This document shows, one piece after another, positions 1 through 44,224 of a DNA stretch of 44,224 nucleotides (position 1 is the first letter of the stretch; each line of letters begins with the position of its first letter). The translations under genes and the position numbers were made by a program. The DNA comes from Rhodospirillaceae bacterium (GTDB taxonomy: Bacteria; Pseudomonadota; Alphaproteobacteria; Azospirillales; Azospirillaceae). Location: contig JAJUIU010000025.1 of assembly GCA_029267445.1 (NCBI GenBank), positions 1 to 44,224 of the forward strand, given 5' to 3'. The notes under the pieces are model-generated. The model searched no databases. It was not told the origin of the DNA and saw only the letters and a list, made by a program, of their open reading frames with translations.

Positions 1-321
1 GCCCCCGCACTGGGGGCGCCGCTGACCCAGGCCCTGGCGGGCGGAGGCGCCCCCGGCGTCGGCTCCTGCCCGACCAAACCCAACCTCGCGACCGGCGCCT
101 GCGCGGGCTTCACCGAGCAGAACTACCGATCCAAGGCGCTGGAAGGCGGGGGCGACAGCCAGCTCCAGACCATGTGCGGGCAGGCGTTCGAGTACTACGT
201 CGCCTACAAGCGGGCGATCGCCCAGGGCTACAGCGAGGCCGACGCCAACAAGACCTACTTCGCCCATGAGCAGTCGGCCAAGGTCGCGGCCGGTTTCCTG
301 CGCAGCCACGGGGCCCGGTGA
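1..321 (+). CDS. C-terminal end of a hypothetical exported protein (partial)
   Basis: An open frame runs from the first base to a TGA at 319-321, giving the last 106 residues of a protein whose start lies outside the window. The visible part holds three cysteines (in SCPTK, ACAGF and MCGQ), a small-residue-rich beginning and a helical C-terminal half rich in Ala, Tyr and Lys. The cysteines and the AGGGAP-type linker fit an exported or periplasmic protein, but no signal peptide can be seen. No family is recognised. Third codon positions are almost all G or C, which supports real coding. tRNA-Thr follows about 100 bases downstream on the same strand. Confidence 0.6.
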   Translation, partial: APALGAPLTQALAGGGAPGVGSCPTKPNLATGACAGFTEQNYRSKALEGGGDSQLQTMCGQAFEYYVAYKRAIAQGYSEADANKTYFAHEQSAKVAAGFLRSHGAR

Positions 322-424
322 GCCCCCGGTCCGGCCCCGACCGCGCCTGCGAAAATACCCGGACACGCGTGTTGCCAATCCGGGCGGTCTTTGCTAGAAC
401 CCGCGCCTGCCTGCGGTGAGGCAT

Positions 425-496
425 GCCCCGATAGCTCAGCGGTAGAGCAACCGCTTCGTAAGCGGTAGGCCGTTGGTTCAAATCCGACTCGGGGCA
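425..496 (+). tRNA. tRNA-Thr (anticodon CGU)
   Basis: A complete 72-nt cloverleaf. The acceptor stem GCCCCGA pairs with TCGGGGC. The D arm is GCTC/GAGC. The anticodon stem ACCGC/GCGGT encloses the loop TTCGTAA, giving anticodon CGT (threonine, ACG codons). The T arm is GTTGG/CCGAC with loop TTCAAAT, and the discriminator is A496. CCA is encoded at 497-499. No integrase or attachment-site duplication is seen beside it. Confidence 0.97.
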
Positions 497-720
497 CCAC
501 CGTCCTTTCTCCGATCATCCGACTTTCACACGCGGCGGGCACGGCGCACGCGCGAGGCCTTCGCGTGCGTCACGGTGCCGTCCGTGGATGGACGATCACG
601 TCGCCGACACGCCTTTCGTGGCCTCGCCGCATGCACGGCGCACCCTGGCGCGCATTGACGCGCGATCACTAGTATGTTAGTTGTGGTGTCTGGCGAAATC
701 GCCTCATCAGGATGGCCAGA
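497..720. other. Intergenic region between tRNA-Thr and an orphan ORF
   Basis: No gene is supported in these 224 bases. An inverted repeat with 8-bp arms (545-552 and 562-569, CGCACGCG/CGCGTGCG) lies about 45 bases after the tRNA and could act in 3' processing or termination, although no T-run follows it. A TTGACG at 655-660 and an AT-rich patch at 669-684 could hold the promoter of the downstream ORF, but no -10 element sits at good spacing. The AGGA at 709-712 is the likely ribosome binding site of the ORF starting at 721. Confidence 0.45.
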
Positions 721-1356
721 ATGGTCAGCATCAATAACTCGGGCCTCGTGCTCGACCTGTTCCGCCCGGTGCCTCCGGGCGCGGCGGACACTCCCGCCAA
801 GGCCCCGAATGGGCGCGCCCCCGACCCTCTCGAGAAGACGCGGCAGCTGCGGGAAACGGTGAACGGCACGACCGCCGCGACCGGCGTGCGCATGTTCCGC
901 GGCGAGCCGCTGACCGAACCCGACAAGCCTGTATACATCGACCCGGCGACCGGCCGCGAGGAGCCCGTGGAGGCGACTGCCGATGGAATTCGGGTCTCAA
1001 TGGAACAACATATGCAATATTTTAAGTCTGGCGTTCGCACCTTGAACAATACTCGAGAGTGGCTAACCAGGTCGGAGCTGCGGGCGCAACTTTCCGAGAG
1101 CGACATAGCCGCTTACGAGAAACTCCTGCCGCGCCTCGAAGAGCTTCACAAGAATGGGGTGAAATTCTTCCAAGACTTTTTCCGCGCAGAGGGTACGATC
1201 GTGACCGAGACGCCGGACCGTCGTCTTTCTGTCGGCAGCTTCACGCTGAACTATGTCGGCGATGGCTACCGCGTCAGCGTCAGCTCCAGCGGTGCCAGCA
1301 CTGTCGTGATCGGCTCACGTTCCGAAACGACCGGGGGGTTGAACCTGCGCGTCTAG
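721..1356 (+). CDS. Hypothetical protein, 211 aa, orphan
   Basis: No family is recognised. The start at 721 (MVSINNSG) is preferred over the in-frame ATG at 712 because AGGA at 709-712 sits 8 bases before it. There is no signal peptide or membrane segment. The first 60 residues are Pro/Ala-rich and look disordered. Residues about 95-150 are helical and charged (RSELRAQL, YEKLLPRLEELHKNG). The last 50 residues are rich in Ser, Thr, Gly and Val and look like beta strands. The stretch from about 980 to 1200 is visibly poorer in GC than its neighbours, with ATG, CAA, TTT and AAT codons, which may indicate transferred or weakly adapted DNA. It could be a cytoplasmic protein or an unrecognised secreted protein. 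Confidence 0.6.
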   Translation: MVSINNSGLVLDLFRPVPPGAADTPAKAPNGRAPDPLEKTRQLRETVNGTTAATGVRMFRGEPLTEPDKPVYIDPATGREEPVEATADGIRVSMEQHMQYFKSGVRTLNNTREWLTRSELRAQLSESDIAAYEKLLPRLEELHKNGVKFFQDFFRAEGTIVTETPDRRLSVGSFTLNYVGDGYRVSVSSSGASTVVIGSRSETTGGLNLRV

Positions 1357-1392
1357 TGGCTTTGCCCTCGGCCCCGCAATCCTTTCCGCCCC

Positions 1393-1605
1393 TCACACCT
1401 CCCAGTCGAACCGGCCCAGCATCTCCTGGCGGCGGATGGCGCGGCGCTCGGCCCAGTTGGCGAGCCAGTAGAACACGGCCGCCGCCACGCAGAGCGACGG
1501 GCTGACGATCAGCCAGACCTCCGTCGCCAGAAGCAGCGGCATGAACAGGGCCGCCAGCAGGGACAGCACCATCAGGCTGCGCAGACGGCCGGCCCAGGTC
1601 CGCAT
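1393..1605 (-). CDS. Small membrane protein, 70 aa
   Basis: The start MRTWAGRL is chosen because GGAG lies about 5-7 bases upstream on the minus strand. Upstream in-frame starts would add an Arg/Pro-rich, unlikely N-terminus. Two hydrophobic segments are visible: residues about 10-30 (LMVLSLLAALFMPLLLA) and about 33-52 (LIVSPSLCVAAAVFYWLA). A charged C-terminal tail follows (ERRAIRRQEML). This is a typical two-helix inner-membrane protein with no recognised family. It converges on the orphan ORF ending at 1356 and stands alone. Confidence 0.6.
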   Translation of the reverse strand: MRTWAGRLRSLMVLSLLAALFMPLLLATEVWLIVSPSLCVAAAVFYWLANWAERRAIRRQEMLGRFDWEV

Positions 1606-1739
1606 GGGGTGCGCTCCGATCCATTCGTGAGGGCGTCGCCGGACGGGGTAGCCCGGCACCGCTGCGATGCCACAGTCCGGCGGGCGGTTCAAGCGGTCCC
1701 GCCATGCCGGACCGGTATCATGGACCGCTAATCAAACTT

Positions 1740-1761
1740 TTACCTCTTTCGATTGAGGTAA
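1740..1761. promoter_or_regulatory. Inverted repeat in front of the sensor kinase gene
   Basis: TTACCTC at 1740-1746 and GAGGTAA at 1755-1761 form perfect 7-bp arms around an 8-nt spacer. The element lies in an AT-richer patch about 50 bases before the preferred start of the histidine kinase. It could be an operator or a short transcript hairpin. No regulator is assigned. Confidence 0.35.
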
Positions 1762-1811
1762 GGCGATCACGACCATGTCCGAGTGCGGTCCAGCACCGCC
1801 ACCCGATCCCG

Positions 1812-3503
<1,692 letters not shown>

Positions 3504-3587
3504 CGGCAATCCACGACCATCCGCGGGATTGGCGGGCGGCACCGGAGGGCCTACCTTCAGCCTGGGCTTCCAAGAAGGAGACGGGCG

Positions 3588-4499
3588 ATGAGCTGGCAGC
3601 CGGCGGACGACCCCTGGGCGGAGGCGGGCACCTGCCCGTCCCTGCAGACCATCATCGTGCCCCGGGCGCGCGACCTGGGCGGGTTCGAGGTGCGCCGCGC
3701 CCTTCCCAGCGCCAAGCGGCAGATGATCGGCCCGTTCATCTTCTGGGACCAGATGGGGCCGGCCGTGTTCAAGCCCGGCATGGGTGTGGATGTGCGCCCC
3801 CACCCGCATATCGGGCTCGCCACCATCACCTATCTGTTCGACGGGGAGATCATGCACCGCGACAGCCTGGGCACGGTTCAGGCGATCCGCCCCGGCGAGA
3901 TCAACCTGATGACGGCCGGCCGCGGCATCGTGCATTCCGAGCGCACGGCGCTGGAGGTGCGGGACCATGAGAACCCGCTGTTCGGCATCCAGTCCTGGAT
4001 CGCCCTGCCCAAGGCGCAGGAGGAGCGCGACCCCGGCTTCCTGCACCTGGGCACGGCGGACCTGCCGGTGATCGAGGCGGACGGCGCCGTGGTCCGCGTC
4101 GTCGCCGGGGAGATGTACGGCGCCAGGTCCCCCTTCCCCATGGCCAGCGCCATGTTCTACGTCGACGCCCAGCTCGATGCGGGGGCGTCCTTGCCGCTGC
4201 CGGCGACCTACGAGGAACGCGCGGTCTATATCGCCAAGGGCCGCATCCGCGTGGCGGTCGACAGCTTCGAGGCGGGACAGCTGCTCGTGTTCGGGCCGCG
4301 CGACGAGATCACCCTGCGGGCGGAGGAGCCGTCGCGCATCCTGCTGCTGGGCGGGGAGCCGATGGACGGCCCTCGGCACATCTGGTGGAACTTCGTCTCC
4401 AGCTCCCAGGACCGGATCGAGCAGGCCAAGGCCGACTGGAAGGCCGGCCGCTTCCCGGCGGTGCCGTCGGAGCACGAGTTCATCCCCCTGCCGGAATGA
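3588..4499 (+). CDS. Pirin family protein
   Basis: A 303-residue bicupin of the pirin family. The four expected metal ligands are visible: His72 and His74 in PHPHIGL, and His116 and Glu118 in GIVHSER. The N-terminal cupin (about 20-135) carries these, and the C-terminal cupin covers about 165-280. Bacterial pirins bind iron; some act as quercetin 2,3-dioxygenases and others modulate metabolic enzymes, so the substrate is left open. AAGGAG lies 7-9 bases before the ATG. The gene follows the kinase by 84 bases with no terminator seen, so weak cotranscription is possible. Confidence 0.9.
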
Positions 4500-4617
4500 G
4501 CGATGCCACCGGTGGGGCGGCCGGGGGTGGCGTGATTGACCATGGGCGCGACGGGGTGATACCTCCAACGCCAGACCAGCCCCGTCCCCGCTCCGCCGAA
4601 CGGAACCCCGCCGTCCC

Positions 4618-5649
4618 ATGCCCGACGCCCTGACCGAACAGACCGCCCCCGTCGGCCGCCCTCTGGCCGAGCCGCCCGCCCAGGCGCTGGAGGTCCACGA
4701 TCTCCGCAAGACCTACGCGGCCAAGGGGAAGGCGGGCCCGAAGGAGGCGCTGAAGGGCGTCAGCCTGACCATCCCGCGCGGGTCGATCTACGGCCTGCTG
4801 GGCCCCAACGGTGCTGGCAAGAGCACCTTCATCAACATCCTGGCCGGGTTGGTGAACAAGACCAGCGGCACGGCCAGGGTCTGGGGCATCGACATCGACA
4901 CCGACCCGCGTGCCGCCCGCGCGGCCATCGGCGTGGTCCCGCAGGAACTCAACCTCGACCCCTTCTTCACCCCGCGCGAGCTGCTGGACCTTCAGGCCGG
5001 CCTCTATGGCGTGCCGAAGCGGGAACGGCAGACGGAGCGGCTGCTCCAGGCGGTCGGCCTCGCCGACAAGGCCGACGCCTACGCCCGCACCTTGTCGGGC
5101 GGCATGCGCCGGCGCCTTATGGTGGCGAAGGCCATGGTGCACGCCCCGCCCGTGCTGGTGCTGGACGAGCCGACGGCCGGCGTCGACGTCGATCTGCGCC
5201 AGTCCCTCTGGGCCCATGTGCGCGAGCTGAACCGGGCCGGGACAACCGTGGTCCTGACCACGCACTACCTTGAGGAGGCGGAGGAGCTCTGCGACACCAT
5301 CGCCATCATCAACCATGGTCAGCTCGTCGCCTGCGACAGCACGCAGTCGCTGGTCCGGCGGCTGGACCAGAAGGAGCTGGTGGTGACCCTGGACCACGAC
5401 CAGGACGCGGTGCCCGGCGCTCTCGCGCATCTTGACGCCCGGCTGGAGAACCCGCGCAAGCTGGTGATCCGCTATAAGCCGAGCGCCACCCGGGTGGGCG
5501 ACCTGCTGGGCGCCATCTCGGCGGCCGGGGTCGGCATCGCCGACCTGTCCACGATCGAGTCCGACCTGGAGGATCTGTTCCTCCAGCTCACAAGGGCGCC
5601 GCAGCCAGCCTCCGCGTCGGCGAAGGCCAATGACGACGAGTACCGCTGA
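4618..5649 (+). CDS. ABC transporter ATP-binding protein (ABC-2/CcmA class)
   Basis: ATPase subunit of an ABC exporter, 343 aa. Walker A GPNGAGKS lies at residues 63-70, the signature LSGGMRRR near 159, and Walker B VLVLDEPTAG near 178. The H-loop is in TTHYLEEAEEL. A C-terminal extension of about 100 residues (VVTLDHDQDAV to DLFLQLT) is typical of ATPases working with ABC-2 permeases. No permease is encoded next to it. The following gene, a lipoprotein hydrolase, overlaps it by 20 bases, so the two are translationally coupled. The permease must be elsewhere unless this ATPase serves another role. Confidence 0.92.
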   Translation: MPDALTEQTAPVGRPLAEPPAQALEVHDLRKTYAAKGKAGPKEALKGVSLTIPRGSIYGLLGPNGAGKSTFINILAGLVNKTSGTARVWGIDIDTDPRAARAAIGVVPQELNLDPFFTPRELLDLQAGLYGVPKRERQTERLLQAVGLADKADAYARTLSGGMRRRLMVAKAMVHAPPVLVLDEPTAGVDVDLRQSLWAHVRELNRAGTTVVLTTHYLEEAEELCDTIAIINHGQLVACDSTQSLVRRLDQKELVVTLDHDQDAVPGALAHLDARLENPRKLVIRYKPSATRVGDLLGAISAAGVGIADLSTIESDLEDLFLQLTRAPQPASASAKANDDEYR

Positions 5650-6676
5650 CCGACCCCACCGCCGCCTTGCGCGGACGCTCGCCCTCTGTCTGGCGCTGCT
5701 CGCCGGCGCCTGCGCGCCCACCCTGCAGCCCATGGGCCCGCGCACGGGCCCGCCCGCCATCACGCAGGACGCCTTCCGCGCCGCCGACGGCACGATGCTG
5801 CCGCTGAAACGCTGGCTGCCGGACGGGCGGCCCACGGCGGTCATCCTGGCCCTGCACGGCTTCAACGACTATTCCAACGCCTTCGACGCCGCCGGGCGCT
5901 ACTGGGCGGCGCGGGGTGTCGCCACATACGCCTACGACCAGCGCGGTTTCGGTCGCACGGACCGGCGGGGCATCTGGCCGGGGACGGAGACGATGGTCGC
6001 CGACCTGCTGGACGCGACGGCGGCACTGAGTGCGCTGCACCCGGACACGCCGTTGTATCTGCTGGGCGAAAGCATGGGCGGTGCGGTTCTGATGGCGGCG
6101 CTGGCCGGGCGCGACCTGCCGCCGGGCGTGGCCGGGGCGATCCTGTCGGCCCCTGCGGTGTGGAGCCGGGACACCATGCCCTTCTACCAGCGTTGGGCCC
6201 TGTTCGCGGCGACCTGGACCGTGCCCTGGATGGAACTGAAGCCGCCGCGCAACCTGAACATCCGGCCCAGCGACAACATCGAGATGCTGCGGGCGCTGGG
6301 CCGCGATCCGCTGGTGATCAAGGCCACGCGCGTCGACGCCGTGCGCGGCCTGACGAACCTGATGGACCTCGCCATGGAGAGCGCGGACGATTTCGCCGTG
6401 CCGTCCCTCATCCTCTACGGCGCCAACGAGCAGGTGATCCCGAAGGTCCCGCGGGAGAAGGCGATGGCCCGCTTCCCCGACCCGCCCGCGCCGGACGCCG
6501 GGCCCCGCCTCGCCCTCTACGACGATGGCTGGCACATGCTGCTGCGCGACCTCCAGGCGGAGGTGGTCTGGCGCGACGTGCTGGCCTGGATCGGCGACAG
6601 AGCGGCACCGTTACCCAGCGGCGCCGATGGCCATGCGGCGGTGGCCGAGCTGCGGAATGGCGGAGGGCCGGAATGA
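5630..6676 (+). CDS. Alpha/beta-hydrolase lipoprotein (monoacylglycerol lipase/lysophospholipase-like)
   Basis: The N-terminus has a basic region, a hydrophobic stretch (LALCLALLAG) and the lipobox LLAGAC with Cys28, so it is predicted to be lipidated and exported. The mature part is a Hydrolase_4-type fold: LALHGFNDY near the oxyanion hole, nucleophile elbow GESMGG (Ser near 147), an acidic residue after the LILYGANEQVIP strand, and a terminal DGWHMLL with the catalytic His. The family hydrolyses monoacylglycerols or lysophospholipids. The substrate here is inferred only. The gene overlaps the ABC ATPase upstream by 20 bases and the nucleotidase-like gene downstream by 4 bases (ATGA). Confidence 0.9.
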   Translation: MTTSTADRPHRRLARTLALCLALLAGACAPTLQPMGPRTGPPAITQDAFRAADGTMLPLKRWLPDGRPTAVILALHGFNDYSNAFDAAGRYWAARGVATYAYDQRGFGRTDRRGIWPGTETMVADLLDATAALSALHPDTPLYLLGESMGGAVLMAALAGRDLPPGVAGAILSAPAVWSRDTMPFYQRWALFAATWTVPWMELKPPRNLNIRPSDNIEMLRALGRDPLVIKATRVDAVRGLTNLMDLAMESADDFAVPSLILYGANEQVIPKVPREKAMARFPDPPAPDAGPRLALYDDGWHMLLRDLQAEVVWRDVLAWIGDRAAPLPSGADGHAAVAELRNGGGPE

Positions 6677-7137
6677 AGCCGACGAAGCTGTTCGTGGACC
6701 TGGACGGCGTCCTGGCAGACTTCGACCGGGGGGTGGAGATCGTCACCGGGCGCCGCCCGGACCAGCTCTCCACCAGGGAGATGTGGCGGGCGCTGTCCCG
6801 CGAGCCCGACTTCTTCGGCGCGCTGGAGCTGATGGTCGACGCCAAGGAGCTTTGGGCCCATTGCAGGCCCCATCGACCGGTGATCCTGACCGGCCTCCCG
6901 ATCGGCACCTGGGCCGCCCCGCAGAAACGGCGCTGGGTCGCCAACATGCTGGGCGAGGATGTGGAGGTGATCACCTGCATGAGCCGGGACAAGCCGGACT
7001 GGTCCGCCCCCGGCCACGTCCTCGTCGACGACCGCGAGAAGACGAAGGAGGGTTGGGAGGCCAGGGGAGGCACCTTCATCCTGCACCGCACGGCCGCAGC
7101 GTCCATCGCCGCGCTGAAGGCCCTCGGCTTCACATGA
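6673..7137 (+). CDS. HAD-like 5'(3')-deoxyribonucleotidase-type protein
   Basis: A 154-residue HAD superfamily protein. Motif I is FVDLDGVLADFD (residues 7-18) with the nucleophile and general-acid Asp pair. Motif II is in VILTGLPIG, and the late acidic motif is VLVDDREKTKEGW. This arrangement matches the 5' nucleotidase, deoxy (pyrimidine) cytosolic type C family and related bacterial HAD phosphatases, which dephosphorylate nucleotides. The start overlaps the hydrolase stop (ATGA at 6673), and the frame continues downstream without the Arg-rich translation seen upstream of this ATG, so the start is well supported. Its coupling to an ABC ATPase and a lipoprotein lipase is unusual. Confidence 0.85.
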   Translation: MKPTKLFVDLDGVLADFDRGVEIVTGRRPDQLSTREMWRALSREPDFFGALELMVDAKELWAHCRPHRPVILTGLPIGTWAAPQKRRWVANMLGEDVEVITCMSRDKPDWSAPGHVLVDDREKTKEGWEARGGTFILHRTAAASIAALKALGFT

Positions 7138-7263
7138 TGTCGCCGCCGCATCGCCTGTGACATTTCCGCCCGGCGGATGGAATTCGCGGCGAATGTTATA
7201 GGTTCAGGCCAACGAGGCACTGCAACGCAACCGTCCGGGTGAACCGGGCGCCGTATCGAGACG

Positions 7264-7833
7264 ATGACGACGACAACGAACACCGCGGCGAAGCCGGTCA
7301 CGGCGCCCGTCGACACCGCCATGCCGGCCTGGCTCGAGGCCGAGCTGCGGAGCGACCATGCCGGGGAGACCGGCGCCATCCAGATATACCGGGGCATCCT
7401 GGCGGTCACGACCGACCCTGAACTCCGCGATTTCGCCGGCCGCCATCTGCTGACCGAGGAAAGCCATCTGGAGCAGATATCGGCCATCCTGCCGCCGGCC
7501 CGACGGTCGCGCCTGCTGCCGATCTGGCGGGTCGCGGGGTTCTTGACCGGGGCCCTGCCCGCGCTGTTCGGCGCCCGCGCGGTGCACATGACCATCGACG
7601 CGGTGGAGACCTTCGTCGACCACCATTACCAGCAGCAGATCGACCGGCTGCGCGCCGAAGGCGGGGACCCGGCGCTGCTGTCGCTGCTGCTCTCCTGCCA
7701 GGAGGACGAGGTGGAGCACCGCAACGAGGCGCGCGGCCTGCACGCCGGCCGGGTCGGCCTGATCGGGCGGGCCTGGATCTGGGTGGTCGGCGCCGGCTCC
7801 AAGGCGGCGGTGGCGGCGGCCAAACGGATCTAG
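7264..7833 (+). CDS. coq7: Coq7 family di-iron demethoxyubiquinone hydroxylase
   Basis: Catalyses the late hydroxylation of demethoxyubiquinone in ubiquinone synthesis at the inner membrane face. All four-helix di-iron ligand motifs are visible: RSDHAGETGA (Glu35), EESHLEQ (Glu65/66 and His68), VETFVDHHYQ, and EDEVEHRNEA near the C-terminus. Length (189 aa) fits bacterial Coq7. Hydrophobic patches (FLTGALPALFG and a C-terminal WIWVVGAG) fit interfacial membrane binding. The start MTTTTN gives a short, flexible N-terminus. The 126 bases upstream contain an AT-richer patch that may hold the promoter. The stop overlaps the stop of the convergent small membrane gene. Confidence 0.94.
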   Translation: MTTTTNTAAKPVTAPVDTAMPAWLEAELRSDHAGETGAIQIYRGILAVTTDPELRDFAGRHLLTEESHLEQISAILPPARRSRLLPIWRVAGFLTGALPALFGARAVHMTIDAVETFVDHHYQQQIDRLRAEGGDPALLSLLLSCQEDEVEHRNEARGLHAGRVGLIGRAWIWVVGAGSKAAVAAAKRI

Positions 7834-8009
7834 CGCACCCGGCTGGACATCCGGCTCCAGGCATAGCGTCCCGCCAGCACGGCCAGCAGCGCCAGCACGA
7901 TCAGGAACAGGACCACCACCAGCACGCCGCCCAGGACGGCGGACAGCGTGTCCCAGAACCCGATCTGCGCGATCAGGATCACGATCAGCAGGAAAATCAG
8001 CAGGGGCAT
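7830..8009 (-). CDS. Small hydrophobic membrane protein, 59 aa
   Basis: The ATG at 8009 (MPLLIF) is chosen because GGAGAAAGGA lies 6 or more bases upstream on the minus strand. Almost the whole protein is hydrophobic, with two membrane helices: residues 2-20 (PLLIFLLIVILIAQIGF) and about 24-46 (AVLGGVLVVVLFLIVLALLAVL). A basic tail follows (SRMSSRVR). No family is recognised. It ends inside the last codon of coq7 on the opposite strand. Confidence 0.65.
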   Translation of the reverse strand: MPLLIFLLIVILIAQIGFWDTLSAVLGGVLVVVLFLIVLALLAVLAGRYAWSRMSSRVR

Positions 8010-8087
8010 CGGTGGTCCTTTCTCCACGCCGGGGAGCGCCCATTCGGAACGGGTATCGGACCACCAACAGGTGCGGGCCGGAATCGG

Positions 8088-8654
8088 TCAGCGCCGCAGC
8101 TTCGGAATCGCGTGCGCCGGAACCTCCCGCCACGCGCCGGGCGCCAGACCCTGGAGCGTCCAGTCGCCGACGGACCAGCGGATCAGCCGCAGCGTGGGGA
8201 AACCGACGGCCGCCGTCATCCGCCGCACCTGCCGGTTCCGCCCCTCCCGCAGGGTGAGGCGCAGCCAGCTTGTCGGGATCGCCTTGCGGAAGCGCACCGG
8301 CGGGTCGCGCGGCCACAGGCCCTGCGGCTCGTCCATCGCGTCGGCCCCGGCCGGCAGGGTGGGCCCGTCGTTCAGGGTCACGCCGCGCCGAAGCCGCTCC
8401 AGCGCCTCGTCCGTCGGCACGCCCTCCACCTGCACCCAATAGACCTTTGGCGTCTTGTGGCGGGGGTCCGCGAGGCGCGCCGTCAGAGCGCCGTCGTCGG
8501 TCAGCACGACAAGCCCCTCGCTGTCGCGGTCCAGGCGCCCGGCCGGATAGACGCCGGGCACCGGCACGAAGTCCTTCAGGGTGGGCCGGCCCGCCTCGTC
8601 CGTGAACTGGCAGAGCACGTCGTAGGGCTTGTTGAGCAGGATGACGCGGCTCAT
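8088..8654 (-). CDS. rluE: 23S rRNA pseudouridine synthase, RsuA/RluE family
   Basis: A 188-residue pseudouridine synthase. The catalytic motif is [11 protein letters not shown] with Asp42. The N-terminal LLNKPYDVL and the later [12 protein letters not shown] are hallmarks of the RsuA/RluB/RluE/RluF group. The absence of an N-terminal S4 domain and the short length point to the RluE type, which in E. coli modifies U2457 of 23S rRNA. The exact target here is inferred from that resemblance. Its start overlaps the stop of the SpoU methyltransferase gene by 4 bases, so the two rRNA-modification genes form one operon. Confidence 0.88.
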
Positions 8655-9478
8655 GGCGTCCGGGCGCGGCGCAGCTCGTGGATCACGATGGCGGCCGTGG
8701 CGCTGACGTTCAGGGACTGGACCCAGCCCGAGCCCGGGATCGTCGCTACCGCTGCGCAGGCCCTCATCGTGGCTTCCGGCAGCCCGTGCTCCTCGTTGCC
8801 CAGGACCACCGCGACCGGCTTCGGTCCGGCGACGAGATCGTCCAGCGGCCGGGTGCCGCCCAGGGCCGTCGCGATGGTGCGGTAGGCCTCGCCCAGCCTG
8901 CGAAGCTGGGCCGCGAAACCGTCGGACCGGTACAGGGCCACATGCTCGAACCCGCCCTCGGCAACCCGGTAGGCCGCCTCGGAGGGCAGGGCTTGGCCCG
9001 GATGGTCCGACAGCACGATCCGGGGCAGTCCGAAGAACGCGGCCGTGCGGACGATGGCGCCCAGATTGTGTGGATTCCCGATCCCATCCAGCAGCAACAG
9101 CGGCTGGCCATCCCCGGCCCAGGCGACCGCCGCCGCCGGATCGAACGGCAGCACCGGTCGCGGCTTGGCGATGGCGACCACCCCGCCATGCATGGCCGAG
9201 CCGGCGATCTTCTCAAGCTCCTCGGCTGGCACCAGCCGGTAGGGCTTGCGGGTCTGGGCCAGCAGGGCGCAGGCGTCGCCCAGCGCGGCCTTGGTCCGGT
9301 CGTCGAAGAACAGCCGTTCGACCCGGCCGGGATCCTGCGCGAACAGCGCCGTCACCGCCGGCAGCCCGGCGATGCGGAACGGCTTTTCCGCCGGGGGCCG
9401 GGGCTGGCGCGGCGCGGAGGTCGGAAGCTTGCCCGCCGGGCGACGGTGCGGATGGCTGGGGCGCTGTGGCTTCGGCAT
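8651..9478 (-). CDS. TrmH/SpoU family RNA 2'-O-methyltransferase
   Basis: Trefoil-knot SAM-dependent methyltransferase, 275 aa. A Pro/Arg-rich N-terminal tail of about 30 residues is followed by an L30e-like RNA-binding part ([13 protein letters not shown], about 32-110) and the SpoU catalytic domain (about 120-275). Motif 1 is [17 protein letters not shown], motif 2 is [11 protein letters not shown] and motif 3 is [15 protein letters not shown]. The layout resembles RlmB and YfiF, which methylate ribose in rRNA or tRNA. The target cannot be told from sequence. rluE follows in the same operon. A terminator-like hairpin belonging to the RND operon lies just upstream of its start. Confidence 0.9.
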
Positions 9479-9511
9479 GATCCGCCCGTTCTACCCGCTT
9501 TCCGCCAAGAA

Positions 9512-9544
9512 GAAACCCCGCCCGGTTTCCCCGGGCGGGGTTTC
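9512..9544 (-). terminator. Intrinsic terminator of the RND efflux operon
   Basis: Perfect 14-bp arms (9512-9525 and 9531-9544) enclose a 5-nt loop. Read on the minus strand, the hairpin is followed by TTCTTGG. It lies 20 bases after the stop of the RND transporter and before the SpoU gene, which is transcribed in the same direction, so it separates the two units. Confidence 0.85.
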
Positions 9545-9564
9545 GCTTCGTCAGGCTTGGCCCG

Positions 9565-12500
9565 TCATTCGCCACCGGGCACCGGGCGCGGCTGCGGTTG
9601 GCCGTGGGGTGCCGGCTTCGGCGCGTCGGGATCGCGCCCCAGCCAGTGCGATACCCGCTTGATGAACCGCCAGAGCCGGCCGAACAGGCCGCCGATGTCG
9701 CGGATCGCCAGCAGGAGCGCCGGCACCATGACCAGCACCAGCGCCGTCGCGGTGGCAAGGCCGAACACCAGGCTGATCGCCATCGGGATCAGGAACGCGG
9801 CCTGGAGGTTCGTCTCGAACAGCAGCGGCAGCAGGCCGCCGATGGTCGTGAGCGAGGTCAGCAGCACCGGGCGCAGCCGCTCCCGGCTGGCGCCCACCAC
9901 CGCCGTCTCCAGGTCCTCGCCCTCCTCGTCCATGCGGTGGCGCACAGTGTCGACGAGAAGGATGGCGTCGTTCACCAGGATGCCGGCCAGTCCCATGATG
10001 GCGATGTAGGACAGCATCGTCATGGAGTAGCCCATCACCCAGTGCCCGAAGATGGCCCCGGCGACGCCGAACGGGATGATCGCCATCACTGCGATGGGCC
10101 GTCCGTAGCTGCCCATGATCCAGGCGAGGATCAGGTAGATGGCGGCCAGCGCCGTAAGGATGCCGCTGAAGAAGTCGGCGAAGAACTCCTCCTGTTGCCG
10201 CTGTCCGTCGTCGAGAACCTTCTCGACGCCGTACTTCTCGAGGATGCGGGGCAGTTCGGTCTTCTCGATCTCGCGCCGGATCTCGTTGGCGTTGGCCACC
10301 CGCAGGTCGACCTGCGCGAACACCGAGACGATCCGCCGTCCATCGTCGCGGAAGATGCGGGCCAGGCCCGGCCGCTCGTGCAGTTCCACCACCTCGGCCA
10401 ACGGAACCTGCTGACCCGTGGGCGAGCGGAGATGGAGGTCACGCAGCGCCTCCTCCGACTGGTCGGCGGCCGGAAGGCGGACGCGGACGGTGATCTCCTC
10501 GTCGCCGCGGGCGAACCGCTTGGCGATGGCGCCGTCCAGGGCCGCGCGAAGCTGCCGGCCGACGCTTTCCGTGGTGAAGCCCAGGGCCTCGCCGCGCGGC
10601 GTCACCGTCATCACCAGCTCCGGCTTGCCCAGCGGCAGGTTGTCCTGGATGCCGCTGACGCCGTCGTAGGTCGCCATGACGGCCTGCAGTTCCATGGAGG
10701 CCTGCTTCAGCCGGTACGGATCGTCATGCGTCAGGCGCCAGCCGAGGCCTGGGCCGGTGAACCCGACCTCTTCCTGCGAGAAGATGATCTGATCGATGCC
10801 GGGCAGCAGCACCGTCTCCTTCTCCCACATCTTCACGATGTCGGGCAGGCGGTGCTCTCGCTTGTCGGCCGGGATGAGCTCCACTTGCATCGCGCCGATG
10901 AAGTCACCGACCTGGTCGACGATGCGGCCGCCATAGGTGGAGCCAAGCTGGCCGAAGGTGATCTTGACCAGCCCGCCCCGCTCGTATCCCAACTCCTCCT
11001 CGACCCGGTAGATCGCCTCCTCGGCAAGGTCGAGCTGCTCCGCCACCGTCTCCCGCGGGGTGCCTGGGGAGAACAGCACGTTCAGCTGCAGCCACTGGCC
11101 CTCGGGATTGGGCATGAAGGTGAAGGGCACGCGACCGCCGCTCTGCAGGCCCATGGCCAGCAGCATGATCGCCATGGCGGACGCGAGCGTGGCGTAGCGC
11201 CAGCGGGTCGAGAAGGCCACGAAACGCGCGAACCGGCCGTCACGGAAGCCCTGGAAGGTGCGCTCGAACCACAGGCGGAAGCGGGACGACTTGCCACTGT
11301 CCTTGGCCAGGGCGCTCTTCAGGTGCGATGGCAGGATGAGGAAGCACTCGACCAGGCTGGCGATCAGCACGGCGATCGCCACCATCGGGATCGGCTCGAT
11401 GAAGCCGCCCGTCTGGCCGCTCATCAGCAGCATGGGAGAGAAGGCGGCGACCGTCGTCAGGGTCGCGGCGGTCACCGGCCAGAACATCTGCCGGCCACCG
11501 AGTTCGGCCGCCCGTTCCGGGCTGTAGCCCTTCTCGTGCAGGCTCTGCGCCCGTTCCGCCACGACGATCGCGTCGTCGACGATGATGCCCAGCACCATGA
11601 TCAGGGCGAACAGGCTGATCATGTTGATGGTCTGCCCGAACCACAGCATCAGGGCGAAGGTCGCCGCCAGGGCGATCGGGATCCCCACGGCGACCCACAG
11701 CGTGATGCGCGGGCGCAGGAACAGCCACAGCGTGGCGACGACGAGGACAAGACCGCCAAGGCCATTGCTGATCAGCAGCCAGATGCGGTCGCCGAGATAG
11801 TCGGAGATGCGCTGATAGACCTCGATCTTGATGGAGGGGGGCAACTCGGCCCGCACCTGCTCAAGATACGCGTCCACCGCCTCGGTCATCGCCAGGATGT
11901 CGCCGCCGGTGTTGGTCCGCAGCGCGTTCAGGACGATGGCGGGGTTGCCCGTGCGTCGGCCGCTGACGGACCCTTCCTCATAGGTTTCGCGCACGGTGGC
12001 GATGTCGCCGAGCGTCAAGCGCTTGCCGGTCTCGTCGATCTTCAGGGTCAGCCCTGCCACTCCTTGGGCGTCCTCCTGCTGGCCAAGGCTGCGGACCTGC
12101 TTCTCGATCCCGCCGGTCAGGCTGCCGGACGGCACATCCTGGGAAGCCTGGGCGAGCCGCTGGGAGATGTCCGTCAGGGTCATGTCCAGCCGACGCAGCT
12201 CGTCCGCCGGCACCTCGACCCAGATCTCAGTATCGCGCAGGCCGCGCATCGACACCTGGCTCACGCCGCGCGCCAGCAAGCCGTCACGCATCTGCTTAGC
12301 GAAACTGCGCAGGGCCGCCTCCGGCACGTCACCGGACAGCACGATCGACATGATCAGGTCGGTGTTCTCGGCGAGCCGGATGAGCGGCTCCTCCGCCCCC
12401 TGCGGCAGGGTGGTGATCGAGGCGACGGCGCTTTCGACTTCGGAGAGCGCCTTGGACATGTCCGTGTCGCGCTCGAAGTTGATGAAGATCTCGGCGATGC

Positions 12501-12765
12501 CTTCCCGGGCCCGGGCGCCAACGCTGTCCACCCCGTTCAGGAAGCGCACTTCGGGTTCGATCGCCTCGATGATGCTGCGATCGACGTCGTCGGCGCTGGC
12601 ACCCGGCCAGGTGATGACGATGCTGATGTTCCGGAACTCGACGTCCGGATCCATCTGGGTGTTGAGGCGGAGTCCCGCCATGATGCCGCCGATTAGCATC
12701 AGCAGCATCAGGATGTTGGCGGCGACCCGGTGCTTGACGAAGGTGCGGATGAGACTGCCACCCAT
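9565..12765 (-). CDS. RND efflux transporter, inner-membrane permease
   Basis: Proton-driven tripartite efflux permease, 1066 aa, the usual length for the AcrB/HAE1-like RND family. The first helix (VAANILMLLMLIGGIMAG) is followed by the large periplasmic loop starting MDPDVEF. TM4 carries the essential paired Asp in GIIVDDAIVVAERA. The TM10 region reads GILVNDAILLVDTV, so the Lys found in AcrB (Lys940) is Asn here, suggesting a divergent coupling network or a non-drug substrate. A second periplasmic loop covers about 550-860. The C-terminus is Pro-rich. It follows its adaptor gene with 3 bases between them. No outer-membrane channel gene is nearby. The substrate is unknown. Confidence 0.94.
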   Translation of the reverse strand: MGGSLIRTFVKHRVAANILMLLMLIGGIMAGLRLNTQMDPDVEFRNISIVITWPGASADDVDRSIIEAIEPEVRFLNGVDSVGARAREGIAEIFINFERDTDMSKALSEVESAVASITTLPQGAEEPLIRLAENTDLIMSIVLSGDVPEAALRSFAKQMRDGLLARGVSQVSMRGLRDTEIWVEVPADELRRLDMTLTDISQRLAQASQDVPSGSLTGGIEKQVRSLGQQEDAQGVAGLTLKIDETGKRLTLGDIATVRETYEEGSVSGRRTGNPAIVLNALRTNTGGDILAMTEAVDAYLEQVRAELPPSIKIEVYQRISDYLGDRIWLLISNGLGGLVLVVATLWLFLRPRITLWVAVGIPIALAATFALMLWFGQTINMISLFALIMVLGIIVDDAIVVAERAQSLHEKGYSPERAAELGGRQMFWPVTAATLTTVAAFSPMLLMSGQTGGFIEPIPMVAIAVLIASLVECFLILPSHLKSALAKDSGKSSRFRLWFERTFQGFRDGRFARFVAFSTRWRYATLASAMAIMLLAMGLQSGGRVPFTFMPNPEGQWLQLNVLFSPGTPRETVAEQLDLAEEAIYRVEEELGYERGGLVKITFGQLGSTYGGRIVDQVGDFIGAMQVELIPADKREHRLPDIVKMWEKETVLLPGIDQIIFSQEEVGFTGPGLGWRLTHDDPYRLKQASMELQAVMATYDGVSGIQDNLPLGKPELVMTVTPRGEALGFTTESVGRQLRAALDGAIAKRFARGDEEITVRVRLPAADQSEEALRDLHLRSPTGQQVPLAEVVELHERPGLARIFRDDGRRIVSVFAQVDLRVANANEIRREIEKTELPRILEKYGVEKVLDDGQRQQEEFFADFFSGILTALAAIYLILAWIMGSYGRPIAVMAIIPFGVAGAIFGHWVMGYSMTMLSYIAIMGLAGILVNDAILLVDTVRHRMDEEGEDLETAVVGASRERLRPVLLTSLTTIGGLLPLLFETNLQAAFLIPMAISLVFGLATATALVLVMVPALLLAIRDIGGLFGRLWRFIKRVSHWLGRDPDAPKPAPHGQPQPRPVPGGE

Positions 12766-12768
12766 GGC

Positions 12769-14121
12769 TCAGCCCTCCTGCTTCGGCTCGGCCGCCGGGG
12801 CCGGTTCCGTCGGGGCGCCGCGGAAGCCGACCTTCAGGCCGGGCGCGATCTCCTGGAAGCGGGTGGTGACCACGCGGTCGCCCGGTTCCAGCCCCTTGCC
12901 GACATAGATGGCGCCGTTGTCGCGGGCGACCACCTCCACAGTACGGGACTGGAGACGGTCCTCGGGCCCGACGACATAGACGGTGTCTTCGCCATGCAGG
13001 GCCGTCGGCGGCAACTGGACGACGGCGGTGTAGGACCGGTCCGGCACGACGACGTCGACGAAGGCGCCGGGGCGGAGCGGGGCTTCGATGAAGTTGCCTT
13101 CAAGCCGGACATAGAGGGTCACGCCGCCGGCCGCCGTGGTGATGCGGTCGACCACGCGCTCCACCCGCGCGGGATAGGTCAGCTCGGTGTTACCGAGGCG
13201 CCAGACGACCCGAGCCGGACGGCCGACGATCCCCTCGCCGTCCGATACCAGACGGCCATAGGCGTCGGTCGGCAGGTTGACGGCGGCCTCCAGACCCTCG
13301 GCACCGGACAGCACGGCGACACGGTCGGCCTGGGACACGCGCATGCCCTCCTCGGCGTTGACGCGGCCGACGAAGGCGTCGAAGGGGGCCCGCAGCTCGG
13401 TGCGCGCCAGGTCGGTCTGCGCCTTGGTGAGCTTGGCCTCCAGCTGGGCGATCTGGGCTTCCTGCTGACGCACCCGGGCCTCTTCAACCCGCTGGGCGTT
13501 CTCCGCCTCCTCGAACCGGGGGGCCGGGATGGTGCCTTTCTTGAACAACTCGGCCGCGCGGGCCGCGTCGCGCTGGCGCACCTGCAGGTTGGCGCGCAGC
13601 TCGTCCAGCCGGGCGCGGGCCTGGTCCAGGGAGGCTTCGGTCTCGGCGACGATCAGCTCGTAGTCGAGCGGTTCGATCACCATCAGCGGGTCGCCGGCCT
13701 TGACCACGCCGCCATCCTTGAGTGCGGGGGACACCGACTTGACAGTGCCGCCCACCAGGGGCCGCAGCTCGGCCGTCCGACCGGCGTCGACGGCGCCCAG
13801 CAGGCGGATTTCCGGACGGTGGTCCGACCGGGCGGCGGTCACCGTGTCGACGGTCCACACCCGCTCGGGCCGGGCCTCGCGCGTGACTTCCGGTTTGGTG
13901 GCGATCAGCGTCGCCATGCCGAGGATGCCGAGGAGGATGATGCCGATGGCGACCAGCCCGCGCCGCCAACGCTTGAGCTGGCGGCCGACCCAGCCGAAAC
14001 CGGGCCGGGGCATGTTGGCGCCCGGCATGCGTCGACGGTCCGGCGTCGCGACCGCCGGGTCGACCGGTGTTGCCACGGTCTGCGCCGCCTCGCGGCGGAA
14101 GCTTGTATCCAAGGTGTCCAT
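12769..14121 (-). CDS. RND efflux periplasmic adaptor subunit (HlyD/MFP family)
   Basis: Membrane fusion protein of the RND pump encoded just downstream, 450 aa. The ATG at 14121 is preferred over a GTG at 14127 because AGGAG lies 5 bases before the ATG and overlaps the GTG. One membrane anchor at about residues 55-75 (VAIGIILLGILGMATLIA) follows a cytoplasmic, Arg-rich N-terminus. Next come a lipoyl half-motif (LRPLVGGTVKSV), a long coiled-coil hairpin (about 155-230, rich in Ala, Glu, Gln and Arg), the second lipoyl half (RAPFDAFVGRV), a beta-barrel domain and a membrane-proximal domain ending in GLKVGFRG. A cytoplasmic N-terminal extension of this size is longer than in AcrA. The last 15 residues are Ala/Pro/Glu-rich. 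Confidence 0.93.
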   Translation of the reverse strand: MDTLDTSFRREAAQTVATPVDPAVATPDRRRMPGANMPRPGFGWVGRQLKRWRRGLVAIGIILLGILGMATLIATKPEVTREARPERVWTVDTVTAARSDHRPEIRLLGAVDAGRTAELRPLVGGTVKSVSPALKDGGVVKAGDPLMVIEPLDYELIVAETEASLDQARARLDELRANLQVRQRDAARAAELFKKGTIPAPRFEEAENAQRVEEARVRQQEAQIAQLEAKLTKAQTDLARTELRAPFDAFVGRVNAEEGMRVSQADRVAVLSGAEGLEAAVNLPTDAYGRLVSDGEGIVGRPARVVWRLGNTELTYPARVERVVDRITTAAGGVTLYVRLEGNFIEAPLRPGAFVDVVVPDRSYTAVVQLPPTALHGEDTVYVVGPEDRLQSRTVEVVARDNGAIYVGKGLEPGDRVVTTRFQEIAPGLKVGFRGAPTEPAPAAEPKQEG

Positions 14122-14323
14122 CCCCACTCCTGCCCCTTCAGGGTCGTCCGTGTCGGGCGTCCGCGCCGGGGGCAGCCGCGCCCCCTGTTACGCCCAGTTC
14201 CTGGCCCCGTAAAGCAGGCGCTGTGCCAAACGATCGGAAGCACGGCCGGAGCGAGCGTTTCCGCGCCTGACGGCCGGGCAGCGGTGAGTTACCCCGAAAG
14301 GGTGGATAGTGATTGCGGCTATT

Positions 14324-14366
14324 CGGTGGCGGGACCCGCCATCCCCGATGGCGGGTTCGGCCACCG
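14324..14366. repeat. Nested inverted repeat upstream of the RND operon
   Basis: Outer arms CGGTGGC (14324-14330) and GCCACCG (14360-14366) enclose inner arms ACCCGCCAT (14334-14342) and ATGGCGGGT (14348-14356). Each pair is perfect, with a 3-nt internal loop on each side and a 5-nt apical loop. It lies about 200 bases before the adaptor start. There is no T-run on either side, so an operator, cruciform or dispersed palindromic element fits better than a terminator. Confidence 0.6.
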
Positions 14367-14431
14367 TGTTCAGAGGTCCCGCCGCATCCGTCGCGCGGTG
14401 CAGAGCTGCCGCACCACTGCCCGGGGACATG

Positions 14432-14459
14432 AAAAAGGGGCGGCCCGGAGGCCGCCCCT
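14432..14459 (-). terminator. Intrinsic terminator of the TonB-dependent receptor gene
   Basis: Read on the minus strand, perfect 10-bp GC-rich arms (14450-14459 and 14436-14445) close a 4-nt loop and run straight into TTTTT (14432-14436). It lies 26 bases after the receptor stop codon. Confidence 0.93.
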
Positions 14460-14484
14460 CAAGGTCATGCGAATATGATCTTGG

Positions 14485-17400
14485 TTAGAACTCGTACCGC
14501 ACGCCCAGCCGCATCTGCCAGATGGAGCGGCGGGCGGCGATCAGCTGCTGATCCTCCACCGGGTTCTGGCGGATGTTGCTGTAGACGTACTGGCCGGTGA
14601 CCGGGTCGAACACGGCGTCCACGATCGGCACGCTGTAGGAGAAGCCCACCGCTTCCTGACGGCCCCACGAAGAGTTGATGAAGTTCAGGAAGTTGCGGAT
14701 GTCGAACTCCACCTTGCCCTTGTGGCCCTCGAGGAAGCCCGGGATCTCCTGCGACAGCTTGAGGTCCACGGTGTGCACCCAGGGGCTCTGGAAGGCGTTG
14801 CGCGGCGCCGTCTCGCCGGCCCAGCGGTCGAGGCCGGTGCCCTGCAGGACCGGAAGCAGAGCGTTGTAGCTGGCGCCGCCCGTGTAGCGCACCCGCGGGT
14901 CGGTCGGACCGGACGGGACGTAGAACAGCTGGCGATCCTGGCCGCGGGCCGTCAGGCCCGGCTGCACGCGCTGCAGGCCGGCCGGGACGGTGCCCGGATC
15001 GTCGTAGCGGAAGCTGTACGGACGACCCGAACGATGCTCGCCGAACAGGCTGACGGTCGTCTCGAAGTCGCCGAAGAACGCTTCGCTCCAGGCCGTGGCC
15101 CAGGTGAAGCGGTGCCTGATCTCGTAGTTCGAGGTGGCGAGGTCCGGATTGTTGATGTCGTCCGTGACCTGCTCTTCGAAGTTCGAGGACGCGGTGGAGC
15201 TGGTGCCCGGGTTGACGTCCTTCGCGTCGGTGTAAGCGTAACCGGCGTAGGCGTCGAAGTCACCGAAGTTGGTTTCCCAGGTCTTGTTGGCGCTGAAGGC
15301 CAGGACCAGGGAGTAGCCGCGGTCGGTGGTCCCGAGGATCAGGTCCTGGGCCGAAGCGGTACGGGTGTCGCCCTGGGCGGCGCCGCGCTGGCCATAGCGG
15401 GGACGGCCGTCGGCGGTGGTGCCGATCTGGAGCAGGCGGGCGTCACGCCACACCACCGCGCTTTCCACCGCGGAGTAGACGATCTCGGCCGTCAGCTCCA
15501 GGTCGTTGCCGGAACCGTCGATGTCGAAGCTCTGGTCGAGGGCCAGGCTGTAGCGCCAGGTGGACGGGATGTCGAAATCCGGATCCAGGGCGTTCACCGG
15601 ACCGTCACCGCGGGCCGCGGCGAGCTGCTGCTGGAGCAGCGCCGGGACCGTGCTCAGGTTCGCGTTGTCGAGAACCGCGAGCTGGGCCGGGGTGGCGGTG
15701 GCGCGGTTGATCGCCGTGGAGACGTAGATCACGCCGTCGTTGGAGTAGCTGTTGGACACCCAGACGTTCGGGGTGCCGCCGCCGAAGAGGCCGACGCCGC
15801 CGCGGATGGTCGTGCGATCGGCGACGTTCCAGTTGAAGCCGAAACGCGGCTGCAGCAGGTCGCGGCCGTCCAGCGTCTCGGTGTTGGTGAAACCGTAGCG
15901 CCGGATGAAGTTGGCGTTTTCACGCGGACGGTCGTCGCTGCTGAACCAGTCGTAGCGCAGGCCGGCCTGGATCGTCAGATCCTCGGTGACGTCCCACTCG
16001 TCCTGGAAGTAGACGCTGTCGATCGAGTAGCCGAAGCTGGCCGCCGCGTCGTTCGAATTGTTGGTGAACGCGTTGCGGTAGTCCACCGCGCTGGCGCGGC
16101 GGGCCTGGAAGTCCTCGATGCTCGCGAACTGCCACTGGGCGAGGCTGAACGCCACGAAGGCGTTGAAGATCTCGAGATCCTGGCGCTCCCACCCGAAGGT
16201 GAAGGTGTGATCGCCCCAGAGGTACTGCCCCTTCACCTTGAACTGGTCGAGATCGTTGGTCAGCGAGTTCAGGTGACGGAAGCGGTCCGGACCGATGGTC
16301 ACGCCGCCGGTACCGCCGAGCTGGCCCGGGATGCTGATGTGCGCCTCGGCGAAGGAGCGGCCGCCCAGCGGATCCTGGAAGCGCTCGTTCTCCTTGCGGG
16401 CGTACTTCAGCTCGGTCGAGAAATTGCTCGTCCAGTCGGAGAAGACCTGGATCGAGTACGCGTTCGCGAGGTTGTCCTCGGTCGTGTAGAAGTTCGACGG
16501 GGCCGCGACGCCGTTGGAGGCGCCGCCGAAGGCCGCCGACGTCTGCGTGACGTCGGAGGTCTCGGCGCGCTGGTAGGTCACCGTGGCGCGGTGGTCGTCG
16601 GTGATGTTCCAGTCGAGCTTGGCCAGCCACTTCTCGTCCAGCACCGGGTAGCCGCCCGTGAAGGCGCCCGGATCGTAGCCGTAGACGGACTGGGAGATGT
16701 TGCGGATGCGGTCGTAGTTGGCCTGGGTGACGCGCGGGGTCTGGTTGAGGCAGGTGTTGCCGGCGGGGCAGCGGACCAGGATCTCGTCGGTCTCGAACTT
16801 CTCGTAGGACAGGAAGAAGAAGAGCGTGTCCTTGATGATCGGGCCGCCCAGCGTACCGCCGTAGCTCTCCTCCTTGAACTCGTCGACGGTCACCGTCCGG
16901 CCGCGCGTCTCGTCGCCGACCAGGTCGTTGTCCGTGTAGTAGTAGAAGGCGGAGCCCGAGAACTCGTTGGTGCCGGACTTGGTGACGACGTTGATCGTGC
17001 CGCCCTGGAAGCCCGCGTACTCCACGCTGAACGGCGCCGTCAGGATCTGCAGCTGCTCGACCGCGTCGAGGGAGATCGGGGAGCGCTGGGTCGCGTAGCC
17101 GGTATCGTTCAGGCCGAAGTCGTCGTTCTGGCGGACGCCGTCGACGGTCAGGCTGTTGAAGCGGCTGTTGGTGCCGGCGATGGAGATCGGGTCGACGCCG
17201 CGGTTGTCGAGGGTGTCGATGAACACCTTCGGATCGAACCGGGCGATGTCCTTGAGGTCGTTCGTGATCGTCGGGGCGCGGCGGAGGATCTCCTCGCCGA
17301 AGGAAACGCCGGAACCGGTCTGCAGGCCAGCGGTGCGCTCGCCGGTGACGATGATCTCTTCCACCGCCTGGCCGGCCTGGCGGCCTTCGAGGACGAGGTC

Positions 17401-17769
17401 GAGGGCGAAGGTCTCACCCAGCGTGACGAAGATGCCCTCGACCGCCTGGGTCGGAATGTTGGGGCCGCTGAAGCGGACGGTGTAGGGACCGCCGACGCGC
17501 AGGCCGGCGGCGCTGAAGCGGCCTTCGGCGTTCACGGTCGCGGTGGAGCGGGTGCCCGAGGGGGTGTGGACGACTTCGACCTGCACGCCGGTGGCGGGCT
17601 CGCCCTGCTGGGTCAGGATCAGACCCGTCATGGACGAGGTGGTCTGCTGAGCGATGGCCGGGACCGCCCAGGAGGAAGCGACCGCCAGCGCCAGCGCGCC
17701 GGTGCCGAGCTTCAAAACGTTCAGGTGCCGCCGCAGAGCCGCGGCAGCCTTCGTGTTCCGATTGGACAT
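14485..17769 (-). CDS. Oar-like TonB-dependent outer-membrane receptor
   Basis: Outer-membrane beta-barrel protein of 1094 aa. The ATG at 17769 (MSNRNTK) gives a signal peptide ending near VPAIA/QQ (residue 40). A carboxypeptidase-regulatory-like beta domain covers about 42-115 (MTGLILTQQGEP, STATVNAEGRF). A TonB-box-like EEIIVTGER precedes the plug (about 130-290, with TVDGVRQNDDFG and GGTINVVTKSGTN). A long barrel follows and ends in the terminal aromatic VRYEF. This layout matches Oar-type receptors, seen with protease or phosphate-starvation functions in some proteobacteria. The substrate is inferred at best: a PHO box lies 85 bases upstream, which points to phosphate-linked regulation. 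A strong terminator follows the gene. Confidence 0.95.
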   Translation of the reverse strand: MSNRNTKAAAALRRHLNVLKLGTGALALAVASSWAVPAIAQQTTSSMTGLILTQQGEPATGVQVEVVHTPSGTRSTATVNAEGRFSAAGLRVGGPYTVRFSGPNIPTQAVEGIFVTLGETFALDLVLEGRQAGQAVEEIIVTGERTAGLQTGSGVSFGEEILRRAPTITNDLKDIARFDPKVFIDTLDNRGVDPISIAGTNSRFNSLTVDGVRQNDDFGLNDTGYATQRSPISLDAVEQLQILTAPFSVEYAGFQGGTINVVTKSGTNEFSGSAFYYYTDNDLVGDETRGRTVTVDEFKEESYGGTLGGPIIKDTLFFFLSYEKFETDEILVRCPAGNTCLNQTPRVTQANYDRIRNISQSVYGYDPGAFTGGYPVLDEKWLAKLDWNITDDHRATVTYQRAETSDVTQTSAAFGGASNGVAAPSNFYTTEDNLANAYSIQVFSDWTSNFSTELKYARKENERFQDPLGGRSFAEAHISIPGQLGGTGGVTIGPDRFRHLNSLTNDLDQFKVKGQYLWGDHTFTFGWERQDLEIFNAFVAFSLAQWQFASIEDFQARRASAVDYRNAFTNNSNDAAASFGYSIDSVYFQDEWDVTEDLTIQAGLRYDWFSSDDRPRENANFIRRYGFTNTETLDGRDLLQPRFGFNWNVADRTTIRGGVGLFGGGTPNVWVSNSYSNDGVIYVSTAINRATATPAQLAVLDNANLSTVPALLQQQLAAARGDGPVNALDPDFDIPSTWRYSLALDQSFDIDGSGNDLELTAEIVYSAVESAVVWRDARLLQIGTTADGRPRYGQRGAAQGDTRTASAQDLILGTTDRGYSLVLAFSANKTWETNFGDFDAYAGYAYTDAKDVNPGTSSTASSNFEEQVTDDINNPDLATSNYEIRHRFTWATAWSEAFFGDFETTVSLFGEHRSGRPYSFRYDDPGTVPAGLQRVQPGLTARGQDRQLFYVPSGPTDPRVRYTGGASYNALLPVLQGTGLDRWAGETAPRNAFQSPWVHTVDLKLSQEIPGFLEGHKGKVEFDIRNFLNFINSSWGRQEAVGFSYSVPIVDAVFDPVTGQYVYSNIRQNPVEDQQLIAARRSIWQMRLGVRYEF

Positions 17770-18114
17770 AGAGAGAGCCCCCAAAGAGAGAGTGCCGGTC
17801 GTGAACTCGGGTCGCTAAAAAGCAAATCGATGTTTCGTTTTCTCGCGAATTTCGTTACAGATTTATGACAAAGGGCGTAGCCGCATAGCGTTATGTCCCC
17901 ATCCGCACGGTTTCATCCGAACGTGTTGCGGAGGCGCTACACCACATATCCGGAACGGCTAATCAAGCATCGCGTCCTTCGCAGGCGCGAAGCCTGGAAA
18001 CCCGCCGAAAGCGCGCAAAAGGCCGATAGTTCGGAGGATAAATCGTTTGTCCTTGCCGCGCCGCACCCAGGCCCGAGCAAGGCGACCGCGGGGCGGCGAT
18101 TCGCGGTTCGGCCG
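17770..18114. other. Intergenic region between the TonB receptor promoter and radC
   Basis: No gene is supported in these 345 bases. The part nearest the receptor (17815-17880) is the most AT-rich of the area and holds the PHO box. The rest (17880-18114) lies downstream of radC on the minus strand. It contains a few short GC-rich dyads but no convincing terminator. Confidence 0.5.
17854..17871 (-). promoter_or_regulatory. PHO box (PhoB binding site) before the TonB receptor gene
   Basis: On the minus strand this 18-mer reads TTGTCATAAATCTGTAAC. It is two 7-mers, TTGTCAT and CTGTAAC, separated by AAAT, matching the established PhoB consensus of CTGTCAT direct repeats with 11-nt period at 12 of 14 repeat positions. 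It lies 85 bases upstream of the receptor ATG in an AT-rich promoter patch. PhoB normally activates from such sites in place of a good -35 element, and none is seen here. Confidence 0.7.
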
Positions 18115-18867
18115 TCAAAGAAGGCCGTCGCTCTTGAAGCTGACGTGGCGCCCCTTGCCGATGATGATGTGGTCATGGACCGTGACCCCCAGCGCGTTCG
18201 CGGCGGCGACGATCTGTTTGGTCATGTCGATGTCGGCGCGGCTCGGCTGCGGATCGCCGGACGGGTGGTTGTGGACGAGAATCAGGGCGCTGGCGTGCAG
18301 CTCCAGCGCCCGCTTGACGACCTCACGCGGATAGACGGGCGTGTGATCCACTGTGCCGCGTTGCTGCACCTCGTCGGCGATCAGGGTGTTCTTGCGATCG
18401 AGGAACAGGATGCGGAACTGCTCCGTCGGCTCGTGGGCCATCGCGGCGGTGCAGTAATCCATCACCTTGGTCCAGGAGCCGAGGACCGGCTTTCCCAGGA
18501 TGTCCTGCCGCGCCATGCGCAGGGCGATCGCGGCATTGACCTTCAGGGCGACGACGGCCGCCTCCTTCACCATCTTGTGGCGGGTCAGCGACTCCGCCGG
18601 GGCGTTGAGCACGCCCCAGAGCGAGCCGAACTCCGCCAGCAGTGCCTTGGCCAGCGGCTTCACGTCCTTCTGCGGGATGGCCTGGAACAGCAGCAACTCG
18701 AGCAGCTCGTAATCCTGCAGGGCGGCCGCACCGGCGTCCCGGAAACGCGCCCGCAGGCGCTCCCGGTGGCCGTGATAATGCTTCTCCTCCGCCGGGCGCG
18801 CCGTGGGATCGGCCGCCGCGACTTCCGCAGTCACGTTGAGTTTCCGTTCCCGCGTACGACCGGGCAT
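18115..18867 (-). CDS. radC: RadC family JAB-domain protein
   Basis: 250 residues. An N-terminal helix-hairpin-helix-like part ([21 protein letters not shown], about 50-90) is followed by the JAB/MPN domain (about 130-250). The metal motif is [15 protein letters not shown], with His199, His201 and Asp212, and the upstream Glu is in [10 protein letters not shown]. The family is widespread and named for DNA repair, but its biochemical role remains unsettled and a repair role has been disputed. The ATG at 18867 has GAGAGG about 8 bases upstream. In Rhodospirillales this gene commonly sits by map and sfsA, as it does here. Confidence 0.92.
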
Positions 18868-19111
18868 GGATCACGCCTCTCACCGCCACCTACTCTAGTA
18901 GTGTAGCAGGGGCGTGACGCAACTGCCATATCGCGATCTTGCCGCGCATCGGCAATGGCGGATTCCAGAATCGCCTCGCGAAGCGGGAGCCGGCTCGCGG
19001 TGGAACGCACGGAAGGGGCGGATTTCCGCGGCCCGCACCATCCATCGCCGCAGGCACGCCGCTTGCTTCGATGGCGGGGCCGACCGCAGCCATGACCATC
19101 ACCGCAGCGCC

Positions 19112-19597
19112 ATGCAGGCCCCGACGACCGACGACCCCGCTTTCCCGCCTCCACCGCCTCGCCGGCACTCCAATGAGCACACCGGGGAGCACACCCGGGA
19201 GGCAGAGGCGTTGCCATGCACACACCCGCTGTCCGCCGCGCGCCTGGAGACCCTTGCCCTGGCGCATGGGCAGGACCGCCTGGAACGGGCGCTGGGGCGG
19301 TTCGCCACGTGCCTTGAGGAGGATGGAGACGCGCTGTTGCGCGCCGTCGCCCTTGACGCCGTCACGGAGATCCGGCGCTGCGCCATGCTGCTGGAGGGGC
19401 CGGCGATGGAAATGGGGGGCCGGCCACTGGCACGACTGTGCAAGGATCTCAAGGAGGATCCCACCTCGGCGGCGGCCCGCGCCGGCATATGGCGGCTGCC
19501 GGCCGTGCTGGGCGAGACCCTGTGGGCCGTTCGCGCCGTCGCGAAGGGTGCCCTCCGGTCCGGTCAGGCGGCCGAGGCCGCCTTGGACAGGTCGTAG
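19112..19597 (+). CDS. Hypothetical helical protein, 161 aa
   Basis: No family is recognised. The frame is open from 18914, but the part before 19112 is Arg/His-rich and unlikely to be coding, so the ATG at 19112 (MQAPTTDD) is proposed without a clear ribosome binding site. After a Pro/His-rich N-terminus of about 40 residues, the rest is predicted helical (LETLALAHGQDRLERALGRF, ALLRAVALDAVTEIRR). It contains three cysteines and third positions are strongly G or C. It overlaps the end of map on the other strand by 34 bases. The start could be wrong. Confidence 0.5.
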   Translation: MQAPTTDDPAFPPPPPRRHSNEHTGEHTREAEALPCTHPLSAARLETLALAHGQDRLERALGRFATCLEEDGDALLRAVALDAVTEIRRCAMLLEGPAMEMGGRPLARLCKDLKEDPTSAAARAGIWRLPAVLGETLWAVRAVAKGALRSGQAAEAALDRS

Positions 19598-20406
19598 GGC
19601 GGCTTGTGCAGCCCGGCCGGTGACAGGGTGAAAATCTCGCATCCATCCCGGGTCACGCCGATGGAATGCTCGAACTGGGCCGAAAGGCTCTTGTCCCGGG
19701 TCACCGCCGTCCAACCGTCGGACAACACCTTCACGTCATACCGGCCGGCGTTGATCATCGGCTCGATGGTGAAGAACATGCCTTCGCGCAGCACCGCACC
19801 CCGCCCCGGCTGCCCGAAGTGCAGGACGCTGGGGGCCGCATGGAAGACCTGCCCCAGCCCGTGGCCGCAGAAGTCCCGCACCACGCTGAACCGGTGGGCC
19901 TCGGCATAGGTCTGGATGGCGTGGCCGACATCGCCGAGCGTGGCCCCCGGCTTCACGGCCGCGATGCCGCGCATCATCGCCTCGTACGTCACGTCGACCA
20001 GCTTGCGCGCCTTAACGCTTGTCGTCCCGCAGACGTACATCCGGCTGGTGTCGCCGTACCAGCCGTCCAGGATCACGGTCACGTCGATGTTCAGGATGTC
20101 CCCGTCGGCGAGGCGCTTCGGACCCGGGATGCCATGGCAGACCACATGGTTGATCGAGATGCAGGAGGACTTGGTATAGCCCTTGTACCCCAGGGTCGCG
20201 GGCACACCGCCATGATCGATCATGAAGTCGTGGCAGAGCCTGTCGAGATGCTCCGTCGTCACGCCGGGCACGACGTGCGGCGCGATCATGTCCAGCGTCG
20301 CCGCCGCCAGCCGCCCGGCCCGGCGCATGCCGTCGAAGGCTTCCGCACCGTGGATGGTGATCTCACGGTCGTCGGGCGGCGGTTCGGCAAGCTCGGTACG
20401 GGTCAT
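19564..20406 (-). CDS. map: Type I methionine aminopeptidase
   Basis: Removes the initiator Met from new proteins in the cytoplasm. This is a 280-aa pita-bread fold with the metal ligands in place: DVTVILDGWYGDTSRM (two Asp), CGHGLGQVFH (His), FFTIEPMI (Glu) and SAQFEHSI (Glu). The start at MTRTELAEPP (20406) is chosen because the sequence upstream in this frame is Arg/Pro-rich and non-coding in character. About 20 residues precede the catalytic core, a slightly long N-terminus. sfsA lies 125 bases upstream in the same direction. Confidence 0.95.
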   Translation of the reverse strand: MTRTELAEPPPDDREITIHGAEAFDGMRRAGRLAAATLDMIAPHVVPGVTTEHLDRLCHDFMIDHGGVPATLGYKGYTKSSCISINHVVCHGIPGPKRLADGDILNIDVTVILDGWYGDTSRMYVCGTTSVKARKLVDVTYEAMMRGIAAVKPGATLGDVGHAIQTYAEAHRFSVVRDFCGHGLGQVFHAAPSVLHFGQPGRGAVLREGMFFTIEPMINAGRYDVKVLSDGWTAVTRDKSLSAQFEHSIGVTRDGCEIFTLSPAGLHKPPYDLSKAASAA

Positions 20407-20531
20407 CGCGTTGGAAATCCGGGGCGGGCGCTGGTCGTCGGGTCGAGCGCGTAACCTACACGACCAAGCACGCGCCGCAACCTTGTTCGCGCCCGCATAT
20501 GGCGGTGTGGGCCGGGCTGAACCACCCGGCG

Positions 20532-21251
20532 TCACGCATTGGCGCCCTGCGGCGGGGACAGGGCGAGCGGGCGACCGACCGCGATCCCGTCCAGCCCGAC
20601 GCGGCAAGCGCGGATCTCCACCTCCACGCCGGCTGCGATCGCGCGGGCGAGGCCGGCGGCATAGGCGGGGTCGATGTCGGCGGCGGGGCTGAAAACATCG
20701 CAGTCATCCCGCTGGACGATGAACAGCATGACCGCCCGGTGCCCGTCGCGCACCATGGCGGCCAGCTCCTCCAGGTGCTTCGCACCCCGGCTGGTGACGC
20801 AGTCCGGGAACTCCGCGAGGCCCGGCGTGCGCATCAGGTGGACGTTCTTGACCTCCACATAGGCCAGGCCGCGCACCGGGTCCTCCAGCAGCAGGTCCAC
20901 CCGGCTGTTGACGCCGTACTTCACCTCCCGCCGCAGGCCGGCATAGCCCGCCAGCGACGGGATCAGGCCGGCGCGGATCGCCTCCTCCGCCAGCCGGTTG
21001 GGCCAGCCGGTGTTCATGCCCACCAGCGTGCCGTCCGCCTCCACGATCTCCAGTGTGTGGGGCAGCTTGCGGTCGGGGTTCGGCGACAGCGACAGCCAGC
21101 AGCGGCTGCCCGGTGCGTCCAGGCCCATCATGCTGCCGGGGTTGGGGCAGTGGGCGGTGACGGTCATGCCGTCCGGCATCACCACGTCGGCCAGGAAGCG
21201 CTTGTAGCGGCGCACCAGCGTGGCCGGGATCAGGGGAGTGGGGAAACGCAT
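20532..21251 (-). CDS. sfsA: SfsA family DNA/RNA nuclease-like protein
   Basis: 239 aa, the usual length for SfsA. It has an N-terminal OB-like part ([30 protein letters not shown]) and a C-terminal nuclease-like fold ([23 protein letters not shown]), with the family's conserved Asp, Glu and Lys visible in RVDLL and VEVKN. It was first named for sugar fermentation stimulation. The fold suggests nucleic-acid binding and cleavage. The ATG at 21251 (MRFPTP) is the usual start for the family. It is divergent from the CinA gene across 77 bases. Confidence 0.93.
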
Positions 21252-21328
21252 GGTGCCGGGCACGCTAGCGCCGTGCCGGTGCTGGGTCTATACCGTTCCC
21301 AGGTCCCCGGCATGCCCGAGCGCCCCGT

Positions 21329-22108
21329 ATGAGCGATACCGCCACCGAACCGACCCCTACCGCCGCCGTCCTGATCATCGGCAACGAGATACTGTCCGGT
21401 CGGACCCAGGACACCAACCTGTCCTTCATCGCGAAATTCCTGGGCGGCATCGGCGTGCGGCTGCGGGAGGCGCGGGTGGTGCCGGACGTGGAGGCGGAGA
21501 TCGTGGCGGCGATCAACGCCCTGCGCGACCGCTACACATACGTCTTCACCACGGGCGGGATCGGGCCGACCCACGACGACATCACGGCCGAATGCGTGGC
21601 GAAGGCCTTCGGCGTGGCCCTGATCCAGAACCCGGAGGCGCGGCGCCGGCTGGAGGACCACTACAAGGGCACCGACATGTTGAACGCCGCCCGGCTGCGC
21701 ATGGCGAACACGCCGGAGGGGGCGACGCTGATCGACAACCCGGTGTCGAGCGCGCCGGGGTTCCAGATCGGCAACGTCTTCGTCATGGCCGGCGTGCCGA
21801 TGATCATGCAGGCGATGCTGCGGGGCTTGCAGAACCGACTGGCCGGCGGCGCCCCGGTGCTGGCGCGCACGGTGATCTCCGGCATTCCGGAGGGCACCCT
21901 GGCGGAGGGGCTGGGCGCCATCCAGACGGCTTATGGGGAGGCGGTGGACATCGGCAGCTACCCGTTCTTCCGCCAGGGAAAGATCAGCACCAGCCTGGTG
22001 TTGCGCGGAACCGACGCCGCCCTGCTGGACAAGGCGGCGGCGGATGTCGCCGACCTTGTCCGCCGCAACGGCGGCGAACCCGAGGTGAGGGACGGATACG
22101 GTGGCTGA
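21329..22108 (+). CDS. Competence/damage-inducible protein A N-terminal domain (CinA/MoaB-like)
   Basis: 259 aa. A molybdopterin-binding-fold domain begins at about residue 14 with LIIGNEILSGRTQDTN and includes TTGGIGPTHDD, the phosphate-binding signature of the MoaB/CinA fold. The CinA C-terminal nicotinamide-nucleotide amidase domain is absent, so this is the short form common in alphaproteobacteria and close to the COG1058 pyrophosphatase domain. An ADP-ribose or FAD pyrophosphatase role has been reported for relatives. The function here is inferred. It starts 77 bases from sfsA on the opposite strand. Confidence 0.88.
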   Translation: MSDTATEPTPTAAVLIIGNEILSGRTQDTNLSFIAKFLGGIGVRLREARVVPDVEAEIVAAINALRDRYTYVFTTGGIGPTHDDITAECVAKAFGVALIQNPEARRRLEDHYKGTDMLNAARLRMANTPEGATLIDNPVSSAPGFQIGNVFVMAGVPMIMQAMLRGLQNRLAGGAPVLARTVISGIPEGTLAEGLGAIQTAYGEAVDIGSYPFFRQGKISTSLVLRGTDAALLDKAAADVADLVRRNGGEPEVRDGYGG

Positions 22109-22120
22109 GGTGCGGGAGGA

Positions 22121-22465
22121 TCAGTAAGGGCGGCGGTCGACCAGCCGGAGGATGCCCTTCACCACCACCCAGACATTGTAGATCCACATGATCGCGAGGA
22201 TGCCGAAGCCGATCAGGATCGGCGTCGTGATCCAGCCGATCGCATACCCGATGAACAGGATGATGCCCGAGCGGATCACCGCCCGGAAATGGCTCTCATA
22301 GATGGTGCCCCGGGAGTCGCCCAGCTTGACAAGCGCCAGGATGAAACCGATCGGCCCGGTCACCCAGGCCGTCAGCAGGCCGACCGCGTAGGTCACCCAG
22401 GCGATGAGGCCCAGGGTGTGGAGGCGCTCCTCCCGGACGGTGACGTAGGCGTGGTCGTAGCTCAT
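22121..22465 (-). CDS. DUF4870-like membrane protein
   Basis: 114 aa with three hydrophobic segments: about 17-45 (GLIAWVTYAVGLLTAWVTGPIGFILALV), about 65-85 (GIILFIGYAIGWITTPILIGF) and 86-103 (GILAIMWIYNVWVVVKGI). The motif YESHFR between segments one and two is typical of the DUF4870/TIGR-type small membrane family whose role is unknown. GGAAAGGA lies about 10 bases before the ATG. A large nested dyad (22535-22602) lies upstream, between this gene and the DUF2087 gene. Confidence 0.75.
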   Translation of the reverse strand: MSYDHAYVTVREERLHTLGLIAWVTYAVGLLTAWVTGPIGFILALVKLGDSRGTIYESHFRAVIRSGIILFIGYAIGWITTPILIGFGILAIMWIYNVWVVVKGILRLVDRRPY

Positions 22466-22534
22466 GGTTCGTCGTGTCCTTTCCGGTGCGGCGGGGGCGG
22501 CCGCCGGATTGACCCTTCATCAGGTGGGGATGCC

Positions 22535-22602
22535 GGGACCCGATTCAACGGCGGCTCAACGTCGGCCGACCGTCTCAACAGCCGCCGGCCGAACCGGGTC
22601 CC
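22535..22602. repeat. Triple-nested inverted repeat downstream of the DUF2087 gene
   Basis: Outer arms GGGACCCG (22535-22542) and CGGGTCCC (22595-22602) enclose GGCGGCT (22550-22556) and AGCCGCC (22580-22586). At the centre lies the perfect palindrome GTCGGCCGAC (22561-22570). It begins 9 bases after the DUF2087 stop on the minus strand. There is no T-run, so it may act as a 3' stabilising hairpin, a Rho-assisted terminator or a dispersed palindrome. Confidence 0.55.
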
Positions 22603-22611
22603 GAACGTCCC

Positions 22612-23148
22612 TCACCGGTCGCCGAGCTGGCGGATCAGGGCGAGCGCCTCGGCCGGGGGCTGACGCTCCAGCCGGCGGTAGACCCGCCCGTCGATGGTGC
22701 GCTCCATCAGCTTATGGTTCACCAGCTCCCGGCGCAGCAGGGCGTAGTCGCCGAAATCGTGCTGCGCCGTGATCATGGCGTTCACCTCCCGCTCGGTGAA
22801 GTCCCGGCGCGCCGGGATGCGCGACCAGATCACCCACAGGCAGGGCACCTGGTGGCTGTACTTGGACGGCCAGCGCGCCATGCGTCCCTCCGGCCCGAAA
22901 TAGGCCAAAAGGCGGCGCAGTTTGACGAAGTCGACCGGGGCGGCGGGTGCCGCCGGCCGCTCGATCCTGGCGCGGGCCAGGAGCTGCGCCCGGTAATGCT
23001 GGAAATTGCCGAAACCGGCCGCGCGGGCCAGCATGTTCAGCATCTCCACATGGCCGGGCGGTACGGTGCGCTCCGCGAGCTGGGATTTCAGCGCGCGGGC
23101 GAGCGCGGAGATGTCCTCCGCATGGTAGGGCAGGATCTCTCTGGACAT
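22612..23148 (-). CDS. DUF2087 domain protein
   Basis: 178 aa. The C-terminal 70 residues match the DUF2087 pattern, a small winged-helix-like fold: FTEREVNAMITAQHDFGDYALLRRELVNHKLM followed by GRVYRRLE. The N-terminal part (about 8-60, DISALARALKSQLAER and LNMLARAAGFGNFQHYRA) resembles the glyoxalase-related N-terminal extension sometimes fused to it. DUF2087 proteins are suspected DNA-binding regulators, but this is not proven. The gene stands alone, with no partner except the membrane protein downstream. Confidence 0.8.
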   Translation of the reverse strand: MSREILPYHAEDISALARALKSQLAERTVPPGHVEMLNMLARAAGFGNFQHYRAQLLARARIERPAAPAAPVDFVKLRRLLAYFGPEGRMARWPSKYSHQVPCLWVIWSRIPARRDFTEREVNAMITAQHDFGDYALLRRELVNHKLMERTIDGRVYRRLERQPPAEALALIRQLGDR

Positions 23149-23366
23149 GGCTTATCCCCAAGGTCGCGCCGACCCGCGGGACTGCGGGGATCGTGGTCGC
23201 CCTTCCGACGCGGCACGGGATAAGGTGTCGGTCGAGATGATGGGATCGGGGGTAAGGCCCCGAACGGCAGGTTTAGCGCCCGGTCACCCGGGTGGCGACG
23301 CCTCGGTGGTCTGCCGACCGTGGCCGGGACCATAGCGGAAGCGGACGGGGAAGGGAAGCGGGGCGG

Positions 23367-23534
23367 CTAGAACGGGCCAAAGGCGTTGTAGATCAGGCCC
23401 AGCACGGCGAAGGCCGCAAGCCAGATGACGATGTTGCGCAACATGCCTTCCCTGGGCATGCGGCGCAGGCCGGGATAGAGGATCGCCAGCACCATCAGGC
23501 TCGCGACCAGGCTCAGCCATTGGGACTCGGTCAT
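23367..23534 (-). CDS. Small membrane protein, 55 aa
   Basis: The start MTESQWLS is chosen because upstream residues in this frame are Arg/Pro-rich and unlikely. Two helices are visible: residues about 6-22 (LSLVASLMVLAILYPGL) and about 34-52 (NIVIWLAAFAVLGLIYNAF). Between them lies a basic loop (RRMPREGMLR). A membrane segment pair of this form is found at the N-terminus of some membrane-anchored aspartic proteases, but no protease domain follows here. It lies close to tRNA-Leu on the other strand. Confidence 0.6.
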   Translation of the reverse strand: MTESQWLSLVASLMVLAILYPGLRRMPREGMLRNIVIWLAAFAVLGLIYNAFGPF

Positions 23535-23657
23535 GTGGCGGATATGGCCCGCGCTCCCGGCGGGCGCAAGTCCGGCCGACCGCCGCGCGCAAGGGTGGCG
23601 GCGCTTGCGCGGCAACCCCCCTCCGGCTAGGGTCTGGTCGGCCGCAGCCTACGGCGC

Positions 23658-23741
23658 GCCCGCTTGGCGGAATTGGTAGACGCCAGGGACTTAAAATCCC
23701 TTGTCCGCAAGGACGTGCCGGTTCGAGTCCGGCAGCGGGCA
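23658..23741 (+). tRNA. tRNA-Leu (anticodon UAA)
   Basis: An 84-nt class II tRNA. The acceptor stem GCCCGCT/AGCGGGC is perfect. The D arm is TGGCGGAATTGGTAGACGCC-like. The anticodon stem AGGGA/TCCCT holds the loop CTTAAAA with anticodon TAA. A long variable arm (TTGTCC...GGACGT) is present. The T arm is GCCGG/CCGGC with loop TTCGAGT. The discriminator is A741, and CCA is encoded at 23742-23744. Confidence 0.97.
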
Positions 23742-23761
23742 CCACGTCCTTTCTGCCCCGC

Positions 23762-26221
23762 TCAGGCCGCCGCCCCGCTTGCCGCGGGCGCATAGTCTGG
23801 AACGACCTCCCCGACGACCCCCGTGGCCGCTTCCGGCAGGTCGACCCAGAACAGCGTGCCGCCGCCTGGAACGGGCGCGAAGGCGATGTCCCCGCCCATC
23901 TGCAAGGCGAGCCGACGGCTGATGGCGAGGCCGAGGCCGGTTCCGGGGATGCCGGTCGCTTCACGGCCCAGGCGGTTGCTGGGCTCGAACACTTCCGCCT
24001 CGCGACCGGGCGGTATGCCCAGTCCGGTGTCGCGGACGGACAGGCGCACACGGTTGCCCAGGCGCTCGGCCGACACAAGCACCTCCCCGTCCGGGCGGTT
24101 GTACTTGATGGCGTTCGTCAGCAGGTTCGCGGCGATCTGGCCGAGGCGGCGTGGATCGGACACCACCACCAGATCGTCCGGCATCGCGACCCGCAGGGCG
24201 ACGCCCGCCGCCGCGGCCTGGGGCGCCAGCGTCGCCGCCAGATCCTCAACCAACGGCGCCAGCCGGACCGGCCGTAGCTCGATCCGCAGTCGTCCGGATT
24301 CGATGTCGCCGAGGTCGAACAGGTCGTCGATCAGGGCGAGCAGGCTGGTGGCCGACAGGACGACGTCCCGCAGATACTCCTGCTGCTTCGGCGTCAGCGG
24401 TCCCGCCATCCCCATTTCCAGCATCTGCCCGAAGCCGAGGATCGCGTTGAGCGGCGTGCGGAGTTCGTGGCTCATCGAGGAGAGGAAGCCGCTCTTGCTG
24501 CGGTTGGCGCGCTCGGCCTGCCAGCGCGCCTCGCGCAACAACTCCTCCCGGCTGGAGACGTTGCTCGCCGTGTCGGCCAGCGCGCGGGCCAGCGTCCGGA
24601 TCTCCTCCGCGCCCTCGACAAGCTCGGGCCGGGGCGGACGCCCGTCCCGGATGTCCGCCGCCATCTCCTCCAGCCGGCTCAGCCCCCGCAGGGCAAGCCG
24701 GTCGAGCAGGAACCAGAGGGCACCCAGAGCGCCGGCCAGAACGACGACAAGGCTGGCCAAACCGCGCAGGAACCCCTGCACCGCCTGTTGGACCACGAGA
24801 TCGTGGCGGTAGGACACGGCGAGCAGCCCGCCCCCCGGAATCGGCGTGAAGGCGCCGACACGTCGCCAGCCGTCGTCCGCCATCATGTCGTACAGCGCCT
24901 CCCCGTCCGGTAGATCGATCCGCACCTCGGGATCGGTGTTCAGCCGGCGGCCGGCCCAGCTCTCCCCCTCGGGATGGCGGAGCAACACCAGTCCGTCGCC
25001 GTCCATGGCGGTCATCGCCAGCCCGTTCGTGTCCTCCATCAGCTCGGTGGCGATGCTTGCGAGGTATGGGAGTTCGATGCCCGGCAATGCGACGGCCCGC
25101 ACCGTTCCATCCCCATCCACCTTGGGATAGGCGACGACAATGACCGGCTTGCCCGTTGTGCGGCCAACGATGTAGCCGCTGATGACGGGTTCGCGCGTGG
25201 CGACCGCCCGTCGGAAGTATTCGCGATCGCCCATGCTCACCGACGGCGGCGGGTCGGCGCTTGAGCAGTAGATCGTGCCGTCCGGCCGGGCAATGTGAAG
25301 GGTGCCGGTGGCCGTCGCGGCGGCGGCCAGCGCGGCCACCCGTTCCTGACAGGCAGGGCCGGGCGCCATCGCCTCCTCCAGGGAGAGGGCGAACCGGGCG
25401 GTCAGCGTCGCCTCGTGCACGATCTGCTGGAAGCGCAGGTCGGCGGCGCGCGCCATGTCCAGCGCATGCTCCTGCGCGTGCCGCACCGCCGTCGCCTTCT
25501 CGGTTTGCAGACGGGCGACGGCGAGGGTCACCAAGGGGACCAAAGCGAGCAGCCAGACGAGCGCCAGACGGGCGCGCAGGCCACGCGGCAGGACGCTTTC
25601 GAGGACGCCGACGAACCGGCCACGGATCACCAGGATGGCGAGCGGCAGGACGGTCAGCATGCTGATCACGTCGCCGAACACCCAGCGCCGCCATGCCGTG
25701 CCCTGGTCCGCCCCGAAGGTGTGCGCGACGATGATGGACGCCATCATGCCCGAGATCGCCGCCGCCGGGACGACCGCCAGCCCGGCGGCGCCCATCAGGC
25801 GCCAGCTCAGATGCGTGACGGCGCCGCCCGCGGCCCAGCGCAGCGCCATTGCGCACAACGTCACCTCGACAAGGTTCGCCGCGTTGATGCCGATCGAGAA
25901 CCAGAAGGCGTCGCCGTAGAGGATGTTGGCGAGCGTGGCGGCGACATAGGAAAGCACACCCGCCGGAACCATCAGCCGCGTCGCGCAACAGACGAGAACG
26001 GCCACCGCGACGGCGTTGGCAGGCCAGAACCAGGCGAGCGACGCCTCAGGACGGGTCAGCAGAAGGGTCGCGGTGACGATCGCGAACTGAAGCAAAGCGA
26101 AAGCGAAGGCCCCTTCCAGGCCCCACCTGCCCTCCTCCCGCACTTGAGCGCCGGTCGCGTCCATGACGTCCGCCCCGATGGACATCGGATTCATTAGCAC
26201 CCGGTGTTCTTTCATGTCCAT
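23762..26221 (-). CDS. MASE1-domain membrane sensor histidine kinase
   Basis: 819 aa. The N-terminal half begins with a multi-helix MASE1-type membrane domain (about 30-225, including WFWPANAVAVAVL and YVAATLANILYGD). A Cache-type extracytoplasmic domain follows (about 235-480, with DREYFRRAVATREPVISGYIVG). Then come another helix (LASLVVVLAGALGALWFLL), a HAMP-like linker and HisKA FLSSMSHELRTPLN with His585. The HATPase_c domain has N box LLTNAIKYN, G1 DTGLGIPPG and G2 GTGLGLAI. No response regulator is adjacent. Two ATGs (26221 and 26215) are possible and neither has a clear ribosome binding site. It is divergent from a patatin-like gene across 130 bases. The signal it senses is unknown. 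Confidence 0.9.
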   Translation of the reverse strand: MDMKEHRVLMNPMSIGADVMDATGAQVREEGRWGLEGAFAFALLQFAIVTATLLLTRPEASLAWFWPANAVAVAVLVCCATRLMVPAGVLSYVAATLANILYGDAFWFSIGINAANLVEVTLCAMALRWAAGGAVTHLSWRLMGAAGLAVVPAAAISGMMASIIVAHTFGADQGTAWRRWVFGDVISMLTVLPLAILVIRGRFVGVLESVLPRGLRARLALVWLLALVPLVTLAVARLQTEKATAVRHAQEHALDMARAADLRFQQIVHEATLTARFALSLEEAMAPGPACQERVAALAAAATATGTLHIARPDGTIYCSSADPPPSVSMGDREYFRRAVATREPVISGYIVGRTTGKPVIVVAYPKVDGDGTVRAVALPGIELPYLASIATELMEDTNGLAMTAMDGDGLVLLRHPEGESWAGRRLNTDPEVRIDLPDGEALYDMMADDGWRRVGAFTPIPGGGLLAVSYRHDLVVQQAVQGFLRGLASLVVVLAGALGALWFLLDRLALRGLSRLEEMAADIRDGRPPRPELVEGAEEIRTLARALADTASNVSSREELLREARWQAERANRSKSGFLSSMSHELRTPLNAILGFGQMLEMGMAGPLTPKQQEYLRDVVLSATSLLALIDDLFDLGDIESGRLRIELRPVRLAPLVEDLAATLAPQAAAAGVALRVAMPDDLVVVSDPRRLGQIAANLLTNAIKYNRPDGEVLVSAERLGNRVRLSVRDTGLGIPPGREAEVFEPSNRLGREATGIPGTGLGLAISRRLALQMGGDIAFAPVPGGGTLFWVDLPEAATGVVGEVVPDYAPAASGAAA

Positions 26222-26351
26222 GAGGAGGATAGCGTCGCCAATCTTAATAAATGATTGTGGAGTCCGCCGGCGGATCGGGCCGGTTGTCCGCCGGCGCGTA
26301 TGGCCCTAGTTTCTGCGGGCCCCCCGCCCCGCCGTCCCAGTCTCGCCGCGC
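26222..26351. promoter_or_regulatory. Divergent promoter region with repeated GTCCGCCGGCG
   Basis: The 130 bases between the sensor kinase and the patatin gene hold an AT-rich patch (26240-26258, ATCTTAATAAATGATTG) and two exact copies of GTCCGCCGGCG (26262-26272 and 26286-26296) with a 24-nt period. The first copy lies in the perfect palindrome TCCGCCGGCGGA (26263-26274). This fits a shared control region, but no regulator is assigned. Confidence 0.45.
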
Positions 26352-27416
26352 ATGACCAGACCCCTCCGCTTCCTCGCCGGCCCGGACGCCATGGCCCGCA
26401 TCCGCCGCGACGGCTTCCACGACGACCTGTTTGACGTGGTCGCCGGCGCCAGCGGCGGCGCCAAGTGGCTGTCCCTGACCCGACTGGACCAGGCGATCTT
26501 CGGATCCTGGTTCCGGGACCGGACCCGGCCGCTGCACATGGTCGGCAGTTCCATCGGCGCCTGGCGGTTCGCGTGCGTGGCCCGGCGCGACCCGGTGGCC
26601 GCCTGCCGCCGGTTCGAGGACCATTACCTGAACTACGAGGTGGAGGCCCCGGTCACGCCCGCCGTGCTGACCCAGCACTGCCGCGTCATGCTGGACGTGA
26701 TCCTGGGCGAGACCGGGGCGGAGGAGGTGCTGTCCCACCCCGCCATGCGGCTTGAGATCATCGCCGTCCGGGGGCGGGGCCCGGCGGGCCGGAACCACCC
26801 GCTGTCTCTCGGCATCGGTCTGGCCGCGGCGGCGGTGGCGAACGCGGCCAGCCGCCGGACGCTCGCCCTGTTCTTCGAGCGGACCCTGATCCATGACGCC
26901 CGGTCACGGCCCGCCTTCGACTGCGCCGGCGGGTTCCCGACACAGCCGGTGCCCCTGAGCAAGGCCAACCTGATCCCGGCGCTGCTGGCGACGGCGGCCG
27001 TGCCCTTCCTGTTCGAGGCGGTGCCGCAGCTGGAGGGTGCCCGGCCGGGCCTCTATCTCGACGGCGGGATCATGGACTACCACCTGGACCTGCCGTTCGA
27101 GCCGCCGGGGCTGGTGCTGTATCCCCATTTCAGCGACCGGGTGGTCCCCGGCTGGTTCGACAAGGCGCTGCGCTGGCGCCGGCCGAGCCCGCGCAACATG
27201 GCGCGCACCGTGCTGCTGTGCCCGTCGGCGGCGTTCCTGGCGAGCCTGCCGTACGGCAAGATCCCCGACCGTGGCGACTTCAAGCGCATGCCCACCGCCG
27301 AGCGCCAGCGGTACTGGAAGACGGCGGTGGCGGAGACCCAGCGCCTCGCCGACGTCTGGGCGGAGGCGGTCGCAACGGACCGGGTGCCGGATCTGCTGGA
27401 ACCCATGCCCGTCTGA
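26352..27416 (+). CDS. Patatin-like phospholipase family protein
   Basis: 354 aa. It has a Gly-rich oxyanion motif VAGASGGAKW (residues 30-39), the nucleophile elbow VGSSIGAW (Ser67) and the late DGG motif near residue 237 (LYLDGGIMDYHL) that supplies the catalytic Asp of the Ser-Asp dyad. Patatins hydrolyse acyl chains from lipids. The region between (about 80-210) is helical and family-specific. No signal peptide is seen. It is divergent from a sensor kinase and converges on the SNF symporter, whose stop is 3 bases away. Confidence 0.88.
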   Translation: MTRPLRFLAGPDAMARIRRDGFHDDLFDVVAGASGGAKWLSLTRLDQAIFGSWFRDRTRPLHMVGSSIGAWRFACVARRDPVAACRRFEDHYLNYEVEAPVTPAVLTQHCRVMLDVILGETGAEEVLSHPAMRLEIIAVRGRGPAGRNHPLSLGIGLAAAAVANAASRRTLALFFERTLIHDARSRPAFDCAGGFPTQPVPLSKANLIPALLATAAVPFLFEAVPQLEGARPGLYLDGGIMDYHLDLPFEPPGLVLYPHFSDRVVPGWFDKALRWRRPSPRNMARTVLLCPSAAFLASLPYGKIPDRGDFKRMPTAERQRYWKTAVAETQRLADVWAEAVATDRVPDLLEPMPV

Positions 27417-27419
27417 GGC

Positions 27420-28823
27420 TCAGCCCACGATCTTGCGCCAGGCGATGACGAGGATGGCGAGCGGGGCGACGTAGCGCACCAGCGCCAGCCAGAGCCCATG
27501 GACGGCGCCCGGCGGCAGGCCGAGTTCCAGCCGGCCGGCTTCCCGGCCGAGCACCCAGCCGGCGAAGACGGCGATCAGGGTGGCGCCGAGCGGGATCATC
27601 AGGTTGGCCGTGATCCAGTCGATCAGATCGAACAGGGTCCGCCCGTCGCCCAGCGGCTGCACGTCGGACCAGATGTTGAACGAGAACACCGTCAGCAGCC
27701 CGAACAGCCAGGCGAAGGCGCCCAGGCCCACGGTCAGACGGACCCGGCCGAGGCGGGTGCGGTCGTCCAGGGCCGCCACCGCCGGTTCCAGGAGGGCGAC
27801 GGACGAGGTCAGCGCCGCGACCACGATCAGGACGAAGAAGACCGTTCCGAACAGGCTGCCGAACGGCATCCCGCCGAACGCCACCGGCAGGGTGACGAAG
27901 ACGAGCCCGGGCCCCTCCGCCGGGTCCAGGTCATGGGCGAAGACGATGGGGAAGATGGCGAGCCCCGCCGTCAGGGCGCAGAGCGTGTCGGCCCCCGCGA
28001 TCACCACGGCCGTGCGGGGGATCGACACGTCCTCCGGCAGGTAGGCGCCGTAGGCCAGCATGGCGCCCAGACCGAGGGACAGGGAGAAGAAGGCCTGCCC
28101 CGCCGCCGCGATCACAAGCTCCGGCGTCACCTTGGAGAAGTCCGGCGTGAACAGGTAGCCGGCGGCGCGGGCGAAGTCGCCGGCGACGGCGGCGTAGCCG
28201 ACCAGGACCAGCAACATGAGGAACAGCAGCGGCATCAGCCAGGTGACCGCCACCTCGATCCCGGAGCGCACGCCGCGCATGACGATCAGCACCGTCGCCA
28301 GGAGGAAGGCGCTGTGCCAGAGGAACAGGCCGGCGGGATCGGCCAGCAGGGCGCCAAACGCCTCGGCCGAGCGCGCCGCGTCGGCCCCGGCGAAGGTGCC
28401 GGAGGCGAGCTTGGGCACGTAGGCGAGCGCCCAGCCCGCCACGACGCTGTAGAAGCTGAGGATGAGGACGGCGGCGACCACGCCGACGACGCCGACCAGC
28501 CCCCAGGCGGGCGTGCCGCCGAAGCGGCGGCCGAGCGAGGCCATGGCGGTGATCGGGCCCTTGCGGGCCATGCGGCCCAGCATCAGCTCGCTCATCAGCA
28601 CCGGCACGCCGACCAGAAGCACGCAGCCGAGATAGACCAGGACGAAGGCGCTGCCGCCGCCGGTGCCGGCCATGTAGGGGAACTTCCAGATGTTCCCCAG
28701 GCCGACCGCCGAGCCCACCGCCGCCAGGATGAAGGCGAGGCGCGAAGACCACATCGGCGGTGCCGCCCGCACGGCCCCGTCACCGGCGCCCGCGCGGTCC
28801 AGTCCACCTTCCGCTCCAACCAT
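27420..28823 (-). CDS. Sodium-dependent transporter, SNF/NSS family
   Basis: Inner-membrane Na+-coupled symporter of the neurotransmitter:sodium symporter fold, 467 aa. The diagnostic TM1 sequence AVGSAVGLGNIWKFPYMAG (about residues 35-53) is present, followed by GGGSAFVLVYL and about ten more helices. The start at 28823 has GGGAG about 10 bases upstream on the minus strand. A later in-frame ATG (MWSSRLAF) lies 23 codons in. The length is slightly shorter than eukaryotic members and normal for bacteria. The family carries amino acids or related amines. The substrate here is not known. Confidence 0.92.
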   Translation of the reverse strand: MVGAEGGLDRAGAGDGAVRAAPPMWSSRLAFILAAVGSAVGLGNIWKFPYMAGTGGGSAFVLVYLGCVLLVGVPVLMSELMLGRMARKGPITAMASLGRRFGGTPAWGLVGVVGVVAAVLILSFYSVVAGWALAYVPKLASGTFAGADAARSAEAFGALLADPAGLFLWHSAFLLATVLIVMRGVRSGIEVAVTWLMPLLFLMLLVLVGYAAVAGDFARAAGYLFTPDFSKVTPELVIAAAGQAFFSLSLGLGAMLAYGAYLPEDVSIPRTAVVIAGADTLCALTAGLAIFPIVFAHDLDPAEGPGLVFVTLPVAFGGMPFGSLFGTVFFVLIVVAALTSSVALLEPAVAALDDRTRLGRVRLTVGLGAFAWLFGLLTVFSFNIWSDVQPLGDGRTLFDLIDWITANLMIPLGATLIAVFAGWVLGREAGRLELGLPPGAVHGLWLALVRYVAPLAILVIAWRKIVG

Positions 28824-28974
28824 GTCCGAACGCTCCCCACACACTGTCCGACCCGTTCCATGCGGGCCGGCATGCTTGTCCGCGCGGACCATGGGGAAAA
28901 GGGCGCATCCGGGCAACCCGGCGGGACGAATGGCGGACCGGCGGTGGCCGCAGGCCAAGTGCCGACAGTGGCGA

Positions 28975-29298
28975 TCAGGCCGGATGCGCCGCCGGCGGCG
29001 GCGGGCAGACCTTGGGCAGGCTGGGACGGGGGTTGATGGCGCGGCGCCAGAACGGCAGGGCGCGGTACCACGCGGCCCCTTCGCGCAGGGCCTGCCGCCC
29101 CTGCAGCGACAGGGTGAAGCGGTGGCCCGCGCCATCGGTGTCGGAGAGCCAGCCGTGGGCGAACAGATCGTCCTGGATCAGGGCGATGAACGGGACGCCG
29201 GCGAGATAGACGCCGTAGGAGGTTTCGCCGCCGCGATAGAGAAGGTGGCCCTTGGCGAGCGACACCAGCGCGTCGAGAAGAATGAACCGGGGATCCAT
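28975..29298 (-). CDS. Hypothetical protein, 107 aa
   Basis: The start MDPRFILLDALV at 29298 is chosen because AGAGGA lies about 10 bases upstream; further upstream in the frame the translation is not protein-like. No signal peptide is seen. The first half is mildly hydrophobic (LLYRGGETSYGVYLAGVPFIALIQDD), and the rest is charged and aromatic (FTLSLQGRQALREGAAWYRALPFW). It ends in a Pro-rich tail. A winged-helix-like reading is possible (FAHGWLSDTDGAGHRFTLSLQGRQAL), but no family is recognised. Confidence 0.55.
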   Translation of the reverse strand: MDPRFILLDALVSLAKGHLLYRGGETSYGVYLAGVPFIALIQDDLFAHGWLSDTDGAGHRFTLSLQGRQALREGAAWYRALPFWRRAINPRPSLPKVCPPPPAAHPA

Positions 29299-29391
29299 GC
29301 GTGACAGTCCTCTGCTGTGTCCGTTCGGCACGCTCCTCCCCTTCTCCACATCCATGATGGAACCATGGAATTCTTTATGTTGCAATGCAGC

Positions 29392-29419
29392 AAAATGCGG
29401 ACGGGTTACCCCGTCCGCA
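29392..29419 (-). terminator. Intrinsic terminator of the DUF2934 gene
   Basis: On the minus strand, perfect 10-bp arms (29410-29419 and 29396-29405) close a 4-nt loop and lead into TTTTG. It lies about 21 bases after the DUF2934 stop. Confidence 0.85.
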
Positions 29420-29440
29420 CCTTGTCACGGAGGTGGCCGT

Positions 29441-29836
29441 TCAGCGCCCGGTCCGCCGGGACAGGTTGTCCCGCGAGGGGAACTGCCGCTCCTCCCCCTG
29501 GTCGGTGAGGCCGGGGGTATCCCCCAGGTTCTCGGCGGAGAGCAGCGGCTCCACCGGCTGGGTCCGCTGGGCCTCGTCATCGCCGCCGTGCGACGGGTTC
29601 CTCTCCAGCGTTCCGCGCATGCCGTCCTGCTGGGCGACCAGTTCGGACGCCATGTCCCAATGCTCCCGCTCGCGCCCCTCGGGCCGTCCTTCCTCCTCCC
29701 AGATGCGGTGGGCGCGCTCGCGGATGCGCTCCTCGAGCCGATGCTCACCTTCCGCCCGCTCCTCCGGCGAGCGGTGCGCCGCCTCATATCCCGCGCCACC
29801 GATGCGCGATCCGTCCTGCTGCCGACCTTCGGCCAT
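29441..29836 (-). CDS. DUF2934 domain protein
   Basis: 131 aa, very hydrophilic. The DUF2934 signature spans residues about 36-66: ERIRERAHRIWEEEGRPEG followed by REREHWDMA, the usual helix with conserved Trp, Gly-Arg-Pro and His-Trp. The flanks are Gln/Glu/Arg-rich and probably disordered. GGGAG lies 7 bases before the ATG. DUF2934 proteins are small alphaproteobacterial proteins of unknown function, often with other stress genes; this one shares a neighbourhood with an EcfG-controlled entericidin. No EcfG promoter was found in front of it. Confidence 0.85.
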   Translation of the reverse strand: MAEGRQQDGSRIGGAGYEAAHRSPEERAEGEHRLEERIRERAHRIWEEEGRPEGREREHWDMASELVAQQDGMRGTLERNPSHGGDDEAQRTQPVEPLLSAENLGDTPGLTDQGEERQFPSRDNLSRRTGR

Positions 29837-30001
29837 CGTCAACTCCCGCTGCGAACCGCCGGCCGCCATCGACCGGGCGAACTGCAACAGGCGGCGGGCC
29901 GACCTGTCACGAGCGCGTGAGCCGGACCAGCGGGGGTTGAGCCGGCTGGACTCGGGCCCATCTTTCGGGGTAGAACGGGCCAGCTTCCGCGAGAGACCGC
30001 C

Positions 30002-30334
30002 ATGACCAGCGCCATCGGATCCAGTTTCGGAGCGACCTTCGCCTCGCCCGGCATCGCGCCGCCGCGCGGCGGGACGCAGCCGGAGGTCGCCAACGAGGAG
30101 CTGCGCCGGACGACGCAGACCGGCCCCGCCCCCGCCCGTCCGGACCAGCCCCCGCCGTTCGAGCCGAACGCCGTGCAGGAGTCCTCCGCGGCCGAGGAGA
30201 CCCGTCCGACCTTCTCCGCCACCGCCCGTGAGCCGGGCACGGCCCCGGCCGTGGCGCAGCCGACCGAGCAGCAGGTGGAACAGGCCCGCAGCGCCGGCCA
30301 GACCCGGGGCAGCTTCCTCGACATCCGGGCCTGA
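30002..30334 (+). CDS. Pro/Ala/Thr-rich small protein, 110 aa
   Basis: No family is recognised. The composition is low-complexity (Pro, Ala, Thr, Glu, Gln) and the protein is probably disordered, with the C-terminus FLDIRA. There is no signal peptide or membrane segment. GAGAG lies 6-10 bases before the ATG, and a strong terminator follows 33 bases after the stop, which supports expression. A coding frame of this composition deserves some caution. Confidence 0.6.
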   Translation: MTSAIGSSFGATFASPGIAPPRGGTQPEVANEELRRTTQTGPAPARPDQPPPFEPNAVQESSAAEETRPTFSATAREPGTAPAVAQPTEQQVEQARSAGQTRGSFLDIRA

Positions 30335-30366
30335 GCCCACAGCCGGTCGGCCCCGGCCCCAGGACT

Positions 30367-30397
30367 GGGCGCGTTCCGCCGGGACGCGCCCTTTTTG
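30367..30397 (+). terminator. Intrinsic terminator after the Pro-rich small gene
   Basis: Perfect 8-bp arms GGGCGCGT (30367-30374) and ACGCGCCC (30384-30391) close a 9-nt loop and are followed by TTTTTG. Confidence 0.92.
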
Positions 30398-30482
30398 ATT
30401 CCCCCGCCGTCCATCGACCGTCCGATCCACCGCCATGAGCCCGGCGCGGAGCGGGGTCACAGAATCGTCCCAAGTCGCTGCT

Positions 30483-30507
30483 GGAACCTTCCCGACTAAT
30501 CGACGTT
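30483..30507 (+). promoter_or_regulatory. EcfG-type (general stress response) promoter of the entericidin gene
   Basis: GGAAC at 30483-30487 and CGTT at 30504-30507 are separated by exactly 16 nt. This is the established alphaproteobacterial EcfG/RpoE2 consensus (GGAAC-N16/17-CGTT). It lies about 78 bases before the entericidin ATG, with a short GC-rich dyad (30521-30539) in the leader. It predicts induction through the PhyR-NepR-EcfG pathway. Confidence 0.8.
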
Positions 30508-30584
30508 CCCACCGCCGAACCCGCGCCTGACGGGCGCGGTCTTTGTCGGATGTCTTCATCCGTCGAAATCGGGAAGGATTTGTC

Positions 30585-30740
30585 ATGCAGAAGCGCAAAA
30601 CTTGGAACAAGCTGGCGCTTGCCGGTCTTCTTCTTGCCGGCTTCGGAATCTCCGCCTGCAACACCGTGGAAGGTGCCGGCGAGGACATCCAGGCCGGTGG
30701 CAAGGCCATCGAGAAGACTGCCGAAGACGTGAAGAACTGA
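30585..30740 (+). CDS. Entericidin A/B family lipoprotein
   Basis: 51 aa. A basic N-terminus (MQKRKTWNK) is followed by a hydrophobic stretch and the lipobox GISAC with Cys25. The mature peptide (NTVEGAGEDIQAGGKAIEKTAEDVK) is the Entericidin EcnA/EcnB pattern of a short amphipathic helix. AAGGA lies 7 bases before the ATG. In enterobacteria entericidin B is linked to stress-induced lysis and A to its antidote; in alphaproteobacteria many single copies are general stress genes of uncertain role. The upstream EcfG promoter agrees with that. Confidence 0.93.
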   Translation: MQKRKTWNKLALAGLLLAGFGISACNTVEGAGEDIQAGGKAIEKTAEDVKN

Positions 30741-30815
30741 CGTCGCTTCACGGGCGCGCGGCCAGGGGCACCGCATGGCTTGCCCCCGGCCGCCGTCCGT
30801 TCCAGACTGCCGGCC

Positions 30816-31367
30816 ATGACCCAAGTCGACACCGGCTCCCCGCGGACACCGCGCGGCCCCCGCCTCCGCACCGTGCCGCCCGGCGAGGACCGGGAGCGGC
30901 TGGTCTGCCCCGACTGCGACTACATCGTCTATGAGAACCCGAAGATCGTCGTGGGTTCCGTCGTCGCCGCCGATGACGGGCGCATCCTGCTGTGCCGCCG
31001 GGCGATCGATCCGCGCAAGGGCTACTGGACCCTTCCCGCCGGATACATGGAACTGAACGAGACCACGGCCGACGGCGCCATCCGCGAGGCCTGGGAAGAG
31101 GCGCGGGCCCGGATCGAGATCGACTGCCTGCTGGCCGTCTACAACATCCCCCGCATCAGCCAAGTGCAGATGATCTACCGTGCGCGCCTGGCCGCACCGG
31201 AGATCGCGGCCGGACCCGAAAGCCTGGAGGTCCGCCTGTTCGCCTGGGACGACATCCCCTGGGACGAGCTGGCCTTCCCGAGCGTGGTCTGGGCGCTGAA
31301 CGAATGGCGGGACCGGCGCGGCCGGAGCGACTTCGCCCCCGGCGGCGAACCGGTCCAGGGGCTTTGA
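30816..31367 (+). CDS. Nudix hydrolase with a partial zinc-ribbon N-terminus
   Basis: 183 aa. The Nudix box is [21 protein letters not shown] (about 76-96), with the REUXEE core. The segment before it, [15 protein letters not shown], is the second half of the zinc ribbon found in NADH-pyrophosphatase-like and related Nudix proteins. Only Cys31 and Cys34 are present; the first CxxC knuckle usual in relatives is missing from the N-terminal part. These enzymes hydrolyse nucleoside diphosphates linked to other moieties. The substrate here is not known. The ATG at 30816 is preferred because the preceding frame is Arg/Pro-rich. The esterase gene follows after 24 bases. Confidence 0.88.
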
Positions 31368-31391
31368 TCCTCCATCACGGACGGTTCCATC

Positions 31392-32399
31392 ATGAGACGA
31401 TCCCACGACATCCCGGCCGGCACGGTGCAGCGGCTGACCATCCACAGCCGGGCCCTGAAGGGCAACCCGCTGGGCGACGCGACCCTGCGGGCCGTGGACG
31501 TCTGGACGCCCCACGGACATGACGGCCGGGGCCTGCCGCTGCTGGTCGACCTGGTGGGATACACCGGCAGCGGCCTGTCCCACACGAACTGGAAGAACTT
31601 CGAGGAGAACGTGCCGGAGCGGCTGGACCGGCTGACGGCCGAGGGCAGGCTGCGCCCGTGCGTCGTCGCGTTTCCCGACTGCTTCACCCGGATGGGCGGG
31701 AACCAGTACGTCAATTCCGCCGGGATCGGCCGCTGGATGGACTTCATCTGCGACGAGATGGTGCCGGCGGTGGAGGCGCATGCCGGCTGCGGCGGGACCG
31801 GGCGGCGCGGCGTGTTCGGCAAGAGCTCCGGCGGGTACGGGGCCATCGCCCACGCCATGCTGAAGGCGGACGTCTGGGCGGCGGCGGCCTGCCTGTCGGG
31901 CGACATGGGCTTCGATTGGTGCTTCCTGCCCGAGTTCCCGTCGGTACTGCGGGCCCTGTCCAAGCACGACATGTCGATCGACCGGTTCATGAAGGCCTTC
32001 CTGTCGGCCCGCAAGGTGGACGGCAAGGACACGCACATCCTGATGATGCTGTGCATGGCCGCCACATACGACCCCGACCTGTCGGTGCCCTGGTCCGTGC
32101 GCCTGCCGGTGACGCTGGACACCTGCGAGATCATCCCGGAGCGCTGGGCCAACTGGATGGCCTGGGACCCGCTGGAAATGGCGCCGCGGCACGCCGACGC
32201 CCTGAAGAGCCTGAAGGCCCTGTGGATCGAGTGCGGCGACCGCGACCAGTACAACCTGGTCTACGGCGCCCGCCGGATGCACGCCATCCTGGGCCGGCTG
32301 GGCGTGCCGCACCGGTACGAGGAGTTCCCCGACGACCACAGCGGCATCGACTACCGCATGGACGAGTGCCTGCCGTTCCTGGTGGACGCGCTGGGCTGA
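31392..32399 (+). CDS. Putative esterase, alpha/beta hydrolase (PF00756-like)
   Basis: 335 aa with no signal peptide. The nucleophile elbow is FGKSSGGYGA (Ser near 145). The C-terminal catalytic His is in EEFPDDHSGIDYR, and a likely acid is in LWIECGDRDQYN. The layout matches the esterase D/Fes-type PF00756 group, in which the substrate varies widely. It lies 24 bases after the Nudix gene on the same strand, so the two probably form an operon. A long repeat-containing gap follows. Confidence 0.85.
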   Translation: MRRSHDIPAGTVQRLTIHSRALKGNPLGDATLRAVDVWTPHGHDGRGLPLLVDLVGYTGSGLSHTNWKNFEENVPERLDRLTAEGRLRPCVVAFPDCFTRMGGNQYVNSAGIGRWMDFICDEMVPAVEAHAGCGGTGRRGVFGKSSGGYGAIAHAMLKADVWAAAACLSGDMGFDWCFLPEFPSVLRALSKHDMSIDRFMKAFLSARKVDGKDTHILMMLCMAATYDPDLSVPWSVRLPVTLDTCEIIPERWANWMAWDPLEMAPRHADALKSLKALWIECGDRDQYNLVYGARRMHAILGRLGVPHRYEEFPDDHSGIDYRMDECLPFLVDALG

Positions 32400-32419
32400 G
32401 GGCCGGTGCGGTCTTCTCG

Positions 32420-32441
32420 CCCTTCAACAAGCTGAGGGTGA
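32420..32441. repeat. Element resembling a common bacterial interspersed repeat
   Basis: The stretch CCCTTCAACAAGCTGAGGGT (32420-32439) is a near match to the CCTTCGACAAGCTCAGGGTGAGG-type motif that recurs in many proteobacterial genomes, differing at two positions. It is an imperfect palindrome. Only one copy is seen in this window. Confidence 0.5.
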
Positions 32442-32466
32442 GGGGGACCTGCCGTTCCGGCCTCTC

Positions 32467-32594
32467 TAAGGTGACATCAAAGGTGACAAAGGTGACATCT
32501 AAGGTGACTAAGGTGACATCTAAGGTGACATCTAAGGTGACATGGAATCCCAGCGATTCCAGTCACTTACGCGCTTTAAGGTGACAAAGGTGAC
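32467..32594. repeat. Nine-copy AAGGTGAC repeat array
   Basis: AAGGTGAC occurs exactly nine times, starting at 32468, 32480, 32489, 32501, 32510, 32522, 32534, 32578 and 32587. The first seven are spaced 12, 9, 12, 9, 12 and 12 nt; after a 44-nt break the last two are 9 nt apart. Linkers are ATCW in 12-nt units and a single A or T in 9-nt units. The break holds a dyad: GGAATC (32544-32549) and GATTCC (32555-32560), flanked by a degenerate inverted copy of the unit (GTCACTTA, 32562-32569). No coding role is seen. Confidence 0.9.
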
Positions 32595-32752
32595 ATGAAC
32601 ATCGCATTCGCCGTCCGATGCGTTGGGGAACGGGCGCGCGACGTGGAGGGGGCAAGGCCCCCTTGCGGCGGTTTTCTTCACATGTTCAAGACCCGGCGGC
32701 GGAACCGCGTGGCCGGCAGAGTAGCCTGGGATAGGATTATTTTCCAGGCCAT

Positions 32753-33670
32753 TCAGGCCGCCGCGTGCGACGACAGCAGCGGGTCCAGGCCGAACTCGTG
32801 GGCCAGGAAATCGATCATCGCCCGGACCTTGGGCGAGAGCAGGCGGCGGGACGGGTAGACCGCGTTGATCGGCAGGGGCTTGGGTTCGAAGTCCCGCAGC
32901 AGCTCCACCAGGCCGAGCGGGGCGTAGCCGCCGGGGAAATGCCAGGTGGGCAGCACGCCGATGCCGAGCCCGGCGACCACCCCCTCCCGCACCCCTTCGG
33001 AGTTGTTGACGCTGAAGGGGCCGGCGACGCGGACGGCGATCGGCCCGTCGGGGCCGGAGAATTCCCACCGGTCGCCGGTGGCGAGGCGGGTATAGACGAC
33101 GCAGGCATGGTCCGCGAGGTCCTCCGGACGCGACGGCGGGGTCCGGCCGGCGAGATAGGCCTTGGAGGCGAGCGTCACGCGCCGGGTGGTGCCTATGCGA
33201 CGGGCCACGAGGCCGGGATCGGCGACGGCGCCGACGCGGATGGCGAGATCCACCCCCTCCTCCACCAGGTCGGCGAAACCGTCGTTCATCGACAGGTCGA
33301 CCCGCACGGCGGGAAAGCGCGCCTGGAACCGGGGCAGGCGGGGCACGATGTGCAGCCGGCCGAACACCACCGGACAGGCCAGCCGCAGCGTGCCCACGGG
33401 GGCCGCGCGCTGACGGCCGACCGCCCCCTCAGCCTCAGCCACGGCGTCCAGGACGGCGCGGGCGCGCTCGTAGAAGATCCGGCCGTCGTCGGTGACTGTC
33501 AGCGATCGCGTGGTGCGGCGGAGGAGCAGCGCGCCCAGCCGCTCCTCCAGTTCGGCGATCTGGCGCGACACGGTGGGCTGGGACGTCCCCAGCTCCCGCG
33601 CCACGGCCGAGAAGCTGCCGGTTTCGACCACCCTGGCGAAAGCACGATAGAGCGCGAGCGTATCCGTCAT
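32753..33670 (-). CDS. LysR family transcriptional regulator
   Basis: 305 aa. The N-terminal winged helix-turn-helix (residues about 1-60: ALYRAFARVVETGSFSAVARELGTSQPTVSRQIAELEERL) is typical of LysR, and the C-terminal substrate-binding domain (about 90-300) has the Type 2 periplasmic-binding fold. The closest style is the CrgA-like subgroup. It is divergently transcribed from an AhpD-like gene, so it probably controls that gene and itself. A nested dyad overlaps its start codon. The effector is unknown. Confidence 0.92.
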   Translation of the reverse strand: MTDTLALYRAFARVVETGSFSAVARELGTSQPTVSRQIAELEERLGALLLRRTTRSLTVTDDGRIFYERARAVLDAVAEAEGAVGRQRAAPVGTLRLACPVVFGRLHIVPRLPRFQARFPAVRVDLSMNDGFADLVEEGVDLAIRVGAVADPGLVARRIGTTRRVTLASKAYLAGRTPPSRPEDLADHACVVYTRLATGDRWEFSGPDGPIAVRVAGPFSVNNSEGVREGVVAGLGIGVLPTWHFPGGYAPLGLVELLRDFEPKPLPINAVYPSRRLLSPKVRAMIDFLAHEFGLDPLLSSHAAA

Positions 33671-33688
33671 TCATACATGATACGGATA
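33661..33688. promoter_or_regulatory. Nested dyad at the LysR start codon (possible autoregulatory operator)
   Basis: TATCCGT (33661-33667) and ACGGATA (33682-33688) are perfect arms, with the smaller palindrome TCAT-AC-ATGA (33671-33680) between them. The element spans the LysR ATG (33668-33670), which suits LysR autorepression or binding in the divergent promoter. Confidence 0.5.
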
Positions 33689-33796
33689 AATCCTGTGCGG
33701 ACAAGGCGACTTATCGACATCAAGCGAATGGGTGACAGTCCGCTCCGGAACGACGGCATCCCGCCGCACCACCGGAAGAGACCGAGGAGACATCCT

Positions 33797-34366
33797 ATGA
33801 CCGCCTTCACCCTGCACACCGTCGAGACCGCGCCCGATGCGGCGAAGGACCAGCTGGCCGCCATCGAGAAGGGCTGGAAGTTCATCCCGAACCTGCACCG
33901 CACCCTGGCCGAAAGCCCGGTGACCCTGAAGGCCTACGACACGCTGTTCGACCTCGTGTCCAAGTCCAGCTTCACCCCGGCCGAACAGCAGGTGGCCTAT
34001 CTCGCCATCAACGTGCTGAACGAGTGCGAGTACTGCACGTCCGGCCATTCGGTGCTGGCGAAGATGAGCGGCGTGGACGCCGCCACCATCGAGGCCCTGC
34101 GCGAGGGCAAGCCGCTGGCCGACGCCCGGTTGCAGGCGCTGCGCGGCTTCGCCGAAGCGGTGGTGCGGGAGCGCGGGTTCGTCGGCGACGCGGCGGTGGA
34201 CGCCTTCCTGGCCGCCGGCTTCACCAAGGCGCAGGTGCTGGAGGTGGTGCTGATCGTGGCGACCAAGACCATCAGCAACTACACCAACCACATCACCCAT
34301 ACGCCGCTGGACGATTTCATGGGCCAGACCCGCTGGGTCGCCCCCCGCAACCGCGCGACGGCCTGA
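33797..34366 (+). CDS. AhpD-like carboxymuconolactone decarboxylase family protein
   Basis: 189 aa. The CMD/AhpD-fold active site is visible at residues 76-84, NECEYCTSGH, with Glu76, the redox pair Cys77/Cys80 and His84. AhpD-type proteins reduce a partner peroxidase using a thiol/disulfide relay. GAGGAG lies 8 bases before the ATG. It is divergent from a LysR gene and is followed after 36 bases by a peroxiredoxin-like gene, so the pair probably acts in peroxide or electrophile defence under that LysR. The exact substrate is inferred. Confidence 0.9.
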   Translation: MTAFTLHTVETAPDAAKDQLAAIEKGWKFIPNLHRTLAESPVTLKAYDTLFDLVSKSSFTPAEQQVAYLAINVLNECEYCTSGHSVLAKMSGVDAATIEALREGKPLADARLQALRGFAEAVVRERGFVGDAAVDAFLAAGFTKAQVLEVVLIVATKTISNYTNHITHTPLDDFMGQTRWVAPRNRATA

Positions 34367-34402
34367 GCCGCCGCCCCTCCCCCTTGGGACAGGAGACCGA
34401 CC

Positions 34403-35065
34403 ATGACCGACCTTCAGACCGAACTGGACAGCTTCCGGGCCGCATGGAGCGGGCGGGTGAGCGCCGAGGTGGCGGGCACCATCGCCGCCGACATCGAGGC
34501 CCTGCGCGCCTCCGGCATCCTGGACCGGGCGGCCCGCCCCGGCGACCGGCTGCCCGCCCTGACGCTGCCGGGTGCCGACGGCGCGCCGGTGGACATCGGC
34601 GCGCTGGCGGCGGCCGGACCGCTGGTGGTCACCTTCTACCGGGGCGGCTGGTGCCCCTACTGCAACATCGAGCTGCGCGCCTACCAGCAGCGGCTGGGCG
34701 CCTTCAAGGCGTTGGGCGCCACGCTGGTGGCGGTCAGCCCGGAGAAGCCTGACGACAGCCTGGACACGGCGCAGAAGAACGGGTTGGCCTTCCCCGTGCT
34801 GTCGGACGCGAAGGGCCGGCTGGCCGACGCGCTGGGCATCCGCTTCCGCCTGACCCCGGAGATCGTGGCCCTCTACCGCCGGTTCGGCCACGACCTGCCG
34901 ACCCGCAACGGCGACGGGGAATGGGCGCTGCCGATGCCGGCCACCTTCGTGGTGGCGCGGGGCGGGACGATCCTGGCGGCCTTCGTCGACCCGGACTACC
35001 GCCGGCGCATGGACCCGGAGGACGCGCTCGCGGCACTGGTGGAGGCGACGGCCAAGGCCGCCTGA
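34403..35065 (+). CDS. Peroxiredoxin-like AhpC/TSA family protein
   Basis: 220 aa with a thioredoxin fold. The active site is FYRGGWCPYCNIEL, with Cys84 and Cys87 in a CxxC motif, as in the peroxiredoxin-like group next to AhpC/TSA. An N-terminal helical extension (about 1-45) precedes the fold. It lies 36 bases after the AhpD-like gene on the same strand and likely forms a functional pair with it. Typical Prx use a single peroxidatic Cys in a PxxxTxxC context; here the CxxC may make it a reductase, so calling it peroxidase is inference. Confidence 0.9.
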   Translation: MTDLQTELDSFRAAWSGRVSAEVAGTIAADIEALRASGILDRAARPGDRLPALTLPGADGAPVDIGALAAAGPLVVTFYRGGWCPYCNIELRAYQQRLGAFKALGATLVAVSPEKPDDSLDTAQKNGLAFPVLSDAKGRLADALGIRFRLTPEIVALYRRFGHDLPTRNGDGEWALPMPATFVVARGGTILAAFVDPDYRRRMDPEDALAALVEATAKAA

Positions 35066-35070
35066 CGGCG

Positions 35071-35532
35071 TCAGAACGCGTCCCGGCGCTGGTAGCTTTC
35101 CAGGCCCTCCAGGAACTGGCTGGCCTCCTCCGTCGCTTCGCGGGGGAGGCCGTCGTCCATGTGGAACCAGGGCACCTGGCTTTCGATGCCGTAATGGATG
35201 ACCGGCGGCACGGCGGCGGGATCGTCCAGTGAGCCCAAGGTGAAGCAGATCCAGTCGCTGTCGTCGTAGGCGAAGCTGAGCGGCGTGCCGCAGGCCGGAC
35301 AGAAGCCCCGCGTGGCCTTGCTGGAGGAGCGGAAGAAGGACGGGGCGCCGGTCCAGGCGACACTGTCCTTCCGCACCGGCACCAGTGTCGCGAAGATGTT
35401 CCCCACGGCCCGCTGGCACATGCGGCAGTGGCAGTAATGCACGTACCGGGGCGCCATGCCGGCCCGGTAGCGCACCGCCCCGCACTGGCAGCCGCCGGAG
35501 ATCCCCGTGACCGTCCCCGTATCCTCCGCCAT
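35071..35532 (-). CDS. GFA/CENP-V family zinc protein
   Basis: 153 aa. It carries the GFA cysteine pattern: GGCQCGAV (Cys15 and Cys17), YCHCRMCQ (Cys34, Cys36 and Cys39), and FCPACGTP (Cys78 and Cys81). Together these bind two zinc ions. The founding member, Gfa, was named for glutathione-dependent formaldehyde activation, but most relatives have no assigned substrate. GGAGG lies 6 bases before the ATG at 35532. It converges on the peroxiredoxin gene and is divergent from a membrane protein gene. Confidence 0.92.
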   Translation of the reverse strand: MAEDTGTVTGISGGCQCGAVRYRAGMAPRYVHYCHCRMCQRAVGNIFATLVPVRKDSVAWTGAPSFFRSSSKATRGFCPACGTPLSFAYDDSDWICFTLGSLDDPAAVPPVIHYGIESQVPWFHMDDGLPREATEEASQFLEGLESYQRRDAF

Positions 35533-35605
35533 GACCGACCTCCCGACCCGTTGAAGGCAGGTTAGCAGGGATCGGCGCGCCATCGTACCGGGTTTGTTCT
35601 TTTGC

Positions 35606-35630
35606 GATGGATCAGTGTGGCTGATCCATC
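35606..35630. promoter_or_regulatory. Perfect 10-bp dyad in a divergent promoter region
   Basis: GATGGATCAG (35606-35615) and CTGATCCATC (35621-35630) form perfect arms around TGTGG. The inner ATCAG-N5-CTGAT fits the T-N11-A pattern of LysR-type binding sites. It lies between the GFA gene and a membrane protein gene, 58 bases before the latter's ATG. No T-run follows on either strand. Confidence 0.6.
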
Positions 35631-35687
35631 CGCATGCCAATCACTCACATGGTGCGGAAGCCGGAGGCATTTCGAGGAGCAAGACCG

Positions 35688-36113
35688 ATGCGCGACGCCC
35701 TGAAGGCCGGAACCGCCTATTTCGCCGTGATGTTCGGGATCGGCTTCGCGCTGGGCACGGTGCGGGTGCTGCTGCTGGAGGGGCGGATGGGCGCCCTGGC
35801 GGCGAGTGCGGTGGAAATCCCGGTGATGCTGGCCCTGTCCTGGGTGGTGTGCGACCGGCTGCGGCGGCGCTGGCTGCCGGATGCGCCCGTGACAGAGCGC
35901 GCCGTCATGGGGGCCAGCGCCTTCGCCCTGCTGATCGCGGCGGAGACGGCGCTGGGCGTCGGCATGCTGGGCCGGACGATCGGCCAGCAGTTCGCCACAT
36001 ACGGCACGGCGGCGGGGGCTCTGGGGCTGGCCGCACAGCTCGTCTTCGCGGCGTTCCCCGTCATCCAGGGGCGGCGTCCACCTTCGCTTACGCGAACTCC
36101 CGCACGTCGGTGA
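35688..36113 (+). CDS. Hypothetical membrane protein, 141 aa
   Basis: No family is recognised. The start [14 protein letters not shown] at 35688 has GAGGAG 10 bases upstream. Hydrophobic segments lie at about residues 10-27 ([18 protein letters not shown]), about 34-55 ([19 protein letters not shown]), about 72-91 ([20 protein letters not shown]) and about 101-125 ([19 protein letters not shown]). A basic tail ends in [13 protein letters not shown]. The end overlaps the end of leuC on the other strand by 26 bases. The gene may be controlled through the dyad at 35606-35630. Confidence 0.7.
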
Positions 36114-37512
36114 GGCGGCCGGTGAAGGCGGCGGCGGCGGCCATGGCGGGGCTCATCAGGTGGGTGCGCCCGCCGGGGCCCTGGCGGCCCTCGAAGTTGC
36201 GGTTGGACGTGCTGGCGCAGCGCTCCCCCGGCTTCAGCTTGTCGTCGTTCATGGCGAGGCACATGGAGCAGCCGGGCTCCCGCCAGTCGAAGCCCGCCTG
36301 GCGGAAGAGCACGTGCAGCCCCTCCTCCTCCGCCTGGTGCTTCACCAGGCCCGAGCCGGGGACGATCATGGCGTAGACATTGTCCGACACCTTGCGGCCG
36401 GACTTCAGCGCCTTCTCCACCACCGTGGCGACGGCGCGCAGATCCTCGATCCGGCTGTTGGTGCAGCTGCCGATGAAGACCTTGTCCACCGCCACGTCGC
36501 TGAGCGGCATTCCCGGCGTCAGGCCCATGTACTGGAGCGCGCGTTCCACCGCGCGGCGCTTGTTCTCGTCCGCGATCGCCGCCGGGTCGGGCACGCGGCC
36601 GTCGATGGGGGCGACGTCCTGCGGGCTGGTGCCCCAGGTGACCTGCGGCGGGATGTCGGCGGCGTTCATCACCACCTCCCGGTCGTAGCGCGCACCGGGG
36701 TCGCTGGGCAGGGTGCGCCAGTGGGCGACCGCCGCCTCCCACGCCGCACCCTTGGGCGCCCGGGCCCGGCCCATCAGGTAGCGGAAGGTGGTCTCGTCCG
36801 GGGCGATCAGGCCGGCGCGGGCCCCCGCCTCGATCGACATGTTGCAGACCGTCATGCGGCCTTCCATGGACAGCGCCCGCATGGCGCTGCCGGCATACTC
36901 GATGACATGGCCGGTACCGCCGGCGGTGCCGATGCGGCCGATCACGGCGAGGGTCATGTCCTTCGCCGTCACGCCGACGGGAAGCTCCCCCTCCACCGCG
37001 ATGCGCATGTTCTTGGACGGCTTCATCAGCAGCGTCTGGGTGGCGAGCACATGCTCCACGTCCGACGTGCCGATGCCGAAGGCCAAGGCTCCGAAAGCAC
37101 CATGCGTGCTGGTGTGGCTGTCGCCGCAGACGATGGTCATGCCCGGCTGGGTCACCCCCTGCTCCGGCCCCACCACATGGACGATGCCCTGGCGGATGTC
37201 CGCCATGTCGAAGTACTCGACCCCGAACTCCGCCGTGTTGATGGCGAGCTGCTCCACCTGGATGCGGCTCTCCTCGTTCCTGATGCCGGCGAGGCGGTCA
37301 GCGCTGGTGGGCACGTTGTGGTCGGCCACGGCCAGCGTCTTCTTCGGCTGGCGGACCTTGCGCCCGGCCGCGCGCAGCCCCTCGAACGCCTGGGGCGAGG
37401 TGACCTCGTGCACGAGGTGCAGGTCGATATAGAGGACGCAGGTGCCGTCCTCCTGCCGGTGCACGACGTGGCTGTCCCAGATCTTGTCGTAGAGGGTGCG
37501 CGGTGCGGACAT
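36088..37512 (-). CDS. leuC: 3-isopropylmalate dehydratase large subunit
   Basis: Catalyses the isomerisation of 2- to 3-isopropylmalate in leucine synthesis, with LeuD as the small subunit. 474 aa, normal length. Aconitase-family signatures are clear: the N-terminal [26 protein letters not shown], and the 4Fe-4S ligands in FIGSCTNSR and [12 protein letters not shown]. leuD and leuB are not in the window and must lie elsewhere. The 207 bases upstream contain a long dyad (37551-37594) that may control transcription. No clear ribosome binding site is seen before this ATG. Confidence 0.97.
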
Positions 37513-37550
37513 GGCGGTTTCGCTGACGTGATGCCGATCGGAAAGGTTAC

Positions 37551-37594
37551 TCTTGGAACGAAACGCCGGGTATTCCCGTCATTTTGTTTCAAGA
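37551..37594. promoter_or_regulatory. Dyad upstream of leuC
   Basis: Outer arms TCTTG (37551-37555) and CAAGA (37590-37594) extend into imperfect pairing of GGAACGAAA with TTTGTTT. A smaller dyad CGGG-TATT-CCCG (37567-37578) lies inside. It is in the divergent region between leuC and the YdhR-like gene. An operator or a leader structure is possible. Confidence 0.4.
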
Positions 37595-37719
37595 ACCGGG
37601 AAGATAGCGGCAGCGCACCACGGGAACAAGCCCACCGGCCACGTCGGGGCGCGACCCTCCCCCGCGTGCGGCGCAACACGGCCTCCGTGCTATCCTCCGC
37701 ATCCAGAGGAGATTTCGGA

Positions 37720-38049
37720 ATGTCACACGCCGACACCTGTCCCGCCGTCGCCATCGTGACATACGTGCCGAAGCGGCGGCCGGGGGACGCGGCGCAGCTC
37801 CGGGCCATGCTGGAGGCGGCGGCACCGGTGTACCGGGCGGCACCGGGACTGATCCGCAAGTACTTCCTGGACGGCGACGATGGGGTCCGGGCCGGCGGCG
37901 TCTATCTCTGGGAGAGCCGGGCGGCGGGCGAGGCCTTCTTCGCCGGGCCCTGGCGGGAGCGGCTGGCGGCGGCGGCCGACGATGTGCGGATCGACTGGTT
38001 CACGGCCCCGCTGATCGTGGAGGGCGCCGCGGCCGGTCAGGCGACCTGA
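37720..38049 (+). CDS. YdhR-like dimeric alpha-beta barrel protein
   Basis: 109 aa. The pattern AIVTYVPKRRPGDAAQLRAMLEAAAPVYRAAPGLIRKYFLDGDDG, with YLWESRAAGEAFF further on, matches the YdhR/putative monooxygenase family, a dimeric ferredoxin-like barrel. AGAGGAG lies about 9 bases before the ATG at 37720. The enzymatic role is not established, and the protein may only bind a small hydrophobic ligand. It overlaps the end of the coiled-coil gene on the other strand by 13 bases. A near-EcfG sequence (GGAAC-N17-CGTC at 37555-37580) lies upstream but is one base off consensus. Confidence 0.82.
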   Translation: MSHADTCPAVAIVTYVPKRRPGDAAQLRAMLEAAAPVYRAAPGLIRKYFLDGDDGVRAGGVYLWESRAAGEAFFAGPWRERLAAAADDVRIDWFTAPLIVEGAAAGQAT

Positions 38050-38582
38050 CGGGACACCGAATTCGCGATCGTGTCCGGCGGGGCGAACAGGGTGATGGCG
38101 CCGATGACGAAACCCTGGTCGGCCGGGAAGCGCTGCTCCAGTTCCTTGCGGAAGCCCGCCTCGTCCGGGGCCGGGCCGGCATAGATGCGCTCCTGCGCCG
38201 TGCCGTCGCCGCCGCCGTCGGGGAAGCCGGCGCCGGCCGTGACCGGGGCCATGTAGATGGGCAGCCCGCCCTCGGACCGGCGGGACAGGGCGAAGATGCG
38301 GGTGGGCGGGCGCGCCTCCATCTCCTTCAGCTCGGCCTGCGCCGTCTCCAGCGACAGCTCGAGCTCCTTCACCGTGTCGTCGGCCCCCTTCTTCAGCGCC
38401 TCGTTCCGCTCCCGGATCTTCTTGCGCTCCTCCAGCTCCGTCCGCTGCTCCAGCAGGTCGCGTGACACCTTGGCGAAGGCGCGCTTGCCCTCGTTCAGCG
38501 CCACGTTGGCAAGGATGGCGAAGACGGCGGCGGCGACGATCAGCACCACGCCGAAGATGGCGATCAGGTCGCTAGCCTCCAT
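38037..38582 (-). CDS. Membrane-anchored coiled-coil protein, second of a pair
   Basis: 181 aa, no recognised family. One N-terminal membrane helix (residues about 6-28, LIAIFGVVLIVAAAVFAILANVA) is followed by a long charged coiled coil (about 35-95, rich in Glu, Lys, Arg, Leu and Ala). A C-terminal domain of about 80 residues follows (PPTRIFALSRRSEGG, LFAPPDTIANSVSR). No cysteines are present. It overlaps the first gene of the pair by 11 bases, so the two are translationally coupled. The topology is likely cytoplasmic or periplasmic coiled coil anchored in the inner membrane. A part in a complex with its partner is inferred. Confidence 0.75.
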   Translation of the reverse strand: MEASDLIAIFGVVLIVAAAVFAILANVALNEGKRAFAKVSRDLLEQRTELEERKKIRERNEALKKGADDTVKELELSLETAQAELKEMEARPPTRIFALSRRSEGGLPIYMAPVTAGAGFPDGGGDGTAQERIYAGPAPDEAGFRKELEQRFPADQGFVIGAITLFAPPDTIANSVSRQVA

Positions 38583-39099
38583 GCGACCGCTCCTCGATCA
38601 GGGCGGAGCGGCGGAAGCCGGCGCGGGGGTCGAAGGTGATGGCGATCTGGCGCGACGCGGTTTCCGCGTCCGCCGCCCAGACCTCCACGAAGTTGCGGAA
38701 GTTCCAGAAGCGGTTGTCGTGGACGGGCCGCACCTCCTGATGCGCGGGGGCGGGACCGCGGAACAGCTCGAACACGTAGCAGCGCCGGTCGTCGCCGGGG
38801 CGGCCCATCTGCTGCACCACGGCGAAGCGGCCCTTGGACAGCTCCGCCGTCCGGCGCTTGGCCATGGCGATGTCCCGGCGCAGACGCTCGATCTTCGGGC
38901 GGGCGGCCTCGTAAGCCTCCTCGAACTCGTCGGCGTCGCGGCGCGTGCGCTCCACCTCCTGGCGGGTCTTGTCGGCCTCCCGCCGGGTCTGCATGACCCG
39001 CGCCTCGTAGACGATGCCGACGCCATAGCGCCAGCAGGCGGCGGCGAGGAACAGCACCAGGCCGAAGAGCATCAGGTTTTCGGCGGCGCTTTCGCTCAT
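38572..39099 (-). CDS. Membrane-anchored coiled-coil protein, first of a pair
   Basis: 175 aa, no recognised family. One membrane helix (about 9-28, LMLFGLVLFLAAACWRYGVGI) is followed by a coiled coil (about 36-85: RREADKTRQEVERTRRDADEFEEAYEAARPKIERLRRDIA). A C-terminal domain of about 85 residues follows (FAVVQQMGRPGDDRRCYVFELF, FWNFRNFVEVWAADAETA). The domain order matches its downstream neighbour exactly, so the two may be distant duplicates that form a hetero-complex. The start ATG lies 98 bases from the first of two dyads in the upstream region. Confidence 0.75.
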   Translation of the reverse strand: MSESAAENLMLFGLVLFLAAACWRYGVGIVYEARVMQTRREADKTRQEVERTRRDADEFEEAYEAARPKIERLRRDIAMAKRRTAELSKGRFAVVQQMGRPGDDRRCYVFELFRGPAPAHQEVRPVHDNRFWNFRNFVEVWAADAETASRQIAITFDPRAGFRRSALIEERSHGG

Positions 39100-39162
39100 G
39101 CGGGCCTGCGGATGGAAATCATCGGATACGCATAATGAAGGAATCCAGAGACGTCAGGCATT

Positions 39163-39178
39163 GTCAACAGCGGTTGAC
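39163..39178. promoter_or_regulatory. GTCAAC-N4-GTTGAC dyad
   Basis: Perfect 6-bp arms GTCAAC (39163-39168) and GTTGAC (39173-39178) with spacer AGCG. It lies 64-79 bases before the first coiled-coil gene, where an operator would be expected. Confidence 0.45.
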
Positions 39179-39219
39179 TGTCCTCGCGGTAATTCGATGT
39201 CGGAGCGCGCGCCAATTCT

Positions 39220-39231
39220 TCTGTTAACAGA
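39220..39231. promoter_or_regulatory. TCTGTTAACAGA palindrome
   Basis: A perfect 12-bp palindrome located 123 bases before the LysR ATG. It could be an operator for either divergent unit. Confidence 0.4.
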
Positions 39232-39353
39232 GAAACACCGAAGATAAACGCGGCTTTGCTTTCAGGGCACACGCCCGTATCCAGGTTTGAATCGCGGACT
39301 TGTCGGTGTCGGCGCCCTGGAAAGCGGGGGTCGCGCGCACGACATCTGCGGCC

Positions 39354-40265
39354 ATGGACCGAATCTCCGCCATGAAGGCCTTCGTGCGCGTGGTCGACAC
39401 CGGCAGCCTCTCGGAGGCCGCACGGCAGCTGGGCCTGTCCAAATCGGCCGTGGGCAAGCAGGTGGGCGCGCTGGAGTCGCTGGTGGGACGGCCGCTGCTG
39501 CACCGGTCCACCCGTGCCGTCCGACCGTCGCAAGAGGGCGAGGCCCTGCTGGAGCGCTGCCGCCGGCTGGTGCAGGAGGTGGAGGCGCTGGGCAGCGGGG
39601 CGGCGGCGGATCCGGGCCTGCTGGCGGGCCATCTGCGCCTGTCCGCCCCGGCAAGCTTCGCCGCCCTGTTCCTGGCGGACGCCCTGACCGGCTTCCTGGC
39701 GCGGCATCCGGCGGTGACCCTGGAGCTGCTGACCAACGACCGGATCGTGGACCCGGTGCGGGAGGGCTTCGACCTGGTCTTCCACGGACAGGATGAGCCG
39801 AAGCCCAGCCTGATCGCCCGCGCGGTCTGCCCCCTGCGGCGGGTGGTGTGCGCCGCACCGGCGCATGTGGCGCTGCACGGCGCGCCGGAGAGCCCGGCCG
39901 CCCTGGCAGCGCATCCGGCCATCCAGTACAGCCTGATGCCCACCGGTACGGCCTGGGTGCTGGAGAACGGCGGCCGGCGGGAGACGGTGCGGGTGCGCCC
40001 GCACCTGTCCAGCGACAGCGGGGCGGTGATGCTGCGCGCCGCACTGGCGGGAACCGGCGTGGCCCTGTTGCCGACCCTGCTGGCGGCCGAGGCGCTGAAG
40101 GAGGGGCGGCTGGTCCGCCTGCTGCCGGGGTGGGAGGCGGAGCGGCTGGCCATCCACGCGGTCTATCCGACAACCCACCGGGGCAACCCGCGCATCCGGG
40201 CGCTGCTGGACTTCCTGGCGACCCGGCTGGACCCGCTGCCGCCCTGGGACCGCGACATCCCGTAG
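39354..40265 (+). CDS. LysR family transcriptional regulator (CrgA-like)
   Basis: 303 aa. The winged helix-turn-helix is at residues 1-60 (AMKAFVRVVDTGSLSEAARQLGLSKSAVGKQVGALESL), and the substrate-binding domain covers about 90-295 with the CrgA-type style (LRLSAPASFAALFL and RNPRIRALLDFLAT-like end). The start MDRISAMKAF at 39354 agrees with relatives; an upstream GTG would add unlikely residues. It precedes the cytochrome b561/SUMF1-like pair on the same strand by 115 bases and could regulate it. The effector is unknown. Confidence 0.92.
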   Translation: MDRISAMKAFVRVVDTGSLSEAARQLGLSKSAVGKQVGALESLVGRPLLHRSTRAVRPSQEGEALLERCRRLVQEVEALGSGAAADPGLLAGHLRLSAPASFAALFLADALTGFLARHPAVTLELLTNDRIVDPVREGFDLVFHGQDEPKPSLIARAVCPLRRVVCAAPAHVALHGAPESPAALAAHPAIQYSLMPTGTAWVLENGGRRETVRVRPHLSSDSGAVMLRAALAGTGVALLPTLLAAEALKEGRLVRLLPGWEAERLAIHAVYPTTHRGNPRIRALLDFLATRLDPLPPWDRDIP

Positions 40266-40380
40266 CCCGGCCGCGATTGTCGCCTGCGGGTGAACATTGT
40301 GTCCACCGGCGCGCGGCTGGCGCGGGCGTCATGGCGTCCCGATCTGACGGGGCGACACGAACCGAACCGGGAGCCATCCC

Positions 40381-41001
40381 ATGTCGCTGCGCAACACCCC
40401 ATACCGCTACGGCCGTGTGGCCCAGGCCCTGCACTGGACCGTGGCCGCCCTGTTCCTGCTGGCCTTCGTCAGCGTCTATGTCCGCCAGTACCTGACCACC
40501 GACGACACCACGCCCAACTGGGTGGCCTTGCAGGCGCACCTGTCGCTGGGCCTCAGCGTCATCCTGTTCGCGGCATTGCGCCTGTGGTGGAAGCTGGCGA
40601 ACGAGGCCCCGGCGAACCCGCCGGGCACCTGGTGGGAGCATCTGGCCGCCCACGCCGCGCACTGGACGCTGTACCTGCTGATGTTCGCCATGCCGATCAC
40701 GGGATACCTCGGCACCGGCGTGGACACGGATTTCCTCGGCCTGTTCACCATACCGAAGTTCGAGGACACGGCCATCCACGCCGTGGTGGTGCAGGGCTGG
40801 CTGGGCCTGACGCCGGAGGCGTTCGAAGAGCCGGTGGACTGGCTGCACAAGCAGCTGGGCGAGGTGTTCGTCCTGCTGCTGGTGGGGCTGCACGTGGCGG
40901 CAGCACTCTACCACCACTATGTCCGCAAGGACGACGTGCTGACCCGCATGCTGCCGGAGCGGCGCGAGGCCGCCCCCGCCCCGGCCGTGGCGGCGGAGTG
41001 A
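40381..41001 (+). CDS. Cytochrome b561 family membrane protein
   Basis: 206 aa with four to five membrane helices, typical of the bacterial cytochrome b561 group (heme b-binding electron carrier). Candidate heme ligand histidines lie in QALHWTV, LQAHLSLG, AAHAAHWT and GLHVAAALYHH. It moves electrons within the inner membrane; donor and acceptor are not visible here. The stop is at 40999-41001, and the SUMF1-like gene starts at 41007, so the two are probably cotranscribed. Confidence 0.92.
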   Translation: MSLRNTPYRYGRVAQALHWTVAALFLLAFVSVYVRQYLTTDDTTPNWVALQAHLSLGLSVILFAALRLWWKLANEAPANPPGTWWEHLAAHAAHWTLYLLMFAMPITGYLGTGVDTDFLGLFTIPKFEDTAIHAVVVQGWLGLTPEAFEEPVDWLHKQLGEVFVLLLVGLHVAAALYHHYVRKDDVLTRMLPERREAAPAPAVAAE

Positions 41002-41006
41002 CGGCG

Positions 41007-41924
41007 ATGGCGATCGGCACCCTGGCCCGCCGCCACCTGCCGCTGGTCCTGGCCGTGGCGCTGGTGGCGGGCGGGGCGGCCCTGGTGGGCACCGCCCGCG
41101 CGGCGGCACCATCAATGGCGGAAGACATGGTGGCCATTCCCGGCGGGACCTACACGCTGGGCAGCGACCGGGGTGCCCGCGACGCCCGGCCGGCCCACAC
41201 GGTGACCCTGGCCCCCTTCGCCATCGACCGGACGGAGGTGACGGCCGCCGCCTTCGCAGCCTTCCTGAACGGGCTGGACGTGCGCGTGCTGGCCGACGCC
41301 CCCGCCGGGGCCGTGCGGCGGGACCAGCTGGCGGGGCCGGACGCCCGCCTGCTGTTCGAGGGGCGGGAGGGGGAGCAGCAGCGTCCCTTGATCGCGCTGG
41401 ACGACGAGCATTCGCTGATCGGCCTCAAGGGCGGCCGGTTCGTCGCGGCCGAGGGCTTCGCCAACCATCCGGTGCCGGAGGTGACATGGGACGGGGCGGT
41501 GGCCTTCTGCGCCGCGCGAGGGGCGCGCCTGCCGACCGAGGCGGAGTGGGAGGCGGCGGCGCGCGGCCGGGAGGGCCGCACCTACCCCTGGGGCGAGGCA
41601 AGGCCGGACGCCACCCGCGCCGTGATCGGCCGCCGCTCCGGCGAGACGGAGCCGGTGGGCAGCCGCCCGGCCGGGGCCACGCCCGAGGGGCTGCTGGACA
41701 TGGCCGGGAACCTGCAGGAATGGACCAGCACCCTCTACCGCCCCTACCCCTACGACCCGGCGGACGGGCGCGAGACGCCGGGCGTGGCGGGGGAGCGGGT
41801 GACGCGCGGCGGTGACCATGTCTATGACGACGGCCCCGCCACCCTGACCGGCTTCCACCGCACCGGCTTCAGCCGCGCCCCCGACCGAGGCCACCGCCAG
41901 ATCGGGTTCCGCTGCGCGCGGTGA
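41007..41924 (+). CDS. Exported SUMF1/EgtB/PvdO-like (FGE-sulfatase fold) protein
   Basis: 305 aa. The N-terminus has a basic start and a hydrophobic core (LPLVLAVALVAGGAALVGTARAA) consistent with a Sec signal peptide. The FGE-sulfatase fold follows (about 40-300: MVAIPGGTYTLGSDRG, VTWDGAVAFCAARGARLPTEAEWE, MAGNLQEWTS, GFRCA). In real formylglycine-generating enzymes two catalytic cysteines sit after the RGG of the VTRGG motif; here that stretch reads GGDHVYDDGP and has none. It is therefore unlikely to make formylglycine, and a structural or ligand-binding role is more probable. Its coupling to a cytochrome b561 suggests periplasmic redox chemistry. Confidence 0.88.
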   Translation: MAIGTLARRHLPLVLAVALVAGGAALVGTARAAAPSMAEDMVAIPGGTYTLGSDRGARDARPAHTVTLAPFAIDRTEVTAAAFAAFLNGLDVRVLADAPAGAVRRDQLAGPDARLLFEGREGEQQRPLIALDDEHSLIGLKGGRFVAAEGFANHPVPEVTWDGAVAFCAARGARLPTEAEWEAAARGREGRTYPWGEARPDATRAVIGRRSGETEPVGSRPAGATPEGLLDMAGNLQEWTSTLYRPYPYDPADGRETPGVAGERVTRGGDHVYDDGPATLTGFHRTGFSRAPDRGHRQIGFRCAR

Positions 41925-41957
41925 GGGAGCCGGGGTCCGGCACGCAGGGCCGGGGCG

Positions 41958-43355
41958 TCAGGCCCAGACCTCCACCGACTGGGCCGTCACCATTCGGCGC
42001 TCGAACGATTGGCTCTTCACCTGGGCCACGGGCGGAACGGACAGGTCGCCCTTGCGGTCCACGGTGAAGTTCGTCTCCTGGGTCCAGCCGGTCTCCACGA
42101 CCGAGTGCCTGACCGTCATCCGGAAGCCGTAGGCGTTCTCCGGAATCTCCGACATGATGGACGCGCCGCTGGAATAGACGCTGGAGACATAGAACTTCTG
42201 CGGCGGGAACAGCTCCCGGTTCGCCAGGACGAAGTTGACCGTGGCCAAGTGGACCGCCTGCTCCGAGTTGGGCATGCGTGACTCCGCATGCTTCAGGGCC
42301 TTGCGCCAGGCCCTCATCAGCATGGCCTTGTCGAGGATCGGATCGCCCGACAGGGGGCCCACCCGGAACTCGGCCAGCTCGGTCCCCCAGATGGGGCCGA
42401 CCTTCGCCATGCCCAAAGGCTCAATCGAGGTCTCCAGCTTCCGGTATTCCCCGCGGGAATCCTCGATCACCGTCGTCCGGCGCAGATCCCCCTCGAACCG
42501 GTCGATCTGAATCTCCTGGAAGTCGCGCAGGTTGCGATGCGCGCTCGGCCCGCCATAGCCGCCGGCGATGGCATCGGAGAAACGGCGCGTGGTCACGATC
42601 GCCTCCGGGTTGTCCAGCGGGCCGAAGGCGGTGACGGATCGGGTGTTCACGCTCAGCCTCCGGCCCTGGGCGATGTCGCCGAAGAAGACCACGTCGTCCG
42701 GACGGGTGATCAGGACGGAGTGGCCGTCCGTCGGCGGCGGCCCGCCCGGATCCGCAGCAAGGGGGACGCCAAGCGCCCCGGCCACATCGGCGATGGACAG
42801 GCGGGGCCGGGGCGTGGACCCGTCGGTGGGGGCCGCCGACGTGTCCTTGTCGATCAGGATGCCGTTGAGCACCCCGTTGCCGTACCGGCCCCAGAGGATG
42901 GTGTCGCCCTCCTCGAACAGGGACCGGTTGGCCGAGACGAGGCGCGCGAAGGCGGTCAGATGCTCCGCTTCGTTGATCGGCCCGCCCCCCACCCGCTGCG
43001 ACGCGATGAAGGATTCCAGCTTTTCCCGAAGCTTCGGCAGGTCGGCGTCCAGGTCGCCCGTCGGGGCGTCGATGGCCAGCCTGGCCGCGACCGCCCGCAT
43101 GCCGAGGGTGGCATCTTCCAGACGCTCGGCGCCGCCGTAGTCCAGCTCGGACGGGGCCGCCAGACGCGCGTAGCGATAGACCGCAGGGGTTGCCGTGGTG
43201 ACCGAGGACCAGGTGCGGGTCGGCTCGATGGTGACGGACTGGCTGAGGGTGACGCGGCTGGCGGAGGCCGCGATGGCGCCGAACAGGTCGGCGTTGCGGC
43301 CACCGGCGAAGCTGCCGATGCCCGACGTGGCGAACGAACCCGACACGAACATCAT
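41958..43355 (-). CDS. Large orphan protein, 465 aa
   Basis: No family is recognised. The start is the ATG at 43355 (MMFVSGSFA), with GGAG 8 bases upstream on the minus strand; a second ATG follows at once. No signal peptide or membrane segment is evident. The N-terminal 50 residues are Gly/Ser/Ala-rich (ATSGIGSFAGGRNADLFGAI). A helical, charged part with KLREKLESF lies near 115-140, and a mixed alpha/beta remainder ends in QSVEVWA. It has no cysteine in the visible sequence. Third positions are strongly G or C. The nearest neighbours are a SUMF1-like gene and an S4-domain gene, neither informative. Confidence 0.65.
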   Translation of the reverse strand: MMFVSGSFATSGIGSFAGGRNADLFGAIAASASRVTLSQSVTIEPTRTWSSVTTATPAVYRYARLAAPSELDYGGAERLEDATLGMRAVAARLAIDAPTGDLDADLPKLREKLESFIASQRVGGGPINEAEHLTAFARLVSANRSLFEEGDTILWGRYGNGVLNGILIDKDTSAAPTDGSTPRPRLSIADVAGALGVPLAADPGGPPPTDGHSVLITRPDDVVFFGDIAQGRRLSVNTRSVTAFGPLDNPEAIVTTRRFSDAIAGGYGGPSAHRNLRDFQEIQIDRFEGDLRRTTVIEDSRGEYRKLETSIEPLGMAKVGPIWGTELAEFRVGPLSGDPILDKAMLMRAWRKALKHAESRMPNSEQAVHLATVNFVLANRELFPPQKFYVSSVYSSGASIMSEIPENAYGFRMTVRHSVVETGWTQETNFTVDRKGDLSVPPVAQVKSQSFERRMVTAQSVEVWA

Positions 43356-43486
43356 TTTTGATCTCCATGGCATTTTGCCAATCGGAGAGATGGTACGACG
43401 TCCGACGCGTTCGCGCAACCTGAGATGATCATCCGGAGTGCGCCGGTTTGAGCCGCGCGCGGCGAGGGCCGGGGCGAAGGCCCTCC

Positions 43487-43831
43487 CTACTCCCGCGGCA
43501 GGCGGGTTTCCGGGGTGGGCGGGGCGAGGTCCTCGTAGAGGGCGCGGGCCTCGGGCGCCGGGCCGCGGCGGCTGGCCAGGGCCAGCACCTTGATGACGCG
43601 GATGTGCGGCCCCAGCGGGAAGGTCAGCACGTCGCCCGGCTTCACCTTGTGGTGGGCCTTGGTGATCGGCTGGCCGGCGCAGCGGATGCTGCCCGAGGCG
43701 GCGAGCTTGGCGGCAAGGCTGCGGGTCTTCAGGAAGCGGGCGTACCAGAGCCACTTGTCCAGCCGCAGCCGCCCCGCCGCCAGATCGGCGGCGTCGGCGG
43801 GATCGGGGGCGGACAGGTCGTCGGCGGCCAT
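43487..43831 (-). CDS. RNA-binding S4 domain protein (Hsp15-like)
   Basis: 114 aa. The S4 fold is visible at about 20-85: RLRLDKWLWYARFLKTRSLAAKLAASG and the KPGDVLTFPL strand. This is the arrangement of the heat-shock protein Hsp15 (HslR), which binds stalled 50S subunits carrying peptidyl-tRNA. The C-terminal Pro/Glu-rich tail is short. It lies 6 bases after the helicase stop on the same strand, a gene order common in alphaproteobacteria. Confidence 0.9.
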   Translation of the reverse strand: MAADDLSAPDPADAADLAAGRLRLDKWLWYARFLKTRSLAAKLAASGSIRCAGQPITKAHHKVKPGDVLTFPLGPHIRVIKVLALASRRGPAPEARALYEDLAPPTPETRLPRE

Positions 43832-43837
43832 GCGGCC

Positions 43838-44224
43838 TCAGCGCTGCCCCAGGAGATCGCGCAGCTTGGCGAAGGGGTGGTCGGGATCGACCTCCTTCGA
43901 TTTCTGCGGGCCTGCGCTGAACACCTTGGGCGCCCTGTCGTCCCGGAAGCGGTCGTCACGGAAACGGTCGTCACGGCGGGGGCCCCGGCGGTCGTCCCGG
44001 CGATCCTCGCGGCGCTGTCCCTCGGTGCGCGGGCCCTCGGGGCGCGGGCCTTCCTGACGGGGGCCCTGGTGGCGCGGTCCCTCCGGCCGCTTGGCCTGCG
44101 CGCCCTCGGGGCGGCGGCCTTCGGGACGCGGCTGGCCCTCGGCACCCGGCTGGGCCGCCACGCCCTCCGGCCGGCGGTCCGCGAGGGGGCGCACGGCCTC
44201 GTCTTCGTCCACAACCACCCGAGC
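43838..44224 (-). CDS. C-terminal tail of a helicase-like protein (partial)
   Basis: The frame stays open past the right edge, giving the last 128 residues of a longer protein. The visible part is a low-complexity tail rich in Arg, Asp, Gly, Pro and Glu, with RPEGxR-like repeats and RFRDDRFRDDR. It ends in the conserved-looking KVFSAGPQKSKEVDPDHPFAKLRDLLGQR. Such a tail, with an S4-domain gene directly downstream, is typical of the large alphaproteobacterial DEAD/DEAH helicase-related protein of the Suv3-like type. The helicase core itself is outside the window, so the name is inference from context. Confidence 0.65.
   Translation of the reverse strand, partial: ARVVVDEDEAVRPLADRRPEGVAAQPGAEGQPRPEGRRPEGAQAKRPEGPRHQGPRQEGPRPEGPRTEGQRREDRRDDRRGPRRDDRFRDDRFRDDRAPKVFSAGPQKSKEVDPDHPFAKLRDLLGQR

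Follow-up and report, generated by a model that had tools for sequence, protein, structure and literature searches.

The window, meaning the whole stretch of 44,224 nucleotides that was analysed, carries a short-repeat array between an esterase gene with its stop at 32399 (plus strand) and a LysR-type gene with its stop at 32753 (minus strand), which confirms the convergent gap described in an earlier note on this DNA. Nine exact plus-strand copies of AAGGTGAC lie within 32468-32594, with starts at 32468, 32480, 32489, 32501, 32510, 32522, 32534, 32578 and 32587. The start-to-start steps are 12, 9, 12, 9, 12, 12, 44 and 9; the note had the count and the spacings right and placed the start (32467) one base too early, and the 21-nt period of unit pairs that it reported holds. 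Both strands of the window together contain 11 copies of AAGGTGAC (0.77 expected), and chance is excluded as the origin of the array because none of 100 dinucleotide shuffles reaches 11. The top TRF scores within the window also belong to the nine-copy array. Other short tandem repeats occur near the window end (43230-44153), partly inside a predicted repetitive reading frame (43838-44212), and CTTCAACAAGCTGAGGGTGAGG at 32424-32447 resembles another interspersed repeat present beside other arrays (L052, L053).

The dyad noted earlier in the break of the array, GGAATC-N5-GATTCC, is located at 32544-32560. The degenerate inverted copy said to flank it, GTCACTTA, exists at 32563-32570 but is not a conserved feature: elsewhere it is found only in array C106, and the remaining seven arrays of the genome retain just CTT there. 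The second half of the element, 32676-32746, is absent from the note. The features are as follows.

32468..32541, plus strand: left array of seven AAGGTGAC units with steps 12, 9, 12, 9, 12, 12 (counted; nine arrays in the genome)
32544..32560, no strand: dyad GGAATC-N5-GATTCC inside a 36-base gap, 44 from start to start (sequence; eight of nine arrays have the same gap length, the dyad being kept imperfectly)
32578..32594, plus strand: right double unit AAGGTGACAAAGGTGAC (sequence, pattern search, alignment)
32595..32675, no strand: locus-specific stretch from the array to the antiterminator-like block (unalignable among nine loci)
32676..32694, minus strand: boxA-like motif GGGTCTTGAACATGTGAAG (block alignment; 16S leaders of relatives)
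32693..32716, minus strand: GC-rich hairpin at the predicted transcript 5' end, weak here with z -0.19 (shuffle test)
32718..32723, minus strand: predicted -10 hexamer TACTCT, with a start predicted at about 32711 (block alignment)
32724..32740, minus strand: 17-bp spacer ATAATCCTATCCCAGGC, in which TCCTA is near-invariant in the family and GGC stands for the consensus TGC (block alignment)
32741..32746, minus strand: predicted -35 hexamer TGGAAA, one letter off TGGACA (family consensus TGGACA/TTGACA; block alignment)

No terminator-like site was found in 32350-32800, in agreement with the earlier statement that this is not an ordinary terminator, and a plain consensus promoter scan of the same segment found no promoter. 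In the window's copy, the plus strand folds better (z -2.78) than the minus strand (z -0.87).

Array copies, unit phasing and genomic setting

The window's genome (G000; 4.23 Mb in 174 contigs) contains nine arrays on nine contigs according to a two-unit pattern, which read backwards finds none. A DNA search of the genome recovers the same nine arrays, 81-100% identical to the window's, plus one 14-base chance match; the arrays other than the window's are 81-92% like it. They share a module of about 130 bases, made of seven units, a gap with an imperfect dyad and a double unit, outside which nothing clear aligns among the nine loci. When slightly varied units are allowed, every array consists of nine units, and the spacing seen in the window is exactly that of eight of them; array C1 departs from it with steps of 9, 12, 9, 12, 9, 12, 43 and 9. 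This constancy contradicts the suggestion of a variable-number tandem repeat.

Among 58 relatives, six match the two-unit pattern, and more than two matches occur only in G027 (Aerophototrophica crusticola MIMtkB3; 49 matches) and in a second relative, G032 (11 matches). The pattern relaxed to AAGGNGAC gives 94 and 36 matches, respectively. Both genomes have dozens of arrays laid out as in the window: units of AAGGNGAC or closely similar sequence are followed by a gap and by TTAAGGNGACAAAGGNGAC or a variant of it, after which G027 arrays usually have inverted units. The earlier note would have taken an array missing from close relatives and lacking other copies for an isolated expansion without function, a case that does not apply to nine arrays in the genome itself and dozens in relatives. 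In the genome collection, a three-unit pattern matches at least 112 stretches, and viral contigs contribute another 42. The conserved block described below matches 12 of the 13 A. crusticola loci among them, none of the other 99 genome loci listed and none of the 42 viral ones. A plasmid blastn search with the region gave only short weak matches in six records (E 0.2-3).

Consecutive AAGG-type units are mostly 9-12 bases apart, and steps of 10 and 11 bases are common in relatives. The best periods between pairs of such units are 10.9 (G000), 10.7 (G027) and 10.6 bp (G032), and 34 consecutive distances of 53 bp, about five turns, occur across 38 G027 loci. The units are phased at one per helical turn, and their recurrence at 10.6-10.9 bp points to a protein reading DNA. 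The protein-binding array envisaged in the earlier note thereby gains indirect support, namely this phasing in three genomes, the occurrence of units in both orientations in relatives, and the equal spacing at unrelated genes. The GTG-type arrays of G000 add nothing to the phasing argument since they have a plain 10-bp step with a best period of 9.3.

Units differ between subfamilies placed next to the same kind of promoter. Further arrays of this sort have units GTGATACG, GTGTTACG and GTGAAACG in G000, AACTTTAC and AAGTTGAC mixed with AAGGTGAC in G027, and, for example, AACGCAAC and AACGCACC in G012. From the sequences compared, the array code varies between subfamilies and the promoter is constant. 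Loci L304-L311, L367 and L371 of G000 make up another class of elements, whose units are GTG-type or related and whose promoter is the same. In G011, a genome without strong block matches, locus L374 (G011:C1:1863783) has the promoter followed by GTTTCA/CATGAAAC repeats, so that the GTG-type class may be more widespread. In the right-hand hairpins of G027 (e.g. L224 and L232; 12 loci, with a search of both strands), outer unit pairs are complementary in 12 of 13 cases and inner pairs in one of 13; the mismatch of the inner pairs falls on one and the same base in 12 of 13.

The setting was examined at 89 loci, including two rRNA leaders and contig-end pieces, with a gene caller written for this analysis; a G032 element split by a 3.1-kb insertion counts twice (L252 and L327). 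An upstream gene was called at 79 of the 89 loci, in 55 cases on the plus strand of the element and in 24 on the other strand, and 44 of the 55 plus-strand genes end within 60 bases of the array. Convergent gaps are the most frequent (27) and divergent ones are rare (7). The 14 nearest-neighbour proteins of eight of the nine G000 arrays include no recognised transposase and three proteins without a Pfam family (for array C150, no neighbour was called). Twenty G000 neighbours read singly, together with the window's two, likewise include no transposase, one GIY-YIG protein and four proteins without a family. Across 131 neighbour proteins of 143 listed, the 25 most frequent of 183 families are ordinary cellular ones with no transposase among them. 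A blastp comparison among 285 predicted genes at G000, G027 and G032 loci revealed no common element position. A G027 site before an IMP dehydrogenase gene is empty in G000, the two being too diverged to give a junction. A PALP-family gene (90% identical, 98 residues) lies near an element in both G027 (L335) and G032 (L251), at different distances and orientations.

Several G032 elements are associated with insertion sequences. IS ends (TGGACTGC..CCCC) lie inside or beside elements, one of them at L254, L257, L261, L326 and L328 and a second one at L244, L324 and L331; they are at contig ends, and it looks as if the elements were insertion hot spots. The split element at about 45.5-48.8 kb of G032:C5 (L252 and L327) is interrupted by some 3.1 kb with inverted ends GGAATTAAGTGGCGTTTATATAC / GTATATAAACGCCAATTAAGTCC.

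Predicted promoter block, hairpin and boxA-like motif

Beyond most arrays lies a second conserved block, TTCAC..TGTCCAAGA.CCG-(hairpin)-TAGGANNTTTGTCCA, which usually starts 24-134 bases past the last array unit. Read on the opposite strand, it resembles a sigma70-type promoter followed by a hairpin with site-specific arms and then a boxA-like CGGnTCTTGGACAnGGTGAA; the promoter elements come in the order -35, 17-bp spacer with TCCTA, extended -10 and -10. This promoter reading of 75 aligned blocks replaced a candidate explanation of the 3' block as an independent MITE. A sequence-only model built from 29 blocks gives 41 matches in G027, 26 in G032 and 15 in G000 at E<=0.1, and zero to three weak matches in each of G001, G009, G011, G018 and G022. 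Two matches, L332 and L343, are rRNA leaders and not elements. At the same threshold, the block is found beyond the array at all 19 G027 loci L224-L242. Leaving aside G032 array loci truncated by contig ends, 16 of 17 have it in that genome, and the remaining one has its array parted from its block by an insertion. The nine AAGGTGAC arrays of G000 include just five with a block match at E<=1e-4. At array C28 the match is weak (E 0.08), at C74 and C106 the boxA-like part is retained with an unreadable promoter, and C134 has no match to the block pattern.

Of 80 blocks collected, 75 were aligned, the other five failing the anchor with a readable promoter. The alignment gives T(G/T)GACA, a spacer of 17 bases with A.(A/T)TCCTA, TGC and then YANNCT. 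Because the blocks were anchored on the -35 and TCCTA, the conservation of these two is partly imposed, whereas the extended -10 and -10 played no part in the anchoring. At the fixed distance of 17 bp, the final -10 position of the 75 blocks is T in 90%, the TG stands at 76% and 82%, and the A at 65%. The window's promoter, with TGGAAA as -35 and GGC for TGC, is one of the weaker copies.

The promoter core GACANNANTCCTA lies inside block matches in all 21 of its G027 and all 18 of its G032 occurrences. Of 16 occurrences in G000, ten are at block matches, two at further elements (L367 and L371) and four elsewhere, at sites (L366 and L368-L370) that do not look like elements. G012 has seven, five of them at block matches, G011 two, G018 none and G022 one. 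Reversed, the core matches once in G027, three times in G032, twice in G000, once in G012, five times in G011, three times in G018 and five times in G022. Since matches fall mostly in elements and the reversed control gives few, the predicted promoter seems nearly private to the element family.

At E<=1e-4, the block is present in four (G000, G012, G027 and G032) of the 82 genomes searched from the bacterium's taxonomic family; the search of the order covered the same 82 genomes. In a class sample of 385 genomes, it appears at E<=1e-5 only in G000. These family, order and class searches used stricter filters, and the class survey scored 12 candidates per genome, so that weak copies are missed. 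A variable-gap block pattern matched none of 39 genomes, a set outside which G027 and G032 fall, and was too strict.

Downstream of the -10 comes a hairpin; 64 sites tested for it have a mean z of -2.05 relative to dinucleotide shuffles (p<=0.05 in 37). Among the 64 stem 5' arms, 62 are distinct, and identity over the six inner bases, compared in 49 arms, is 41%, where composition predicts 40%. The chosen stems are Watson-Crick at 443 of 510 positions, a count raised by picking the best inverted repeat, and the shuffle z test is the controlled one. The structure of the hairpin is kept and its sequence is not. GT and AC mismatches (19 vs 16) do not indicate which strand is the RNA, and folding of the array part favours no strand (promoter strand lower in 36 of 65).

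The boxA-like core TCTTGGACA is found with at most one mismatch in 45 of 75 blocks, with at most two in 54 and with at most three in 66 (12 with three); shuffled 45-base stretches contain it at frequencies of 0.0011 (one mismatch) and 0.030 (two), the real search having spanned 70 bases. Several of the three-mismatch matches have an extra G. The blocks without boxA are nine, all in G000 and all with a promoter; eight are GTG-type (L304-L311) and L312 has another unit. A like motif occurs in the 16S leaders of the relatives compared, as GGATCTTGGACAAGTGAA in G027, GGTTCTTGGACAAGTGAA in G032, GGTTCTTGGACAAGTAAA in G022 and GGGTCTTGAACAACTGCA in G012; the comparison covers these four genomes, the G000 16S leader not having been recovered.

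The alignments establish a modular family, in which a predicted promoter, a variable hairpin, a boxA-like motif (in one class), a locus-specific stretch and phased repeats follow each other, often near a stop codon. The array looks like one end of a noncoding element of about 280 bases scattered through this bacterium and a few relatives. We infer the transcription, the binder and the function of this element.

Proposed mechanism, alternatives and known systems

The explanation that we prefer, tentatively and with a little less than an even chance of being right, is that the array would serve as a platform for protein binding, located distally in a noncoding minus-strand transcription unit that would be antiterminated and run from about 32746 to 32464. 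RNA polymerase would start at about 32711 on the minus strand, and the hairpin and boxA would load NusB/NusE-type factors that render it Rho-resistant on untranslated RNA. The antiterminated polymerase would then meet an array covered by protein, one unit per helical turn, and might be halted there ahead of antisense entry into the convergent gene; alternatively, transcription could clear or pattern the nucleoprotein of the array. The roadblock role is the preferred step and the least supported. Units that change between subfamilies under a constant promoter are as expected if a variable partner reads the array. Weighing against this explanation, or neutral to it, are the weakness of the window's own copy, the lack of a strong block at four of the nine AAGGTGAC arrays of G000, the nine blocks lacking boxA, the four G000 core matches outside elements, and folding that favours no strand or, in the window's copy, the plus strand. 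It is tempting to go further and to propose a lineage-restricted network of dozens of noncoding units in which one private promoter fires an rRNA-type antitermination complex into a helically phased protein-DNA filament at a gene 3' end. Such a network would be a bacterial counterpart of arrays that block polymerases, and its array codes would be interchangeable; this wider proposal is possible but doubtful.

Other explanations are conceivable. A non-autonomous, MITE-like mobile element, whose array would be the sites for a trans-acting transposase and whose promoter block would be carried along, is rather unlikely, even though the elements are dispersed and patchy (four of 82 genomes), share no position found between G000, G027 and G032, leave one G027 site empty in G000 and have units particular to each subfamily, which would suit paired transposases. 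The aligned loci contain no recognisable terminal inverted repeats or target duplications, the single empty site compared having too diverged a junction. Moreover, the G000 arrays are 81-92% like the window's, yet their middle stretches are unalignable and their hairpins differ, and copying of the whole element therefore fails to account for them. Transposases are also missing from the scanned G000 neighbours and from the 25 most frequent of 183 families of the 131 neighbours, and a RAYT-type Y1 transposase is absent from G000, G027 and G032.

A function at the RNA level is improbable. The promoter and boxA suggest that RNA is made, and the repeat-bearing transcript could titrate a protein or an RNA, or serve Rho loading, because GUCACCUU every 9-12 nt resembles the spaced YC sites of rut sequences. 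Helical phasing, units in both orientations, the different composition of other subfamilies and folding without strand preference argue against it. Less probable still is a 3'-end or terminator element of the upstream plus-strand gene. It would suit the 55 of 79 loci with that gene orientation and the 44 genes ending within 60 bases of the array, but 24 of 79 have the other orientation (nine loci of the '--' type versus 19 of the '++' type), a terminator-like site is lacking in 32350-32800, and promoter and boxA would be unexplained. The remains of an IS21- or IS481-type end, proposed earlier, are very improbable: the other strand does open with TGTCACC and carries several short repeats, but no recognised transposase is encoded among the nearest neighbours of eight of nine arrays and the promoter block lies on one side only. 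A functionless local tandem-repeat expansion, for which the simplicity of the units speaks, is practically dismissed by nine loci with nine units each, by equal spacing at eight of them and by the layout shared with relatives.

Further candidates were rejected. A coding repeat would have its frame broken by the 10- and 11-base spacings of relatives and by the G000 gap of 44; an anti-Shine-Dalgarno or CsrA-like RNA sponge is at odds with the other units used by other subfamilies; and replication iterons with the many, dispersed copies.

BoxA antitermination is known mainly from rRNA, from lambdoid phages, from some genes and from CRISPR arrays. In the present elements, boxA seems to stand at the head of dozens of noncoding units that are dispersed and have a promoter class of their own. 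If true, these would be a natural set of sites for testing what happens when antiterminated transcription reaches protein-covered DNA; they would bear on the reasons for which antisense RNA may evade Rho at certain gene ends, and on the evolution of binding specificity in arrays, where AAGGTGAC, AACTTTAC, AACGCAAC and GTGATACG all occur with one kind of promoter. To our knowledge, no known system joins promoter, hairpin, boxA and operator-like array, and no description of this combination of modules was found in the open-access literature. A search of Rfam 15 with 32380-32850 of the window gave a single match, which at E 0.66 does not reach its gathering score, and 17 loci gave none above that level.

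The closest likeness is with the rrn leader. The element has promoter, hairpin and boxA in the order of such a leader, given as boxB-boxA-boxC for E. coli in PMC10250234, and its boxA resembles that of the 16S leaders of relatives; the gamma-proteobacterial consensus is GYTCTTTAANA (PMC5725501). Unlike an rrn leader, it is followed by arrays and ordinary genes and not by rRNA, has a promoter with a TCCTA spacer and hairpin arms that differ at almost every site, and gives 15-41 block matches (E<=0.1) in each of three genomes. Natural CRISPR arrays are reportedly preceded by boxA (Stringer et al. 2020, as cited in PMC7862264) and likewise combine a boxA-marked noncoding transcript with a repeat array, whereas the units here are of 8 bp every 9-12 bp, with no spacers. 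The Beggiatoaceae also have many intergenic sets of short direct repeats (TAACTGA), mostly just upstream of start codons in Maribeggiatoa, but these are heptamers for which the relevant part of PMC4679880 describes no promoter or boxA.

The elements share further traits with other dispersed repeats. REP/REPIN elements are dispersed, intergenic, grouped in subfamilies and paired with RAYTs. The present elements are similarly dispersed and diversified, with IS ends in or beside them in G032, and may cautiously be classified as a variant of dispersed intergenic repeats. Unlike REP/REPIN, they have a promoter, and a RAYT (Y1_Tnp) gene is lacking in three of four element genomes, G012 having one; the REP/RAYT assignment was rejected on this account. 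In eukaryotes, Sal-box/TTF-I arrays end rRNA transcription. They provide a working analogy only, of a protein array stopping a specialised polymerase, with no relation claimed. We assign the element to no known family; if our interpretation holds, it would behave as though a leader of the rrn type had been joined to an array of operators.
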